Below, one piece after another: positions 1 to 64,000 of a stretch of 64,000 nt of DNA. The notes beneath the pieces were generated by a model. That model saw nothing but the letters and a program-made list of their open reading frames with translations. It was not told where the DNA came from and made no database searches. The stretch is from Nakamurella flava (lineage in GTDB: Bacteria > Actinomycetota > Actinomycetes > Mycobacteriales > Nakamurellaceae), in NCBI RefSeq assembly GCF_005298075.1, contig NZ_SZZH01000001.1, positions 930,001 to 994,000 on the forward strand. Reading direction: 5' to 3'. Position numbers and translations under genes: made by a program. Position 1 is the stretch's first letter; each line of letters opens with the position of its first letter.

Positions 1-1
1 C

Positions 2-163
2 GGTTCCATCGAACTCGGACCCGGCCAGTCGGTCGTCTGCCAGCGGTTCGCCAGCGTCTACACGACCGACGTCCACGAGTACGACTACTCGCCGTCCGGT
101 ACGTCCAACGAACGGAACTACTCGGCCACCGTGCCGTCCACGATCGGCGCCCGCATCTCCTGA
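2..163 (+). CDS. C-terminal end of an unknown protein (5' truncated)
   Basis: The window opens inside this gene; 53 codons remain before a TGA. The peptide is rich in Ser, Thr, Tyr and Gly and contains a phrase like IELGPGQSVVC, which is common in Ig-like or beta-sandwich surface proteins, but this is too little for a family call. There is no membrane anchor or sorting signal in the visible tail. It converges on the DNA glycosylase gene across 55 bp holding a small hairpin. Function not recognised. Confidence 0.6.
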   Translation, partial: GSIELGPGQSVVCQRFASVYTTDVHEYDYSPSGTSNERNYSATVPSTIGARIS

Positions 164-173
164 CGGACGACCG

Positions 174-195
174 ACCCGAACCACGGTGGTCGGGT
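174..195. terminator. Hairpin between convergent genes
   Basis: ACCCG and ACCAC pair with GTGGT and CGGGT around a single G, with one bulged A. It lies between two convergent stop codons, so it could serve both. There is no U-tract and the stem is short, so the call is tentative. Confidence 0.35.
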
Positions 196-218
196 GGCGC
201 CCCGCCGCCCGGCCACCG

Positions 219-1046
219 TCAGTCGGCCTGACACGACGGACACCAGAACAGGTTCCGCGCCACCATCACCTCGGTCCGCACCGCAGTGCCACAGATCCGG
301 CAAGGCAACCCGGCCCGGCGGTAGACGTAATGGGCGTCCAGTCGCCGGGCCTGGCCGGTGCGACGCGCCCGGTCCTCGGGGCGGGTGGTCACGATCCGCC
401 CGGCCCGCACACCCGCCTTCATCAGCGTGACGGTGTCCTCCCATAGCGGTTCCCACTCGTCGACGGTGATCGCCTTGCCCGGCCGGAACGGCGAGATCCT
501 TTGCCGGAACAGCACTTCCGCCCGGTAGACGTTGCCGATACCGGCCAGCACGGACTGATCCATCAACAGCGCCCCGATCGACGTCCGGGACCGGGAGATC
601 CGGGCGAACGCCCGCTCCGAATCGGCCCGCCCCGCGGCGCCGCGCTTGGCGCGCAACGGGTCCGGGCCGAGCCGGTCGAGGATGCTCTGCACCTCACCGT
701 CGTCCAGCAACTCGCAGGCGGTCGCCCCGCGCAGGTCGGTCCACACCCCCGCACCGTCCTCACCAGGACCCTCCCAGCGCATGCGCAGCGCACCCCGCGG
801 CTCCGGCGGCTCACCGGTACCCGTCGTGTACTTGCCGTACAGGCCCAGGTGCACGTGCACGGTGTCCGCGCCGAAGTGCGCGAACAGGTGCTTGCCGTAG
901 GAGGTGACGTCGTCCAGGACCCGGCCGTCGATCAGGGCGGCCTCGCGGGCGAACCGGCCCTGCGGGCTGGAGACGCGCACCTCCCGCCCGGCGAAGGCGG
1001 CGTCCTGCTCACGAGCGAGGCGGAAGAGGGTATGTCCTTCGGGCAC
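219..1046 (-). CDS. nei: Fpg/Nei family DNA glycosylase, Nei-type endonuclease VIII
   Basis: Bifunctional DNA glycosylase/AP lyase of base-excision repair that removes oxidised bases. The start is a GTG placing Pro2-Glu3 directly after the initiator (VPEGHTLFRL), as required because Pro2 is the Schiff-base nucleophile. Longer readings upstream of it have no family similarity. Lys52 (SYGKH) fits the conserved beta-hairpin lysine, SVLAGIGNVYRAE is the helix-two-turn-helix, and Cys249, Cys252, Cys269 and Cys272 form the C-terminal zinc finger. The length of 275 aa is normal. The PEGHT start and overall form fit Nei2 of mycobacteria rather than Fpg/MutM (PELPE). A weak AACAAT box lies 6 nt before the GTG. 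Divergent from the hydrolase gene. Confidence 0.93.
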   Translation of the reverse strand: MPEGHTLFRLAREQDAAFAGREVRVSSPQGRFAREAALIDGRVLDDVTSYGKHLFAHFGADTVHVHLGLYGKYTTGTGEPPEPRGALRMRWEGPGEDGAGVWTDLRGATACELLDDGEVQSILDRLGPDPLRAKRGAAGRADSERAFARISRSRTSIGALLMDQSVLAGIGNVYRAEVLFRQRISPFRPGKAITVDEWEPLWEDTVTLMKAGVRAGRIVTTRPEDRARRTGQARRLDAHYVYRRAGLPCRICGTAVRTEVMVARNLFWCPSCQAD

Positions 1047-1199
1047 CGAGCCATTGTTCCCAGCGGGAAGATCGCTGACGCGACGTGCGGTTCGTTGCGC
1101 ACGCTCTGGCCAGGTCGCAGTGAGGGGTGCGGCGGGCGACGGTGCGAAGAGGTCAGGCTCTAGTGTTCGGCGTGATCGAGAGGCCACGTCGGGGGACAG

Positions 1200-1976
1200 A
1201 TGATCACTGAGCAGGCCAGCCGGACGCCGGTCGGATCGTGGACGGTCCATGCGGTGACCGTGAGCCCGGAAGCGGGAGCGCCGGAAGGGCGTCCCACGGT
1301 GGTCATGGTCCACGGGCTGGGCATGTCCGCCCGGTCGCTACTGCCGACCGCCCGCCTGCTGGCCCGGGACTTCCGGGTGGTCCTTCCCGAACTGCCCGGC
1401 AACGGCCGGAGCACACGGCCGGCTGACGTCCTCGACGTCCCCGCCCTGGCCGACGCACTGGTCGATTGGATGGACAGGGTCGGTTTGCCGTCAGCCGTGC
1501 TCGTCGGACATTCGCTGGGCTCGCAGGTGGCCGTGCATGCCGCCGGTCGTCATCCGGACCGGGTCACCGCCCTGGTCCTGGTCAGCCCGAGCCGCGACCC
1601 GCTCATCAACACCCCCTGGAAGAAGGCCTTGCGACTCCTGCTCGACGGGCCCCGCGAGTCCCCGAAGCTCCTGCCGGTCGCCGTCGTCGACTACCTCCGA
1701 GCCGGCCCCATCCGCATGTGGCGCACCCTACGGGCCTCGCTGGAGACCGATCCAATCCGCACCCTCGGCCGCGTCCGGCAACCCACCCTGGTGGTACGCG
1801 GGGACCGGGACCTGCTGGTCTCCCCGTGGTGGGCGCGGACCATCTGCGCGGTGGTCGGTGACGGGCGCGTCGCCACCGTGACCGATGGCCCGCACGGTCT
1901 GCCGTTCAGCACTCCAGCAGATCTCACGCGGGCGATCATGCCCTTCCTCCGCGACTACCCCGGCCTTTTGTCATAG
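1200..1976 (+). CDS. Alpha/beta-fold hydrolase
   Basis: A 258-aa single-domain alpha/beta hydrolase without signal peptide. The oxyanion-hole HGLG lies at residues 38-41, the nucleophile elbow GHSLG carries Ser105, the acid is probably Asp202 or Asp204 in GDRD, and His232 in GPHG completes the triad. Substrate unknown; esterase, lactonase or dehalogenase-like chemistry are all possible. The ATG at 1200 follows a GGGGGA purine run. It converges on the MpaB-like gene with only 35 bp between stops. Confidence 0.88.
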   Translation: MITEQASRTPVGSWTVHAVTVSPEAGAPEGRPTVVMVHGLGMSARSLLPTARLLARDFRVVLPELPGNGRSTRPADVLDVPALADALVDWMDRVGLPSAVLVGHSLGSQVAVHAAGRHPDRVTALVLVSPSRDPLINTPWKKALRLLLDGPRESPKLLPVAVVDYLRAGPIRMWRTLRASLETDPIRTLGRVRQPTLVVRGDRDLLVSPWWARTICAVVGDGRVATVTDGPHGLPFSTPADLTRAIMPFLRDYPGLLS

Positions 1977-2011
1977 ACCTCGGGCGACGACCCCGGCTTC
2001 CCTGTGGCGAG

Positions 2012-2899
2012 TCATCGGAGTCCGTCCGGACCGCCGGGAAGCGGCCCGAGATCGCCGAGTCGATACCCGTCGGGATAGACGTCACCCGCGGGTTGTCCCG
2101 GGACGAACCAGGGACCGGTCGACGGCCGCCGCCACCGGATCGCGAGGTTCCGCAATCGATAGCAGACATCCACCAGGCAACAGGCCATCCGACCGACCCG
2201 GGGGAGTCCCAGCGCCTCGGAGAGCGGCGGCTCCCCCAGCAGAGCGCTGATCGCCCACGGTGTCCTTCGACGCAGCACACGGGGAAGACGCCCGGCGACG
2301 ACGCGATGGGTGGCCGACATCAGCTGGCCCGCAGCCGGACTCGGAGCGCGGTGACGGGCCTCGAAGGCGTCGAGCATCTCCGCCGCCTCGGCGTAGGAGC
2401 GCGGCAGGTGCCGGATACCCATCCGTCGACCCAGCTCGCGATAGAACCGCGCGCCCGCCTCCCGCTCCGCCGGCAGCAGCGGTCGCCATCCCCGCCGTTC
2501 GATCCACCGCATCGGAACCACGATGAAAGCGCACAGCACGTAGGTGAAATCCTCCTGGGCAATCGGCCAGGGCCGGTGCACCTCCCCGAGGAACCGCACC
2601 ATCTCGCGACCACGTGGATGGTCGAAACCCTGGGCGATCAGCTCGGAGATGACCAGACCGGTGTCGTAGGCCCGCTTGACGGGCCGTCCGGTCATCTCAC
2701 CGGTGCCCACCAACAGATCGGCGATACGGGGGATCGAGAACACCCGGTAGAACGCCATATTCGCCCCGAGCTTGGCGTCGGCCGGGAAGTCGTACAGCAT
2801 CGTGAACTGGTGGATGCGTAGATAGTCGGATTGTGGATCCAGGACGTGGATCTCCCCACGGTGGTCCCCACGGCCCGGCTGCGGACGACCACGTTTCAC
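2012..2899 (-). CDS. MpaB-like oxygenase (DUF2236 family)
   Basis: Resembles the DUF2236 / MpaB / rubber-oxygenase family of haem-dependent or putative oxygenases. The family-typical opening is visible as LDPQSDYLRIHQF followed by an FPADAKLGANMAFYRVFSIPRIADLL segment. The body is largely helical with a conserved-looking HRPW motif (FLGEVHRPWPI), likely near the cofactor site. I chose the GTG at 2899 (VKRGRPQPG) because it leaves a short leader before the conserved opening; the start is uncertain. If right, only 29 bp separate it from the divergent Gfo/Idh/MocA gene, so the promoters would overlap. Substrate unknown. Confidence 0.75.
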   Translation of the reverse strand: MKRGRPQPGRGDHRGEIHVLDPQSDYLRIHQFTMLYDFPADAKLGANMAFYRVFSIPRIADLLVGTGEMTGRPVKRAYDTGLVISELIAQGFDHPRGREMVRFLGEVHRPWPIAQEDFTYVLCAFIVVPMRWIERRGWRPLLPAEREAGARFYRELGRRMGIRHLPRSYAEAAEMLDAFEARHRAPSPAAGQLMSATHRVVAGRLPRVLRRRTPWAISALLGEPPLSEALGLPRVGRMACCLVDVCYRLRNLAIRWRRPSTGPWFVPGQPAGDVYPDGYRLGDLGPLPGGPDGLR

Positions 2900-2928
2900 C
2901 GTTCCATTCTTGCGCGACAAGGAGTGCG

Positions 2929-3906
2929 ATGACCCGCTACGCCACCATCGGCACCAGTTCCATCGTCGACCGTTGCCTGCAGGCCGGCGCACAGGTGCCC
3001 GGCTTCGAGCACACCGTCGTCTACTCCCGCGACGCCGGCCGGGGGCGTGAGTTCGCCGCGCGGCACGGGTCGGCCCGGGTGGTGACCAGCCTCGACGCCC
3101 TGGCGGCCGCGCCGGACGTCGACGTCGTCTACCTCGCCAGCCCGAACACGTTCCACCACCAGCAGGCCGCCCGGATGCTGGATGCCGGCAAACACGTGCT
3201 CGTCGAGAAAGCGGCCACCGCGACCGCGGCCGAGTTCGCCGACCTGCGGGCCAGGGCCGTCGCGAACGGACGGGTCGTCGTCGAGTCGATCCGCAGCCTG
3301 TTCGACCCCAGCCGCGCCGTGATCGAGAGCCTGCTGCCGAAGCTCGGCACCATCCGCCGGGTCAGCTTCCGTTACTGCCAGCGCTCCAGCCGGTACGACC
3401 GTTTCCGGGCGGGGGAGACGGTCAACATCTTCGATCCCCGCATGGCGGCCGGCGCGTTGATGGACATCGGGACGTACTGCGTGAACCCGCTGATCGCCTG
3501 GTTCGGCGAACCCCGGTCGGTGCAGTCGTCCTCGGTCCTGCTCGACAACGGGATCGACGGCGCCGGAACGATCGTTGCCGACTATCCGGGCATGATCGCC
3601 GAGATCGTCTACAGCAAGATCACCGGCAGCGACACGCCCAGTGAGATCCAGGGTGAGCAGGCCACTCTCGTCATCGACGTCGTGCACAACCCGCGGCGTC
3701 TGCGACTGCTGCACGCCGACGGTTCGCAAGAGGACTTCACTGTCGACAAGCCCCGGCCGCAACAGGCTGACGTCCTGCAGGCCATGGACCGACTGATCGC
3801 CGAACCCGCGTTGGCCACCCCCTACAACGACACCTCGCTGGCGGCTCTGCGGCTCATGGACGCCGTCCGGCTATCTGCTGGGGTGCGTTTCCCGAACGAC
3901 GGTTGA
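2929..3906 (+). CDS. Gfo/Idh/MocA family oxidoreductase
   Basis: A 325-aa NAD(P)-dependent sugar or cyclitol dehydrogenase-like protein. The N-terminal Rossmann strand reads YATIGTSSIVDR, a variant of GxGxxG; the motif usually EKP is VLVEKAAT, so the Pro is replaced by Ala. The C-terminal domain carries the family pattern GALMDIGTYCVNPL with the expected Asp and Tyr/Cys region. The ATG at 2929 has AAGGAG at 2919-2924, a good spacing. Substrate cannot be read from sequence. No sugar-uptake genes lie nearby, so it looks like a stand-alone enzyme. Confidence 0.88.
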   Translation: MTRYATIGTSSIVDRCLQAGAQVPGFEHTVVYSRDAGRGREFAARHGSARVVTSLDALAAAPDVDVVYLASPNTFHHQQAARMLDAGKHVLVEKAATATAAEFADLRARAVANGRVVVESIRSLFDPSRAVIESLLPKLGTIRRVSFRYCQRSSRYDRFRAGETVNIFDPRMAAGALMDIGTYCVNPLIAWFGEPRSVQSSSVLLDNGIDGAGTIVADYPGMIAEIVYSKITGSDTPSEIQGEQATLVIDVVHNPRRLRLLHADGSQEDFTVDKPRPQQADVLQAMDRLIAEPALATPYNDTSLAALRLMDAVRLSAGVRFPNDG

Positions 3907-3979
3907 TTGTTGCCGCGACGGGGGGATGATCGCGGCGTGACCGGCGGGGAGATGAGGAGGTGGGGGATGGCCGCGCGCG

Positions 3980-4210
3980 ATGATCGGCAGGAGGCCGCCG
4001 ACACCGACCCCCGCGCGACCGCCCGGTGGAGAGCGAGCTGCGCGAGCAGATTCGTTCTCGCTGGCAGACCTCGTGGCCGGCCGGGCCCCTCACGACGACA
4101 TCCGTCGGTGGGCCCGGCGGCAGTTGGAAGGGTCGGTCGCCGACAACGAACTCGACATCCATCTCACCGAGGATGACGTCACCCTGGTCCTGCACTCGGT
4201 GACGAAATGA
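3980..4210 (+). CDS. Small conserved-looking hypothetical protein, N-terminus frame uncertain
   Basis: The C-terminal half (SFSLADLVAGRAPHDDIRR, then a helix and an acidic stretch ending LVLHSVTK) reads like real protein and ends in an ATGA overlap with the next gene, so translation in this frame at the end is likely. The N-terminal 20 residues are Pro/Arg-rich and out-of-frame in character. A strong AGGAGG (3955-3960) instead points to an ATG at 3967 in another frame, which encodes a natural-looking start (MAARDDRQEAADTDPRATAR). One or more frameshifts, or sequencing errors, may separate the two halves. Function unknown. Confidence 0.45.
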   Translation: MIGRRPPTPTPARPPGGERAARADSFSLADLVAGRAPHDDIRRWARRQLEGSVADNELDIHLTEDDVTLVLHSVTK

Positions 4211-4533
4211 CGAAAAGGCGGCGAAAGACACCGCAGGAGAAGGAGCAGCTCAGTCTCGAACGGGACCGGCGTAACTCCTACGGCGAGAACGACAAAGCGT
4301 CCCGCAAGAACATCCCGCGGGCCAAGGCACGGGCCCGCCGAGCCAATCGCCACGCTGCGACAACGGCGTTGAGTCGCACTGTGGGGGAACCCGACGCAGA
4401 TCTCAATACGGCGGTCGACGACGTCGTCATGGGCCGTCGGGACAAGACGTGGGACAAGCGGCCGGATCAACCGTTGGCACAACACCTGGCGAAGCGTCGA
4501 ATCCGACCCGTTGGTCCCGAAACGTCACAGTGA
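4207..4533 (+). CDS. Hypothetical basic protein
   Basis: A 108-aa, very basic, hydrophilic protein rich in Lys and Arg (MTKRRRKTPQEKEQ at the start; KARARRANRH in the middle). No membrane segment or known domain is visible. Such composition suits a nucleic-acid or ribosome-associated protein, but that is inference. The ATG overlaps the preceding stop as ATGA, implying translational coupling. The TGA (4531-4533) sits inside the right half of a large palindromic terminator. Confidence 0.65.
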   Translation: MTKRRRKTPQEKEQLSLERDRRNSYGENDKASRKNIPRAKARARRANRHAATTALSRTVGEPDADLNTAVDDVVMGRRDKTWDKRPDQPLAQHLAKRRIRPVGPETSQ

Positions 4534-4551
4534 CGTATCGGGACCAACGGG
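4507..4551. terminator. 45-nt near-perfect palindrome, bidirectional terminator
   Basis: Arms CCCGTTGGTCCCGA (4507-4520) and TCGGGACCAACGGG (4538-4551) enclose ACGTCAC-A-GTGACGT centred on A4529, so 21 of 22 positions per arm pair, with one A/A mismatch. It contains the stop codon of the upstream gene and lies 31 bp before the end of the convergent 40-aa gene. No U-tract follows; it is best read as a shared factor-independent-like terminator, though its CGTCAC/GTGACG core matches two palindromes further on. Confidence 0.7.
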
Positions 4552-4582
4552 CGGCGCCGAACAGTGGCAGCCCGTGTGGGGT

Positions 4583-4705
4583 CTACTCGGTCGGGAAGTC
4601 CTCGACGTCTTCCTTGACCTCTTCGGGTTCGACCGGCAGCTTGTCGTCGATCAGCGCCTCCTTGTGGTCCTCGGAGACGGCAGTGGTCGTGGTGTCGTCG
4701 CTCAT
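4583..4705 (-). CDS. Very acidic 40-aa protein
   Basis: Encodes MSDDTTTTAVSEDHKEAL continuing to VEDFPTE. About a third of residues are Asp or Glu, and no aromatic core or membrane segment exists, so it is likely disordered. The start at 4705 is supported by a perfect GGAGGA (minus strand, 4712-4717) spaced 6 nt. An in-frame upstream Met at 4792 lacks such a site and would add an implausible leader. It does not end in the GGQ/GGE of Pup. Function unknown; such peptides are easily missed in annotation. Confidence 0.65.
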   Translation of the reverse strand: MSDDTTTTAVSEDHKEALIDDKLPVEPEEVKEDVEDFPTE

Positions 4706-5103
4706 GGGATGTCCTCCGTGCGGTGTGGGCTCAAAGACGTGTGGTGGACCTTCGGGTACCCACATGCAGGGCGAGACAGTCAGTGTGGCCACTCCGGGGA
4801 GGGTCGATCTTCGATCTAGTCGACATAATGTTCCTTATCGGCGATACGTCGTGTGCGGGAAAGAGGGGCCAAACGTGCACCGCTGGTCGCCCTGTTACCT
4901 CCCCGCGGCGATCGCTCGGTCACGACCGCGCTGGACTCCCGCCCGGTCCGACGCACACCTGGCAATCCACGAGCGTCGACCTCCCGAATGGCCGACACCT
5001 GTGCCGAGCGCGACGGCGTGGCGTGGTTGTCGGCGCCGTTCCAAGCCGTACGCCGATGGTGATGCGAGAGAGCTTTGCCGCCCCGCCTCGCGGGCGTGTC
5101 TTT

Positions 5104-5117
5104 CGTCACCCGTGACG
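5104..5117. promoter_or_regulatory. Palindrome CGTCAC-CC-GTGACG, copy 1
   Basis: Six-bp arms around CC, preceded by TCTTT. A second copy with the same TCTTTCGTCAC prefix lies 89 bp downstream. Symmetric 14-bp sites repeated in an intergenic region are typical of dimeric repressor operators. The binding protein is not identifiable here. Confidence 0.4.
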
Positions 5118-5192
5118 CATCACCCACCGAGTTCGAGGATCGGTGACCTCAGCCTCGTCGTAGAACCTGTGGTGTGGCCGCGAACCCTCTTT

Positions 5193-5206
5193 CGTCACGC
5201 GTGACG
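5193..5206. promoter_or_regulatory. Palindrome CGTCACGCGTGACG, copy 2
   Basis: A perfect 14-bp palindrome with the same TCTTT prefix as the copy at 5104. It lies 29 bp downstream of the UvrA-like gene's stop codon. Whether it controls the 40-aa gene, works in termination, or marks an unseen transcript cannot be decided from sequence. Confidence 0.4.
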
Positions 5207-5234
5207 TTAATGTGTGGTGGTGCCGCAGACCTGG

Positions 5235-7589
<2,355 letters not shown>

Positions 7590-7652
7590 GCGGCGGGCCT
7601 TCCTTCGACGGGTCCGATGACCGGTGGTGCGGCGCGCGACCCGTCGGCCGGG

Positions 7653-8060
7653 TCAGACGGCCTGGTTGATGCGGAGCAGATTGCCGGTGGGGTCCCGGAC
7701 GGCGCAGTCGCGGACACCGTAGAACTGATCGGCCGGTTCCTGCACGATGTCGACGCCGGCCGCCACGAGGCGATCGAACAGTCCGTCCAGGTCGGTCGTG
7801 GACAAGGTGAGCATGCCGTAGCTGCCTTTGGCGATCAGTTCGAGGACGACCCGACGCTCGTCGTCGGTCAGACCGGGGTCGACCGCCGGTGGGCTCAGCA
7901 CGATCGACGTCGATTGGCCGGGCGGTGCGACGGTCAGCCAGCGGAGGCCGTGGTGGCCGACGTCGTTGCGGACCTCGAAACCGAGCAGGTCACGGTAGAA
8001 GCCGAGCGCCGCTTCCGGGTCGGTCTGCGGGAGGAACGCCGAAGAGATCGTGATGTCCAT
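7653..8060 (-). CDS. VOC family protein (glyoxalase/bleomycin-resistance fold)
   Basis: A 135-aa vicinal oxygen chelate protein with paired beta-alpha-beta-beta-beta modules: FYRDLLGFEVRND in the first half, and GLFDRLVAAGVDIVQEP then RDCAVRDPTGNLLRI in the second. The closing DPxGN motif is typical. Enzymatic activity is not predictable. The ATG at 8060 has no Shine-Dalgarno site but is preceded by TAGCGT at 7 nt, implying its own leaderless transcript although it directly follows the AraC gene. Confidence 0.9.
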   Translation of the reverse strand: MDITISSAFLPQTDPEAALGFYRDLLGFEVRNDVGHHGLRWLTVAPPGQSTSIVLSPPAVDPGLTDDERRVVLELIAKGSYGMLTLSTTDLDGLFDRLVAAGVDIVQEPADQFYGVRDCAVRDPTGNLLRINQAV

Positions 8061-8067
8061 GGCGGTC

Positions 8068-8073
8068 ACGCTA
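8068..8073 (-). promoter_or_regulatory. -10 element TAGCGT for a leaderless VOC transcript
   Basis: TAGCGT fits TANNNT and lies 7 nt before the ATG at 8060. Its first three bases are also the stop codon of the AraC-type gene. The same box and spacing precede the genes starting at 34342 and 54680. Confidence 0.55.
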
Positions 8074-8550
8074 GATGCCGTCCCCGGACGGCGACTTCTC
8101 GATTTCTGACCGGTGGAGCGTCGACCGGTGGCTCGGGGCGGTGCGGCGGATCGGCCGGGTGACCAGCTTGGTGACGCACGTGGGCAACTCGGCTCCGGCC
8201 GTCCGGGCGAGGTCCCGGTAGGCGCCCGGTGACATGCCGACGAGCTCGGTGAAGCGGGTGGTGAAGGTCCCCAGCGACGAGGCGCCGACGGTGAAGCAGA
8301 CGTCGGTGACCGACAGCTCTGCGCGGCGCAGCAGGGCCATCGCACGTTCGATGCGGCGGGTCATCAGGTACGAGTAGGGCGATTCGCCGTAGGCCCGCTT
8401 GAACTCGCGGCTGAGGTGGCCGGACGACCAGTGCACTCCGCGGGCGAGCGCCTCGACATCGAGCGGCCGGGCGAACTCGCGGTCGATCCGGTCGCGGACC
8501 CTGCGCAACCGCGCGAGGTCGTCCAACCGCTGGATCTGCCGCTCGTCCAC
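8071..8550 (-). CDS. AraC-family transcriptional regulator
   Basis: A 159-aa regulator made almost wholly of the C-terminal AraC DNA-binding domain. Helix-turn-helix 1 includes LARGVHWSSGHLSREFKRAYG, and helix-turn-helix 2 is in the SVTDVCFTVGASSLGTFTTRF region with the family-typical SPGAYR ending. There is no separate effector domain; a roughly 50-aa arginine-rich tail follows. The GTG at 8550 (VDERQIQRLDDL) gives a natural start and has CACGAT 6 nt before it. AraC plus VOC pairs recur in actinobacteria, so it probably controls the adjacent VOC gene. Confidence 0.9.
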   Translation of the reverse strand: MDERQIQRLDDLARLRRVRDRIDREFARPLDVEALARGVHWSSGHLSREFKRAYGESPYSYLMTRRIERAMALLRRAELSVTDVCFTVGASSLGTFTTRFTELVGMSPGAYRDLARTAGAELPTCVTKLVTRPIRRTAPSHRSTLHRSEIEKSPSGDGI

Positions 8551-8633
8551 GCCCGCATCGTGGCACGCTCGCCGCGCGGAATGCGCGACGGGAGGTACCG
8601 GGCCCCACTGGTCGGGACCCGGTACGTCCTGGG

Positions 8634-9395
8634 TCAGCCGGCAGCGAGTAGGCCCTGCATCTCGGCGATCTCGGCCGTCTGGTTGTCGATGATGTCCTGG
8701 GCCAGGGCGAGGGCCTGGGGATTGCGTCCGGCGGACAGCTGCGTGCGGGACATGTCCACGGCGCCCTCGTGGTGGACGATCATCATCTCGAGGAAGATCC
8801 GGTCGAAGTCCGCGCCCCGGGCAGCGGTCAACGTCGCCATCTCCCCCGCCGACATCATGCCCATCGCCGTGTGCTCGACGCTTGCGGAGTCCGGTGACGC
8901 GGTGGCGGCGGTACCCGTGTCCCCGGACATCGAGTGACCGGACATGTCGTGGGCGGTGGCGGTCGTCGACGACGACGCCGGGTCGGCTCCCGGGATCGAC
9001 CAGGTCTGCAGCCAACCGGTCATCCGGTCGATCTCGGGCTGTTGGGCCGCGCTGATGCGAGCGGCCAATCCTCGGACGGCGTCGCTGCCCGCCCGGTCGG
9101 CCGCCAACGCCGCCATCTCCACGGCGCCGCGGTGGTGAACGATCATGCCGTCGGCGAACGCGACGTCGGCGTCGTTGTGGTCGATGTCCGCCGTGAGCGA
9201 GGACGACGGCGAGGCGGACGGGGCGGTGGAAGCGGTGGCCGATCCACCCTCGGCGTGGCCGGCGCCGTGACCGCCGCCGGAACTGCAGGCGGTCGCGACC
9301 AGGGTGAGGGTGACCGTCGCGGCGATGACGGCGGCAGTGCGGGCCGTCGTGCGGTGACCGGGCGCGGGCACGGTGGGACGAAGGGGCAGGTTCAT
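8634..9395 (-). CDS. DUF305 domain lipoprotein
   Basis: A 253-aa secreted lipoprotein: signal peptide with lipobox LVATAC (Cys37), a Ser/His/Gly-rich linker, then the DUF305 four-helix domain. Two copies of the signature are visible, FADGMIVHHRGAVEMA and LEMMIVHHEGAVDMS, with His and Met residues suited to metal binding. Such proteins often travel with copper-handling genes. GGAG lies 7 nt before the ATG. It follows the DUF6153-like gene in the same orientation, 88 bp apart, suggesting one unit. A metal-related periplasmic role is inference. Confidence 0.92.
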   Translation of the reverse strand: MNLPLRPTVPAPGHRTTARTAAVIAATVTLTLVATACSSGGGHGAGHAEGGSATASTAPSASPSSSLTADIDHNDADVAFADGMIVHHRGAVEMAALAADRAGSDAVRGLAARISAAQQPEIDRMTGWLQTWSIPGADPASSSTTATAHDMSGHSMSGDTGTAATASPDSASVEHTAMGMMSAGEMATLTAARGADFDRIFLEMMIVHHEGAVDMSRTQLSAGRNPQALALAQDIIDNQTAEIAEMQGLLAAG

Positions 9396-9483
9396 GAATG
9401 GGCTCCAGTGACGGGTCTGGGGGTGAGGAGAACCGGGTGGGCTCCGCGCTTCGTGGTGCGCGCGAAGTGACCAGCGGGTCGAC

Positions 9484-9978
9484 CTACACCTGCAGGACCG
9501 TCAATTGGTGGAGCCGTTGTCGGCCGTGCGGCGCCCGGGGCGCCCGCCCCGGGCCTGGCATCCTGCGGGAGACGGCCGCCGTGTCGGCCGCCGCACGCCG
9601 GAACCGCAGCAGACCGATCACCAGGATGAGGCCCGCGGACAGCAGCAGCCAGCACATCAACATCTCGGCCGCGGTGATCGGGGTCGGGGCGCCCATCGAG
9701 ACGGGTGCGACCAGGGCGCCGGGTGGCTGGCTCGTGATCGAGCCGGGATTCCCCGGAGGTGAGTCAGGAGCTGGTGGGGAGTCGCTGATGGTGTGGACCG
9801 GCGCAGCGTGATGAGCGCCGCCGTGTGAGGTCGAGAGCCCCAGTGCGGCGCTCAGTGATGTCGGCCCCTGGTGATGCGAGGAACCGTGCGCGGTCACCAC
9901 GTGGAGGGTGAAGAGGCCGAACAGGACGACGAGGGCGAGCAGACGGACGCCCATGCCCCGTGTCCTGCTGCTCCCCAT
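9484..9978 (-). CDS. DUF6153-like small membrane protein
   Basis: About 164 aa: an N-terminal hydrophobic segment (VRLLALVVLFGLFTLHVV) followed by a His-rich extracellular loop (HGSSHHQ and SHGGAHHAAPVH) and a second transmembrane segment near residues 110-130. The layout matches DUF6153 proteins, which commonly precede DUF305 lipoproteins in actinobacteria. The start is ambiguous between 9978 (MGSSRTRG) and 9954 (MGVRLL); neither has a clear ribosome-binding site. The His-rich loop suggests binding of copper or a similar metal, by inference. Confidence 0.7.
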   Translation of the reverse strand: MGSSRTRGMGVRLLALVVLFGLFTLHVVTAHGSSHHQGPTSLSAALGLSTSHGGAHHAAPVHTISDSPPAPDSPPGNPGSITSQPPGALVAPVSMGAPTPITAAEMLMCWLLLSAGLILVIGLLRFRRAAADTAAVSRRMPGPGRAPRAPHGRQRLHQLTVLQV

Positions 9979-10067
9979 CGGCTCAGCTTGGCATGACGGC
10001 CGTCGAGGACGGGGATGCCGGCCGGATCCGCTGACGAATCGGCCGGCATCCACCCGGGTGGGGCTGG

Positions 10068-10334
10068 TCAGCTGCCCGACTCACCCCGACCGGTGGACTG
10101 CTGCAGTCGGTCGATGTGTTCGGAGGCCTGTGCCTTGGTCAGGTCGGCCGGGAGTTCCTCGCCGGCCTCGCGAGCGAGGGTGTCGAGGTAGCTGCGCTGG
10201 GGGCCGGTCATCGGTTCGTCGCCGGTCACCCAGTCGGCCGGGTCCTTGCTGGCGGAGTTGTCCGGGTCGGGGCCGGCGCCGCCGATGACGTCGTCGGAGT
10301 GGGAACCCTTGGCATCGGGAGAAGAGGTGCTCAT
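10068..10334 (-). CDS. DUF3072 domain protein
   Basis: An 88-aa soluble protein: an acidic, disordered N-terminus (MSTSSPDAKGSHSDD), then the DUF3072 core, recognisable from EPMTGPQRSYLDTLAREAGE and a Lys-rich helix with ASEHIDRLQQ. The function of DUF3072 is unknown; it is widespread as a short protein in high-GC bacteria. I start at the ATG at 10334, since upstream codons in the frame lack family similarity. Confidence 0.88.
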   Translation of the reverse strand: MSTSSPDAKGSHSDDVIGGAGPDPDNSASKDPADWVTGDEPMTGPQRSYLDTLAREAGEELPADLTKAQASEHIDRLQQSTGRGESGS

Positions 10335-10736
10335 GGCTCGGATCGTAGGGGCGGGCTCCGACAACGGGTTTCCCGTCGCTACGCGCAGCGGCTTGCCGAT
10401 GCCGGGTGGGTGCACCCGTCCGGCTCGCTGCTGAACCGGACGGGCGGGGCACGGGCGGATGTCGCAGCCGCGGTCGGCCTCCGTGCAGCAGCGGGCCGAC
10501 CGCGACTGCGTACCGCCTCACCCGTGCGGTCTGTACCCGGTCCGCGGGGGTAGATGCATCTCGAATCGGTGGGGTTCACCATCGTTCGACGGTCCTGTGA
10601 GGTGACACCCGGCGTCGTGAGGCAGAGATGAGGGCTGGGTCGGGACGGAGCGACACGTCCTGTGACCGACGATGAGCCATACGGCGGAGGTGGACAACCT
10701 ATCGAGTACTTGTCGGCGAAAATTCGTCACCGACGG
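10335..10736. other. Intergenic, no gene seen
   Basis: About 400 bp upstream of the DUF3072 gene. The frames I read have no domain, start signal or coupling. It must contain the DUF3072 promoter, but I could not single out a convincing -35/-10 pair on the minus strand. Confidence 0.5.
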
Positions 10737-10766
10737 TTGAAATGCCCGACTTTGGCTGCCTAGGCT
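10737..10766 (+). promoter_or_regulatory. Sigma-70-type promoter TTGAAA-18-TAGGCT
   Basis: TTGAAA at 10737-10742 and TAGGCT at 10761-10766 with an 18-bp spacer, close to the primary sigma consensus. It points at the hypothetical gene starting near 10813, giving a leader of about 40 nt, and supports that gene being real. Confidence 0.6.
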
Positions 10767-10812
10767 GATTCGGTATAGCGCCGGACGGCGCCGGATGCTC
10801 CCGGGGGCCGGC

Positions 10813-11226
10813 ATGGAATCCAGTGAACGCCGAAGGACCGCTCGGCTCATCGACGAGCTCATCGATGGCGCTCATCGACGATGTTCGAACCACCCCTTCC
10901 GGTTGCTGCTGCCCACCGGCGAGGTCATGAACATCCCTCCGCACGACCCACTGGTGCGCTGCGCGACGCTGGGACACGCCGGCTACTTCCTCACTCAGGT
11001 GGCTCCCTCCCTGGGGGCCTGGCCCGTGCCGACGCCGGCGCCGCCGCACGCCGACCTGCGGTGCTGGATGTCCCCGATGCCCGAGTGGACGGTGTTCACC
11101 ACCGCTGACGGCGCGAGGAAACCCGTTCCGCGGCCCCACTCGTGCACCCCGCTGTGGGCCGACCTCGCTCCCGACCGTCCGCGCCGTGCGGCCGGGCTGC
11201 CGTGGTCCCGGCTGACCAGGGACTGA
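10813..11226 (+). CDS. Hypothetical protein
   Basis: A 137-aa reading frame whose codons end mostly in G or C, like neighbouring genes. Visible features are a helical start (ESSERRRTARLIDELID), then RLLLPTGEVMNIPPHDPLVRC and four scattered Cys. No known domain is recognised. The start could also be the ATG at 10795. It has a good upstream promoter. A hypothetical but probably genuine gene; nothing suggests its role. Confidence 0.5.
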   Translation: MESSERRRTARLIDELIDGAHRRCSNHPFRLLLPTGEVMNIPPHDPLVRCATLGHAGYFLTQVAPSLGAWPVPTPAPPHADLRCWMSPMPEWTVFTTADGARKPVPRPHSCTPLWADLAPDRPRRAAGLPWSRLTRD

Positions 11227-11387
11227 GCGATCGGCGTCCCCCGTCCGCGACCCGGCAGTCCCGCCTCCGGCGGCAGCCACCCGTGAGTTCGACGGCCCGC
11301 CGTCACCGTCCGACCGACGGCGCCCGGTCGGTACATTGCGCCCATCAACCCTGATCGACCGATCACGGCGAAGGGCGGAACGCGGTC

Positions 11388-13727
11388 ATGACGGCCATCG
11401 ACCGGCTGCATTCCTGGTTCGACGCCCACGACCCGGGTGGCGTAGCGCGGGCCAAGGGCGTCAAGGCCGCGGTCGTCGTCACCGTCGGGTTGGCCACCGG
11501 TATCCTGCTCGACCAGACCGACATCGCCACGTTCGCCGCCTTCGGCGGTATCGCGCTGCTGCTGCTCACCGACCTCCCGGGCAACCGGTCCGCCCGGCTC
11601 GGTTCCTACCTTCTCCTCGCTGCGGTCGGGACGGTGTTGATCACCGTCGGCACCCTGGCCTCGACCACCGGTTGGCTGGCCGTCGTCAGCATGCTGGTCG
11701 TGGGCTTCGGTGTCCTGTTCAGCGGCGTGGTCAGTGCGGCCATCAACGGGGCCGGGCGAGCCGCCCTGCTGACCTACATCCTGCCGGTGTGCCTGACCGC
11801 CCCGCCGTCGGCCATCGGAGGGCGATTGACCGGTTGGGCACTGGCGGCGGCCCTGGCCATCCCGGCGGCCGTCTTCTGGTGGCCGCCCCGACAGCACGAG
11901 GCGCTGCGGACGGCGGCGGCCGACGCCTGCCGCGACCTGGGTCGCCGCATCCTGCGGACCGCGGGCGGCGGGAGCGGACCCGCCCCGTCCGCTCCCCCGT
12001 TCGCCGCGCCGGGAACGGAGCGGGACGAGCCGGACCCGGCGGCAGCGATCCGCCGTCTGCGGGAGACCTTCGGCCGCTCCGAGTCCCGGCCGGTCGGCCT
12101 GACCACGGGAAGTCGACTGCTCGGCCTGCTCGTCGACCGTCTGGCCTGGTTGAACACCGTGGTGGCAAGCCTGCCCGCGGATGTCGCACCGGGGAACCGT
12201 CCCGAGTGGGCGCGCCGCCTGGAACGGCGCTGTGGACAGGTCCTCCTGGCCTGCGACGACACCCTGGTCGCGGCGGGTACGCCCCGGGGCCCGGACGCCG
12301 TGGCCGCGCTGGACGCGGCCATCGAGAGCCTGGAGCAGGATCGGGTGGCCGCGGCGGCGTCCCGGCAGCTCCTGGCGATCGCCGCGCGTACCACGGAACG
12401 GTCGCCGGCCCTGCTGCACGAGCTCGCCCACACCTGCCTGCTGGCCGGGGCCACGGTGGCGGCGGCGGGTCGCGCCGATGCGCGCCCGACGTGGGACCGC
12501 ATCCTCGGGCGCAACAATCCGCCGGCGACCCTCACCCGGCGGGAGGCGGCTGGTCATCTGGCCCGGGGCCATCTCAGCGTCCGGTCGGTGTGGTTCCAGA
12601 ACAGCCTGCGCGGTGCCCTCGGCCTGGCGCTGGCCGTGCTGCTGGCCGAGGTCACCCATGTCTCACACGGCTTCTGGGTCGTGCTCGGAGCGTTGACCGT
12701 GCTGCGGACGACCGCGGTCAACACCGGCTCGACGGCCGTGCGCGCCCTGGGGGGCACGGTCCTGGGCTTCCTGCTGGGCACCGCGGTGCTGGTGGTGATC
12801 GGGAGCCATCCGGTGGGCCTGTGGATCCTGTTGCCGGTCACCATCGCCCTCGCCGGGTGCCTGCCCACCATGGTGTCGTTCGTCGCTGGCCAGACCGCGT
12901 TCACGGTGCTGGTGATGGTGCTGTTCAACATCGTGGTGCCGGTCGGGTGGTCGATCGGTCTGGTCCGCATCGAGGACGTGCTGATCGGCGCGGCCGCGGC
13001 GGTGGTCTGCGCACTTCTGTGGCCGCACGGCGCCGCGGGTGAAGTGCGTCGGTCGCTCGCCGACGCCTATCGCACGGCGGCGGCGGCCCTGATGGCGGCG
13101 GTGCAGACGATGGGGGCGCCGCCCGACCTGGCGCGGACCGTTCGGAACGGGTCGATCGCGCCGGTGCCGTGGACACCCGAGCAGACGCTGGCGGCGGAAG
13201 CGGCTGCGCGCCTGGACGACGCCGTCCGCCAGTACCTCGGCGACCACGGTGCGCGACGTCTGCCGGTCGAGCAGGTCACCCTGGCGGCCAACGCCGCCAA
13301 CCGGTTGCGGTTGACCGCCGGCGCGATCCTCAGCGGAGCCGATCATCCGGGCGTGCGGCCCCTGCCGGAGGTCGTCCGCCCCCTGTGGGCCACCCTCCGG
13401 GACATCGCCGACAGCCAGCGTCAGTGGTTCGAGGACCGGGCGGCGGACATCGCGGGGGGCCCGCACGCGCGTCGGACAGCGGCCGGGGACGCTCTGCCAC
13501 CCGTGGCCGACGCGATGCCGGCCCGGGCCGAACGGACGGTGCTGTCGGCGGTCCGTCGTCATCCCGCCCTGCTGGACGACGAGACGCTGTGGCGCCCGGT
13601 GTGTGGGTTGTGGTGGACGGCGCTGTTCCTGGACGACGCATCGCGCCTGCAGGACAGGCTCGGGGGGAACCGGCCGGGGCTCGTCAGCTCCGACGGATCC
13701 GTTCGGCGGCCCGCGCCGCAGCGATGA
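11388..13727 (+). CDS. FUSC-family membrane protein (putative aromatic-compound exporter)
   Basis: A 779-aa protein with the duplicated FUSC layout: a first block of about five to six transmembrane helices (residues 20-170), a cytosolic linker of about 230 residues, then a second block (about 405-545) containing SHGFWVVLGALTVLR, the phrase typical of FUSC/YccS/AaeB proteins, and a cytosolic C-terminal domain. The family includes exporters of aromatic acids; the substrate here is unknown. Its 3' end overlaps the convergent zinc-finger-like gene by 44 nt. Confidence 0.88.
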   Translation: MTAIDRLHSWFDAHDPGGVARAKGVKAAVVVTVGLATGILLDQTDIATFAAFGGIALLLLTDLPGNRSARLGSYLLLAAVGTVLITVGTLASTTGWLAVVSMLVVGFGVLFSGVVSAAINGAGRAALLTYILPVCLTAPPSAIGGRLTGWALAAALAIPAAVFWWPPRQHEALRTAAADACRDLGRRILRTAGGGSGPAPSAPPFAAPGTERDEPDPAAAIRRLRETFGRSESRPVGLTTGSRLLGLLVDRLAWLNTVVASLPADVAPGNRPEWARRLERRCGQVLLACDDTLVAAGTPRGPDAVAALDAAIESLEQDRVAAAASRQLLAIAARTTERSPALLHELAHTCLLAGATVAAAGRADARPTWDRILGRNNPPATLTRREAAGHLARGHLSVRSVWFQNSLRGALGLALAVLLAEVTHVSHGFWVVLGALTVLRTTAVNTGSTAVRALGGTVLGFLLGTAVLVVIGSHPVGLWILLPVTIALAGCLPTMVSFVAGQTAFTVLVMVLFNIVVPVGWSIGLVRIEDVLIGAAAAVVCALLWPHGAAGEVRRSLADAYRTAAAALMAAVQTMGAPPDLARTVRNGSIAPVPWTPEQTLAAEAAARLDDAVRQYLGDHGARRLPVEQVTLAANAANRLRLTAGAILSGADHPGVRPLPEVVRPLWATLRDIADSQRQWFEDRAADIAGGPHARRTAAGDALPPVADAMPARAERTVLSAVRRHPALLDDETLWRPVCGLWWTALFLDDASRLQDRLGGNRPGLVSSDGSVRRPAPQR

Positions 13728-14100
13728 GTTCCCCGACCAGCAGATGCATCTCGGACACCGATGCCTTCTCCGCGAGGGCGGTGGCTACATCCTCGGCGGC
13801 ACACCGCACCTGGAAGAGCCGGTCGGCCAGGTCGTCGCGTTCGGCCGCGCTCAGGACCACGGCGTCGGTCGGCAGACCACCCCGCTGCAACGCCGACCGG
13901 TGCTCGTAGGCGCGTTGCCGGCAGGACTGCGCGCAGTACATGCGGGGCCGCCCCACGCCGCCGTGGCCGTTGCCGAGTTCCCGGCCGCACCACTGGCACC
14001 GGACCGGGGCACGGCCGTTCACACCGGTGCGGGTCACCGGCCCGCCGTCGGCCGTCACCCCGGTGGGGGCCGGGGGGCTGATCGTGGCGGTCTGGGCCAT
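13684..14100 (-). CDS. Small zinc-finger-like protein
   Basis: A 138-aa protein with a four-Cys cluster at about residues 35-59 (CQWCGREL, then YCAQSCRQRAYEHR), resembling a short zinc ribbon whose CRQRAYEHR end is seen in many actinobacterial hypothetical proteins. A helical C-terminus rich in Ala and Glu follows (DDLADRLFQVRCAAEDVATALAE). It may bind nucleic acid, but no target is evident. The ATG has TAGGGT 6 nt upstream, a leaderless arrangement. Its last 14 codons lie antisense to the end of the FUSC gene. Confidence 0.7.
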   Translation of the reverse strand: MAQTATISPPAPTGVTADGGPVTRTGVNGRAPVRCQWCGRELGNGHGGVGRPRMYCAQSCRQRAYEHRSALQRGGLPTDAVVLSAAERDDLADRLFQVRCAAEDVATALAEKASVSEMHLLVGELIAAARAAERIRRS

Positions 14101-14106
14101 GGCCGG

Positions 14107-14112
14107 ACCCTA
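14107..14112 (-). promoter_or_regulatory. -10 element TAGGGT for a leaderless transcript
   Basis: TAGGGT on the minus strand, 6 nt before the ATG at 14100, with no Shine-Dalgarno site. No -35 resembling TTGACA is evident at 16-18 bp. Confidence 0.5.
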
Positions 14113-14262
14113 ACGTGTACGGCCGATCGAGGGGCGGGGGCACGCCGACCCCGTCCGGGAGAGGCGGGCAACGGTGGTCGCGGTCGGTCATCGGCGCTCT
14201 GGCAGACTGCGCCGCAGGAGCGCGGGACGCAGTGGCGTCCTGTCGGGGAGCGGGGGACGTCC

Positions 14263-15018
14263 GTGAAGTACCTGGAGGGACATCGTCCCCGGGCCATCGC
14301 GCACCGGGGTTGGCACATCGGTGACCTCGCGGGCCGGGAGAACACCCTGGCCGCGTTCCAGCGGGCTTGGGACGAGGGCTACCGCTACCTGGAGACCGAC
14401 GTCCACGCCACCGCGGACGGCGTCCTGGTGGCCTTCCACGACGCCACCCTGGACCGGGTCACCGACGGGTCGGGGCCGATCGCCCGACGCCGTTTCGACG
14501 AGCTCCGCGACGTGCGGGTGCGGGGCGTGGACCCGTTGCCGCGGATGGACGAGCTGCTGGCGGCGTTGCCGGACGCGCGGTTCCTCATCGACGCGAAGGC
14601 GCCCGGGGCGGTGGGGCCGCTGCTGGACCTCCTCCGCGACGCCGACGCCGGGTCGCGGGTGTGCGTCGGCTCGTTCTCCGATCGGCGGCTCGCCGCCCTG
14701 CGGGCCGCCCTCGGCCCGGACGTCGCCAGCTGCCTGTCCCCGCGGGAGGTCTTCGCGCTCGCCCGGGCCGCGGCGGTCGGGCGCTCGATCAGCACCCTGG
14801 CGGTGTCCGCGCAGGTGCCGCCGTCGGTGCGGGGCATCCCGGTGATCACCCCACGGTTCGTGGAAGCCGCGCACGCCGGCGGTCTCGAGGTGCACGCGTG
14901 GACGATCGACGACCCGGCGGCGATGGGCAACCTGCTGGACATCGGCGTGGACGGCATCATGACCGACCGTCCGGAGGTGTTGCGGGATCTGCTGCAACAG
15001 CGGGGCAGCTGGCGGTGA
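14263..15018 (+). CDS. Glycerophosphodiester phosphodiesterase family protein
   Basis: A 251-aa GDPD TIM-barrel enzyme, expected to hydrolyse glycerophosphodiesters to glycerol-3-phosphate and an alcohol. Signatures: AHRGW at residues 13-17, NTLAAFQRA, the metal-binding ETDVHATADGVLVAFHD with Glu-Thr-Asp and the second His, and the C-terminal VHAWTIDDPAAM plus GVDGIMTDRP. There is no signal peptide, so it acts in the cytosol on recycled lipid head groups. The GTG at 14263 follows a GGGGAGCGGGGGA purine run. The thymidine kinase gene follows after 22 bp, probably in the same transcript. Confidence 0.93.
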   Translation: MKYLEGHRPRAIAHRGWHIGDLAGRENTLAAFQRAWDEGYRYLETDVHATADGVLVAFHDATLDRVTDGSGPIARRRFDELRDVRVRGVDPLPRMDELLAALPDARFLIDAKAPGAVGPLLDLLRDADAGSRVCVGSFSDRRLAALRAALGPDVASCLSPREVFALARAAAVGRSISTLAVSAQVPPSVRGIPVITPRFVEAAHAGGLEVHAWTIDDPAAMGNLLDIGVDGIMTDRPEVLRDLLQQRGSWR

Positions 15019-15040
15019 CCGTCGCGGTGGTGCGTCGCGG

Positions 15041-15754
15041 ATGACGAGGCGGCGACGGGGGGACGGGTCGGTCCGGTTCTTCCACGGACCGATGAACTGC
15101 GGCAAGTCGACGATGGCCCTACAGGTGGACTACAACCAGCGACTCCAGGGCCGGCGGGGGGTGCTGCTGACCCGGCTGGACCGGTCCGGTGGCCCGCAGG
15201 TGACCTCGCGGCTGGGTCTGGACCGCCCCGCGGTGGAGGTCGGCGACGACGACGACCTGCGGCAGCTCGTCCCCGACGTCGTGCGGCGTGAGGGCCCCGG
15301 CTCGGGGACGGGGGGACCCGACGGTGCGGACTACGTGGTGGTCGACGAAGCCCAGTTCTTCTCCCCCGCGCACATCGACCAGCTCGCCGAGCTGGCCGAC
15401 CGGCACGGCACCGACTGCCACGTCTTCGGTCTGGCGACCGATTTCCGGGGTCTGCTGTTCCCGGCGTCGGCGCGGCTGTTCGAGATCGCCGACGCGGTGA
15501 CCGCCATCCCGGTCGAGGTGTTGTGCTGGTGCGGTCGCCCGGCCCGGTTCAATGCGCGTGTCGTTGATCACCGTCGGGTGTTGACCGGCAGCACCGTCGT
15601 CCTGGGCGACACCACGGACGAGCCGGCCGATGCCGGGCTCTTCGACGGCGAGGACGTGTCCGGTCCGGTGGCGTCCGGGGGCCACTACCAGGTGCTCTGC
15701 CGTCGTCACCACCGCGACGGGCGTCTCGGACCCGACGCCGACCCACCGACCTGA
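15041..15754 (+). CDS. tdk: Thymidine kinase
   Basis: Phosphorylates thymidine to dTMP in the pyrimidine salvage pathway. The P-loop GPMNCGKST is at residues 16-24, the Walker-B-like catalytic region is VVVDEAQFF at about 99-107 with the Glu base, and the lid or zinc region includes LCWCGRPARFNAR at about 165. A second metal-binding half is near the C-terminus (VLCRRHH). At 237 aa it is slightly longer than the common 190-220, through an inserted stretch at 82-97 (EGPGSGTGGPD). The start lacks a clear ribosome-binding site and lies 22 bp after the GDPD stop, consistent with coupling. Confidence 0.95.
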   Translation: MTRRRRGDGSVRFFHGPMNCGKSTMALQVDYNQRLQGRRGVLLTRLDRSGGPQVTSRLGLDRPAVEVGDDDDLRQLVPDVVRREGPGSGTGGPDGADYVVVDEAQFFSPAHIDQLAELADRHGTDCHVFGLATDFRGLLFPASARLFEIADAVTAIPVEVLCWCGRPARFNARVVDHRRVLTGSTVVLGDTTDEPADAGLFDGEDVSGPVASGGHYQVLCRRHHRDGRLGPDADPPT

Positions 15755-16138
15755 CCTTCACGCACGGGAGACCGGGGCGGCGCCGGCCCTGCATCCACCC
15801 GGCCGGGTGGCGCGGTACCGCAGACGTGTTCGGACCTGTCACACTACGAGCGGTGCCGCACAGGGGTGGGGAGCGGCATCCGGACCCTGCTTGTCGGGAC
15901 CGCGGACGGGGAACTTCTCGGTGGAGGCCACCAGAGCCTCACTCGTGCGTCTGTTCTGCTGCGTCGCCGGGCCTGCGCTCCTCCCGGGGAGCGGACAGGC
16001 CGGGCCGTCGCCGGGAACGAATGGCATGGTCCCAGCGTTACTCACCGGTAGCGGTACCTACGGTTCCGCGCGCCGGTCGGCATCAGACCGGCATCACCCG
16101 CTTCGTGCGGGATGTACCGCAACAGAGGAAGGAACGAC
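15755..16138. other. Leader region of rbpA, no gene seen
   Basis: 384 bp between the tdk stop and rbpA. No frame has recognisable protein content. It contains a SigR/SigH-type promoter (16014-16039) and then a leader of roughly 95 nt ending in the rbpA ribosome-binding site. Confidence 0.55.
16014..16039 (+). promoter_or_regulatory. SigR/SigH-type promoter GGAAC-18-GTT
   Basis: GGAAC at 16014-16018 and GTT at 16037-16039 with an 18-bp spacer, matching the GGAAY-N18-19-GTT consensus of thiol-oxidative-stress ECF sigma factors in actinobacteria. In Streptomyces, rbpA belongs to the SigR regulon, so the location is what the family predicts. Confidence 0.65.
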
Positions 16139-16480
16139 ATGGCTGACCGTGTCCTGCGCGGCAGCCGCCTCGGCGCCACCAGCTACGAGGCGGATCGCAA
16201 TCATGACCTGGCGCCCCGCCGGTCCGCGACCTACCGCTGCCCGCGTGATCATGAATTCGTCGTGCCGATGGCGGACGACGCCGAGGTGCCCGCGGTGTGG
16301 GATTGCCGTATGCATGGCCAGCAGTCGACGCTCGTCGACGGTTCCGCGCCCGAGGGCAAGGCGGTCAAGCCGCCGCGCACGCACTGGGACATGCTGCTCG
16401 AGCGTCGCTCCATCGAGGAACTCGAGGAGATCCTCAATGAGCGGCTGAACGAGCTCAAGAGCCGCCGCACCGCCAGCTGA
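16139..16480 (+). CDS. rbpA: RNA polymerase-binding protein RbpA
   Basis: Actinobacterial RNA polymerase accessory factor that binds the beta-prime subunit and group I/II sigma factors, stabilises open complexes and affects rifampicin response. At 113 aa it has the whole architecture: an N-terminal tail with GSRLGATSYEAD, the core with metal-ligand-type residues Cys34, His38, Cys56 and His59, the basic linker (KAVKPPRTHWDML) and the sigma-interaction helices (ERRSIEELEEILNERLNELK). The start at 16139 is fixed by AGGAAGGAA just upstream. It faces ppm1 across a shared hairpin terminator, as rbpA faces ppm1 in mycobacteria. Confidence 0.98.
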   Translation: MADRVLRGSRLGATSYEADRNHDLAPRRSATYRCPRDHEFVVPMADDAEVPAVWDCRMHGQQSTLVDGSAPEGKAVKPPRTHWDMLLERRSIEELEEILNERLNELKSRRTAS

Positions 16481-16508
16481 CACCAGCTGCTCGGCCCGCG
16501 AACAACGA

Positions 16509-16541
16509 CCGCCCCCGGACCCGTCAGGGTTCCGGGGGCGG
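16509..16541. terminator. GC-rich bidirectional terminator hairpin
   Basis: CCGCCCCCGGA (16509-16519) pairs perfectly with TCCGGGGGCGG (16531-16541) around an 11-nt loop. It lies between the convergent ends of rbpA and ppm1. There is no U-tract, as is usual in high-GC actinobacteria. Confidence 0.7.
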
Positions 16542-16563
16542 CGGCGTTCATGGGCCGTTTCGA

Positions 16564-17394
16564 TCAGTGGGTGGCGGACCGCTGGTCGCTGTCCGGAGCC
16601 GCGATCGGCTGCGAGCGACGGCCGACCAGCGAGCGCATCTGGCTCCACCGCTTCTGCGCACCCCAGACCGTGACCTTCAGCAGCGCCTCGCGCACGATGT
16701 TGCCGCTCATCTTCGAGGTGCCGATCTCGCGCTCGGTGAACGTGATGGGGACCTCGACGACCCGGAAGCCCTTGTTCAAGGCCCGCCAGGCCAGGTCGAC
16801 CTGGAAGCAGTAGCCGTGCGATTCGACTGCGGCCAGGTCGAAGCTGCGGAGCACCTCGGCGCGGAAAGCGCGGTATCCACCGGTGATGTCGTGCACGTGG
16901 ACGCCCAGGGCCAGCCGCGAGTAGATGTTGCCGCCGCGGGAGAGCACCTCACGATGCTTGGGCCAGTTGACGACCGACCCGCCGGGGACGTACCGCGATC
17001 CGAGGACGAGGTCGGCGTGGTCCAGGGCCCCGAGCAGGCGGGGCAGCTGCTCGGGGGCGTGCGAGCCGTCGGCGTCCATCTCGACCAGGACGTCGTAGCC
17101 GCGCTCCAGCCCCCAGCCGAAGCCGGCCACGTAGGCCGCGCCCAGCCCGGCCTTCTCGGTGCGGTGCAGCACGTGGATGCGCTCGTCGGCGGCGGAGCGT
17201 TCGTCGGCGTAGGCACCGGTGCCGTCCGGGCTGCCGTCGTCGACGACGAGGACCGAGGTGGTGGGCACGGCGGCGAGGAGCCGGTCCAGGATCCGGGGCA
17301 GGTTCTCGCGCTCCTGGTAGGTCGGGATGATCACCAGGACCTTGCGGTCCGCGGCGGTGTCGGCGGACCGACCCGCGGTGTGCTCGGACGTCAC
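16564..17394 (-). CDS. ppm1: Polyprenol monophosphomannose synthase (GT2)
   Basis: Transfers mannose from GDP-mannose to polyprenyl phosphate, supplying the membrane mannose donor for lipoglycans and protein O-mannosylation. The GT2 fold is clear: [15 protein letters not shown] near the N-terminus, [11 protein letters not shown], the metal-binding [14 protein letters not shown] at about 110-123, and [17 protein letters not shown] after it. At 276 aa there are no C-terminal membrane helices, as in the catalytic domain of mycobacterial Ppm1. The GTG start shares its G with the TAG stop of lnt (TAGTG), with AAGGAG 5 nt upstream of the GTG, so the pair is strongly coupled. Confidence 0.95.
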
Positions 17395-19220
17395 TACTGC
17401 TCCTTCGTCGTTCTCGCGGCATCCGTCGTCGTCACGGCGCTCGTCGTCCGGTCACCGGTCGACTGCTTCCGTGCGGAGGACGGTGTCCTCCCGGCGGGAC
17501 GGGCGGCGGACCGCGCCATCGCGAATCCGAGCAACAGAACCACCGCGGCGCTGACGGTCAGGCTCCACTCCACCCCGTTCCCGAGCACCGTACCGGGTGT
17601 GGTGCGGGTCAGTAACGGAACGGTGGGTGTGAGATAACCGGGTGTGAACAGACCGATGGTGGATTCGACCGATCCGTCCGGTCTGATGACGGCCGATACC
17701 CCACTCGTGGCGACGACGAGCACTTCGCGTCCATGTTCGACGGCGCGGATCCGGCTCATCGCCTGCTGCTGGTAGGTCTCGTCGGTGTAGCCGAAGGTCG
17801 CGTTGTTGGTCTGCACGACGAGCACCTGGGCGCCGCCGTCGACGACGTCGCGGACGAGGTCGTCGTAGACCACCTCGAAGCAGATGACGTCCCCGACCGG
17901 GACGCCGGCGACGTCGAGGTTGCCGGGCCGGTCCCCCGGCAGGAAGTAGCCGGCCCGGTCGACCCAGGCGCTGAAGATGCGGAAGAACGAGCGGTACGGC
18001 ATGTACTCGGCGAACGGCACGGGATGCCGCTTGTCGTAGAAGGCGCCGGGACCGGTCACCGGGTCCCAGACGATGCCGCGGTTGTAAAAACCGTCGGTCG
18101 CCTTGGTCCCATTCTGCACCACCGCGCCGACCAGGATCGGCACACCGATGTCGCGGGCGGCCGAGGAGATCATCTCCGCGGCGATCGGGTCGCGGTAGGG
18201 ATCGATGTCGGAGGAGTTCTCGGGCCACAGGACGAGCCGCGGCGCCGGTGACGTGCCGGCCCGGACGGCGGCGGCCAGTTCGTGGGTGCGTTCGGCGTGC
18301 ATGCTCGTGACCTGCCGGCGGGTCGCGTTGAAGTCCAGGCCCGGCTCGGGGACGTTGCCCTGGACGACGGCGATGACGTCCTGCGGGGCAGCGGCGATCT
18401 CGGCGGCGTCGACCATCGTCAGCCGTCCGGCCAGACCCACCGACCCGACCAGCACCAGCAGCACCGATCCGGCGACGACGCGCCGGCGCAGCAGGCACCA
18501 GGCCGCCGAACGATCGACGCCCGGCCCGAACAGCGCGGACGCGGCGACCAGGGGAACGGTCAGCGCGAAACCGGCCAGCGCGGTCAGGAAGGCCAGGCCG
18601 GCCGATCCGAGCAGGGACGCCGACGGCAGCAGCGGGCCATCGGCCTGCGTGAACGCCAGCCCGGCCCAGGGGAAACCACCGAACGGGAACCGGCCCCGCA
18701 GCGTCTCACCGGCCACCCACAGCGCGGCCGCGAGCACCGGGTACAGCCAGGCCCGTAGTGGCCCCGGCGTCAGGGGGCCCACCGGGTCCAGGACGCGCCG
18801 GGACAGGTGCAGCCGGGACGCGACGGCCAGCGCGCCACCGACCAGCGCCGTCAGCAGCGCCTCGGCGATCGACAGGGCGTAGGAGATGGGTCCGACGTAG
18901 ACCCCGGTCCACGACAGCAGCGGCACGTAGAAGAACAACCCGAAGACCAGACCCAGCCCTAGCCCCGGTCCGAGCCGGCGACCCCAGGTGACCAGCCCGA
19001 ACAGCGCCAAGCCCAGGGGGGCCAGCCACCACCGGGTGGACGGGGCGAAGGCGTCGTTGACGGCGTACCCGCCGACCGCCGCGCCGAGGATGCGCAGTCC
19101 TCCGCTGCCCCGCAGCGCCCGCGCCCGGTCCGCCCATCGGGTACGTCGCGGCCGCCGGGTCCCATCGGAGACGGGCGGAACGGCATCACCGGCGACCGGC
19201 GGCGGGGACGAGAGGACCAC
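17394..19220 (-). CDS. lnt: Apolipoprotein N-acyltransferase
   Basis: N-acylates the lipoprotein N-terminal cysteine; an integral membrane enzyme of the nitrilase superfamily. The first 280 residues of 608 hold about eight hydrophobic helices, followed by the extracytoplasmic nitrilase domain. The catalytic Glu-Lys-Cys set is visible as [23 protein letters not shown] and [11 protein letters not shown]. The last transmembrane helix is near residue 565, before a Ser/Arg/Thr-rich tail. The start is taken at the GTG at 19220 because TACCCT sits 6 nt before it and upstream codons have no family content. In mycobacteria the same two activities are fused in Ppm1; here they are separate but overlapping genes. 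Confidence 0.93.
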
Positions 19221-19279
19221 CGGACCAGGGTAGGTGGCGGACGGGCGGGCACCGTCCGGTCCGCCGCCGGCGGGCCGAT

Positions 19280-20950
19280 CTACGGGGCGCCGTCCGCCCC
19301 GCCCAGCAGGCCCCGGTCGTGCACGACCCGCCCGGCGACCATGGTCAGCACGGTCTCGGGCTCGACGAAGCCGTCCCCGAGGTCGGGCAGCAGCGGGATC
19401 CGGGACCGTGGATCGGTCGACCAGCGCTGCACCGAACTGTCGGCCTGCGGACGCACCAGCGCGCCGGCCCGGACCACGGCCAGTGACGCCGTCGCCCCCG
19501 GGGTCAGGGTCCCGACCGCGCGGTCCAGCCGGCCGGCGGCCCGGTGCCCACCCCGGGTGTGGGCGGTGAAGGCAGCGCGCGGGGACAGCCCGGCCCCCGC
19601 GGTGTGGTGCGCGACGGCGGCCCGGACCGCCAGCCACGGGCGGGCCGGGGTGACCGGGGCGTCCGAACCCAGGGCCAACCCGACCCCGGCCTTGGCCAAC
19701 GCGGCGAACGGGTTGAGCCCGGCCGCCCGTCCGGCGCCCAGGCGCTGGGCGTACATCCCGTCCCGCCCGCCCCACCGGGCGTCGAAGAGCGGTTGCACGC
19801 TGGCGATCACGCCGCAGCGGAAAAAGGTGTCGATGGCCGCTGCGTCGGGCATCTCGGCGTGCTCCACCCGATGGGCCCGGGCCGCCAGCCGGACGGTCCC
19901 CGGCGGGCCGCCGTCGCCCCGGGCGTCGCGGTCGAGCCGTTCCGCGGCGTGCCGGAACGCCTCGGCCACGGCGGAGACGGCGTCGTCGCCGATGGCGTGG
20001 AAACCGGCCTGCACCCCGGCCCGGGTGCACGCCACGAGATGGTCGGTGATCTGCTCGGTGGTCAGGTACCGCGACCCGTAGGTGCCGGGGTCGTCGGCGT
20101 ACGGCGACGACAGGGCCGCGGTCCGGGACCCCAGGGCGCCGTCGACCACCAGGTCACCGCCGAGGGCGGCGGCGCCGGTGTCGGCCAGCAGCGCCGGGGC
20201 CTGGGCGGGGTCGGTGATCGGCGCGGCGAGGTATCCGCGCACCGCAACGCCGATGTCCGACTGGGCGGTCAGCAGAGCCGAGAGATCGGCGCGCCCGGCC
20301 GCGTCGCCGGCGGCGCACTCGTGCACCTCGACGATGCCCTGCGCGGCGCAGTGCCGCAGGAAAGCGGCCTGGGCCGCCGATCGCTGCTTCGGCGGCAGGG
20401 CGGTCCGGGCGAACGCACGGACTGCCGCGTGGGCGGCGCGGCGGACCGGGGCGGCCTCACTCCACCCGTCCAGGCCCGGTCCTTCGGGGACCGCGGCGGC
20501 CAGCGTCGAGCTGATCACCGCGGAGTGCACGTCGATGCGGGTCACGAAGGCGGCCCGGTCCGGCCCGACCGCTCGGTCGAACTCGGCGCGGGTCGGGGGC
20601 CGCCCTTCCGGCCAGCGGGTCTCGTCCCAGCCGTGACCCCACAGCACTCCCGACGGGTGGCGGCGGGCGTGCGCGGCGACGGCGTCCAGGGCGGCGGACA
20701 GGGACGGGGCGTCCGTCAGGTCCAGCCCGGAGAGGGCCAGTCCGGCGTCGGTGGTGTGCACGTGCGCGTCGACGAACCCGGGGATGACCAGCGCGCCGTC
20801 CAGGTCGACGACGCGGTCGGGGTCGGTGACGACGGAGACGGCGTGTTCGCCGCCCACCCAACTGACGACCCCGTCGGTGACGGCCAGGGCGGTCGCTTCC
20901 GGGTCGGCGGGGGTGTGGACGCGGCCGTTGCGGAACAGGATGGTGCTCAC
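19280..20950 (-). CDS. YtcJ-like metal-dependent amidohydrolase
   Basis: A 556-aa member of the amidohydrolase 3 (YtcJ/LAF3-like) group. The metal-binding HxH lies in GFVDAHVHTTDAG at about residues 59-71, the family-typical GHGWDETRWPEGRPPTR at about 105-121, and further ligands in QAGFHAIGDDAV, AHRVEHAEM and LALGSDAPV. It is an intracellular hydrolase of N-acyl or cyclic amide bonds, but substrates of this subgroup are mostly unknown. The start is a GTG, divergent from the P-type ATPase with 134 bp between. Confidence 0.9.
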   Translation of the reverse strand: MSTILFRNGRVHTPADPEATALAVTDGVVSWVGGEHAVSVVTDPDRVVDLDGALVIPGFVDAHVHTTDAGLALSGLDLTDAPSLSAALDAVAAHARRHPSGVLWGHGWDETRWPEGRPPTRAEFDRAVGPDRAAFVTRIDVHSAVISSTLAAAVPEGPGLDGWSEAAPVRRAAHAAVRAFARTALPPKQRSAAQAAFLRHCAAQGIVEVHECAAGDAAGRADLSALLTAQSDIGVAVRGYLAAPITDPAQAPALLADTGAAALGGDLVVDGALGSRTAALSSPYADDPGTYGSRYLTTEQITDHLVACTRAGVQAGFHAIGDDAVSAVAEAFRHAAERLDRDARGDGGPPGTVRLAARAHRVEHAEMPDAAAIDTFFRCGVIASVQPLFDARWGGRDGMYAQRLGAGRAAGLNPFAALAKAGVGLALGSDAPVTPARPWLAVRAAVAHHTAGAGLSPRAAFTAHTRGGHRAAGRLDRAVGTLTPGATASLAVVRAGALVRPQADSSVQRWSTDPRSRIPLLPDLGDGFVEPETVLTMVAGRVVHDRGLLGGADGAP

Positions 20951-21084
20951 CGGTGCCAGTCAAGCAAACTCGCGGCCCGGCCGGTCACGGCGCCGTGGCG
21001 GCTCCCGGCCCGGGGGTCAACCACACTCACCTGTTCGGGCAGGACATCTGACCGGGGCGCAACCCCATCTGTCACAGTGGGCCG

Positions 21085-23544
21085 GTGAGCATGACGCCCG
21101 ATTCGACCAGTGCCGTCCTGACCGGAACGGCACCGACCGACCCCGCGATCGGGTTGACGGCCGCCCAGGTGGCCGAACGGCAGGCCCGCGGACAGGTCAA
21201 CGCGACGAGTCAGGCGTCGTCCCGGTCGCTGTGGGCGATCGTCCAGGCCAACGTGTTCACCCGGTTCAACGCCATTCTGGGTGCTCTGTTCGTCCTGATC
21301 CTGATCACCGGTTCGCTGGCCGACGGTCTGTTCGGGGTCGTGCTGGTCGTGAACTCGGCGATCGGCATCGTGCAGGAATACCTGGCGAAGCGGAAACTGG
21401 ACCGGCTCGCCCTGCTCAACTCCCCCACCACGGTGGTCGTCCGGGACGGTGAACCGGTCGAGATCGCCACCACCGCCGTCGTTCTCGACGACCTGATCGA
21501 ACTGCGCACCGGCGACCAGGTGCCCGCCGACGGCCGGATGCTGTCGACCGCCGGCCTGGAGATCGACGAGTCGAACCTCACCGGCGAGGCCGACGCCATC
21601 CCGAAGGCGCCGGGTGACGAGGTGCGGTCGGGGACCACCGTGGTCGCCGGGACCGGCCGTTTCGTGGCCGCCGCGGTCGGCCCGGACGCCTACATCAACA
21701 AGATCGCCGCCGAGGCCAAGAAGTTCACCCGGACCCGCTCGGAGATCCAGGAGTCGGTCAACAAGCTGCTCAAGTACATCACCTGGATCATCGCCCTGGC
21801 CCTGCCGCTGCAGCTGTGGTCGCAGTGGCGGGCGATCGGCGAGCAGGGCTGGCAACAGGTGGTCATCCGATCCACCGGCGGCCTGGTCGGGCTGGTCCCC
21901 GAGGGCCTGGTGCTGCTGACGTCGGTGGCGTTCCTGCTGGCCGCCGTGCAGTTGACCCGCCAGCAGGTGCTGGTGCAGGAACTGCCCGCCGTCGAAGGCC
22001 TGGCCCGCGTCGACGTCGTCTGCCTGGACAAGACCGGAACGCTCACCGTCGGCGAGATCGCCTACGAGGGCGTCGAACCGGTCGGTCCGGACGGTGACCG
22101 GTGGACGACCGAGCAGGTGTGCCAGGCGCTGGGGGCGCTGGCCGACGACGGCAACGCCAACGGCACCCTCAAAGCCCTCGGGAGCGCCCTGCCCGCTCCG
22201 CAGGGGTGGGAGCGCACGGAGACGGTCGCCTTCAACTCCGCTCGCAAGTGGAGCTGCGCGGCGTTCGCCGGGCGCGGCACCATCGTGTTCGGGGCGCCGG
22301 ACGTGCTGCTCGACGCCGGCGACCCGCTGCGCGACCGGGTCGCCGAGCTGGCCACCACCGGCCGCCGGGTGCTGCTGCTGGCCCACACCGACGCCGCCCC
22401 GAACGGGGCGACACTGCCCGACGGGGTGCGCCCCCGGTCGCTGATCACCCTCACCGAGCAGGTCCGCCCGGACGCGCAGGAGACGCTGGACTACTTCAAG
22501 GACCAAGGCGTCGCCATCAAGATCATCTCCGGCGACAACCCGACCACCGTCGCCGCCATCGCCCGCCGCGTCGGCCTGGACGTGCCGCCGGACACTGTCG
22601 TCGACGCCCGCACCATCGGCGACGACCCGGAGGAGCTCCGCGAGATCGCCGAGCGCACCACGGTGTTCGGCCGGGTGTCGCCCGAGCAGAAGCGGGCCCT
22701 GGTGCAGGCGTTGCAGCGCAACGGGCACGTGGCGGCGATGACCGGCGACGGCGTCAACGACGCGCTGGCCCTCAAGGACGCCGACATCGGCGTCGCCATG
22801 GGCAACGGCGCGCAGGCCACCAAAGCGGTCGCGCAACTGGTGCTGCTGGACGGACGCTTCTCGCACATGCCCTCGGTGCTGGCCGAAGGCCGGCGGGTGA
22901 TCGGCAACGTCGAACGGGTCGCCAACCTGTTCGTGGCCAAGAACGTGATGAGCCTCATCGCCATCGTCACGGCCGCCCTCTTCACCCTGCCGTTCCCGTT
23001 CCTGCCCCGGCACCTGACCCTGGTCTCCGCCGTGACCATCGGCATCCCTGCGTTCTTCCTCGCGCTCGGCCCGAACAAGCGACGTTACGTCCCGGGGTTC
23101 CTGCGGCGGGTGCTGCGGTTCGCCGTGCCGGCCGGTGCGGTCGCCGGCCTCGTCGTGATCGTGTCGTATCTGCTGGCCCGGACCACCGTCGTCGCTCCCC
23201 CGGCCGCGCAGTGCGCGGTGCGGACCCGCGGCGGCAGCGAGATCCCGGTCGACGTGGCGTGTTTCCTGCCGTCCAGTGCCGCCACGCTGGCCCTGCTCAT
23301 CACGGCGTTCTGGATCCTGGTGGTGCTGGCCCGACCGTTCCGGCCCTGGAAGGCCGCGCTGGTCGGCTCGATGGTGGCGCTGGCCGCGCTGGCGTTCATC
23401 GTGCCGCTGGCCCGCGACTTCTTCGACTTCTCCCTGACCCCCACGCTGCTGTGGCAGTCCGCGCTCGTCGGGGCGGTCGGTGCGGCTGCGGTCGAGATCA
23501 TCTACCGGACGGCGCCGGACCTGAAGGCCGCCGCAGCGCGCTGA
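21085..23544 (+). CDS. P-type cation-transporting ATPase, CtpE-like
   Basis: An 819-aa HAD-type P-ATPase. Helices M1/M2 lie near residues 55-95, and the actuator loop reads ESNLTGEADAIPK (TGEA where most family members have TGES). The phosphorylation motif is CLDKTGTLTVG with Asp at about 315, the nucleotide domain has FNSARKWSC, and the hinge motif is AMTGDGVNDALALKDADIG. About six C-terminal helices follow. The form matches mycobacterial CtpE, described as a calcium transporter; specificity here is inference. The GTG at 21085 is preceded by CACAGT at 6 nt, and the same 16-bp sequence occurs at the start of the gene at 63508. ATG at 21091 is an alternative start. Confidence 0.92.
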   Translation: MSMTPDSTSAVLTGTAPTDPAIGLTAAQVAERQARGQVNATSQASSRSLWAIVQANVFTRFNAILGALFVLILITGSLADGLFGVVLVVNSAIGIVQEYLAKRKLDRLALLNSPTTVVVRDGEPVEIATTAVVLDDLIELRTGDQVPADGRMLSTAGLEIDESNLTGEADAIPKAPGDEVRSGTTVVAGTGRFVAAAVGPDAYINKIAAEAKKFTRTRSEIQESVNKLLKYITWIIALALPLQLWSQWRAIGEQGWQQVVIRSTGGLVGLVPEGLVLLTSVAFLLAAVQLTRQQVLVQELPAVEGLARVDVVCLDKTGTLTVGEIAYEGVEPVGPDGDRWTTEQVCQALGALADDGNANGTLKALGSALPAPQGWERTETVAFNSARKWSCAAFAGRGTIVFGAPDVLLDAGDPLRDRVAELATTGRRVLLLAHTDAAPNGATLPDGVRPRSLITLTEQVRPDAQETLDYFKDQGVAIKIISGDNPTTVAAIARRVGLDVPPDTVVDARTIGDDPEELREIAERTTVFGRVSPEQKRALVQALQRNGHVAAMTGDGVNDALALKDADIGVAMGNGAQATKAVAQLVLLDGRFSHMPSVLAEGRRVIGNVERVANLFVAKNVMSLIAIVTAALFTLPFPFLPRHLTLVSAVTIGIPAFFLALGPNKRRYVPGFLRRVLRFAVPAGAVAGLVVIVSYLLARTTVVAPPAAQCAVRTRGGSEIPVDVACFLPSSAATLALLITAFWILVVLARPFRPWKAALVGSMVALAALAFIVPLARDFFDFSLTPTLLWQSALVGAVGAAAVEIIYRTAPDLKAAAAR

Positions 23545-23578
23545 CCGACCCCACCCCGGGCGGGAGCATGATGGGTCG

Positions 23579-24568
23579 GTGATCGACCCGCAGACCCCAC
23601 CCGCCTGGACCGATTTGGCCACCGAGTGGCGGATCGACTGGGTGACCCTGGCGGTCACCTTGCTCGTCGCGGTCGGGTATCTGCGGGCCCGACGCCGGGG
23701 CCGGTCCGTCGGGCTGCCCTGGCCCGTACGACACGACATGTTCGTGGCGCTCGGGCTCGCCGCGGCGATCTGGACCAGCTGCGGGTTCCTGCAGGCCCGG
23801 TCCGGACAGCTGATGTGGGTGTGGACCACCCAACAGCTCCTGCTGCTCCTGGTGATCCCGATCATCGTGCTGGCCGGTCAACCGCTGGCCCTGCTCCGGC
23901 GGACGTCCGGGGAGCAGAGCAAGGCCCTGCGGATGCTCCGCAGCCGCCCCGTACGGATTCTCGGCCACCCCCTGGTCGGGCCGCTGCTGGTCCCGATCCT
24001 GGCCGCGCTGCTGTTCTTCGGCGGCCTGGGGGCGTTCGCCCTGCAGTCACCGGGGGCCGGCTGGGCCCTGCACCTGCTGCTGCTGGGCCTGGGGGCGCTC
24101 ATCGCGCTGCCGCTCGTCGACCGCGACGACCGCCGATCGGCCATGGCCGTCGGACTGGCCCTCGGCGTGGGGGTCATCGAACTCCTCCTCGATGCGTTCC
24201 CGGGCGCCGCGTTGACCTTCGACCCGCATCTCACGCTCACCCACTTCGCCGCCAGCCACCCGACCTGGGCGCCGGCCGCCCTGGACGACCAGCACACCGC
24301 CGGAGCGATCCTGTGGGCGGTGGCGGAGGCTCTCGACCTGCCGTTCCTCGTCCTGGTGACCACGCGGTGGATGCGGGCCGACGCCGCCGAGGCCGCGCTC
24401 ATCGACGCCGATCTCGACGCCCGCGACGCTGCCCTCGCCGCTGCGCTGACCTCCGGGGACGCAGAAGCCGACCCCACCACCGTCGGGCGCAGCCATCCGG
24501 ATGCGCCGGCGATGACCGCGCCCTGGTGGCTGGACGACGATCAGCTGCGCGGCCGCTACCGCTCCTGA
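23579..24568 (+). CDS. CtaG-like cytochrome c oxidase assembly membrane protein
   Basis: A 329-aa protein with about seven transmembrane helices and the look of the CtaG/caa3 assembly family: an early TLAVTLLVAVGYLRARRR segment, the phrase WVWTTQQLLLLLVIPIIVLAGQPLAL near residues 80-105, then HPLVGPLLVPILAALLFF. A final helix lies near 240, followed by a long acidic cytosolic tail. It probably helps copper delivery or oxidase maturation. GTG at 23579 with CATGAT 6 nt upstream suggests leaderless initiation. It lies 34 bp after the ATPase, though no functional tie is obvious. Confidence 0.85.
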   Translation: MIDPQTPPAWTDLATEWRIDWVTLAVTLLVAVGYLRARRRGRSVGLPWPVRHDMFVALGLAAAIWTSCGFLQARSGQLMWVWTTQQLLLLLVIPIIVLAGQPLALLRRTSGEQSKALRMLRSRPVRILGHPLVGPLLVPILAALLFFGGLGAFALQSPGAGWALHLLLLGLGALIALPLVDRDDRRSAMAVGLALGVGVIELLLDAFPGAALTFDPHLTLTHFAASHPTWAPAALDDQHTAGAILWAVAEALDLPFLVLVTTRWMRADAAEAALIDADLDARDAALAAALTSGDAEADPTTVGRSHPDAPAMTAPWWLDDDQLRGRYRS

Positions 24569-24620
24569 CCCGTGATGGAGGGGCGGCCACCAGCAAGCCG
24601 TGACCGCCCCGTCCGGGGGC

Positions 24621-25289
24621 TCAGCTGGTCGGCGCCGCACTGGTCGCCGAGGAGGACGACCCTCGACCGGCCCCGACCGTGCTGGCCAGCACGTCACAAC
24701 CGGGAGCCTGGGCCACGACGGCCTTCTCGATCGCCGGGTCCAGCTTGACGCCGGCACCGAGCGAGTTGAAGTTCGCGGCCGCCGCCTGGAAGTCCTGCGC
24801 GAACTGTGTGGCCGCGGCCTGATCGCCGGCCGGCAGCGCCGACGCGCGCTGACCGAATTCGGTGAGAGTCGCCCCGAAGGTGCCGAGCGCCTTGTCGGCC
24901 TGCGCCGCGAACGCCTCACCACCGTCGAAGGTCGGCGCCGGCTTGGCGGCCAACGCGGCGTTGGTCTGGTTGATCGCGTCACCGGTCGACGTGAGCAGGG
25001 TGCCCAGTTGCGCCGTCGAGGTGACGCTGCCGGTCCCCTGCAGCTGGTTCAGGGACGTCAGCCCCGAGCACAGGGTGGTGAACCAGGAGATCGTCTGACC
25101 GTCGAGCTGCACGTCCCCGCCCGCCGAGGACGACGGCGCCGCCGACGCGCTGGTGGTGCTCACCGCCGACGTGGTCAGCGGCGCACCGGCCGATGTCGTC
25201 GCGGCCGTACCGCCACCGGAGCCGCACGCCGCCAGCAGCAACGCTCCCGCCGCCATGACTCCGGTCAGTCCGGTCGTCCGTGCCTTCAC
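24621..25289 (-). CDS. Secreted lipoprotein, paralogue of the gene upstream
   Basis: A 222-aa protein with a signal peptide and lipobox LLAAC (Cys22), a Ser/Thr/Ala-rich low-complexity linker to about residue 57, then a helical domain with TISWFTTLCSGLTSL, TFDGGEAFAAQADKAL and a closing Cys (APGCDVL). The two domain cysteines could form a disulphide. The same pattern recurs in the next gene at 25555, so they are duplicates. No known domain is recognised. GTG at 25289 has AGGAG at 9 nt. Both are on the minus strand, this one second. Confidence 0.82.
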   Translation of the reverse strand: MKARTTGLTGVMAAGALLLAACGSGGGTAATTSAGAPLTTSAVSTTSASAAPSSSAGGDVQLDGQTISWFTTLCSGLTSLNQLQGTGSVTSTAQLGTLLTSTGDAINQTNAALAAKPAPTFDGGEAFAAQADKALGTFGATLTEFGQRASALPAGDQAAATQFAQDFQAAAANFNSLGAGVKLDPAIEKAVVAQAPGCDVLASTVGAGRGSSSSATSAAPTS

Positions 25290-25554
25290 GTGACACCACT
25301 CCTGTTCCCGGCGTCCTCGAAGCCGTCACCGCGGGTCGCCGCCGACGCGGCCACCCGTCCCGCGGGTCTCGCGGGCCGACCAGTTGATCACGAGTCGAGC
25401 GGCCGTGGGCACACGCCGCCCTCCGGGGTGGCGGCACCAGCGACGTCGCGACCGTAGGACCGCGACCGGACCGCGAACACACCAGGGGCGGGACATCGTC
25501 GTGATGTCCCGCCCCCGATACGAGCCGGCAAAGTGCCGGCCGGTGTCACACCGA

Positions 25555-26265
25555 TCAGCTGCTCGGCGCCGCGGAAGCCCCCGCGCTCGAGCCGGATCCC
25601 AGCTTGGCCAGGGTCGCGCACTCGGGCACCTGCTTCTCGGCCGCCGCCTTGACGCTGTCGCTGAGCTGGATGTTCTGGACATCCTTCAGGCTGCTCAGCT
25701 GCTGCTGGAAGTCGGTGCCGAACTTCTGCAGGGCCGCCTGGTCGTTCTGGTCGATCGTGGCCGCCTGCTGACCGAACTCGGTGAACGCCGGTCCGACCTT
25801 GTTGAAGACCTCCTGCGAGGTGGCCGCGAGCTGATCGCCGCCCTCGAAGGTGGGCGGCGGCACGCTCTGCAGCTTCTGGCCGGTCTCGGTGAAGGCCTGA
25901 CCCAGGGTGCCGAGCAGCTCGCCGGCCTGCGCCGGGGTGGAGATGCTCTGCGCCTTGGTCTCCAGATCGGCCAGGCCGCTGAAGCCACCACAGAACGTCT
26001 GGAACCAGGTCACCGACTGGGCGTCGAGCTCGGTCACGTCCCCACCCACGGTCGTGGCCGTCCCCGTCGGCGAGATCTGGGTCGACATCGTCATGTCCTC
26101 GGACATGCTGCTCGAGGGCGACGACATCATCGAGCTGCTCGTCGCGGCCGTCGTGGCCGGCGTCGAGGTGCTGCTGGCGGCGGTTCCCCCCGACGATCCG
26201 CATCCGGCCAGGAACAACGCTCCTGCGGCGGCCGCTCCGACAAGTCCGATCGTGCTGCGCTTCAC
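25555..26265 (-). CDS. Secreted lipoprotein, paralogue of the gene downstream
   Basis: A 236-aa protein with lipobox LFLAGC (Cys22), a long Ser/Thr/Met linker (several SSS and MSS runs, residues 28-75), then SVTWFQTFCGGFSGLADL, TFEGGDQLAATSQEVF and VPECATLA, each matching the second lipoprotein's motifs at the same spacing. GTG at 26265 is preferred over the GTG 6 nt upstream, because GGAGGA then sits 6 nt away. Function unknown: surface-exposed, helical, probably disulphide-bonded. The Met-rich linker is longer than in its paralogue and could bind copper, though this is speculative. Confidence 0.82.
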   Translation of the reverse strand: MKRSTIGLVGAAAAGALFLAGCGSSGGTAASSTSTPATTAATSSSMMSSPSSSMSEDMTMSTQISPTGTATTVGGDVTELDAQSVTWFQTFCGGFSGLADLETKAQSISTPAQAGELLGTLGQAFTETGQKLQSVPPPTFEGGDQLAATSQEVFNKVGPAFTEFGQQAATIDQNDQAALQKFGTDFQQQLSSLKDVQNIQLSDSVKAAAEKQVPECATLAKLGSGSSAGASAAPSS

Positions 26266-26536
26266 CGACACTCCTCCCCAGACGCGCGTCCGCGCCTGAC
26301 ATCGACCGACGTCGCCATCGCCGACGACGCCCCACTGGGCCGCGGTACGACACCCGCCCGGGCCCAGTCGACCACACCGTCAGACCAGAAACTGGATGTT
26401 CAGGTCACGATTCGACAGCATTCGACTGCCCAGCGCCCCCCTGAGCCACACGAGCGGCCGCCAGGCTGACCCGGATGCCCCAGCCCTACCACCCGAACAG
26501 GTGAAGCCGAAGAACGAAGATCGCGAAACGAGTGGA

Positions 26537-28030
26537 TCAGCCGGTCGCCGCCGGGTCCGATGCAACCTCATGGGACTCGGTGTCGGGCCGACCCCCCGGC
26601 AGGAGCAGCACCGCGGCCGCCATCACCACCGACAGGACTGCCCCGGCGATGAACACGCCGTGGGTGGCCGCCGCCAGTTCCGGACCGGTCGGGGTTGCCC
26701 CGATGCCGGCGTTGACGATCGCGCCGAACGCCGCCACCCCCACCGCACTGCCGATCGAGCGCGCGAACATCGACGTCGCCGTGACGACCCCCCGATCGCC
26801 CCACCCGACGCTGCTCTGGGCAGCGATGAGCGACGGGCTCGCCACCAGGCCCATGCCCAGACCGACCACGAAGCAACCGAGAGCCAGCGACCAGAGCGAG
26901 GTCCCGACCCCCCACGTGATGCTGACGGCCGACCCGGCGACGACCAGGACACTGCCGATGATCGCGGTGACGCGGAACCCGCAGCGCAGGTAGAGCCGCC
27001 CGGACAGGGACGCCGCGATCGGCCAACCGATCGTCAGGGTGGCCAGGGCGAACCCGGCGACCACCGGGGTGGCGCCCAGCACGTCCTGCGCGAACGTCGG
27101 CACGTAGGTGGTCAGGCCGAACAGCACCGCCCCGACCAGCAGCGACACCAGGGAGGCGGCCACCAGGATCCGACGCCGCAGCACCCACAGCGGCAACACC
27201 GGCTCGGCGGCCCTCTTCTCGAGGAGCACGAACGCGACGATGGCCAGCACCCCGACGGTGAGCACCACGATGCTGATCGGCGACGTCCACGCCCACGCCT
27301 GCCCGCCTTCCAGCAGGCCCAGGATGAGCAGCGCTGACCCGACCGTCAGGGTGGTGGCGCCGGCGTAGTCGATGGACCGCCGGACCCGGGTCACGTTCTC
27401 GTGGAACCGCCGCCAGAGCATCCAGCCGGCCAGCACGCACAGCGGGATGTTGATCCAGAAGATCCACCGCCAGGACAGATGTTCGGCGAACAACCCGCCC
27501 AGGGCGGGGCCGACGACCGCGGACATCCCCCAGACACTGGCCAGGTAGGCCTGGCTGCGGGCCCGCTCGGTGAGCGTGTAGATGTCGCCGGCGATGGTGA
27601 TGCTCATCGGCTGCACGGCGCCGGCGCCGAGGCCCTGGATCGCGCGGAACACGATGAGCGCCGTCATGTTCCAAGCCAGGCCGCACAGGATCGAGCCGGC
27701 GAGGAACAGCGCGATGCCCAGCAGCATGATCGGTTTGCGGCCGACCACGTCGGCCAGCTTGCCGTAGATCGGCACCGAGACCGCCTGCGCCAGCAGGTAG
27801 ATCGAGAACAACCACGGGAACTGCGTGAACCCGCCGAGGTCGTCGACGGTGGACGGGATCGCCGTGGCGATGATGGTGGAGTCCAGCGCGACGAGCGACG
27901 TCGACAGCATGAGCGACAGCAGGATGGGACCGCGCTCGGACCGCAGACCGATGCCCGTCGACCGGGACGGCGCGACCGGGGGTGCGGAAGAGGTCATGCG
28001 GGAATCCGTTCCTGTCTCCGGTCGGGTCAT
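26537..28030 (-). CDS. MFS drug exporter, DHA2 (14-helix) family
   Basis: About 497 aa with 14 predicted helices. Family motifs: LDSTIIATAIPSTVDDLG in helix 1 (motif D1), GKLADVVGRKPIMLLG between helices 2 and 3 (motif A), FRAIQGLGAGAVQP (motif B) and GPALGGLFAEHLSWRWIFWINIP (motif C), as in EmrB/QacA proton-coupled multidrug exporters. The start is uncertain: 28030 (MTRPETG, with GGAGG 12 nt away) or 27997 (MTSSAPP). No TetR or MarR regulator adjoins it, so control is not visible. Confidence 0.92.
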   Translation of the reverse strand: MTRPETGTDSRMTSSAPPVAPSRSTGIGLRSERGPILLSLMLSTSLVALDSTIIATAIPSTVDDLGGFTQFPWLFSIYLLAQAVSVPIYGKLADVVGRKPIMLLGIALFLAGSILCGLAWNMTALIVFRAIQGLGAGAVQPMSITIAGDIYTLTERARSQAYLASVWGMSAVVGPALGGLFAEHLSWRWIFWINIPLCVLAGWMLWRRFHENVTRVRRSIDYAGATTLTVGSALLILGLLEGGQAWAWTSPISIVVLTVGVLAIVAFVLLEKRAAEPVLPLWVLRRRILVAASLVSLLVGAVLFGLTTYVPTFAQDVLGATPVVAGFALATLTIGWPIAASLSGRLYLRCGFRVTAIIGSVLVVAGSAVSITWGVGTSLWSLALGCFVVGLGMGLVASPSLIAAQSSVGWGDRGVVTATSMFARSIGSAVGVAAFGAIVNAGIGATPTGPELAAATHGVFIAGAVLSVVMAAAVLLLPGGRPDTESHEVASDPAATG

Positions 28031-28115
28031 TACCGGCGCTAACCTCCCGCCTGCGTCGACTATTCCCCGTGGCCGCGCCGTCACGCCGCAACGCGGCCAC
28101 GGGACCGCGGGGCGG

Positions 28116-30230
28116 CTACCCCCTCGGCACCAGACCGGTGTACTCGGCGGCGAACGCCAACTGATCGGCGTGCTCCTCGGCCAGCGCCGACACCGGCTTA
28201 CCGGCGCCGTGCCCGGCCCGGGTGTCGATGCGCAGCAGTACCGGACCCGGTCCGGCCTGGCAGCGCTGCAGCTCGGCGCCGAACTTCAGGGAGTGCGCCG
28301 GCACCACCCGGTCGTCGTGATCACCCGTGCAGATGAGGGTCGCCGGGTACCGGGTGCCCTCGCGGAGCCGGTGCAGCGGGGAGTAGGCGTGCAGGACGGC
28401 GAAATCGTCCGGGTCGTCCGGTGAGCCGTACTCGCTCATCCAGGCCCACCCGATGGTGAACAGGTGGAACCGGAGCATGTCCAGGACACCGACGGTCGGC
28501 AGGGCCACGGCGAACAGCTCCGGGCGTTGGGTCATCGCCGCCCCGACCAGCAGTCCGCCGTTGGACCGGCCGTGCACGGCGAGCTGCTCCGGCGTGGTGG
28601 TGCCGTCGGCGATGAGCGCCTCGGCGCAGGCGTACAGGTCGTCGAACACCCGCTGCTTGTGGTGGAGCATGCCGGCGGTGTGCCAGTCCGCGCCGAACTC
28701 GCCGCCGCCCCGCAGGTTCGCGACGGCCAGGGTGCCGCCGGCCGCCACCCAGGCGCCGAAGAGGGCCGAAAAGCCCGGCAGGATGGGCACGTCGAACCCG
28801 CCGTAGCCGTAGAGCAGGGTCGGTGACGGGCCGGCCGGCAGGTCGGCCCGGCGGATCACCGTCATGGGGACGGCAGTGCCGTCGGCCGACCGTCCCGACC
28901 GTCGCTGGACCACCGTCTCCGGCAGGTCCGGTCGATCGCCGGGCGGGGCCAGCAACTCCGGCTGGTAGCCAGTCGTGGCGTCCAACCGGTACTGACGGGA
29001 GAACGCCGTGAACGAGCCCAGCCCGACGAAGATCTCCGGGCTGTTCGCGCGGGTGTTGACGGCCAGCACGGCGACCGGTGCGGGCAGGTCGGGCCAGGTC
29101 AGAGACGCGCCGTCCCGGTCGACGAGCTCGATGCGGTGGGCGGCGTCGCTGGACCAGGTCAGGACGAAGGCCTCGGCGGTCGGTGAGGCGTCGACCAGGA
29201 CGTCCTGCTCGTGCTGGTCCACCAGCCCGGTCCAGGGGGCGTCGGGGTCGGCGAGGTCGACGCGGACCAGCCGGCCGCGGGGGGCGTCCCGTTCGGTGCG
29301 CAGGAACAACTGGTCGCCGTCGCTGCCGACGACGGTGTGCGCGTCGGCCAGCTCCCCGACCACCACGACCGGGGACGGGTCGATGGCCACGGGCGTGCCG
29401 TCGGGTGGGGTGGTCAGGCGGTGGGCGGAGATCGTCGTCCGGGAGTCGGTGCCCGGGCTGGTGGTCAGCACGAGCCAGCGACCGTCCGGCGCCACCCAGG
29501 GGCCGGCCATCCATTCCGGGTGCTCGGGATCGGACCACACCAGCGTGTCGGCGTCCTGGTCGTCCCCGAGCCGGTGGTGCACGAGTTCACCGGCGGGCAT
29601 CGCCTCGGTCAGCGCCGCCGACCCCACGGCACCGTCGTTCGCGGCGGTGGCGGGCGCCGGGTACCGCCAGTACAGGAACCCCGAGGAGTCCGGGAGCCAG
29701 GTCGGGGCCACCCATTTCGCCCACGTCAGCCGGTCGGGCCGGTCCAGCCCGGTCGCGATGTCGCGGACGGCGATCGACTGCCAGTCCGAACCACCCTCGG
29801 ACAGCGCGTAGGCCAGCAGGGCGCCGTCCGGGCTGACCCGGGCCGCGGTCAACGCCACGGTGCCGTCGGTGGAGAGCGTGTTCGGGTCGAGCAGCAGCCG
29901 CGGGGCGGTCAGCAGATCGTCCAGCGAGTCGGCGGTGAACAGCTGGTCCTGGTCGAGGTCCCCGGGGTTGGCGACGACGAAGTACCGGCCACCCCGTTCC
30001 CACGGCACCCCCCGCCGCGGCGCGGTCAGCAGCGTGGTCGTCAGCTGCCGGAACGCCGGCCCGGCGGCCAACCCGGCCAGGTGCGGGCGGCTCACGGCGT
30101 TCTGGGCCTGCACGAACGCCTGCGTGCGCGGGTCGTCCGGGTCCTCGAGATAGCGGTAGGGGTCGGCGATCTCGACGCCGTGCAGGACGTCGACGATCCG
30201 GTCGCGGTCGGCGGGTGCGTGCTCGGTCAC
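28116..30230 (-). CDS. Prolyl oligopeptidase family serine peptidase (S9A)
   Basis: A cytosolic 704-aa peptidase cleaving after Pro in short peptides. N-terminal IADPYRYLEDPDDPRTQAFVQAQN is the family signature, a seven-bladed propeller follows, and the C-terminal alpha/beta-hydrolase domain carries Ser556 (GRSNGG), Asp640 (DHDDRV) and His674 (AGHGAG). The length is standard for S9A. GTG at 30230 with TGTGAT 6 nt upstream. It lies in a same-strand run with an Lrp regulator and an Xaa-Pro peptidase, suggesting a proline-peptide utilisation group. Confidence 0.95.
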   Translation of the reverse strand: MTEHAPADRDRIVDVLHGVEIADPYRYLEDPDDPRTQAFVQAQNAVSRPHLAGLAAGPAFRQLTTTLLTAPRRGVPWERGGRYFVVANPGDLDQDQLFTADSLDDLLTAPRLLLDPNTLSTDGTVALTAARVSPDGALLAYALSEGGSDWQSIAVRDIATGLDRPDRLTWAKWVAPTWLPDSSGFLYWRYPAPATAANDGAVGSAALTEAMPAGELVHHRLGDDQDADTLVWSDPEHPEWMAGPWVAPDGRWLVLTTSPGTDSRTTISAHRLTTPPDGTPVAIDPSPVVVVGELADAHTVVGSDGDQLFLRTERDAPRGRLVRVDLADPDAPWTGLVDQHEQDVLVDASPTAEAFVLTWSSDAAHRIELVDRDGASLTWPDLPAPVAVLAVNTRANSPEIFVGLGSFTAFSRQYRLDATTGYQPELLAPPGDRPDLPETVVQRRSGRSADGTAVPMTVIRRADLPAGPSPTLLYGYGGFDVPILPGFSALFGAWVAAGGTLAVANLRGGGEFGADWHTAGMLHHKQRVFDDLYACAEALIADGTTTPEQLAVHGRSNGGLLVGAAMTQRPELFAVALPTVGVLDMLRFHLFTIGWAWMSEYGSPDDPDDFAVLHAYSPLHRLREGTRYPATLICTGDHDDRVVPAHSLKFGAELQRCQAGPGPVLLRIDTRAGHGAGKPVSALAEEHADQLAFAAEYTGLVPRG

Positions 30231-30253
30231 CCGCCGATCACATCACGCCGACC

Positions 30254-30718
30254 TCAGCTGCCGGTCGTCCCCGGTGGGCACGGCACGGCGCGCTGCTCGT
30301 ACGGGGTGGACAGCACCACCGTCGTCCGGGTCGACACCCCGGCCGTGGTGCGGATGGTGGCCAGCAGGGCCTCCAACTCGGTCGGCGAGCCGACCCGCAC
30401 CTTGACGATGTAGGACTCGACCCCGGCCACCGAGTAGCACGACTCGATCTCGGGCAGGACGGCCAGCAGCTGCGGGTAGTCGTCCGGGGCCGCCGGGTCG
30501 ATGGGGGTCAACGACACGAACGCCGTCAAGGGCCGCCCCAGCTGTTCGTGGTCCAGGACGGCGGTGTACCGCTGGATGACGCCCCGCTTCTCCAGCCGAC
30601 GCACCCGCTGGTGCACCGCCGACACCGACAGTCCCACCTTCTCGGCGAGATCGGTGAAGCTGCACCGGCCGTCCGCGGCCAGGACCTCGGCGATCCGGGC
30701 GTCGAGCTCCTCCAACAT
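30254..30718 (-). CDS. Lrp/AsnC family transcriptional regulator
   Basis: A 154-aa feast/famine regulator: an N-terminal winged helix (LDARIAEVLAADGRCSFTDLAEKVGLSVSAVHQRVRRLEKRGVI) followed by the RAM ligand-binding domain with the ESCYSVAGVESYIVKVRV strand, where amino acids usually bind. The start at 30718 is chosen because GAGGA sits 6 nt upstream. Flanked by two peptidases on the same strand, so it may sense proline or another amino acid and control them; this is inference from position. Confidence 0.93.
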   Translation of the reverse strand: MLEELDARIAEVLAADGRCSFTDLAEKVGLSVSAVHQRVRRLEKRGVIQRYTAVLDHEQLGRPLTAFVSLTPIDPAAPDDYPQLLAVLPEIESCYSVAGVESYIVKVRVGSPTELEALLATIRTTAGVSTRTTVVLSTPYEQRAVPCPPGTTGS

Positions 30719-30746
30719 GTGCTGTCCTCTCACGGCTGACGCAGGC

Positions 30747-31928
30747 CTAGGCGGGGAGTTCGACGAGCTCGGTCGGTGCGTTGTTCATCAGCACCGGACC
30801 GTCGGCGCCGACCACGACGATGTCCTCGATGCGGACCCCGAACCGGCCGGGCAGGTAGATGCCCGGTTCGACGGAGAAGGCCATGCCCGGCTCCAGCGGC
30901 CGGACGTTGCCGGCGACCATGTACGGGTGCTCGTGCACCTCCAGGCCGATGCCGTGGCCGGTGCGGGTGATGAAGTACTCGCCGTACCCGGCCTCGGTGA
31001 TGACCGCGCGGGAGGCGGCGTCGATCGACTCCGCCGTCGCCCCCGGCCGCACCGCCGCGACCCCGGCGGCCTGCGCGGCGCGGACGATCTCGTAGACGGC
31101 CACCGCCTCCGGGTCGGCGTCGGCCCGCGACCCCACCAGATAGGTGCGGGTGCAGTCGGAGAAGTAGCCGGTCGGCAACGGGCCGCCGATGTCGACGACG
31201 ACCAGGTCACCGGCCTGCACGACCCGGTCCGAGGCCTCGTGGTGGGGGCTGGCGCCGTTGGGACCGGAACCGACGATGACGAAGTCGGGCCGGGCGTGGC
31301 CCTCGGCGACGATTGCGGCGGCGATGTCCGCGGCGATCTCGTTCTCGGTGCGCCCCGGCCGGAGCCACTCACCGACCCGGCGCTGCACCCGGTCGATGGC
31401 GGCGCCGGCGGCGGCCAGTTGGTCGACCTCGTCGGGGCCCTTGCGCATCCGCAGCTCGCCGATCGCCTCCCCCGCCAGTACCAGTTCGGCGCCGGGGACC
31501 GCGTCGCGGACGTTCACCGCGTGCACCGCCGGCATGTGGTCGTCGACGGCGATGACCCGGGTGCCGTCCCGGAACAGCTCGACCAGGGTGCGATAGGGGT
31601 CGGCCCCGTCCGTCCACGTGCCGATGGGCACGCCCATCGCCTCGATCGGGGAGCCGGTCCACCCCGGGCGTTCCAGGGTGGGAACCAGCAGCGCGGGTTC
31701 ACCGTCGGCCGGGACGACCAGGCAGGTCAGCCGCTCGTGCGAGCCGACCGAGTGGCCGGCGAAGTAGTGCAGATCGGCCCCGGGGGCCACGAGGACGACG
31801 TCGGCGCCGATGACCCGGGCCTGCCCGGCCAGCCGGGCGAGCCGATCCGCCAGCGTCGCCGGTCCGGGCTCGCGGCTCGCGCTGACGTCCTGCTCGGCGA
31901 CGGCACCGGTCTGCTGATCGGAAAGCAT
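30747..31928 (-). CDS. Xaa-Pro peptidase (M24 family)
   Basis: A 393-aa creatinase/prolidase-fold metallopeptidase that removes N-terminal residues before Pro or cleaves Xaa-Pro dipeptides. A creatinase-like N-domain precedes the pita-bread domain, whose five metal ligands are all visible: Asp in VVVDIGG, Asp in SDCTRTY, His in RTGHGIGLEVHEHP, Glu in SVEPGIY and Glu in RIEDIVVV. ATG at 31928 has TAGGCT exactly 6 nt upstream and no Shine-Dalgarno site. It precedes the Lrp and S9A genes, with 28 bp to Lrp. Confidence 0.94.
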   Translation of the reverse strand: MLSDQQTGAVAEQDVSASREPGPATLADRLARLAGQARVIGADVVLVAPGADLHYFAGHSVGSHERLTCLVVPADGEPALLVPTLERPGWTGSPIEAMGVPIGTWTDGADPYRTLVELFRDGTRVIAVDDHMPAVHAVNVRDAVPGAELVLAGEAIGELRMRKGPDEVDQLAAAGAAIDRVQRRVGEWLRPGRTENEIAADIAAAIVAEGHARPDFVIVGSGPNGASPHHEASDRVVQAGDLVVVDIGGPLPTGYFSDCTRTYLVGSRADADPEAVAVYEIVRAAQAAGVAAVRPGATAESIDAASRAVITEAGYGEYFITRTGHGIGLEVHEHPYMVAGNVRPLEPGMAFSVEPGIYLPGRFGVRIEDIVVVGADGPVLMNNAPTELVELPA

Positions 31929-31934
31929 GTCGGG

Positions 31935-31940
31935 AGCCTA
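31935..31940 (-). promoter_or_regulatory. -10 element TAGGCT for a leaderless peptidase transcript
   Basis: TAGGCT on the minus strand, separated by CCCGAC (6 nt) from the ATG at 31928. The same hexamer is the -10 of the promoter at 10761. Confidence 0.6.
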
Positions 31941-32059
31941 GACGGCGGCCGGGCGGTCCCGCCGCTCGGATCCTGCGGTCGGACGGCCGCCGGACAACAG
32001 CACGTGTCGTGATCAACCGTGTCCAGCCGCAGGCTCTCCGGCCTGGCCGCTCCGGACGG

Positions 32060-33292
32060 TCAGATCGAACCGCCAAAGGCCAGCGACCAGAACTCACCGA
32101 ACACCGGCGGCGGCTGTGGCGAGGACCACAGGAGGTTGGTGGCCAGCACGCCGATGCGCCCGGTGGTCGGGTCGACCCACCACGAGGCCCCCATCCCGCC
32201 GTCCCAGCCGAAGCTGCCGGCCGATCGACCGTCCGGCGTCGCACTGTGCCGGACCCCCATCCCCAGCCCCCAGCCGGCGCCGTCCTGGTCGATGGGACCG
32301 ATCCGGCTGCGGGTCGCCGCGGCGACCACGCCGGTGGAGAGCACCCGTCGCCCGTCCGGGGTGACCCCGCCGGCCAGCAGGGTCCGGGCCAGGGCGGCCA
32401 GGTCGTCCACCGGGCCGACCAGTCCGTCACCGGCGTCCGGGAACGCGGGCGGCCGCGACCACTGCCCGTCGGCCGGGTCGTAGCAGGCCAGGGCCGGTGT
32501 CCGGGGGTCGGGGCCGGCAGCCGGAGCCCAGTGCGGGCCGAGCCGGTCGGCGTCGGCCCAGAACGCGGTCCCCGTCATCCCGACCGGGCCCAGGACACGC
32601 CGCTGCAGCAGCTCCGGCAGCGGAGCGCCGCCGGCCCGGGCGAGCAGCACCCCCAGGACGCTGGCCCCCGTGTGATACCGCCACTGCTCCCCCGGCTGGC
32701 GGGCCAGCGGGAAACGGCCGAGCCGCCGCAGCCACTCGTCCGGTTCGGGGTTGACCTGCGGGGCGGGGGGTCCGGCGGCCAGCCCGGCCCCGGCCATCGC
32801 GACCAGGAGCGGATCGGGCCAGGGACCGGTGAAGTCCATCCCCCAGCCGAGCCGGAACTCCAGCACGTCGCGGACCAGGATGGGCCGCCGGGCCGGCACG
32901 GTACCCGCGGTGGCCACGTCGGTGTCCGGGGTCAGGGGCTCGCTGAGCACCCGCCGGTCGGCCAACTCCGGCAGCCACCGGTCGACCGGGGCGTCGAGCG
33001 TCAGGGTGCCTTCGTCCAGCAGGGCCAACGCGAGCGCAGCGACCACCGGCTTGGTCACCGACGACCACCGGAACGGCGTGTGGACGCTGATCGACGCGTC
33101 CCGCCGATCGGTGCCCTGCCGGCCGACGGCCCCCCGGCTCAGCGGACCGTCGACCCCGCCCACCCACCACGCCGACCCGGGGGCGACCCCGCGGGCCGCC
33201 GCGCCAGGTGCGTCCGGGTCGAGCAGGGCACCCAGCCGGTGGTCCCAGTCGGCGCTCGTCAGGGGCGGGTGGTCGGGGCGGACAGCGGACAC
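32060..33292 (-). CDS. Serine hydrolase of the beta-lactamase/transpeptidase-like fold
   Basis: A 410-aa class C beta-lactamase-like esterase or peptidase. The nucleophile motif SxxK is RWSSVTKPVVA, with Ser at about residue 78 and Lys three after it. The usual YxN appears as YHT in EQWRYHTGASVLG, so the third motif residue is altered, and the KTG-like strand is SFGWDGGMGASW. No signal peptide is present, so a cytosolic esterase role is more likely than beta-lactam hydrolysis. GTG at 33292 follows GGAGG at 5 nt. Downstream of a 14-bp tandem repeat and of the transglutaminase gene. Confidence 0.88.
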   Translation of the reverse strand: MSAVRPDHPPLTSADWDHRLGALLDPDAPGAAARGVAPGSAWWVGGVDGPLSRGAVGRQGTDRRDASISVHTPFRWSSVTKPVVAALALALLDEGTLTLDAPVDRWLPELADRRVLSEPLTPDTDVATAGTVPARRPILVRDVLEFRLGWGMDFTGPWPDPLLVAMAGAGLAAGPPAPQVNPEPDEWLRRLGRFPLARQPGEQWRYHTGASVLGVLLARAGGAPLPELLQRRVLGPVGMTGTAFWADADRLGPHWAPAAGPDPRTPALACYDPADGQWSRPPAFPDAGDGLVGPVDDLAALARTLLAGGVTPDGRRVLSTGVVAAATRSRIGPIDQDGAGWGLGMGVRHSATPDGRSAGSFGWDGGMGASWWVDPTTGRIGVLATNLLWSSPQPPPVFGEFWSLAFGGSI

Positions 33293-33350
33293 GGGAACCT
33301 CCGGGCGATGCGTCGACGGGCTGGTCAGGGGGATGGACCGGCCCGGGCCC

Positions 33351-33398
33351 GTCGACTCATCGGTGTCGACTCATCGATGTCGACTCATCGGTGTCGAC
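33351..33398. repeat. Tandem 14-bp repeat, 3.4 copies
   Basis: GTCGACTCATCGGT at 33351-33364, GTCGACTCATCGAT at 33365-33378, GTCGACTCATCGGT at 33379-33392, then GTCGAC. One base differs in copy 2. Located in the 117-bp gap between the transglutaminase stop and the serine-hydrolase start, with the last copy 12 bp from the transglutaminase stop. Possible slippage-prone minisatellite or clustered binding site. Confidence 0.9.
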
Positions 33399-33409
33399 CG
33401 TGGGCTCGC

Positions 33410-34228
33410 TCAGCCCAGGGTGACCAGCTTCCGCGGGTCGTCGTTCGGCAGGTCACCCTCGACGACGGCGGTGACGGTGGACTGCCCGAAGACGATGCCA
33501 CCACCGAGGGCGTCGGTGAAAGCGGTGTCCGCGGCGTCCCGACCGGTGGCGATGCGCAGCAGGGTCGAGCGCGGGGCCAGCAGGGTCCCGTCGACCACGT
33601 GCCAACCGCCGTCGACGTAGGCCTCGGCGACCGCGTGGAAGTCCATCGGCGACAGGCCGGGCGCGTAGACCGCGACCAGGCGGGCCGGCACGCTGCGGGC
33701 CCGCAGCAGGGCGATGACCAGGTGCGCGTAGTCGCGGCAGACGCCCTGCCCGAGCAGATAGGTGTCGACGGCGCCGTCGATCGGGTCGCTGCTGCCCGAC
33801 ACGTAGGACAGGTGGCCGCCGACCCAGGCAGCGACGGCGCCGAGCAGTTCGGCCGGGTCCTCGATCGACCCGAACTCGCGCTGGGCGACGGCGGCCAGGG
33901 TGTCGGACTCGGCGTAACGGCTGGGACGGGCGTACTCGATCAGCTCGTGGTCCAGGACCTCCGGGGCCTCGGCGCGGCCCTGCACGGTGGCGCTGTAGGA
34001 CAGGGCCAGGGCGCCGACCGGCGGCTGCTCCAGGACATGGAAGCGGGTTCCGGTGCGGCCGACGATCTCGGTGGGGGTGACCGGGGCGTCGTCGACGGTG
34101 ATGGTGAGGGTCTCGTCGACGGACAGGCCGGGGGCGTGGGCGACGGCGACCTGGAAGACGATGCGGCCGGGCTGCTGGACATCCAGGGTGATGTCGGCGG
34201 TGACGGTGCGGGTGGGGGTTGCGCTCAT
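33410..34228 (-). CDS. Transglutaminase-like cysteine protease family protein
   Basis: A 272-aa protein with an N-terminal beta-rich domain (residues 1-85) and a transglutaminase-like domain. Catalytic Cys is in GQGVCRDYAHLVIALLRA at about 168, His in SPMDFHAVAEAYVDGGWHVVDGT at about 203, and Asp in the same stretch (VVDGT). Such bacterial proteins are usually uncharacterised peptidases or acyl-transfer enzymes. The start at 34228 (MSATPTRTV) begins the beta domain; upstream codons look non-coding. Divergent from the exonuclease gene. Confidence 0.92.
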   Translation of the reverse strand: MSATPTRTVTADITLDVQQPGRIVFQVAVAHAPGLSVDETLTITVDDAPVTPTEIVGRTGTRFHVLEQPPVGALALSYSATVQGRAEAPEVLDHELIEYARPSRYAESDTLAAVAQREFGSIEDPAELLGAVAAWVGGHLSYVSGSSDPIDGAVDTYLLGQGVCRDYAHLVIALLRARSVPARLVAVYAPGLSPMDFHAVAEAYVDGGWHVVDGTLLAPRSTLLRIATGRDAADTAFTDALGGGIVFGQSTVTAVVEGDLPNDDPRKLVTLG

Positions 34229-34328
34229 GATCGACAATTCTCGCAGCGCCGGACGGACAAAACGGACGAGCACCGGGATCCGCGACGAACCGGCCGGCGA
34301 GAACAATCACGTTTGACCGGGCGGCGGG

Positions 34329-34334
34329 TAGCGT
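34329..34334 (+). promoter_or_regulatory. -10 element TAGCGT for a leaderless exonuclease transcript
   Basis: TAGCGT, then 7 nt (CCGGCCC), then the ATG at 34342. No Shine-Dalgarno site. Identical box and spacing to those at 8068 and 54688. Confidence 0.6.
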
Positions 34335-34341
34335 CCGGCCC

Positions 34342-35322
34342 ATGCTGCAGCTGTTCGACCTGGCCGGCATCTACTTCCGGGCGTTCTACGCCGTCCCGTC
34401 GTCGGTGAAAGCCCCCGACGGACGGCCGGTCAACGCGATCCGCGGCACCCTCGACATCCTCGCCCGGGTCATCGGCGACGCCCGTCCCACCCGCGCGGTC
34501 GCCTGCCTGGACCTGGACTGGCGGCCCGCCTGGCGGGTCGAGCTCATCCCCACCTACAAGACCCACCGGGTGCTCGACCCGGCCGAGCTGTCCCCCGAGG
34601 CCCTGGCCGACGCGCCCGTGGGCGCCGGGGTCGCGGTCGTCGGTCTGGATGTCGAAGACGCCCCGGACGACCTGAGTGCGCAGGTGCCGGTGCTGCTCGA
34701 GGTGCTGGCCGCGATCGGTCTGGCCACGGCCGGCGCGCCGCACCACGAGGCCGACGACGTCATCGGCGCGCTGGCCGCCCGGGAGCAGCAGGACCCGGTC
34801 GAGGTCGTCACCGGCGATCGTGACCTGTTCCAGGTCGCCACCGACGGCCCACCCCCGGTGGCCGTCCGCTACATCGGGGCCGGGATGAGCAAGGCCGCCG
34901 TCTACACGCCCGCCGACGTCGCCGCCCGCTACGGCATCCCGCCCGGCTGCTACGCCGACTTCGCCGCCCTGCGCGGCGACCCGTCCGACGGTCTGCCCGG
35001 CGTCCCCGGCGTCGGCGAGAAGACCGCCGCCACCCTGATCGGTCGCTTCGGGTCCCTCGAGGCCCTGGTCGCCGCCCTGGATTCCGACGATCCCCGGCTG
35101 ACCAGACCGCAGCGGGCCAAGCTGGCCCCGGCCCGCGCCTACCTGCAGGTCGCCGGCCAGGTCACCCGGGTCGCCGTGGACGCCCCCGTCGAACTGGACC
35201 GGGACGACCGGCTCCCCGCCGCCCCGGCCGACCCGGACCGACTCGCGGCACTGGTCGCCGAGTTCGGCATCGGCGGAGCCGTCGGTCGGCTGACCGACAT
35301 GCTGGACCGGGTGACCGGCTGA
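34342..35322 (+). CDS. 5'-3' exonuclease (Pol I N-terminal domain-like)
   Basis: A 326-aa stand-alone flap-type 5' nuclease resembling the N-terminal domain of DNA polymerase I. Metal-binding acidic residues are visible in FDLAGIYFRAFYAVP at the start, CLDLDWRPAWR, the HHEADDVIGALAA cluster and VVTGDRDLFQ. The helix-hairpin-helix segment reads GDPSDGLPGVPGVGEKTAATLIGRFGSLEALV. It probably processes flaps, RNA primers or gapped DNA. A full Pol I must exist elsewhere. ATG at 34342 with a leaderless promoter. Confidence 0.94.
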   Translation: MLQLFDLAGIYFRAFYAVPSSVKAPDGRPVNAIRGTLDILARVIGDARPTRAVACLDLDWRPAWRVELIPTYKTHRVLDPAELSPEALADAPVGAGVAVVGLDVEDAPDDLSAQVPVLLEVLAAIGLATAGAPHHEADDVIGALAAREQQDPVEVVTGDRDLFQVATDGPPPVAVRYIGAGMSKAAVYTPADVAARYGIPPGCYADFAALRGDPSDGLPGVPGVGEKTAATLIGRFGSLEALVAALDSDDPRLTRPQRAKLAPARAYLQVAGQVTRVAVDAPVELDRDDRLPAAPADPDRLAALVAEFGIGGAVGRLTDMLDRVTG

Positions 35323-35357
35323 CCCTGGCGTCGACGTTTCGCGTCGCGAGACCGCTG

Positions 35358-36710
35358 TCAGGCCAACATTTCCCGCAGCGCCGCCGCTGTGGCGTCGGCC
35401 AGCACCTGCACCTCGGGGACCACCACCGGATCGGCGCAGAAGCCGATGGTGAGGGCGTCGTGGCAGGAGATCGCCGCCACCCGCAGACCGTGCCGCTCGC
35501 CGATCTCCGCCAGCGTCGTCAGACCGGTGACCGGGTGACCCAGCACCGTCACCGGCTGGCGGGGACCGGGGATGTTGGACACGGCCAGCGCGAACCGCCG
35601 GGGGTCGGTGCGCCACCCGTCGACGAACCGACCGAGGGTCGCGTCGAACCGTTCGAGGGACCGGGTCATCGCATCCTCCCGCCGCGCGTCCTGCGCATGC
35701 TTGCGCACCGACGTCTGGCCCGCGACGATCCGCAGCCGTTCAGCCGGATCGCTCAGATGCACGGGCAGGGCGATCGTGAAAAAGGAGTCGGCGTTGCCGG
35801 CGTCGACGCAGCCCGAGCCGGGCTCGGGATGCAGGCTGACCGGCACCCGGACCGGCAGGTCGGTCGCGGCGCGACCGTGCCCGGTGAGCCAGTACCGCAG
35901 GCCCCCCGCCACCGCGGCCAGCAGCGCGTCGTTCACCGTGGCCCCGGGGATGCGGTGGGCGGCGGCCTTGAGTGTGGCCAGCGGCACCCGGACCCAGCCG
36001 ACCCCCCGGTTCGCCGACACCGGCCCGTCGAACGGTGAGGGCGCCCCACCGACCGGTACCTCCCGAGCCAGGAAGCCGACCAGCGACGCGCCGGTCGCCG
36101 CGGCCGTGCCCGCCCAGTGGCCCACCGTGTCCGTCCGGCGCGGGGGTCGCGGGCTGCCGGCCGCTTCCGGGACCGGCCGGTCGGTCCACGATGCGGTCCC
36201 CGATGCCGACTCCGGGGCGGGCGGGGGGTCGTCCCAGAACAGGTGAGCGGCCCACCGCACGGCGGTCATCCCGTCGGCCAGAGCGTGGTGCAGCCGCCAG
36301 ATCAGCGCGGTGCGGCCGCCGGACAACGGGGCCACCGCCACGTGCCACAGCGGGCGGGACCGGTCCAGTCGACGTACGAACAGCTCGGCCACCTGCGAGC
36401 GGAGCCGGTGCTCGTCCCACCCGTCCGACCCGTCCATCGGCGCGACCGCGGTCACCTGGGTGTCCACGTCCGCCCCGGGATCCGGGGTCCAGCGCGGCGC
36501 ATCGGGCCACCCGGTCAGTCGGGTGGCCAGCGACGGGGCACCCGGCAGTCGGTCCCGAATCCGTCCGGCCACCTCGGCCGCCGTCACCCGGCCGCCCAGC
36601 TCCACGATCTTGACCGTGTGCCCGACGACGGCGCCGGTCTCCAGCGCCAGGATCGACCGGTCGGCCGGGCTGAGCGGCCGCCCCGTCCCGGGCCGAGTCG
36701 GATCCGACAC
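35358..36710 (-). CDS. Wax ester synthase / acyl-CoA:diacylglycerol acyltransferase (WS/DGAT)
   Basis: A 450-aa enzyme that acylates diacylglycerol or fatty alcohols with acyl-CoA, making storage lipids. The catalytic HHxxxDG motif is LHHALADGMTAVRW at about residue 143. The opening PLSPADRSILALETGAVVGHTVKIVEL is family-typical, and NAFF-like C-terminal parts are seen as VNDALLAAVAGGLRYWL and LAVSNIPGPRQPV. GTG at 36710 is chosen since the family begins shortly before LSPAD. Divergent from the ABC-ctaA operon with 259 bp between. No other lipid genes adjoin it. Confidence 0.94.
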   Translation of the reverse strand: MSDPTRPGTGRPLSPADRSILALETGAVVGHTVKIVELGGRVTAAEVAGRIRDRLPGAPSLATRLTGWPDAPRWTPDPGADVDTQVTAVAPMDGSDGWDEHRLRSQVAELFVRRLDRSRPLWHVAVAPLSGGRTALIWRLHHALADGMTAVRWAAHLFWDDPPPAPESASGTASWTDRPVPEAAGSPRPPRRTDTVGHWAGTAAATGASLVGFLAREVPVGGAPSPFDGPVSANRGVGWVRVPLATLKAAAHRIPGATVNDALLAAVAGGLRYWLTGHGRAATDLPVRVPVSLHPEPGSGCVDAGNADSFFTIALPVHLSDPAERLRIVAGQTSVRKHAQDARREDAMTRSLERFDATLGRFVDGWRTDPRRFALAVSNIPGPRQPVTVLGHPVTGLTTLAEIGERHGLRVAAISCHDALTIGFCADPVVVPEVQVLADATAAALREMLA

Positions 36711-36955
36711 CGCACCCCCACCCGCGCCCCACCGACCGCCTGACCACGATCTGATGGACGCAGTGTGTCCGTCACGCGGTCGGTCCCCCCGGGCCGGACC
36801 GGTGACCTCACGCCAACGAGACCCCGGCGCCCGCCCGAGCCGGACTGCGCGCCCGGCTTCGTCCACCGGCCCTCCCCGGGGGATCGACCCGGACACCGGC
36901 GTCGCGGCCCGACCGTCGCCGCTCGCCGGACGACCGGGCCGCCCCACGCTCCGCC

Positions 36956-36961
36956 TATCCT
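36956..36961 (+). promoter_or_regulatory. -10 element TATCCT before the ABC-ctaA operon
   Basis: TATCCT lies 8 nt before the GTG at 36970, slightly longer than the other leaderless candidates here. No Shine-Dalgarno site precedes the GTG. Confidence 0.45.
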
Positions 36962-36969
36962 GGGCAATC

Positions 36970-37989
36970 GTGTCTGCCGACAGCGCATCGTCCGCGCGCC
37001 TCTCCGCCGGGACCCGGCGCGCCCCCGACGGTGCCCCGACCCCGTCCCGGGCCGCCGGCGTCGACGACGCTCTCGTGGTCGATGGTCTCGTCCGGCGCTA
37101 CGGCTCGACCGTCGCCGTCGACGGTCTGTCCTTCTCGGTCGCCCGCGGTTCGCTGCTCGCGCTCCTCGGCCCGAACGGGGCCGGCAAGACCAGCACGCTC
37201 GACGTCTGCACCGGGTTCGCCCGACCCGACGGCGGCACCGTCCGGGTGCTCGGCCTGGACCCGGTCCGGCAGGCGGCCGCCCTGCGTCCCCGCATCGGGG
37301 TGATGCTGCAGGCCGGCGGCGCGCACCTGTCCGCCCGCACCGGCGAGATGCTGCGACTGGTCGCCCGCTGTTCGGCCGATCCCCACGACCCGGCCTGGCT
37401 GCTCGATCTGCTGGGCCTGTCGGACGTGACCCGGGTGCCGGTCCGGCGGCTGTCCGGCGGTCAGGTGCAACGGCTCAGCCTGGCCATGGCCCTCATCGGG
37501 CGACCGGAGCTGCTGTTCCTCGACGAGCCGACCGCCGGGCTCGATCCGCAGGCGCGTCGCCTGGTGTGGGACCTGCTCGGCGCGGTCCGCCGGGACGGCG
37601 TCACCGTGGTGCTGACGACGCATCTGCTGGACGAGGCCGAACTGCTGGCCGACCGGGTGGTGATCGTCGACCACGGCCGGGTCCTCGCCGAGGGCACCCC
37701 CACGGAGCTGACCGCCGGCGGCGCCGGCCTCGTCCGGTTCACCGCCAGCCCCGGCCTCGACCTGCCGCTGCTGCTGAGCGCACTGCCCGACGGATTCACC
37801 GCGCAGGAACCCTCGCCCGGCCGCTACGTCGTCGAGGGCGTCCTGGACGGGCCCGTCGGACCGACCGTGATCGCGACCCTGTCCTCGTTCTGCGCCCGGG
37901 TCGGGGTGATGCCCGACAACCTGCAGGTCGGCCGGCGCACCCTGGACGATGTCTACCTCGAACTCACCGGACGGCAGGTGCGGCGATGA
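36970..37989 (+). CDS. ABC transporter ATP-binding protein
   Basis: A 339-aa DrrA-type ATPase. Walker A LLGPNGAGKTSTLD at about 66-79, Q-loop GVMLQAGGAH, signature RLSGGQVQRLSLAMAL, Walker B LLFLDEPTAGLDPQ and H-loop TTHLLDE are all intact. The C-terminal region ends in a segment typical of the ABC-2 exporter partner. It overlaps the permease gene as ATGA. The position before ctaA matches mycobacteria, where an ABC pair precedes the haem A synthase homologue, so a role in haem or cytochrome biogenesis has been suspected but is not shown by sequence. Confidence 0.93.
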   Translation: MSADSASSARLSAGTRRAPDGAPTPSRAAGVDDALVVDGLVRRYGSTVAVDGLSFSVARGSLLALLGPNGAGKTSTLDVCTGFARPDGGTVRVLGLDPVRQAAALRPRIGVMLQAGGAHLSARTGEMLRLVARCSADPHDPAWLLDLLGLSDVTRVPVRRLSGGQVQRLSLAMALIGRPELLFLDEPTAGLDPQARRLVWDLLGAVRRDGVTVVLTTHLLDEAELLADRVVIVDHGRVLAEGTPTELTAGGAGLVRFTASPGLDLPLLLSALPDGFTAQEPSPGRYVVEGVLDGPVGPTVIATLSSFCARVGVMPDNLQVGRRTLDDVYLELTGRQVRR

Positions 37990-38789
37990 CCGCGGCAGAG
38001 CAGACCACGGCCGACGGGCCGACGTTCGCCCCGGGCACCTTCACGCCCCGGCCACGGCCGGCCGGGACGGTCGCCAAGATCACCGCAGCCGCGGCGTTCG
38101 AGTTGCGGATCGTGCTGCGCAACGGCGAGCAGCTGCTGCTGGCCCTGGTGCTGCCGCTGGCCGCGCTGTTCGGCGGCGTCTACGTCACCGTCGTCGCCCT
38201 GCCGGAGCCGCGGATCAACGCCGTGCTCCCCGGGGTGCTGGCGCTGGCCACCCTGTCCACCGCGTTCACCTCGCAGGCCATCGTCACCGGTTTCGACCGT
38301 CGGTACGGGGTGCTGCGGCGGCTGGCCGCGGCCGGGTGGAGTCGCTGGCAGCTCCTCGGCGGCAAGACGCTGGCCTCCGCGGCGGTCGTGGCCGGTCAGT
38401 ACGTGATCCTCGGCGGGGTGGCCCTGGCGCTGGGCTGGCGACCGCTGGGCAGCCCGTTCTGGGTGCTGCTGGCGACGGTCCTCGGGCTGGCCGCGCTGCT
38501 CGGGCTGGCCCTGCTGGTCGGCGGCACCCTGCGCGCCGAGGCCACCCTCGCGGTGGCCAACCTGGGCTGGCTCGTCCTCATCGCGCTCGGCGGGCTGATC
38601 GTGCCGCTGTACGCCAGCCCGGGCTGGCTGGCCGCCGTGGGCGCACTGACACCCTCCGGCGCGCTGTGCGAGGGTCTGCGCGACGTCCTGCAGCACGGCA
38701 CGGCCCCGTCGCCGATGTCACTGCTCGTTCTGACCGCCTGGACCGTCCTGGGCTGGGCCGCGACCGTACGGTGGTTCCGATGGCTGTGA
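37986..38789 (+). CDS. ABC-2 type transporter permease
   Basis: A 267-aa membrane protein with six predicted helices, from ELRIVLRNGEQLLLALVLPLAALFG near residue 40 to SLLVLTAWTVLGWAATVRWF at the end, and the family-like GVLRRLAAAGWSRWQLLGGKTL cytosolic turn. Partner of the preceding ATPase. Its start overlaps the ATPase stop by 4 nt, and its own stop overlaps the ctaA start by 10 nt. Confidence 0.92.
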   Translation: MTAAEQTTADGPTFAPGTFTPRPRPAGTVAKITAAAAFELRIVLRNGEQLLLALVLPLAALFGGVYVTVVALPEPRINAVLPGVLALATLSTAFTSQAIVTGFDRRYGVLRRLAAAGWSRWQLLGGKTLASAAVVAGQYVILGGVALALGWRPLGSPFWVLLATVLGLAALLGLALLVGGTLRAEATLAVANLGWLVLIALGGLIVPLYASPGWLAAVGALTPSGALCEGLRDVLQHGTAPSPMSLLVLTAWTVLGWAATVRWFRWL

Positions 38790-39733
38790 TCCCGACTTCC
38801 CCCGCGACCGACACCGCACCGTCGACCGGTCGGTCCCGGTGGACCCCGTCGCTGCGGCTGCAGCGGGCCTTCGCCTGGGCGGCGGCCGTCACCAACGGCG
38901 GGATCGCCGTCACCGGCGCCACCGTGCGGGTCACCGGCTCCGGCCTGGGCTGCCCGACCTGGCCCGAATGTCACGAAGGCTCGTTCGTCCCCATCCAACG
39001 GGAGGACCTGTCGGCGTTCCACCAGGCCATCGAGTTCGGCAACCGCACGCTCACCGGCGTCGTCCTGATCGCCTCGCTCGGCACGTTCCTGCTGGTCTGG
39101 CTGGCGCGGCCGCGGCGCACCCCGGTCGTCTGGCTGGCCCTGGCCGGGCCCGTCGGCGTGGTGTTCCAGGCGGTCTGGGGCGGCATCGTCGTGCTCACCG
39201 GGTTGAGCTGGTGGACCGTCGCGCCGCACTTCCTGGTCTCGCTGCTGCTGCTGTTCTTCGCCATCGCCGTCCTCACCCGCCTCTACGAGACGGACGCGCC
39301 GCCGCGCTGGGTCGTGCCCCGGCCGCTGGTCGGGCTGACCTGGGCGACCGTGGTCGTCCTCGGTGCGCTGTGCGTCGCCGGCACCCTGGTCACCGCGGCC
39401 GGGCCGCACGGCGGGGACGACCGCACGCCCCGGTTGGACGTGCCGGTGCGGGCCCTGGCCCAGGTGCACGCCGACCTGATGTTCGCCTACCTCGGTCTGC
39501 TGGTCGCCACCACCGTCGCGTTCCTGGCCGTCAAGGCGCCGGCCCGGCTCGTCCGCCGGGCCTGGATCCTGGTCGCCGTCACCGCCGGACAGGGGCTGAT
39601 CGGTCTCGTCCAGTACGCCACCGGGGTGCCGGAGGCGCTGGTCGTCGCGCACGTGCTGGGCGCCGTGCTGCTCACCGCGGCCGCGGCCGCGGTCGTCTTC
39701 GCCCTGCGGGTCCGCGAGCCCCAGCAATCGTGA
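38780..39733 (+). CDS. ctaA: Haem A synthase, COX15/CtaA family
   Basis: Oxidises the haem O methyl group to make haem A for cytochrome c oxidase; an eight-helix membrane protein of 317 aa. The first extracellular loop has the paired cysteines GCPTWPEC. Haem-ligand histidines appear at FHQAIEFGNRTLTG, VAPHFLVSL, QVHADLMFAYLG and VVAHVLGAVL, two per four-helix bundle as expected. It is the third gene of a four-gene overlapping operon, with ctaB, the preceding enzyme in the pathway, on the opposite strand about 2 kb away. Confidence 0.95.
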   Translation: MAVIPTSPATDTAPSTGRSRWTPSLRLQRAFAWAAAVTNGGIAVTGATVRVTGSGLGCPTWPECHEGSFVPIQREDLSAFHQAIEFGNRTLTGVVLIASLGTFLLVWLARPRRTPVVWLALAGPVGVVFQAVWGGIVVLTGLSWWTVAPHFLVSLLLLFFAIAVLTRLYETDAPPRWVVPRPLVGLTWATVVVLGALCVAGTLVTAAGPHGGDDRTPRLDVPVRALAQVHADLMFAYLGLLVATTVAFLAVKAPARLVRRAWILVAVTAGQGLIGLVQYATGVPEALVVAHVLGAVLLTAAAAAVVFALRVREPQQS

Positions 39734-41148
39734 GCTCCTCCCCGGGGCGCACGACATCCGGTTGGCACCAGATCCGGGACGCCGTCGGCAGCCGACTGTG
39801 GCCGTTGCCCGTGCTCGGGATCCTGGTCGCGCTCGGTCTCGGCGTCGCCGTCCCCGAGCTGGACAACGCGCTGTCCACCGGCGGCGGCGAGGCGTCCCGG
39901 CGGTTCGCGCAGTGGCTCGCGCAGTGGACGTTCAGCGGGGGCGCCGACGCCGCCCGTGACGTCCTGGCCGCGATCGCCGGATCGGTCGTCACCGTCACCT
40001 CGCTGACGTTCTCGCTGACGGTGGTGACCCTGCAGCTGGCCAGCAGCCAGTTCTCCCCCCGCCTGCTGCGGACCTTCAGTGCGGACCGGTTCGTGCAGGT
40101 CACGCTGGCGGCGTTCCTCGGCACCTTCGTCTACACGCTGACGGTGCTGCGGACGGTGCGGGTGGAGACCGACACCGCCCCGGCCGTCGTCCCGCACGCC
40201 TCGATCACGCTGGCCTACCTGGCCGCCGTCGTCGACGTCGTCCTGCTGGTCGCGTTCCTGGCCCACCTGGCCCGCGAGATCCGCGTCGAACCCATGCTGG
40301 CCCGGGTGCACCGCAGCGCGGAGGCGACCCTGCTCGCCGGCACCGTGGCCCGCGACCCCGACGGCGGGACCCGCGACGTACCCGCCGTCTTCGACACCGA
40401 CGACGACACCTGGCAGCCGCTGCCGGCCGGTGGTTCCGGCTTCGTCACCGGCATCGACCATGACGCCCTGGTCCGGTTGGCCGACGAGCACGACCTGCTG
40501 CTGGACGTGCACTGCGACGCCGGTTCCACCGTCGCGGCCGGGGCCCCGCTCGGCCGCTGGCGACCGACCGACCCGAACGTCCGGCCGGGCCAGGACAGCG
40601 GGGACGCGGTCCGCGACGTCACCGCCCGGGCGATCCGCACCGGGGTGGAGCGGACGTCGGCGCAGGACGTCGGCTACGGCCTGCGGCAGCTGGTCGACGT
40701 CGCTCTCAAGGCCCTGTCGTCCGGTATCAACGACCCGACCACCGCGGTGCACGCCATCGGCCACGTCGGCACCCTGCTCGGCCAGTACGCCGGCCGCACC
40801 TGGGGCCCGATGGTCCTGGACGGCGCCGAGGACCGCCCCCGGGTGGTCATCCGACGGGCGACGTTCCCGCAGTTGCTGGATGTCGGGGTATCGGGCTGTC
40901 TGCACTACGGGGATTCCGACCCGGACGTGCTGGTGCGGATCGCCGAACTGCTCGGTGAGGTCGGATGGACGCTGCCGGCCCCGGAACGCCCGGCCGTGGA
41001 GGCCCAACTGGATCGGCTCGACGCTCGGCTCGCGGCGGCGGATTTCGATGCCGCGGAACGGGACCGGGTGCAGCACGCCGTCGACGGTGCCCGCGAGCGC
41101 CTCACCGGGCGCGTCGGGCCCTACCGGCCGGTCCCGATCCCCCGCTGA
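39730..41148 (+). CDS. DUF2254 membrane protein
   Basis: A 472-aa protein. About four transmembrane helices lie in residues 20-180, with the DUF2254 hallmark SVVTVTSLTFSLTVVTLQLASSQFSPRLLRTF at about 79-110. A cytosolic C-terminal domain contains DPTTAVHAIGHVGTLL. Function unknown; channel-like architecture has been suggested from the helix layout. GTG at 39730 overlaps the ctaA stop as GTGA. Confidence 0.9.
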   Translation: MSSSPGRTTSGWHQIRDAVGSRLWPLPVLGILVALGLGVAVPELDNALSTGGGEASRRFAQWLAQWTFSGGADAARDVLAAIAGSVVTVTSLTFSLTVVTLQLASSQFSPRLLRTFSADRFVQVTLAAFLGTFVYTLTVLRTVRVETDTAPAVVPHASITLAYLAAVVDVVLLVAFLAHLAREIRVEPMLARVHRSAEATLLAGTVARDPDGGTRDVPAVFDTDDDTWQPLPAGGSGFVTGIDHDALVRLADEHDLLLDVHCDAGSTVAAGAPLGRWRPTDPNVRPGQDSGDAVRDVTARAIRTGVERTSAQDVGYGLRQLVDVALKALSSGINDPTTAVHAIGHVGTLLGQYAGRTWGPMVLDGAEDRPRVVIRRATFPQLLDVGVSGCLHYGDSDPDVLVRIAELLGEVGWTLPAPERPAVEAQLDRLDARLAAADFDAAERDRVQHAVDGARERLTGRVGPYRPVPIPR

Positions 41149-41161
41149 CGGGGACCGAGGG

Positions 41162-41500
41162 TCAGCGGCCGGTGCCGGCCATCCGCCGACGGTCGGCGTC
41201 GGAGACGGTGACCCGCCCGGACAGCTCGCGGGTCCAGTGGTCTGCCACGGTGATGCCGGCGGCCGAGCACACGGCCACGGCGTCGGGCACCGAGGCCACC
41301 ACCGCATCAGCCCAGGCGCCGTCGGACTCCGCGACCACGACGATCCGGGCGCCCCGCCGACCGACCGACGAGACCACCGCGGTGCCGACCCCGCCGTGCG
41401 CGTCGAGGAACGAGCGCAGCCGCGGAGCCACCGGCCCGCCGTCCAGGCCCCGGACGGATCCGCCGTCCAGCGCGCCCGGCGTCGGATCGGCGGAGGTCAC
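41162..41500 (-). CDS. Small hypothetical protein coupled to ctaB
   Basis: A 112-aa soluble protein with no known domain. Its middle (GVGTAVVSSVGRRGARIVVVAESDG) reads like beta strands of a small alpha/beta fold, and it ends in a basic helix (VSDADRRRMAGTGR). GTG at 41500 overlaps the ctaB TGA as GTGA, so it is translated with ctaB. A role in haem O/A synthesis or oxidase assembly is guessable from position only. Confidence 0.6.
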   Translation of the reverse strand: MTSADPTPGALDGGSVRGLDGGPVAPRLRSFLDAHGGVGTAVVSSVGRRGARIVVVAESDGAWADAVVASVPDAVAVCSAAGITVADHWTRELSGRVTVSDADRRRMAGTGR

Positions 41501-42546
41501 CACGGCCAGCCGAGAGCCGGCAACCCGACGACGGAGTCGACCGCCCAGGCCACCGACACCAGGGTCAGGTAGAGGTTGGAGATGTGGAACAGGGTCATCG
41601 GCTTGGCCGCTTCCCCACGCAGCACGCGGACGTGCAGCAGGTGGGCCAGGGCCAGGAACCACAGGCCGGCCGGCACGGCGACGGCCGCGTAGATCCACGA
41701 CGAGGCCGGAATCAGCAGCAGCGAGCAGGCCACCATCGCCCAGCTGTAGAGGACGATCTGCCGGACGACGACCCGCTCGGTCTGCACGACCGGCAGCATG
41801 GGCACGCCGGCGGCCGCGTAGTCCTCGCGGTACCGCATGGCCAGCGCCCACGTGTGCGGGGGCGTCCAGAAGAAGATGACCCCGAAGAACACCCACGCGG
41901 GCCACCCGATGTCCCCGGTGACCGCCGACCAGCCGATGACGACCGGCATGCACCCGGCCAGGCCGCCCCAGACGATGTTCTGGGAGGTGCGGCGCTTGAG
42001 CAGCATCGAGTAGACGAAGACGTAGAACAGGATGGCGGTCACCGCCAGGCCGGCGGCCGCCCAGGTGGTGAACACGCCGAGCACCGCGGTGGCCACGATG
42101 CCGAGGACGATCCCGAAGACCAGGGCGGCGCGGGTGCTGACGGCGTGCCGGGCCAGCGGCCGGGACCGGGTGCGGCGCATCTTGGCGTCGATGTCGGCGT
42201 CGACCACGCAGTTGAGGGCGTTGGCGCTGCCGGCGGCCAGGGTCCCGCCGACCATGGTCGCCACGATCAACCCGAACGACGGCACGGACCGCTGCGCGGC
42301 GAACAACGCCGGGATGGTCGTGATCAGCAGCAGTTCGATGATCCGCGGCTTGGTGAGGGCGACGTAGGCGCCGACCTTCGCCCGCCACGTCGGACCGGCG
42401 GTGTCCAGGCCCAGGGTGTCCAACCGGGTGCGGTTGCCCGCTCCACCGACCGGGTCCGGGACGACGGTGCCGACCCGACCGGGCTCGGCAGACGCCGAGG
42501 ACTGCTCCGGACGCGGCTGCTGGCCTCCGGACGGGGACACCCCCAC
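41497..42546 (-). CDS. ctaB: Protohaem IX farnesyltransferase (haem O synthase)
   Basis: UbiA-family prenyltransferase that makes haem O. The first Asp-rich motif is NALNCVVDADIDAKMRRTRSRPL at about residues 135-157, the second region FFWTPPHTWALAMRYREDYAAAGVPML at about 233-259, with nine hydrophobic helices. GTG at 42546 is chosen because AAGGAG lies 5 nt upstream; GTG at 42540 is also possible. The 60-residue N-terminal leader is variable in the family. A TAGGAT box at 42668 overlaps a more distal ATG, which argues against using that one. Followed by the coupled small gene. Confidence 0.94.
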   Translation of the reverse strand: MGVSPSGGQQPRPEQSSASAEPGRVGTVVPDPVGGAGNRTRLDTLGLDTAGPTWRAKVGAYVALTKPRIIELLLITTIPALFAAQRSVPSFGLIVATMVGGTLAAGSANALNCVVDADIDAKMRRTRSRPLARHAVSTRAALVFGIVLGIVATAVLGVFTTWAAAGLAVTAILFYVFVYSMLLKRRTSQNIVWGGLAGCMPVVIGWSAVTGDIGWPAWVFFGVIFFWTPPHTWALAMRYREDYAAAGVPMLPVVQTERVVVRQIVLYSWAMVACSLLLIPASSWIYAAVAVPAGLWFLALAHLLHVRVLRGEAAKPMTLFHISNLYLTLVSVAWAVDSVVGLPALGWPW

Positions 42547-42667
42547 GCGAACTCCTTCGGACGGGCACGGGCCGGCCACTGCGACTCGGAGGAATCCCAG
42601 CGGCCGACGGAACGGCGGTCGACGGCCCTCCGCGAGTGTGCACAGATGATGAGGAACCGGCCTGATC

Positions 42668-42673
42668 ATCCTA
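42668..42673 (-). promoter_or_regulatory. Candidate -10 TAGGAT for ctaB
   Basis: TAGGAT on the minus strand, giving a leader of about 110 nt to the GTG at 42546. It overlaps an in-frame ATG at 42669, which therefore could not be transcribed from this promoter. Confidence 0.4.
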
Positions 42674-42876
42674 AGGGCCGCCGACAGCCGGTGCCGGACC
42701 CACGCCGCCGAACGGCTGTCCGCCCCGCCCGGTCACCGCGCCGACACGCAGACCTCACCGTCCGTTTCATCCGTGTGCGCACCTGGGCATCCGCCCGTGA
42801 TGCGCGGGGTACTAGGGTCGACATCACACTGGCCGTCGGCAGCGGCGTGCGCTAGAAGCGGTGCGCCTGCCTGCCC

Positions 42877-42905
42877 TATACAAGTACATACCAGTTGCCT
42901 AGACT
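42877..42905 (+). promoter_or_regulatory. Promoter TATACA-17-TAGACT upstream of tkt
   Basis: TATACA (42877-42882) matches TTGACA at 4 of 6, then 17 bp, then TAGACT (42900-42905). A start near 42912 would give a leader of about 80 nt ending in AAGGAGG. The sequence around it is AT-rich compared with its surroundings, as at a promoter. Confidence 0.6.
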
Positions 42906-42990
42906 CGGTCCCGGCCCGCCGCTGCACCGATCGCGGCGCGCCGTTCCCGGACGTCACCCGTCAGCCGTTCTCCCAAGGAGGTCAGCACCA

Positions 42991-45159
42991 GTGACCAGTT
43001 CTGCCGCCACCGCCGACATCGAGGCCCTCACGGTCGCTTCGGTCCCCGACGACTGGACCGACACCGACAAGCGGGCCGTCGACACGGCGCGGATCCTGGC
43101 CGCCGACGCGGTCCAGAAGGTCGGCAACGGCCACCCGGGTACGGCCATGTCGCTGGCTCCCCTGGCCTACACGCTGTTCCAGCGTGCGATGCGTCACGAC
43201 CCCGCCGACACCGACTGGCCCGGTCGGGACCGGTTCGTGCTCTCCGCCGGTCACTCGTCGCTGACCCTGTACGTCCAGCTGTACCTGGGCGGCTTCGGGC
43301 TGGAGATCGAGGACATCGAGGCCCTGCGGACCTGGGGCTCGAAGACGCCGGGTCACCCGGAGTTCCACCACACCAAGGGCGTCGAGATCACCACCGGGCC
43401 GCTCGGCCAGGGGTTGGCCTCCGCCGTGGGCATGGCGATGGCCGCCCGCCGCGAGCGTGGCCTGTTCGACCCGGACGCCGCCCCGGGTGAGTCCCCGTTC
43501 GACCACTTCATCTACGTCATCTGCTCCGACGGCGACATCCAGGAGGGCGTCACCTCCGAGGCCTGCTCCATCGCCGGTCGCCAGCAGCTGGGCAACCTCA
43601 TCGTCTTCTACGACCACAACGACATCTCGATCGAGGACGACACCAACATCGCCCTGTCCGAGGACGTCGCCGCCCGCTACGAGGCCTACGGCTGGCACGT
43701 GCAGGACGTCGTCGGCGGCGAGAACGTCACCGGCATCCTCGAGGCCATCGAGAAGGCCAAGGCCGTCACCGACAAGCCGTCCTTCATCCGGCTGCGCACG
43801 ATCATCGGTTACCCGGCGCCGAACCTGATGAACACCGGCAAGGCGCACGGCGCCGCGCTGGGCGACAAGGAGATCGCCGCGACCAAGGAGATCCTCGGGT
43901 TCGACCCGGAGGTCAAGTTCCCGGTCGAGGACGTCGTCATCAAGCACACCCGGGGTCTGCTGGACCGCGGCGCGGACGCCAAGGCCGCCTGGCAGAAGTC
44001 TTTCGACGAGTGGGCGAAGGCGAACCCGGAGCGCAAGGCGCTGTTCGACCGGTTGACCGCCCGCGAACTGCCCGAAGGCTGGGACGCGAACCTGCCGTCC
44101 TGGGACGTCGACCCCAAGGGGATCGCGACCCGCGCCGCGTCCGGCAAGGTGCTCAACGCCATCGCCGACGCGCTGCCCGAGCTGTGGGGCGGTTCGGCCG
44201 ACCTGGCCGAGTCGAACAACACCACGATGGAGGGTTCGCCCTCCTTCGGCCCGGCCGACGCCGCCACCAAGCACTGGAAGGCCGAGCCCTACGGCCGGAC
44301 GCTGCACTTCGGCATCCGCGAGCACGGCATGGGCGCGATCCTGACCGGGATCGTCATGCACGGCCCGACCCGCCCGTACGGCGGGACGTTCCTGCAGTTC
44401 TCGGACTACATGCGCGGTGCGGTCCGCCTCGCCGCCCTGATGGGCGCCCCGGCGATCTACGTCTGGACCCATGACTCCATCGGTCTGGGTGAGGACGGCC
44501 CGACCCACCAGCCGGTCGAGCACCTGGCCGCGCTGCGGGCCATCCCCGGCCTGTCGATCGTCCGGCCGGGTGATCCGAACGAGACCTCGTTCGCCTGGAA
44601 GGCCGTGCTGGAGCGTCAGCACGACTGGTTCTCCGGCCCGGTCGGCATGATCCTGACCCGCCAGGCCGTCCCGGTCCTGGAGGGCACCAGCGCCGAGGGC
44701 GTGGCCAAGGGCGGCTACGTGCTGGCCGACTGGGACGCCGACGCGGCGGCCGACAAGAAGGTCATCCTGATCGCCACCGGGTCCGAGCTGTCGCTGGCCG
44801 TGCAGGCCAAGGAGCAGCTGGCCGCCGAGGGCATCAGCGCCCGCGTCGTGTCGGTGCCGTGCCTGGACTGGTTCGAGGCCCAGGACAGCGCCTACATCGA
44901 GTCGGTGCTGCCGTCCGACGTGACCGCCCGGGTGTCCATCGAGGCCGCCATCGCCCAGCCGTGGTGGCGCTGGCTCGGCGCGCACGGCCGTCCGGTGTCG
45001 CTGGAGCACTATGGAGCCAGCGCCGACGCCAAGACGCTGTTCACCAAGTTCGGGATCACCGCCGAGGCGGCGGTTTCCGCGGCCAAGGAGTCCCTGGCCG
45101 CCAGCTCCGGCACCGCGGCGCCGAGCACGGCCAGCAAGCCCGAGCCCGACAAGCAGTAG
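42991..45159 (+). CDS. tkt: Transketolase
   Basis: Thiamine-diphosphate enzyme of the non-oxidative pentose phosphate pathway, moving two-carbon units between sugar phosphates. At 722 aa: VQKVGNGHPGTAMSLAPLAY near residue 50, GPLGQGLASAVGMA at about 137, the cofactor motif CSDGDIQEGVTSEACSIAG to YDHNDISID at about 177-217, and GIREHGMGAILTG in the pyrimidine domain. GTG at 42991 has AAGGAGG nine nt upstream. Closed by a strong intrinsic terminator before tal. Confidence 0.97.
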   Translation: MTSSAATADIEALTVASVPDDWTDTDKRAVDTARILAADAVQKVGNGHPGTAMSLAPLAYTLFQRAMRHDPADTDWPGRDRFVLSAGHSSLTLYVQLYLGGFGLEIEDIEALRTWGSKTPGHPEFHHTKGVEITTGPLGQGLASAVGMAMAARRERGLFDPDAAPGESPFDHFIYVICSDGDIQEGVTSEACSIAGRQQLGNLIVFYDHNDISIEDDTNIALSEDVAARYEAYGWHVQDVVGGENVTGILEAIEKAKAVTDKPSFIRLRTIIGYPAPNLMNTGKAHGAALGDKEIAATKEILGFDPEVKFPVEDVVIKHTRGLLDRGADAKAAWQKSFDEWAKANPERKALFDRLTARELPEGWDANLPSWDVDPKGIATRAASGKVLNAIADALPELWGGSADLAESNNTTMEGSPSFGPADAATKHWKAEPYGRTLHFGIREHGMGAILTGIVMHGPTRPYGGTFLQFSDYMRGAVRLAALMGAPAIYVWTHDSIGLGEDGPTHQPVEHLAALRAIPGLSIVRPGDPNETSFAWKAVLERQHDWFSGPVGMILTRQAVPVLEGTSAEGVAKGGYVLADWDADAAADKKVILIATGSELSLAVQAKEQLAAEGISARVVSVPCLDWFEAQDSAYIESVLPSDVTARVSIEAAIAQPWWRWLGAHGRPVSLEHYGASADAKTLFTKFGITAEAAVSAAKESLAASSGTAAPSTASKPEPDKQ

Positions 45160-45165
45160 CAGTCC

Positions 45166-45205
45166 GGGGCCGGCCGGCCCGAACGGCCGGCCGGCCCCGC
45201 TTTTT
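45166..45205 (+). terminator. Strong intrinsic terminator between tkt and tal
   Basis: GGGGCCGGCCGGCC (45166-45179) pairs perfectly with its complement at 45185-45198 around CGAAC, followed by GC and TTTTT. It is the clearest factor-independent terminator in the window and should reduce read-through into tal. Confidence 0.9.
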
Positions 45206-45252
45206 CCTCTGACCACCCACCAACCCGTCACCGGGGAAGGAAGTCGACCGTC

Positions 45253-46365
45253 ATGACCGGAGATCCGCTCGCCGACCTGTCGGCCCAGGGCGTCTCGCTC
45301 TGGCTGGACGATCTGTCCCGTCAGCGCCTGCACTCGGGCAACCTGAAGGAACTGATCGACACCCAGCACATCGTCGGGGTCACCACGAACCCGTCGATCT
45401 TCCAGGCCGCCCTCAAGGACGGCGCGTCCTACCAGAAGCAGCTCGACGAGCTGGCCGCCCGTGGCGCCAGCGTGGACGACACCGTCCGCGAGGTCACCAC
45501 CGACGACGTCCGCGACGCCTGCGACCTGTTCACCTCGATCTTCGAGAAGTCCGGACACGTCGACGGCCGGGTATCGATCGAGGTCGACCCGCGGCTGGCC
45601 CACGACACCCAGGGCACGATCGACCAGGCGCTCGAGCTGGCCAAGATCGTCGACCGGCCCAACGTCCTCATCAAGATCCCGGCCACCGTCGCCGGCCTGC
45701 CGGCCATCACCAAGGTGCTGGCCGAGGGCGTCAGCGTCAACGTCACGCTGATCTTCTCGCTCGACCGCTACAAGGCGGTCATGGAGGCCTACATCGAGGG
45801 CCTGGAGCAGGCCAAGGAGGCCGGCCACAACATCGCGGAGATCCATTCCGTGGCGTCGTTCTTCGTCTCCCGGGTCGACTCGGAGATTGATAAGAGATTG
45901 CAAGCGATCAACAGCCCCGAGGCGCGGGCGCTGGAGGGCGAGGCGGCCATCGCCAACGCCCGCCTGGCGTTCCAGGCCTACGAGGAGACCTTCGCCGGCG
46001 AGCGCTGGGAGGCCCTGGCCGCGGCCGGCGCCAACAAGCAGCGTCCACTGTGGGCGTCCACCGGCGTCAAGGATCCCAAGTACGACGACACCCGGTACGT
46101 CGTCGAGCTGGTCGCCCCGGGCACCGTCAACACGGCCCCGGAGAAGACCATCGAGGCCGTCGCCGATCACGGCGTCATCCGCGGCAACACCATCGACGGC
46201 ACCTACGGCCAGGCGTCGTCGGTGTTCTCCTCGTTGGAGGCGCTGGGCATCGACCTCGACGACGTGTTCGCGGTCCTGGAGACCGAGGGCGTGCAGAAGT
46301 TCGAGCAGGCCTGGGGCGAGCTGCTGGAGTCCGTGCAGGCCGAACTCGACAAGCACAAGAAGTGA
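45253..46365 (+). CDS. tal: Transaldolase
   Basis: Moves dihydroxyacetone units between sugar phosphates, partnering transketolase. At 370 aa of the long actinobacterial form: [20 protein letters not shown] at the start, [10 protein letters not shown], the Schiff-base lysine in [12 protein letters not shown] at about residue 140, and [19 protein letters not shown]. The start has a GGAAGGAAG site. Around 45885-45905 the codons (ATT GAT AAG AGA TTG CAA) are unusually AT-rich for this genome. The preceding terminator implies its own promoter or partial read-through. Confidence 0.96.
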
Positions 46366-46405
46366 GCTGACGGTACCGATCCGTCCGTCAGCTGATCGCG
46401 TCGGC

Positions 46406-46443
46406 AGCCCTCCACCCGTCCCCTCCCGGACGGGCGGGGGGCT
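46406..46443 (+). terminator. Hairpin between tal and pgl
   Basis: A 16-bp stem with one wobble and one mismatch (46406-46421 with 46428-46443) and a 6-nt loop. No proper U-tract, so attenuation rather than full termination is likely. Confidence 0.5.
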
Positions 46444-46486
46444 GTTCGCATCCCCCGCTCGTTCCTCCCAGCCCGAAGGACACCCC

Positions 46487-47227
46487 GTGAGCGACACCGA
46501 GATCCGCCTGCACGCCGACGAGACCGAGCTGGCCGCCGCCACCGCGGCCCGGCTGATCACCACCCTGGCCGACCTGCAGGCCGACGGCCGCGTCCCCGTC
46601 GTCGCGCTGACCGGCGGTGGGGTGGGCACCGAGATGCTGCGCCAGGTCGCGCAGTCCGCCGCCCGCGGCACCGTCGACTGGCGCCGGGTCGAGATCTTCT
46701 GGGGCGATGAGCGTTTCGTCCCCGGCGATTCCGACGACCGGAACGCCAAGGGGGCCTACGAGGCGCTGCTGGACCGGGTGGACGTCGACCCGACCCGGGT
46801 GCACGAGATGGCTCCGTCGGACGGCGACTTCGGTGATGACCCGGACGCTGCGGCCGCCGCCTACGCCGAGATCGTCGCCGGCATCGACGCTTTCGACATC
46901 GTCATGCTCGGCATGGGCGGGGAGGGCCACGTCGCGTCGGTGTTCCCCGACTCCCCCGCCGTGCACGACACCCGCTCGGTGGTGGCGGTGCGGGACTGCC
47001 CGAAGCCGCCGCCGACCCGCATCTCGCTGACCCTTCCGACCATCCGCACCGCCGACCAGGTCTGGATGATCGTCAGCGGCGCGGCCAAGGCGGAGGCCGT
47101 CGGCCGGGCCGTCGGCGGGGCGTCCGAGGTGGACGTGCCCGCGGCCGGCGCGACCGGCCGGGTCCGCACCCTGTGGCTGTTGGACCGGGCCGCCGCGGCG
47201 GAACTTCCCGGGGAGGCTGCGTCCTGA
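46487..47227 (+). CDS. pgl: 6-phosphogluconolactonase
   Basis: Hydrolyses 6-phosphogluconolactone in the oxidative pentose phosphate pathway. At 246 aa with VVALTGGGVGTEML at about 40, WRRVEIFWGDERFVPGDSDDRN at about 66-87, and FDIVMLGMGGEGHVASVFP at about 138, all typical of the DevB/Pgl type. GTG at 46487 has GAAGGA at 6 nt. In mycobacteria zwf and opcA lie between tal and this gene; here they are absent. Confidence 0.96.
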   Translation: MSDTEIRLHADETELAAATAARLITTLADLQADGRVPVVALTGGGVGTEMLRQVAQSAARGTVDWRRVEIFWGDERFVPGDSDDRNAKGAYEALLDRVDVDPTRVHEMAPSDGDFGDDPDAAAAAYAEIVAGIDAFDIVMLGMGGEGHVASVFPDSPAVHDTRSVVAVRDCPKPPPTRISLTLPTIRTADQVWMIVSGAAKAEAVGRAVGGASEVDVPAAGATGRVRTLWLLDRAAAAELPGEAAS

Positions 47228-48237
47228 AGGTGGCGATGCTCGGTCCGGTGGCCTGGCGGACCCCGCCCCGGCATTACGGCCCCTGGGAGCAGGTCACCGG
47301 TCTGCTCACCGAGGGGCTGGTCGCGGCCGGGGTGGACGTCACCCTGTTCGCCACCCTGGACTCGCTGACCACCGCGGAGCTGGACGGCGTCTGCCCCCGC
47401 GGGTACGCCGAGGACCCGTCGGTCGACGGGCGGATCGCCGAGGCCCGGCACACCGCCCACGCCCTGGCCCGGGCCGGCGAGTTCGACCTGGTGCACAATC
47501 AGATGGACTGGTTGCCGCTGACCTTCGCCGGCCTGATCACCCCGCCGATGGTGACTACCATCCACGGCTTCTCCGGCCCGGCGATCCTGCCGGCCTACCA
47601 GGCGTCGACGTCGGCGTACGTGTCGATCTCGGACGCCGACCGGTCCCCGGATCTGGACTACCTGGCGACCGTCCACCACGGCCTCGATCTGACCGCCCTG
47701 CCGGTCGACCTGGCCGGTGGGGACGACCTGGTGGTGTTCGGTCGCATCCACCCGGACAAGGGGGTGGCCGAGGCCATCGCCATCGCGCGGGCCGCCGGCC
47801 GGCGACTGACCATCTGCGGGATCGTGCAGGATCAGCGGTACTTCGAGGAGCAGGTCGCTCCGCACGTCGACGGCGACCGGGTCCGCTACCTGGGGTCGGT
47901 CGGGCCTGACCGGCGGGCCGAGATCCTCGGCGGGGCCGGCGTACTGCTGCACCCGATCGCGTTCGCCGAACCCTTCGGCCTGTCGGTGGCCGAGTCGATG
48001 GCCTGCGGTACCCCCGTCGTCGCGTTCCGGCGCGGGTCGATGCCCGAGGTGGTCGACGACGGGGTGACCGGGTTCCTGGTCGACGACGTCGCCGGGGCGG
48101 TCGCGGCGGTGCCGGCCGCCGCGGCCCTGGACCGCCGCGCGGTGGCCGCGCGCGCCCGGGAACGGTTCAGCGCGCAGCGGATGGTGGCGGACTACCTGCG
48201 GGTCTACGAGCGGTTGCTTTCCGGTTCGTCCGGCTGA
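47224..48237 (+). CDS. Glycosyltransferase family 4, probable CTG start
   Basis: A 337-aa retaining glycosyltransferase. N-terminal acceptor domain with VAMLGPVAWRTPPRHYGPWE, family-like DLVHNQMDWLPL and TIHGF. The C-terminal nucleotide-sugar domain has VVFGRIHPDKGVAEAIAIA and the conserved EPFGLSVAESMACGTPVVAFRRGSMPE at about 251-277. The expected start M-[K/R]-V-A-M-L-G is encoded CTG AAG GTG GCG ATG, so I place the start at the CTG, which overlaps the pgl TGA as CTGA and has GGGGAGG 7 nt upstream. GTG at 47230 is the fallback. The sugar is unknown. Its end overlaps the convergent GH130 gene by 34 nt. Confidence 0.88.
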   Translation: MKVAMLGPVAWRTPPRHYGPWEQVTGLLTEGLVAAGVDVTLFATLDSLTTAELDGVCPRGYAEDPSVDGRIAEARHTAHALARAGEFDLVHNQMDWLPLTFAGLITPPMVTTIHGFSGPAILPAYQASTSAYVSISDADRSPDLDYLATVHHGLDLTALPVDLAGGDDLVVFGRIHPDKGVAEAIAIARAAGRRLTICGIVQDQRYFEEQVAPHVDGDRVRYLGSVGPDRRAEILGGAGVLLHPIAFAEPFGLSVAESMACGTPVVAFRRGSMPEVVDDGVTGFLVDDVAGAVAAVPAAAALDRRAVAARARERFSAQRMVADYLRVYERLLSGSSG

Positions 48238-49706
48238 CCGTCGCCGGTGAGGGCGGCCAGCAACCCGGCCAGATCCACCCAGGCGACGCCGATCCGGGCG
48301 TCGCCGATGCCGTACGGGATCCACAGCCGGCCGTCGTGGACGATGCCGCCGCAGGAGTAGACGACGTTCGGCACGTAGCCGTCCCGTTCGTCCGCGTCCG
48401 GGCGCAGCAGGGGTTCACGGAGCCGGCCGATCACCCGGGTCGGGTCGTCAAGGTCGAGCAGGATCGCGCCCATGACGTACGTGCGCATCGGGCCGACCCC
48501 GTGGGTGAGCACGAGCCAGCCCGGCCCGGTCTCGATCGGCGGCCCGCAGTTGCCGACCTGGATCACTTCCCAGGGCTCGACCGGCGCGTGCGCGGTGACC
48601 GGGGACGACCAGCGGAACCCGTCGGCGGAACGGGCCAGGCTGATGGTCTCCCCGTCGGTGCGGCACAGGGCCAGGTGCTCGCCGCCGACGCGGCGTGGGA
48701 ACAGTGCCATCCCCTTGTTGGTGGCGGCCGGCCCGACCAAGGGCCCGGCCGCTAACCGCCGCAGGTCGGGGCTGGTCAGCAGGCGGGGGGCGATGTCCCG
48801 TCCGTCGTAGGCGGTGTAGGTCGCCCGGTACTCGACGCGGCGGTCGTCGTCGGTGAACCGGGTGAGTCGGGCGTCCTCCATCCCGTTGCTCTCCTGCGCC
48901 GCGTGCGGGAACAGCAGCCGCTGGCTCAGGTCGCTGTCGGTCGGGAACTCGATGGAGTACGCCGAGACCAGGGTCCGCCGGATGAGGTCGATGGTCGCCG
49001 GCGCCCCCGGCTGGGTGCGCAGCCGGGCCGGGATACCGGCCAGCGTGTGCTCGAAGTCCTGATCGGTGAACAGATCTGGTAGCGCGCCGAGGACCGCCGC
49101 GGTGACGGCGTCGACACCGTCGTGTTCGGCCAGCGAGGTGCGCAACCGGGCGCGTGACCAGATGGCCTCGGCGGTGCGACCGGACACGACTGGGCGGCGC
49201 CGGGGCCCGAACGTCCAGCGGGGGCCCGGTCCGACGATCGCGTCGACGAAGGCGATCGAGGAGATATGCCCCTCGCCGATGGCGCGCAGGCTCACCGCGA
49301 CCCGCAGCTGCCCCGGGAGGAGTCCGTCCTGGTCGGGATGGGCGACGGCGCTCGGATTGCACAGGGCCGCGGCCTCGGTGGCGTACTCGGCGGTCAGCGC
49401 GGCGCCCAGCAGGACCGTGCGGGCCGCGCTGAGCGGGGCTCCCCCACCGACCTGCCCGGCGACGAGCGCCGCATTGGCCCGCACCGCGCCGGCCAGGTCG
49501 TGACCGCGTCCGGCGAACTCGACGATCACCCTGGCCGCGAGCCGGTCCACCTCGGGTTCGTCGATGGCCATCACCCGGTCGGCGATGGCCTGCAGCCGGG
49601 ATCGCCCCGGGGTGGCCGATCCTCCGGGGGCGAACAGCCGGGTCAGCACCCGGGACGGGTCGGGCCGCAGACCCGCGTCGACCCGGTGCGCCCGGACCGC
49701 GGTCAC
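48204..49706 (-). CDS. GH130-family glycoside phosphorylase, long form
   Basis: A 500-aa protein whose C-terminal 300 residues carry the GH130 five-bladed propeller: the catalytic-Asp motif is SNGMEDARLTRF, then a phosphate-site-like ATNKGMALFPRRV, and DGYVPNVVYSCGGIVHDGRLWIPYG at the end. GH130 enzymes reversibly phosphorolyse beta-mannosides; the exact linkage is not readable. About 170 N-terminal residues (VDRLAARVIVEFAGRG region) exceed the usual size and look helical. GTG at 49706 overlaps the preceding stop as GTGA. Third gene of a coupled unit; the start is therefore firm. Confidence 0.85.
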   Translation of the reverse strand: MTAVRAHRVDAGLRPDPSRVLTRLFAPGGSATPGRSRLQAIADRVMAIDEPEVDRLAARVIVEFAGRGHDLAGAVRANAALVAGQVGGGAPLSAARTVLLGAALTAEYATEAAALCNPSAVAHPDQDGLLPGQLRVAVSLRAIGEGHISSIAFVDAIVGPGPRWTFGPRRRPVVSGRTAEAIWSRARLRTSLAEHDGVDAVTAAVLGALPDLFTDQDFEHTLAGIPARLRTQPGAPATIDLIRRTLVSAYSIEFPTDSDLSQRLLFPHAAQESNGMEDARLTRFTDDDRRVEYRATYTAYDGRDIAPRLLTSPDLRRLAAGPLVGPAATNKGMALFPRRVGGEHLALCRTDGETISLARSADGFRWSSPVTAHAPVEPWEVIQVGNCGPPIETGPGWLVLTHGVGPMRTYVMGAILLDLDDPTRVIGRLREPLLRPDADERDGYVPNVVYSCGGIVHDGRLWIPYGIGDARIGVAWVDLAGLLAALTGDGQPDEPESNRS

Positions 49707-50818
49707 GGCGTCACCGGCAGTGCGCAGGCCTGCTGGACGATCACCAGAGCGGCCACGGTGGACTCCGCCCCCTGGTTCTCGTTCCGTCCCGTGCGGGTCA
49801 GGCCGTCGAAACCGCCGCCGGTGTCCGGGTCGAGCATGATCGTCCGGGAGTCGTTGTCGCCCCACAGCCACCGCCGGGCGAGCTCGACCCCGACCAGCCA
49901 GCTCGCGTCTCCGGTGACCCGATGGGCGCTCGCGCAGGCGTCGGCCAGGGCGGCCACCTCCAACGGTTGCTGGTCGAACGCCGGTCCGACCTCACCCGGG
50001 CCGCGACCGCCGACCGGCGTCACGGAGAGCAGCCGGGCGCCGGTCCCAGCTCCGACCCGGTCGACCCGGCTCTCCACCCGCAACAGGAAATCGAGCAGGT
50101 CGCAGCCGCGAGCCGTGCCTGCGTCGTCGCCCAGGGCGTGCGCGGCGACGATGAGTGCCTCGGCGATGGCGGCGTTGGCGTACCCGAGTCGCGGTTCCGG
50201 CCAGGCCCACTGCGGGCCGGTCGGCGCCCATCGGCGTGACCATTCGAGGTAGTCGGTGAGCAACCCGCGGGCCGCCGCCTCGTCCGGGCGGGCGGTCAGC
50301 AACTCGGCCGCTCCCAGCGTGGCGAACGCGGTGGCCCGCAGGTCGGGCGATCGGCGGGCGGCGGCGCGGCGGAAGGCGTCGGCGGCCCGGTCACGGTCCG
50401 CGGGGTCCGGCAGGCGGGCGGCGGCGAACCCCAGGCCCCACAGCGCCCGACCCCACCAGTCGCCCAGACCCGGCTGGTCGGTCCACCGGCCGGTCACGTC
50501 CATCCGGTTGTGGCAGCGGCCGTCGTCGGCCACGGCCGCAACCGTGAATCCGAGATAGCGCCGGTGCAGTCCGATCAGCCTGGCGTCGGGCGCCGGTTCC
50601 CGGGCGGTGACCACCAACGCCCGGGCGACGTCGTCCACGCAGTAGCCGTGCTCGGGCCGGGGAACGGCGTACCGGGCGTGCTCGAACAGCCCGCGAGCGT
50701 CGGTCAACGCCGACAGATGGTCGAACACCGGACGCGCCCGGCGTTCCGGTGACCCGCAGGCCGCGGTGGGGACGGAGCGTCCGTGGTCGGCGACTGCCAC
50801 GAAACCGGGCAGCGTCAC
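49703..50818 (-). CDS. Unknown protein, six-hairpin glycosidase-like
   Basis: A 371-aa protein of helix-pair repeats with conserved-looking aromatic and acidic loops: EHGYCVDDVARALVV near residue 57, RMDVTGRWTDQPGLGDWWGRALWGLG near 105-130, and DPDTGGGFDGLTRTGRNENQGAES near the end. This pattern suits an (alpha/alpha)6 barrel such as six-hairpin glycosidases or phosphorylases. No catalytic assignment is possible. GTG at 50818 and the stop at 49703 both overlap neighbours as GTGA, tying it to a glycosyltransferase and a GH130. Confidence 0.7.
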   Translation of the reverse strand: MTLPGFVAVADHGRSVPTAACGSPERRARPVFDHLSALTDARGLFEHARYAVPRPEHGYCVDDVARALVVTAREPAPDARLIGLHRRYLGFTVAAVADDGRCHNRMDVTGRWTDQPGLGDWWGRALWGLGFAAARLPDPADRDRAADAFRRAAARRSPDLRATAFATLGAAELLTARPDEAAARGLLTDYLEWSRRWAPTGPQWAWPEPRLGYANAAIAEALIVAAHALGDDAGTARGCDLLDFLLRVESRVDRVGAGTGARLLSVTPVGGRGPGEVGPAFDQQPLEVAALADACASAHRVTGDASWLVGVELARRWLWGDNDSRTIMLDPDTGGGFDGLTRTGRNENQGAESTVAALVIVQQACALPVTP

Positions 50819-51960
50819 GCGGCCACCGTTTCCGCTGACGCGAGCAGACGCATCGCCACCTGCCGGTACTCGTCGGCCACGGCCGACCAGCGCAGACCGG
50901 GTGCGGCCGCGGCCGCCGTGCGGGCCATGGCCGCCGCGGCCGGGCGGTCGGTCAGCACGCGACGCAGGGCCGCGGCGATGTTCGCCGGGTCCCGTTGCGG
51001 GACCAGCACTCCCGCCCCGGTCGCGAGCAGTTCGATGGCATGGGGGAAGCGGGTGGCGACGACCGGTTTGCCGGCGGCGACGGCCTCGATGAGTACCCCG
51101 GAGGTGACCTGTTCGGTGGAGTCGTAGGGCAGCAGGACCACATCGGCGGAGCTGACCACCGCGGCCAGGGACGGGCCGTCCAGGTACCGGCCGTCCAGCT
51201 CGACGGTGTCACTCAGGTGCAGGTCGGCGGCCAGGTCGATCAGGCCCCGCCGGTAGACCTCGCCCTGGTGCGCCAGCACCTTTGGGTGGGTCTGCCCGAC
51301 CACCAGGTACCGCGGTGCCGGACGCAGGTCGCGCAGCTCGGCCATGGCCCGGACGGCCCACTCGATGCCCTTGCCCGGCCCCAGCAGGCCCCAGGTCAGC
51401 ACGGTGGGTCGGTGGGAGGGTCCCGGCCGAGCGGTGGGCCGCCCGCCGGCCGCCAGCAGGTCCGGCGCGCCGTGGGCGATGACGCTGACCTTGTCGGGAA
51501 CGACCCGGTAGCCGGCGAGGAGCCGACGGTGGGCGGTGTCGGTCATGCACACCACCGACCCGGCGATCTCGACCACAGCCTCCAGGACCTCCCGCTGGTG
51601 CGCGGAGGGGTCGGTCAGGACGGTGTGCAGGACCACGATGCTCGGCACGGTCAGGCCGGCCAGCAGAGTCAGCACCTCGTCACCGTCCGGGCCGCCGAAG
51701 ATGCCGAACTCGTGCTGGACGACCACGACGTCGCAGGCGTTCAGCCGGGGCAGGGAACGGGCCAGCGACACGGGGTCACCGGCGACGACGTCGCCGACCA
51801 CGTCGGGTCCGGCCGGGGGCTGCGGGCTCTCGAGGAGGCGGACCACTTGGGCGACGTCGCTGCCGGAGGCGGTCAAGGCGGACGACAGGGACGCGGTGAA
51901 CGTGGCCAGACCGCACTGGGTGGGCGGGTAGGTGCTGACAAAACCGAAGCGCAGGGACAT
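50815..51960 (-). CDS. Glycosyltransferase family 4
   Basis: A 381-aa GT-B glycosyltransferase: the N-domain opens FGFVSTYPPTQCGLATFTASLS, then VVVVQHEFGIFGG. The C-domain has VLTWGLLGPGKGIEWAVRAM, ELDGRYL and the family EX7E-like region EQVTSGVLIEAVAAGKPVVATRFPHAIELL at about 290-319. ATG at 51960 begins the fold directly; an AAAGGCG run about 11 nt upstream is a weak ribosome-binding site. First gene of the GT4/unknown/GH130 unit. Sugar and acceptor unknown; GDP-mannose is a guess from GH130. Confidence 0.88.
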   Translation of the reverse strand: MSLRFGFVSTYPPTQCGLATFTASLSSALTASGSDVAQVVRLLESPQPPAGPDVVGDVVAGDPVSLARSLPRLNACDVVVVQHEFGIFGGPDGDEVLTLLAGLTVPSIVVLHTVLTDPSAHQREVLEAVVEIAGSVVCMTDTAHRRLLAGYRVVPDKVSVIAHGAPDLLAAGGRPTARPGPSHRPTVLTWGLLGPGKGIEWAVRAMAELRDLRPAPRYLVVGQTHPKVLAHQGEVYRRGLIDLAADLHLSDTVELDGRYLDGPSLAAVVSSADVVLLPYDSTEQVTSGVLIEAVAAGKPVVATRFPHAIELLATGAGVLVPQRDPANIAAALRRVLTDRPAAAAMARTAAAAAPGLRWSAVADEYRQVAMRLLASAETVAA

Positions 51961-53329
<1,369 letters not shown>

Positions 53330-53346
53330 TCGGTCCCCTCCGCACC

Positions 53347-53407
53347 ATCGACTGCAGGCGACACGCCGTCACGGATCCTTCGTGGCGGCGTGTCGCCTGC
53401 AGTCGAT
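53347..53407. terminator. 22-bp perfect inverted repeat, bidirectional terminator
   Basis: Arms 53347-53368 and 53386-53407 are perfect complements; a T/G wobble then CACG/CGTG extends the stem inward to 27 pairs with a 7-nt loop. Placed between the convergent mdh and MFS stops. No U-tract. The extraordinary length raises the possibility of a dispersed palindromic repeat. Confidence 0.75.
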
Positions 53408-53417
53408 CGGGGGACGG

Positions 53418-54680
53418 TCAGTCCCCGCTGCCGGCGATCTGCTCGTCGTGGGCGTCGTCCCGGCCGGCCCGGTCCAGGTGCGGCAGCTGGCCCCAGATCG
53501 CCGCGACGAAGACGGCGGATCCACCGAGGGCGAACCACAGGGGCGCGGTCACCCCGTAGTGCTGGGCCAGCACACCGCCCACCGTCGAACCGACGACCAG
53601 CCCGCCGAACACCGCGGTGCGGTAGACGCCGCCGACCCGGCCCTGCAGCTCCTGCGGGACGGCCCGCTGCCGGATGGTGGTCGACGTGGTGCCCCAGACG
53701 AACTCGTGCACCCCGAGGGCGAACATCGTCGGGGCGGCCACCCACGGCGACGACGTCAGTGCCAGGACCAGGTGGAACACCGTCTCGATCACCAGCCCCA
53801 CCCGCATCAGGACGCCGAGGGCGATCCGCCGGGCCAGCGCGCCGTAGACGGCGATCCCGACCAGGCCGCCGATGGCCTGCACCGTGGTCAGCAAGCCGAA
53901 CCCGAGGGGGCCCAGTCCGAGCCGCTGGGTGGCGTAGAGGACCAGGATCGACCAGGTCGCCCCGAAGGTCACGTTGAAGATGAGGATGGTCAGGATCAGC
54001 GTGCGGACGGCCGGGTGCCGCATCGACCAGCGGAAGCCGGCGGCGATGTCGTGGTGCAGCCGCCTCGTCGTTGCCGGGGTGGGCAGCGGCGGCAGCCGCA
54101 GCCGGACCAGGACGACCGTGCCGACCGCGACCAGTACCACCTGGGTGACGAACGGCCACCCGACGGCCACCGCGAACAGGCCCGCCCCGATCGCGGGTCC
54201 GGCGAGCTGGTTGCCGACCAGGAAACCGCCCTGCAGGCGGGCGTTGGCCGTCGGCAGGGCGGACCGGTCGACCAGCATCGGCAGCAAGGTCGCGGACGTG
54301 GTGTCGGCGAACACCTCGGCGACGGCCAGGAGGAACAGCAGGACGAGCGCGACGGCGATGGTCATCACCCCGGCGACCACCCCGGCGGCGAGGCCCAGCA
54401 GAATGCCCACCCGGATCGTGTTCACCAGCAACAGGTGTCGACGGCGGTCCACCCGGTCGGCGACCCCGCCGGCGAGCAGGCCGAGCAGCAGCTGGGGCAG
54501 CCACTGCACGGTCGCGGCCAGCGCGACGAGGAACGGGTCGGACGTTAGGGAAGCGACGAGCAGCGGCCCGGCTGCGACGGCCAGGCCGTCGGCCAGGTTG
54601 GTCGTCCAGGTCGAGGCCAGTAGTCGCCGGAAGTCCGTTCCCCATGCCGCTGGCGCGACCAGCTCCCCGATGCGACCCAC
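53418..54680 (-). CDS. MFS transporter, EntS/MFS_3-like exporter
   Basis: A 420-aa protein with twelve hydrophobic helices of the MFS_3 group (EntS-type). It opens with FRRLLASTWTTNLADGLAVAAGPLLVASLTSDP, has LAGGVADRVDRRRHLLLVN as the loop 2-3 motif, and GTTSTTIRQRAVPQELQGRVGGVYRTAVFGG in the second half. Exports siderophores or drugs in characterised relatives; the substrate here is unknown. The start is placed at the GTG at 54680 (VGRIGELVAPAAWG), 7 nt after TAGCGT; another GTG 12 nt upstream overlaps that box. Confidence 0.88.
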   Translation of the reverse strand: MGRIGELVAPAAWGTDFRRLLASTWTTNLADGLAVAAGPLLVASLTSDPFLVALAATVQWLPQLLLGLLAGGVADRVDRRRHLLLVNTIRVGILLGLAAGVVAGVMTIAVALVLLFLLAVAEVFADTTSATLLPMLVDRSALPTANARLQGGFLVGNQLAGPAIGAGLFAVAVGWPFVTQVVLVAVGTVVLVRLRLPPLPTPATTRRLHHDIAAGFRWSMRHPAVRTLILTILIFNVTFGATWSILVLYATQRLGLGPLGFGLLTTVQAIGGLVGIAVYGALARRIALGVLMRVGLVIETVFHLVLALTSSPWVAAPTMFALGVHEFVWGTTSTTIRQRAVPQELQGRVGGVYRTAVFGGLVVGSTVGGVLAQHYGVTAPLWFALGGSAVFVAAIWGQLPHLDRAGRDDAHDEQIAGSGD

Positions 54681-54687
54681 TGGCTCC

Positions 54688-54693
54688 ACGCTA
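54688..54693 (-). promoter_or_regulatory. -10 element TAGCGT for a leaderless MFS transcript
   Basis: TAGCGT, 7 nt (GGAGCCA), then GTG at 54680. Same box and spacing as at 8068 and 34329. Confidence 0.55.
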
Positions 54694-55055
54694 GGTGTCG
54701 GAAGGCTCCTGTCCAACCCCGGAGACCGTCGATACGCGGTCCGGCGGACCGGGGCCGCCGCTCGATCGGGGGGAAGGTGGTTGGGCGGCGGACCCCGGGG
54801 TAGGGGCCCGACTGATGCGAACGGCCCACCCGGCCGTGGAGCGATCGGCGGACCAGGGAGTGCAGTCGCATCAGCGACAGTCGAACCGTCCACTTCATGT
54901 GCGCGCGGTGACCGGTGCATACCGTCAGTAACGCGTCGCAGGCGGTGTGACGCGTTCCCGGCCGCGCATGCGGCCAGGAAACCGTCGGGCGTGGTCGGGG
55001 CCGGGATACCCCGCATCACGCCCGACGGTGACCGTCGCCGGCGCACCAGGCGGCG
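54694..55055. other. Intergenic with two inverted repeats, no gene seen
   Basis: Contains AACGCGTC (54930-54937) and GACGCGTT (54949-54956), and a larger dyad listed separately. No coding signal. Confidence 0.5.
54981..55029. terminator. 13-bp inverted repeat downstream of the frameshifted gene
   Basis: ACCGTCGGGCGTG (54981-54993) and CACGCCCGACGGT (55017-55029) pair perfectly; inside, CGGGG and CCCCG can pair as well. It lies 27 bp after the stop at 55056 on the minus strand and probably ends that transcript. Confidence 0.5.
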
Positions 55056-55381
55056 TCAGGTCCGGTGACGCTGCCCGGTGATGGACGGTAGGTGTTCCGT
55101 GATGGCCTGCTCGAGTCGGGCGTCGTCGGCGACGGCGAAGAACTCTTCGTCGAGCTCATCCCACAGTGCGGCGTCCGATGGGCTCAGTTCCTCGTACCCG
55201 GTGGGCCGGAAGCGGGCATACGCATCGCGGGCTCGGGTGACGAGGTCGGCGACATCGTGCAGCTCCAGCCGACGAAAGCCAGCGATGGCGTCATCCACGG
55301 CCGTGGCGCGGTGGTGTCGTCGGTCTGGTAGGCGTGGATGGCGACGGCGTTCAGCTCAGTGATCCAGGGGGTCGCAGTCAT
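55056..55381 (-). pseudogene. Frameshifted small gene, DUF4375/DMP19-like helical protein
   Basis: Two overlapping frames together give one natural protein: ATG at 55381 encodes MTATPWITELNAVAIHAYQ, and a different frame continues AVDDAIAGFRRLELHDVAD and onward to a stop at 55056. Joining needs one inserted base near 55307-55309, inside a C/G-rich run. The helix pattern is reminiscent of DUF4375 proteins, but the N-terminal hallmark is missing, so the family call is weak. The second half alone could start at GTG 55298 (80 aa). Either a 1-bp deletion or a sequence error. Confidence 0.55.
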
Positions 55382-55398
55382 CGCGCCTTGCTCTGGAA

Positions 55399-58254
55399 TC
55401 AGATCTCGTCGGGCACCGGCGCCGGGGCCCCGACCAGGGTGGCCAGCACCTCGTCCAACTCCTCCGGCCGGATCAGCACCTCGCGGGCCTTGGAACCCTG
55501 CGAGGGGCCGACGATGCCGCGGGTCTCCATGAGGTCCATCAGCCGACCGGCCTTGGCGAACCCGACCCGCTGCTTGCGCTGCAGCATCGACGTGGAGCCG
55601 AGCTGCGACTCGACGACCAAGGTGATGGCCTCGATGAGCAGGTCGAGGTCTCCCCCGATGTCCGGGTCGACGTCCTTGGTCGGATCGGCCTTGGGCGTGG
55701 TGACGTTCTCGGCGTACTCGGGTTCGGCCTGGCTCTTGGCGAAGTCGACGACGGCGGCGATCTCCGCATCGGAGACGTAGGCGCCCTGCATGCGCAGCGG
55801 CTTGGACGCGCCCATCGGCAGGTACAGGCCGTCGCCCATGCCGATGAGCTTCTCGGCGCCGGGCTGGTCGAGGATGACCCGCGAGTCGGTGAGCGACGAG
55901 GTCGCGAACGCCAGCCGGGACGGCACGTTGGTCTTGATGAGACCGGTGACCACGTCGACGGACGGCCGCTGGGTCGCGAGCACCAGGTGGATGCCGGCGG
56001 CACGGGCCTTCTGGGTGATGCGGACGATGGCGTCCTCGACGTCCCGGGGCGCGGTCATCATCAGGTCGGCGAGCTCGTCGATGATCCCGAGGATGTAGGG
56101 GTAGGGGCGGTAGACGCGTTCCGAGCCGGGCGGGGTGACGATCTCCCCGGCCCGCACCTTGCGGTTGAACTCGTCGACGTGCCGGACCCCGTGGGCCAGC
56201 ATGTCCTGGTACCGCTGCTCCATCTCCTCGACCAGCCAGGCCAGCGCGGCGGCGGCCTTCTTGGGCTGGGTGATGATCGGCGTGATGAGGTGCGGGATCC
56301 CCTCGTACGGGGTCAGCTCGACCATCTTCGGGTCGATGAGCACCATCCGGACCTCGTCCGGGGTGGCCCGCTGCAGCAGGGAGACCAGCATCGAGTTGAC
56401 GAAGCTGGACTTACCGGACCCGGTGGCGCCGGCCACCAGCAGATGCGGCGTCTTGGCCAGGTTCGCGGTGACGAACGTGCCTTCGACGTCCTTGCCCAGG
56501 CCGACGACCAGCGGGTGCTGATCGGTGCGGGCCTCAGGGGCGGCGAGGACGTCCCCGAGCCGCACCATCTCGCGGTCGGCGTTGGGCACCTCGATCCCGA
56601 CGGCCGACTTGCCCGGGATGGGGGCGAGCAGCCGGACGTTCTCGGTAGCCGCCGCATAGGCGATGTTGCGGGTCAGCGCGGTGATCTTCTCGACCTTGAC
56701 GCCCGGGCCGAGGGTGACCTCGTAGCGGGTGACCGTCGGGCCGCGGGTGAAGCCGGTGACGGCGGCGTCGACGTTGAACTGCTCGAGGACGCCGCTGATC
56801 CGCTCGATCATCTCGTCGTTGGCCGACGACCGCTGCTTGGGCGGGGCGCCGAGCTTGAGCAGACCGCCGGGGGGCAGCTGGTAACCCTCGCCCTTGACCG
56901 AGTCCAGCGACAGTTGGGTGCCGGCCGGCGCGGCCGGCGCCGCCGCCTGCGGGTCGGGGACGGCGGGCCGCAGCGGGCGGCGCGGGGCCTCGGCCGCCGG
57001 CTCGGCCGCTGGGGCCGGCACGACGGGGATCTGCTCGGTGGCGGCGGCGGACAGGTCGGCGACCGGCACCCGACGTCCCGGACGAGGCTGCGCCGGCAAC
57101 ACCTGGGTCGGGCGCTCCGCCGCGGAGTCGATGTCGTCCAGAGCGGGTTCGACGTCGGTCCCGCCGTCGTGGCCCTGCCGCCGACGCGACGACCGGCGCA
57201 GTCGCACGGTGCGCGGGTCGGTGGCGTCCAGGTCGACGGGGTCGCCGTCGAGGTAGCTGTCGCCGTCCTGTACGTCCTCGTCGGGGGCGGCGCGACGGCG
57301 GCGCGGCCGGTCCGGCGCGGCGTCGGTCGCCTCGTCGGGATCGGCGCCGCGCATGCCGGACAACCGGTCCCAGGCGTCGCGGGCGCGGTCCGGCAGTTCG
57401 GCGACCGGGATCCCGGTGACCAGGAGCAGCCCGAACAGGGCCAGCAGGACGAGCAGGATGACGGCGGGGACCGCGGTCACCCCGATGTACAGCGGCTGCC
57501 CGAACAGCCAGCCCATGGTGCCGCCGGCGGACATCCGCGAGGCCACCGTGTCGGTCACACCGTCCGGCAGGCCGGAGACGTGGACCACCTGCAGGACACC
57601 GGTGATGCCGAGCAGGGCGGCGATGGTGCCGGCCACCCGCCGCGGGCGGTGATCGGGGTCGGGTTCGGTGCGCATGAGGATCACCGCGACGACGACCAGC
57701 AGCACCGGGAAGACGACGGCCAGCGACCCGATCCAGACCCGGACCACGTCGTCGGCCAGCCCGCCGACCGGCCCGGCGGCCCCCAGCCAGGTACCGAACG
57801 CGCAGACCAGCGCGATGGCGATCAGCCCGAGAGCCAGCCCGTCCCGGCGATGCGCCGGGTGGATGTCGTGGGTGCGGGCGATGCTGCGGACGATCCGGCC
57901 CACGCCCCGAGCCCCGAGCTGCCACGTGGCGGCCACGCCGCGGCCGAGCCGACGGGCCAGCACGATCAGTGCCGGGGGGCCGGACGGCCGCGGGGCCGGC
58001 GGCCGACGGGTCGCGGCCCGGGTGGTCGTGCGGCCGGACGAGGAACCACTGCGGGCGGCGGGCCGCTTGGCCCCGGTGCCCGACGCGGCGCGGCCACTGG
58101 CCTTGGCCCCAGCCGACTTGGCGGCCGGGCCGCCCGAGCGGGAACCGGCGCCGCGCGTTCCGTTGGCCGCCCCGGAACGGGAGCGGCTGGGCGCGTCCGC
58201 CGCGCTCCCCGATCGGGAGCGGGCGCGCGGGGTCGCAGGGGTCTGTCCGGCCAT
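55399..58254 (-). CDS. ftsK: DNA translocase FtsK
   Basis: Septal DNA pump that clears chromosomes before division and activates XerCD at dif. At 951 aa: a Ser/Ala/Gly/Lys/Arg-rich disordered N-terminus (1-90), four or so transmembrane helices (about 135-290), an acidic and Arg-rich linker, then the motor with Walker [32 protein letters not shown], Walker [15 protein letters not shown] and the RecA-fold [20 protein letters not shown]. The C-terminal winged-helix gamma domain reads [42 protein letters not shown], which recognises KOPS sites. The frameshifted small gene follows 17 bp downstream. Confidence 0.96.
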
Positions 58255-58407
58255 GCCGCCACGCTATCCGCGGCCGCTGTCCCACCGGGGGTGCCACACC
58301 GGCCCGGGGCGGTGACGGCCACCTCGGATGCACCGGGCCCCGGTCCGACCCGACGGTCCAAGATCACCGGCTGCGTCGGGCAGGTCCTGACGGGGTATGC
58401 AACCCAC

Positions 58408-59052
58408 ATGCCGGAGACGACCGAAGCCGCCGTGGTGGACCTGCTCTCGCGCGTCGATCGCCTGTGGGCGCCGATCGTGCGCTGGCTGGGCCGTGCCCCC
58501 GAGGAGCTGCCGTCCGGCAAGCGGGCGAAGTGGTGGGCCGACACCGTCAGCCGGTACGCCGCGGCCGTGTCGGCCACGCCGCGGTTCGCCGGGAAGCTGG
58601 CCGATCTGATCCCGCTGCAGGACACCGTCGGGGTGGCCGTGCAGTCGCTGGTGGTGCTCGGCGTCGCCCGGGAGAACGGTCTGACCGACGCCGACGGCGA
58701 CCACCGGGCCGAGCGCATCGCCCTGCTCAGCCGGGTGCTGCTGAACCGGCCGCTGACCGCCGCGGCCGTGCAGCCGCTGCTCGACCGGGGCGTCGGGGTC
58801 TACGTCGACGACGTGCTGGGGTCGGCCGAGGAACGGTCGGGCAAGGCCGGGGTCATCAAGGTACTGCTGCGGGTCGCAGGGACGTTCGGCCGGATCGACG
58901 AGCTGGTGGGCGCCCGACCCAAGGGCGGCCGGTTCATGCGGCTGGTCTCGATGATCCCGGTGGTCGGGGTGGTCGGCGGGTACTTCTCGGAGCAGAAGGC
59001 GTTGCACAAGGCCGCCGCCGCCGCGCAGAAGGATCTGCTCGGCCGCCGCTGA
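58408..59052 (+). CDS. Hypothetical protein
   Basis: A 214-aa mostly helical protein with no recognised domain. A weakly hydrophobic segment lies near residues 185-200 (VSMIPVVGVVGGYFSEQ), possibly one membrane-associated helix, preceded by basic GARPKGGRFMR. The opening reads TTEAAVVDLLSRVDRLWAPIVRWLG. ATG at 58408 is preceded by TATGCA at 6 nt, a possible leaderless promoter. Codon use is that of a real gene. Divergent from ftsK with 153 bp between. Confidence 0.7.
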   Translation: MPETTEAAVVDLLSRVDRLWAPIVRWLGRAPEELPSGKRAKWWADTVSRYAAAVSATPRFAGKLADLIPLQDTVGVAVQSLVVLGVARENGLTDADGDHRAERIALLSRVLLNRPLTAAAVQPLLDRGVGVYVDDVLGSAEERSGKAGVIKVLLRVAGTFGRIDELVGARPKGGRFMRLVSMIPVVGVVGGYFSEQKALHKAAAAAQKDLLGRR

Positions 59053-59108
59053 TCCCGGTCCGGTCGGCCCGTCACCGCCCGGTCGGCTCATCAACTCCAG
59101 GAGGACAC

Positions 59109-60080
59109 GTGCGGGTCGTCGTCATCGGCGGAACCGGTCACATCGGCTCGTTCCTGGTGCCCCGCCTGGTGCGGGCCGGGCACGAGGTGGTCAGCCTCAG
59201 CCGGGGCACGGCCACCCCGTACGTCGACCAACCCGAGTGGGAGCACGTCGAGCAGGTGGTCGTCGACCGCGAGATGGGCGACGGGGACGGCACTTTCCCC
59301 TCGCGGATCGGCCGACTCGGCGCGGACACGGTCATCGACCTGCTGTGCTTCACCCCCGCGTCGGCCGCGGCGCTGATCCGGCAGCTCCGTGGGCGGGGCG
59401 TGCACCTGATCACCTGCGGTTCCGTCTGGCGGGCCGGCCCCAGTGTCGGCGCGCCCATCACGGAGGACACTGCACCGCCGCCCGCCGGTGAGTACGGCAC
59501 CGCCAAGGACGCCATCGCCCGGCTCCTGGCCGCCGAGAGCCAGGCGGGTGAGCTGCTGACCACGTCCCTGCACCCGGGGCACATCAGCGGTCCGGGGTGG
59601 GCGCCGGTCGGCCCCACCGGCAACGTCGACCCGACCGTGTGGTGGGCGTTGTCGGCCGGCGAGCCGCTGACCATCCCCGGGATCGGTGCCGAGACGATGG
59701 TGCACGTGCACGCCGACGACGTCGCCCAGGCCTTCGCGCTGGCGGTCGCCGCGCGGGAGACGGTGAGCGGGGAGGACTTCTTCGTCACCGCCGCCGACGC
59801 GCTGAACGTCCGCGGCTACGCCGAGCTCGGGGCGTCCTGGTTCGGGCGGACGGCCACGCTGGAGACCGTGACCTGGCCGCAGTTCTGGGAGCTGACCGAC
59901 ACCGACCACGCACAGGCCAGCTGGGAGCACCTGTGGCGCAGCCACGTCTGCTCCATCGACAAGGCCCGGCGGATGCTCGGCTACACGCCCGAGTACACCG
60001 CCGGCGAGACGGTGCTGGCGGCCGTGCGGGCCTGGGTGGACAGCGGCGGGTTGGCCGTCGCCGGGCCGATGGTGGTCTGA
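59109..60080 (+). CDS. NAD-dependent epimerase/dehydratase family protein
   Basis: A 323-aa extended short-chain dehydrogenase: Rossmann motif VVVIGGTGHIGSFLVPRL at the start, the Tyr-x-x-x-Lys pair appears as YGTAKDAIARLL at about 130-141, and VHVHADDVAQAFALAV is the conserved C-terminal region. It probably acts on a nucleotide sugar or isomerises a small carbonyl compound. GTG at 59109 has CAGGAGG at 5 nt. Next to a TetR regulator on the other strand. Confidence 0.9.
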   Translation: MRVVVIGGTGHIGSFLVPRLVRAGHEVVSLSRGTATPYVDQPEWEHVEQVVVDREMGDGDGTFPSRIGRLGADTVIDLLCFTPASAAALIRQLRGRGVHLITCGSVWRAGPSVGAPITEDTAPPPAGEYGTAKDAIARLLAAESQAGELLTTSLHPGHISGPGWAPVGPTGNVDPTVWWALSAGEPLTIPGIGAETMVHVHADDVAQAFALAVAARETVSGEDFFVTAADALNVRGYAELGASWFGRTATLETVTWPQFWELTDTDHAQASWEHLWRSHVCSIDKARRMLGYTPEYTAGETVLAAVRAWVDSGGLAVAGPMVV

Positions 60081-60103
60081 CCCGCCGGGCCGGCTCACCG
60101 GCG

Positions 60104-60718
60104 TCAGCGGTCCAGCGGGCCGTCGAGATAGCGCTGGACGGTCGGCGCCACCAGCCGGAAGACCTTCTCGTCGGGCAGTTCCGACAGCGGCGGGATGCGC
60201 CAGACGTACCGGGTCATGAACAGGCCGACGATCTGGCTGGCCACCAGACCGGCCCGGACGGCCCGCTCCTCTCCCCCCGGACCGTCGGCACCGTTCAGTG
60301 ACCCGGCGACCACCCCGATCAGGGCGGTACGGAACACCGACTGCAGCTGTTGCAGGGCCAGCGGTTCGTGGGCCGCGGTGAGGATGACCGAGCGCAGCAC
60401 CACGGCGCTGGCCGGGTCGTTCCAGTTGGCCAGCATGGCCTCGAGCAGGGCCGCCCCCCGCCGGTCCAGCGGGGCGGACGCCGCGGCGGCGACCCGCTCG
60501 GCGAAGCCGGGCGGGGGCTGCAGGCAGGCCTGTAGCAGGGCGGTCTTGTCGGCGAAGTAGTAGCTGACCAGGCGGGCGTCGACCCCGGCGGCGCGGGCGA
60601 CGCCCCGCAGCGACGTCCCCGCCCAGCCCTGCTCGGCGAAACAGGCCCGGGCGGCGACGACGATGCGCTCGACGGTGACGCCCCGTTCCTCTTTGGGTCC
60701 CCGACGCGGTGCGTCCAT
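60104..60718 (-). CDS. TetR-family transcriptional regulator
   Basis: A 204-aa repressor: N-terminal helix-turn-helix TVERIVVAARACFAEQGWAGTSLRGVARAAGVDARLVSYYFADKTALL, followed by an all-helical ligand domain. The start at 60718 is set by GGAGG 7 nt upstream. Divergent from the CocE-like hydrolase, whose promoter region contains a symmetrical TTTCCC/GGGAAA site; it probably represses that gene and itself. Confidence 0.92.
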   Translation of the reverse strand: MDAPRRGPKEERGVTVERIVVAARACFAEQGWAGTSLRGVARAAGVDARLVSYYFADKTALLQACLQPPPGFAERVAAAASAPLDRRGAALLEAMLANWNDPASAVVLRSVILTAAHEPLALQQLQSVFRTALIGVVAGSLNGADGPGGEERAVRAGLVASQIVGLFMTRYVWRIPPLSELPDEKVFRLVAPTVQRYLDGPLDR

Positions 60719-60786
60719 CGGTCCACCTCCGGCCCGGTGCAGCGATCTCCCGCAGCCCCCTTGTCGTCGCCCGGGAGTCTGCCAGA

Positions 60787-60807
60787 TACTTTCCCCACTC
60801 AGGGAAA
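60787..60807. promoter_or_regulatory. Candidate TetR operator TTTCCC-N6-GGGAAA
   Basis: TTTCCC (60790-60795) and GGGAAA (60802-60807) with a 6-bp spacer, overlapping a possible -10 TACTTT (60787-60792) reading toward the hydrolase gene. Size and place suit a TetR dimer. Confidence 0.45.
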
Positions 60808-60840
60808 CTCCCCGGGGCGCCGACGTACCAGGGGTGGCAG

Positions 60841-62610
60841 ATGACTCGGGTGACATCGGCCGGACCGGGTCCCGGCGAGCGGCGTCTGAACGGGCCGCAG
60901 ACCACCGGCCGCTCCTACCGGGACCTGTCCGAGCCGGTGCACGAGTCGACCACCGACGAGGACGTCGAGGTCCGCCTGCGGGACGGCGCCCGGCTGCTGG
61001 CCGACGTTCACCGTCCGGACGCCGACGGCCGATTCCCGGCCCTGATCGCAGCGTCGCCCTACCCCCGGGAGATCCAGAACCTGGGCGCCCCCCTGGGTTT
61101 CGTGGAGGCCGGGGCCACCGACTTTTTCGTCCCCCGCGGCTACGTCCACGTCATCGCGAACCTGCGCTCGACCGGCGGATCGGACGGCACCTTCGGTTTC
61201 TTCGACGCATCGGAACGCCGCGACCTGTACGACCTGGTCGAGTGGACGGCCGCCCAGCCGTGGTGCGACGGCCGGGTCGGGATGATCGGCATCAGCTACT
61301 TCGCGATGGCTCAGGTCGAGGCTGCGGTCGAGCGGCCCCCGCACCTGCAGGCCATCTTCCCGCTCGCCTGCACCCCGGACCTGTACGAGTCCGGCTGGCA
61401 CCACGGCCTGCTCAACGCCGCCTTCCTGGGGCCGTTCCTGACCGCCATGGGCGTCACCGCCCACCGGTCCGAGAAGTTCTGGCGCGGTCATCTTCTCGAG
61501 GCCGCCCGGCACATCCTGGCCACGCCGGCGCTGCACGCGAAGTTCGGTCGGATGAACGGCGAGGCCGCCATCGCCGGTCTGCAGAAGGTGCTGCGCGGTG
61601 AGTACGACGCCCATCCGTGGGACGAGCTGTGGCAGCAGATCGCGGTGGAACACCCGCTGCGGGACGGGTTCTGGGACGACCGCACGGTGCTGCCGGGTCT
61701 GGCCGACGTCGACATCCCGGTCTACCTGGGCTGCGACTGGCAGAACGTCCCTCTTCACCTGCCCGGCACGTTCACCGCCTGGCGGGCCCTGGAGCACAAC
61801 CCGCACGTCCGCATGGGCATGCTCGACGAGTTCGGCCTGACCTGGCCGTGGGAGAGCCTGCACGTCGAGGCGTTGGCCTGGTTCGATCACTGGCTCAAGG
61901 ACCGGGACACCCAGATCATGGACGGCCCGCCGATCCGGTATGCGCTACCGGGTGCGGACGAGTGGCGGACGGCCGACGCCTGGCCGCCGCCGGAGGCCAC
62001 GCTGCAGCCGTGGACCCTGGCGGCCGACGGCACCCTCGACCCGGCGGGAGCCGGCGCCGCTCAGGGTGCGGGCGTGGCCGGGCGCGACTATCTCTGCCTG
62101 GGAACGGGTCTGGGCCGGCCGAAGCATGCCCACCCGCTGTCCCTGCCTGCGCTGCTGACCTGGGACAGTTCCCCGCTGGCCGGTGATCTCGACGTCGTCG
62201 GTGACATCGAGGCCGAGCTGGTGGCCAGCACGACGGCGCCGGACACCGCCTGGATCCTCACGCTGCAGGACGTCGCGCCGGATGGCACCGTGGTCGACGT
62301 GACCGCCGGCTACCTACGGGCCAGCCTGCGCACCGTCGACGGGCAGGCCAGTCGACCCGGTGCGCCGGTGCTGCCGTGCCGCGAGTTCGCGCCGGTACCG
62401 ACGGGTGAGCCGGTGACCTACCGGATCCCGCTGGTACCGAACGCGCGCCGGTTCGCCGCCGGCCACGTCCTCCGCGCGGTGCTCACCAGCGACGACCAGG
62501 ACCCGTCGACCCCGGCCATCATGGAGTTCCGGCACGCTCCGGTCGGGACAACTTCCCGCAACACCGTCTTCGGGTCGTCCCGGCTGCTGCTTCCGGTGCT
62601 GCCGGCGTGA
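60841..62610 (+). CDS. CocE/NonD family hydrolase (X-Pro dipeptidyl-peptidase S15-like)
   Basis: A 589-aa serine esterase or acyl-peptide hydrolase. VEVRLRDGARLLADVHRPDADGRFPALIAASPYPRE is the family opening. The nucleophile motif is GMIGISYFAMAQ at about 158-169, a variant of GxSYxG. A beta-sandwich C-terminal domain (GDLDVVGDIEAELVASTTAPDTAW) is typical of the S15/CocE jelly roll. No signal peptide. The Pr6Pr membrane gene follows with a GTGA overlap. Confidence 0.92.
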   Translation: MTRVTSAGPGPGERRLNGPQTTGRSYRDLSEPVHESTTDEDVEVRLRDGARLLADVHRPDADGRFPALIAASPYPREIQNLGAPLGFVEAGATDFFVPRGYVHVIANLRSTGGSDGTFGFFDASERRDLYDLVEWTAAQPWCDGRVGMIGISYFAMAQVEAAVERPPHLQAIFPLACTPDLYESGWHHGLLNAAFLGPFLTAMGVTAHRSEKFWRGHLLEAARHILATPALHAKFGRMNGEAAIAGLQKVLRGEYDAHPWDELWQQIAVEHPLRDGFWDDRTVLPGLADVDIPVYLGCDWQNVPLHLPGTFTAWRALEHNPHVRMGMLDEFGLTWPWESLHVEALAWFDHWLKDRDTQIMDGPPIRYALPGADEWRTADAWPPPEATLQPWTLAADGTLDPAGAGAAQGAGVAGRDYLCLGTGLGRPKHAHPLSLPALLTWDSSPLAGDLDVVGDIEAELVASTTAPDTAWILTLQDVAPDGTVVDVTAGYLRASLRTVDGQASRPGAPVLPCREFAPVPTGEPVTYRIPLVPNARRFAAGHVLRAVLTSDDQDPSTPAIMEFRHAPVGTTSRNTVFGSSRLLLPVLPA

Positions 62611-63338
62611 GCCCCGGCGCCGTCCGGTGGTCCCGCGCCTGGCACGCGGTCATCCTGGTCGACGTCCTCATCGCGCTCGGTCTGCAGCTGTGGTTGGTGT
62701 TCACCGGCGGTCCCGATCCGAACACCGGCGACACCGCCGCCTCGGTCGGGATCGGCACCCGGCTGATCCAGACGATCAGCTTCTTCACCATCCAGAGCAA
62801 CCTGCTGGTGCTGGCCGTGGCGATCGGCCTGGTGCTCGACCCGGCCCGGGACGGCCGCTTCTGGCGGGTCCTGCGGCTGGACGCCCTGCTCGGGATCGTC
62901 ATCACCGGGCTGGTCTTCGACACCATCCTCATCCACTACGTGCACCCGTCCGGCTGGCAGCTGGTCGCCACGATCGGACTGCACTACCTGGCGCCCTGGC
63001 TGACCCTGCTCGGCTGGCTGCTGCTCGGGCCGCGCCCCCGGTTCGACCGGGCGACCCTGGTCTGGTCGCTGCTGTGGCCGGCCGCCTGGATCGCCTACAC
63101 CTTCATCCGCGGGGCCGTCGTCGACTGGTACCCGTACCCCTTCCTGGACGTGCAGGAGATCGGTCTCGGGGCGGCGATCCGCAACACCGGCATCGTGCTG
63201 GTCGTCGCCGGCGTGGTGCTGGCGATCCTGCTGCTCATCGACCGGCGGTGGCCGACCGGTCAGTCCCGGTGGCGGGCCCACCAGCGCAGCGTGGACAGCA
63301 CGACCAGCGCGGTCGACCCGAGGACGACGAACAGGTAG
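62607..63338 (+). CDS. Pr6Pr family membrane protein
   Basis: A 243-aa protein with six predicted helices and the FAR-17a/AIG1-like pattern: FFTIQSNLLVLAVAIGLVLDP at about 53-73, GLVFDTILIHYVHPSGWQLVATIGLHYLAPWLTLLGWLLLGPRP in the middle, and WPAAWIAYTFIRGAVVDWYPYPFLD near 150-175. Relatives are membrane hydrolases or transport-like proteins of unsure role. GTG at 62607 overlaps the previous stop as GTGA. The last 26 codons are antisense to the following small gene. Confidence 0.85.
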   Translation: MSPGAVRWSRAWHAVILVDVLIALGLQLWLVFTGGPDPNTGDTAASVGIGTRLIQTISFFTIQSNLLVLAVAIGLVLDPARDGRFWRVLRLDALLGIVITGLVFDTILIHYVHPSGWQLVATIGLHYLAPWLTLLGWLLLGPRPRFDRATLVWSLLWPAAWIAYTFIRGAVVDWYPYPFLDVQEIGLGAAIRNTGIVLVVAGVVLAILLLIDRRWPTGQSRWRAHQRSVDSTTSAVDPRTTNR

Positions 63339-63508
63339 CAGAAGGCCAGCAGCACGCCGGTGCCCAGGTTCGCGGTCGGCGGGCGCTCCGGGTAGAGCCA
63401 CACCGGCAGCCAGATCGAGACCGCTCCCAGCGCCCCGACCACGACGAAGGCGGCCGCCGTGAGCAGCCACCGACGATCCTGCGACCACTGCCGGAACCCT
63501 GACGTCAC
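63260..63508 (-). CDS. Small two-helix membrane protein
   Basis: An 82-aa protein with two hydrophobic helices (LLTAAAFVVVGALGAVSIWLP, then VLLAFCYLFVVLGSTALVVLS). GTG at 63508 lies within CACAGTGGGCCGGTGA, the identical sequence found at the P-type ATPase start, supporting leaderless expression. It overlaps the convergent Pr6Pr gene by 79 nt. Function unknown. Confidence 0.65.
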   Translation of the reverse strand: MTSGFRQWSQDRRWLLTAAAFVVVGALGAVSIWLPVWLYPERPPTANLGTGVLLAFCYLFVVLGSTALVVLSTLRWWARHRD

Positions 63509-63622
63509 CGGCCCACTGTGCCCGAGAAGCGCGCAACCGTGTCCGACCCGCACTCTCGGAACCGCCCCGACGGGATCGGTCCACTTCGCCCCGCTGGAAC
63601 CCCACCCCGGAGCGGGGGAACG

Positions 63623-64000
63623 TCAGGGCTCCTGGTCGAGCGCGCCGAGCAGGTCCTTCAACCCCAGCCCACCCAGGCGCAGCGCCTCGAACTCGAGCGT
63701 GGTCCCGGTCGAGGTGTCGGTAGGCGACTGGGACGAGATCGCTCCATTCCTTCAGGATCATCGCGTCCTGCGGGAGCCCGACGATCGAGCCTTGACCCAC
63801 CCCGACGACCGCGGACTGGGTCAGCCCGCCCCCGGCGACCCCGGCCGCCAACCCCGGATTCAGGCCGAGGATCGCGGCGACCGCGAGGACGACGGCGAAG
63901 CCCACCACCGAGAGCACGGCCGCGAACACGGCCTGCGGTGCGCCGGACCCCTTGAGTCCGGCGACGAACTGTGGGCCCAACCGGATACCCAACGCGAACA
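63623..64000 (-). pseudogene. C-terminal part of an AspT/YidE-type transporter, probably frameshifted
   Basis: The minus strand from the window edge encodes FALGIRLGPQFVAGLKG, followed by VGFAVVLAVAAILGLNPGLAAGVAGGGLTQSAVVG, which is the Asp:Ala exchanger membrane domain. Near 63720 the expected DLVPVAYAVTYLFG continuation is lost. A different frame then runs to a stop at 63623 (SNSSLRLG-like end, LGGLGLKDLLGALDQEP). The rest of the gene lies outside. Frameshift with internal deletion, or a sequencing error, would explain it. Confidence 0.55.

What the first reader, a model, noticed from the sequence alone, without database searches (positions are those of the whole stretch)
47224..51960. Glycan module: facing GT4 genes with a six-hairpin-like protein and a long GH130 phosphorylase
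Three minus-strand genes (GT4, unknown (alpha/alpha)6-like protein, GH130) are joined by two GTGA overlaps, so they are made together. A second GT4 follows pgl on the plus strand and overlaps the GH130 end by 34 nt. GH130 enzymes phosphorolyse beta-mannosides, so a path from intracellular glycan to sugar-1-phosphate next to pentose-phosphate genes is coherent. The middle protein has no assigned chemistry, and the GH130 has about 170 extra N-terminal residues. I infer an uncharacterised oligosaccharide synthesis/recycling system, possibly a storage or compatible-solute mannoside.
Basis: partly seen in the sequence, partly recalled or inferred. Interest (0 to 1): 0.7.

Follow-up and report, generated by a model that had tools for sequence, protein, structure and literature searches.

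The report
Mobile mannoside synthesis-and-recycling gene module
Four neighbouring genes look like a transferable sugar-building and sugar-recycling kit, shared in part by many unrelated bacteria, with one protein family of unknown function and an unusual version of a mannose-handling enzyme.

Summary
The GT4 and the unknown protein (UNK) lie side by side or fused in 77 of 80 loci from at least five phyla, with a GH130 within 6 kb in 76 of 80. In 6 of 6 evaluable genus relatives pgl and mdh are neighbours; the window has exactly this four-gene unit between them, and one relative carries the same unit elsewhere, so the pentose-phosphate setting is incidental. The GH130 belongs to a long subfamily: catalytic Asp and a Lys tied to beta-1,2 specificity in 74 of 74, but Gln at a phosphate-site Lys/Arg column in 70 of 74. 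UNK has no Pfam family, many invariant residues and one solved homologue of no stated function. The plus-strand GT4 resembles glucosylsucrose synthase, a compatible-solute enzyme. A mannose-6-phosphate-isomerase-like gene lies just upstream in 37 of 69 loci. Best reading: cytosolic synthesis and phosphorolytic recycling of a small beta-mannoside, perhaps a reserve or stress solute. In 8 genomes GH94 replaces GH130, with several UNK residues lost.

The parts
47230..48237 (+). GTp: GT4 of the glucosylsucrose-synthase (alpha-1,2-glucosyltransferase) kind; alternative start CTG 47224
   Evidence: PDB 7fg9/7fga/8x3u E 5.8e-65; TeGSS Tyr18 and Arg179 aligned with Tyr and Arg; next to the triad in 4 relatives
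48204..49706 (-). long GH130 (500 aa): E277-D278, K331, R349 kept; Q383, C387, E392, R408 are subfamily marks
   Evidence: PF04041 89.5 bits; the four best profile matches are beta-1,2-mannan enzymes; 74-sequence alignment
49703..50818 (-). UNK (371 aa): unnamed family, invariants include H47 Y59 D63 R66 D120 D282 Q284 D338 N348 E352
   Evidence: no Pfam or NCBIfam match; profile match to solved 7tem at 1.9e-22; 53-sequence alignment
50815..51960 (-). GTm: GT4, near-constant partner of UNK, in one frame with it in many genomes
50815..50818 (-). GTGA overlap GTm/UNK
49703..49706 (-). GTGA overlap UNK/GH130
48204..48237 (.). 34-nt tail-to-tail overlap of GTp and GH130; aligned ends also overlap tail to tail in L131 and L133
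47228..52342 (.). inserted unit (5,115 bp) between pgl (ends 47227) and mdh (ATG 52343), which are neighbours in relatives

Best explanation
A mobile module for making and recycling a small intracellular mannoside. GTm, a GT4 paired with UNK, and in the four-gene version also GTp, build an alpha-linked core oligosaccharide from nucleotide sugars (probably GDP-mannose for GTm and UDP-glucose for GTp). The long GH130 adds or removes beta-1,2-mannosyl units with mannose-1-phosphate as donor or product. UNK, a helical glycosidase-like enzyme working next to GTm, trims or releases the same glycan. Man-1-P and Man-6-P link the pool to central metabolism. The role would be a reserve or a stress solute. 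Shown: gene unit, co-occurrence, shared frames, insertion, conserved residues, mannose-phosphate genes in the operon of many proteobacteria. Inferred: donors, linkage, direction of the GH130 reaction, UNK's fold and chemistry, role.
For: Co-occurrence: GTm beside or fused to UNK in 77 of 80 loci, GH130 in 76 of 80 (72 long, 4 short); in 61 relatives all 6 genomes with the long GH130 have UNK, against 3 of the other 55 (Fisher p 1.5e-6). Moved as one unit. Beta-1,2 preference: the four best GH130 profile matches are beta-1,2-mannan enzymes, and the Lys that PMC4599007 (section 20) ties to beta-1,2 specificity maps, by my alignment, to K331, kept in 74 of 74. Mannose pathway: an isomerase-like gene just upstream of GTm in 37 of 69 loci with room, annotated as class I mannose-6-phosphate isomerase on three plasmids; guanylyltransferase in 4 of 94 loci and phosphomannomutase in 1 of 94 (that one, L043, has the same UNK as plasmid L095). 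Solute link: GTp's closest solved relative makes glucosylsucrose, raised under salt or heat stress. Cytosolic: a crude hydropathy scan shows no obvious membrane helix (highest 19-residue mean 2.0, in GTm). Two of seven inspected plasmid copies lie near chaperone genes.
Against: Q383 replaces a basic phosphate-site residue in 70 of 74, so phosphorolysis is not assured. No enzyme of the module has been assayed. GTm's donor is unknown; its best PDB matches (6kih, sucrose-phosphate synthase, 2.2e-11; 3c4q 6.5e-10) are only generic. The isomerase-like gene is absent in 30 of 69 loci, is seen only in Pseudomonadota or unassigned loci, and its one Pfam-scanned member falls just under the Pfam cut-off (20.2 of 22 bits). 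EcfG promoter search: 3 of 53. In 8 genomes GTm-UNK goes with GH94 and no GH130. L018 has GTp, GTm and UNK but no GH130 in 17 kb; lone UNK genes exist (L027, L035, G035).
Confidence: 0.5

Rival explanations
1. A scavenging pathway: imported beta-mannosides are phosphorolysed by GH130 to Man-1-P, which feeds GDP-Man and the GTs, as proposed for Thermoanaerobacter.
For: PMC4264767 (passages) describes GH130, a GDP-Man pyrophosphorylase and a GT4 in one cluster with an ABC transporter; isomerase and mutase would serve this direction as well.
Against: Among the neighbour clusters that I annotated, an ABC ATPase recurs in only 5 loci and an alpha-amylase family gene in 9 Bosea-like loci of 94; most clusters were not annotated. 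The unit that moved into the window has no transporter.
Confidence: 0.15
2. Part of an envelope polysaccharide or glycolipid pathway, with GH130 setting or removing a beta-1,2-mannose cap.
For: Two GT4s; beta-1,2-mannose occurs in O-antigens of several bacteria (PMC4264767, passages); the lone UNK of L035 has a PMT_2 gene and a polysaccharide pyruvyl transferase gene downstream.
Against: None of the four genes is a flippase, polymerase or exporter, and a crude hydropathy scan shows no membrane helix; the moved unit holds only these four genes.
Confidence: 0.15
3. The long GH130 is not a phosphorylase but a GDP-mannose-dependent beta-mannosyltransferase or a hydrolase.
For: Q383 in place of Lys/Arg in 70 of 74, with C387, E392 and R408 nearly or fully invariant, while 17 of 20 other GH130 stretches in the same set of loci keep Lys or Arg; GT108 is a precedent for dual activity on the same fold (PMC8950772, passages).
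Against: R349 and K331 are kept in 74 of 74; the hydrolases of PMC4599007 carry acidic residues in place of the basic ones, not Gln; no GT108 chain is among the 19 profile matches at E up to 1.
Confidence: 0.2

Closest known systems
GH130 beta-1,2-mannan phosphorylases (Teth514_1788/1789, Lin0857) and Uhgb_MS
   Same: Propeller domain match, Glu-Asp pair, aligned Lys, one aligned phosphate-site Arg
   Different: Extra N-terminal residues and a variable stretch before residue 260, Gln at a phosphate-site column, extra Arg and Cys; partner GT4-UNK
Leishmania mannogen system (GT108)
   Same: Beta-1,2-mannan reserve handled by propeller enzymes with transferase and phosphorylase activity (PMC8950772, passages)
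   Different: No GT108 chain matched the long GH130 profile at E up to 1; the passages read mention no GT4-UNK unit
Glucosylsucrose synthase TeGSS (tll1591)
   Same: GTp: matched over 332 residues, Tyr18 and Arg179 aligned
   Different: TeGSS lies beside the sucrose-phosphate synthase gene; GTp lies beside GH130 and GTm-UNK; acceptor unknown
Thermoanaerobacter GH130/GDP-Man cluster (PMC4264767, passages)
   Same: GH130 with a GT4 and a Man-1-P guanylyltransferase
   Different: Has an ABC transporter and a GH5; its two hypothetical proteins were not compared with UNK
PDB 7tem, exported protein YPO2471 (depositors' name)
   Same: Only convincing solved relative of UNK, 1.9e-22 with the profile
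   Different: Named an exported protein, 427 aa, no function in the listing; no held paper names it

Membership tests
GH130 | Pfam PF04041 above curated cut-off | tested here: met
   89.5 bits against 26
GH130 | Invariant catalytic Asp | tested here: met
   D278 in 74 of 74
GH130 | Three basic phosphate-binding residues of phosphorylases | tested here: inconclusive
   R349 kept in 74 of 74; one Lys/Arg column is Gln in 70 of 74; the third residue was not mapped, and which residues bind phosphate is inferred from alignment
GH130 | Lys of beta-1,2-mannose specificity | tested here: met
   K331 in 74 of 74; equivalence to BT3780 Lys199 inferred from spacing and the aligned Teth514 sequences
GH130 | Phosphorolysis of a beta-mannoside | not testable with these tools
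   needs an assay
GT108 | Sequence match to the solved Leishmania enzyme | tested here: not met
   not among 19 profile matches at E up to 1
Glucosylsucrose synthase type GT4 (TeGSS) | Full-length similarity and Tyr18/Arg179 | tested here: met
   E 5.8e-65; residues aligned by my count
Glucosylsucrose synthase type GT4 (TeGSS) | Sucrose as acceptor | not testable with these tools
   needs an assay
(alpha/alpha)6 glycosidases (GH88 and others) for UNK | Pfam match above cut-off | tested here: not met
   P0003 matches no family; of 53 members one (L032) matches GH88 at 27.8 bits, just over its cut-off of 26.6
(alpha/alpha)6 glycosidases (GH88 and others) for UNK | Six-hairpin fold | not tested
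   structure prediction switched off

The most novel reading that the evidence does not exclude
A bacterial counterpart of mannogen: a horizontally moving pathway, spread over several phyla and found on 16 plasmids predicted to be conjugative, that makes an intracellular beta-1,2-mannoside on an alpha-linked primer. It would rest on a new carbohydrate-enzyme family (UNK) fused to its own glycosyltransferase and on a GH130 subfamily whose remodelled phosphate site (Gln383, Arg408) lets it use a donor other than mannose-1-phosphate.
Probability: 0.22. Interest if true: 0.82.

Novelty: new variant of a known kind. Interest (0 to 1): 0.6.

Why it matters
If right, many soil and water bacteria share an unnoticed mannose-based reserve or protectant. 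The module gives a family with no Pfam name a defined partner and a testable substrate, and offers a natural set of GH130 phosphate-site variants to learn what separates phosphorylase, hydrolase and transferase. The fused GT4-UNK protein, one polypeptide with both domains, makes the test simple.

Tried and rejected
Pentose-phosphate coupling: rejected. I fetched the tal-pgl-mdh region of 7 of the 16 genus relatives; pgl and mdh are neighbours in the 6 where both were seen (in G010 the contig ends first), and the module lies away from tal in G002, G004 and G012.

General stress promoter (EcfG motif) upstream in 53 loci, mostly alphaproteobacterial but with a few Gammaproteobacteria: 3 hits against about 0.5 expected from the rest of the loci. 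Two of the three lie just inside the called isomerase ORF. Counted as no support, although it is a small excess.

A sugar switch in UNK between GH130 and GH94 partners: first taken as a clean switch, then weakened. In the 8 loci where GH94 is next to the fused gene, H47, R66, D282 and Q284 are lost without a fixed replacement, which looks like relaxed constraint, and the 8 form one clade; G288, with GH94 2.7 kb from UNK, keeps H47, R66, D282 and Q284. So the exchange of phosphorylase is shown as gene order in one lineage, not as a repeated event.

Phages as carriers: no match to UNK in 50,697 records at E up to 1e-5. Chaperone neighbours on plasmids: 2 of 7 inspected, with no control region, so only a hint.

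Literature: ten searches ran. I saw listings, and passages or sections of five papers (PMC8950772, PMC4599007, PMC4264767, PMC10619541, PMC9909042). Nothing seen describes a GT4-UNK-GH130 unit; subscription papers are not held, and the GH130 network study by Li and colleagues is known to me here only through passages of the review PMC8950772, so its clusters were not compared.
Full report
Observation. Both GTGA overlaps and the 34-nt tail-to-tail overlap are present. Pfam finds GT4 domains in both transferases and Glyco_hydro_130 in residues 264-483 of the GH130; UNK matches nothing in Pfam or NCBIfam at E up to 0.1.

The module elsewhere. A scan of genome contigs seeded with UNK found 106 relatives, of which the best 80 were kept. 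With family profiles, GTm is beside or fused to UNK in 77 of 80 (L022 shows a fragment at its contig edge by tblastn; L027 and L035 have none). A long GH130 lies within 6 kb in 72, a short GH130 in 4, none in 4 (L018, L027, L032, L035; L032 ends soon after UNK). By the records' taxonomy the 80 are Pseudomonadota 51, Actinomycetota 8, Planctomycetota 6, Verrucomicrobiota 3, Bacteroidota 3, Thermoplasmatota 1, unassigned 8. The archaeal case is one short metagenome contig and may be misbinned. In 68 of 80 GTm and UNK share one open reading frame, and the seven plasmid regions that I opened annotate one GT4 protein over this stretch, followed by a GH130 protein. Of 72,556 plasmid records 27 match UNK, 16 of them predicted conjugative.

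Sample not seeded by gene order. Of 296 genomes drawn from the phylum, 34 hold UNK at E up to 1e-30. I fetched wider regions for 32; the other two are the window's genome and G035 (region). GTm is directly upstream or fused in 29 of 32; in the other 3 UNK starts within 450 nt of the contig's start, so that upstream DNA is missing. G035 has UNK without GTm, GH130 or GH94 in 18 kb. By coordinates, a PF04041 gene lies within about 3.5 kb of UNK in 20 of 34. Eight others (G090, G114, G147, G157, G189, G274, G306, G338) have no PF04041 match in the genome; in all eight a GH94 gene follows the fused GT4-UNK by 131 to 767 nt by profile match. Pfam's GH94 model is over its cut-off at that place in 7 of the 8; in G189 the contig ends inside the gene and the fragment is just under the cut-off. 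Only 26 of 296 genomes have any GH94 match. G288 has a GH94 2.7 kb from UNK. The last four, G150, G171, G214 and G320, lie on short contigs or at contig starts; in the 2 to 6 kb downstream that could be seen there is no GH130 or GH94 next to UNK, so they count as misses.

Relatives. In 61 genomes (own, genus and order), UNK is found at E up to 1e-38 in 9, the long GH130 below 1e-100 in 6 (16 have any GH130 match), GTp below 1e-100 in 6. All 6 long-GH130 genomes have UNK beside it, against UNK in 3 of the other 55 (Fisher p 1.5e-6). GTp lies next to the triad in G002, G024 and G027 (tail to tail with GH130) and in G051 (upstream of GTm); in G009 it sits beside a short GH130, and G009's UNK is at another contig's start with no GH130 in the following 10 kb; G012 has the triad without GTp. 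G004, of the same genus, has GTm and UNK in one frame with a short GH130. GTp is within 6 kb of UNK in 15 of the 80 and 7 of the 32 loci.

Insertion. In G001, G002, G004, G006, G008 and G013, the aligned ends of pgl and mdh lie 143 to 603 bp apart; in G010 the contig ends before mdh. In the window they are 5,115 bp apart and the space holds the four-gene unit. G002 carries the same unit about 1.2 Mb from its pgl. The unit therefore appears to move as a block, and its place beside pentose-phosphate genes says nothing about function.

GH130. I aligned 74 long GH130 sequences (those matching nearly the whole window protein). E277, D278, R280, K331 and R349 are in 74 of 74. Position 383, where the solved beta-1,2 phosphorylases have Arg or Lys (RVG, KIG), is Gln in 70 of 74. 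C387, E392 and R408 are in 73, 73 and 74 of 74. Of 21 other GH130 stretches in the loci, 20 cover this column: 17 have Lys or Arg, one Ser (L204), two Gly (L185, L022). PMC4599007 (passages and section 20 seen) says that phosphorylases hold phosphate with three basic residues, that hydrolases lack them, and that a Lys (BT3780 Lys199) sets beta-1,2 specificity. Mapping that Lys to K331 and phosphate residues to R349 and Q383 is my inference from spacing and from the alignments. The four best enzymes in a PDB profile search are beta-1,2-mannan enzymes (9fj8 6.6e-47, 7fip 2.1e-45, 5b0p 1.4e-42, Uhgb_MS 6.2e-40; 5b0p's activity from the table in PMC8950772).

UNK. In 53 aligned sequences, all from GH130-type or partnerless loci, H47, Y59, D63, R66, N104, D120, R124, W206, Y213, D282, Q284, W317, N322, D338, N348, E352 and S353 are invariant; in the wider set several vary. 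The profile finds one convincing solved relative, 7tem, at 1.9e-22; the other six listed matches (0.039 and weaker: importins and 6xt4) look like chance. Of 53 members, one (L032) matches GH88 at 1.6e-6 and the C5-epimerase domain at 6e-5; other matches are weaker. These hints fit a helical barrel enzyme but do not show it. In a quick tree of 121 UNK sequences the partner class needs 7 changes in all, of which well-supported branches force only 3 for long and 3 for short GH130; the GH94 rows need one, with weak support (29). The 8 GH94-linked proteins have lost H47, R66, D282 and Q284 without a fixed replacement, while G288 and the short-GH130 lineage nearest in the tree keep them.

GTp and mannose genes. 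GTp matches TeGSS, glucosylsucrose synthase, at 5.8e-65; Tyr18 and Arg179, whose mutants had very low activity (PMC9909042, abstract and passages), align with Tyr and Arg in GTp (my count of residues). A mannose-6-phosphate-isomerase-like gene lies just upstream of GTm in 37 of 69 loci with room for it, elsewhere in 2, not found in 30; the 37 are Pseudomonadota or unassigned. Plasmid records name it class I mannose-6-phosphate isomerase, but the one member that I scanned is just under Pfam's cut-off. Man-1-P guanylyltransferase occurs in 4 of 94 loci and phosphomannomutase in 1 of 94; queries came from plasmid L095, and the phosphomannomutase locus L043 has the same UNK as L095. In L095 the order is guanylyltransferase/isomerase, isomerase, GT4-UNK, GH130, phosphomannomutase. 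The window's genome has two type I isomerase genes outside the module.

Mechanism. The simplest account is a cytosolic cycle: the transferases build an oligosaccharide from nucleotide sugars, GH130 adds or removes beta-1,2-mannose through Man-1-P, and UNK trims the product. The unit is shown; the chemistry is inferred. A stress role is only hinted at: GTp's relative makes a salt-stress solute, and 2 of 7 plasmid copies lie near chaperone genes, with no control; the promoter search gave no real support.

Verdict. A genuine, apparently mobile and widely shared module, not described in anything I could find in the open-access library, built from known enzyme kinds plus one unnamed family and an unusual GH130 subfamily.

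Noticed in passing
window 46366-46486: tal and pgl are 121 bp apart here, while 7 of 7 fetched relatives have a glucose-6-phosphate dehydrogenase-like gene between them (39-41% identical to one of three copies that this genome carries on other contigs): it is missing from this operon here.
   Followed up: partly
L191-L198: In 8 genomes a GH94 gene follows a fused GT4-UNK and no GH130 is found; UNK has lost several otherwise invariant residues.
   Followed up: partly
L095 and L213 (Sphingobium and Sphingomonas plasmids, predicted conjugative): The module sits within about 10 kb of chaperone genes (GroES/GroEL and Hsp20 in L095; DnaK, GrpE, DnaJ and Hsp20 in L213), like a transmissible stress island.
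   Followed up: partly
L052, L056, L062, L071, L072, L074, L077, L084, L087: In Bosea-like genomes a GTp gene lies 4-5 kb past UNK, downstream of GH130, and an alpha-amylase family gene (Pfam run on L052 only) precedes it.
   Followed up: no
L176 2941-8245: Two short GH130 genes, GTp, and UNK and GTm in one frame form one cluster; one of the GH130s has Arg at the column of the beta-1,2 Lys.
   Followed up: no
L035 2642-10060: The UNK here has no GTm or GH130; downstream are a PMT_2 mannosyltransferase-like gene and a polysaccharide pyruvyl transferase gene.
   Followed up: no
L215 10449-11582: An AGE family epimerase/isomerase gene follows GH130 in Rhizobium daejeonense, perhaps acting on the same sugar.
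   Followed up: no
G000:C1:998686-999141: A type I phosphomannose isomerase gene lies about 4.7 kb beyond the right end of the window.
   Followed up: no
L010, L011, L014: Open frames of about 700 aa weakly match the C-terminal end of UNK and, in L011 and L014, lie near another GH130: possibly a sister system.
   Followed up: no
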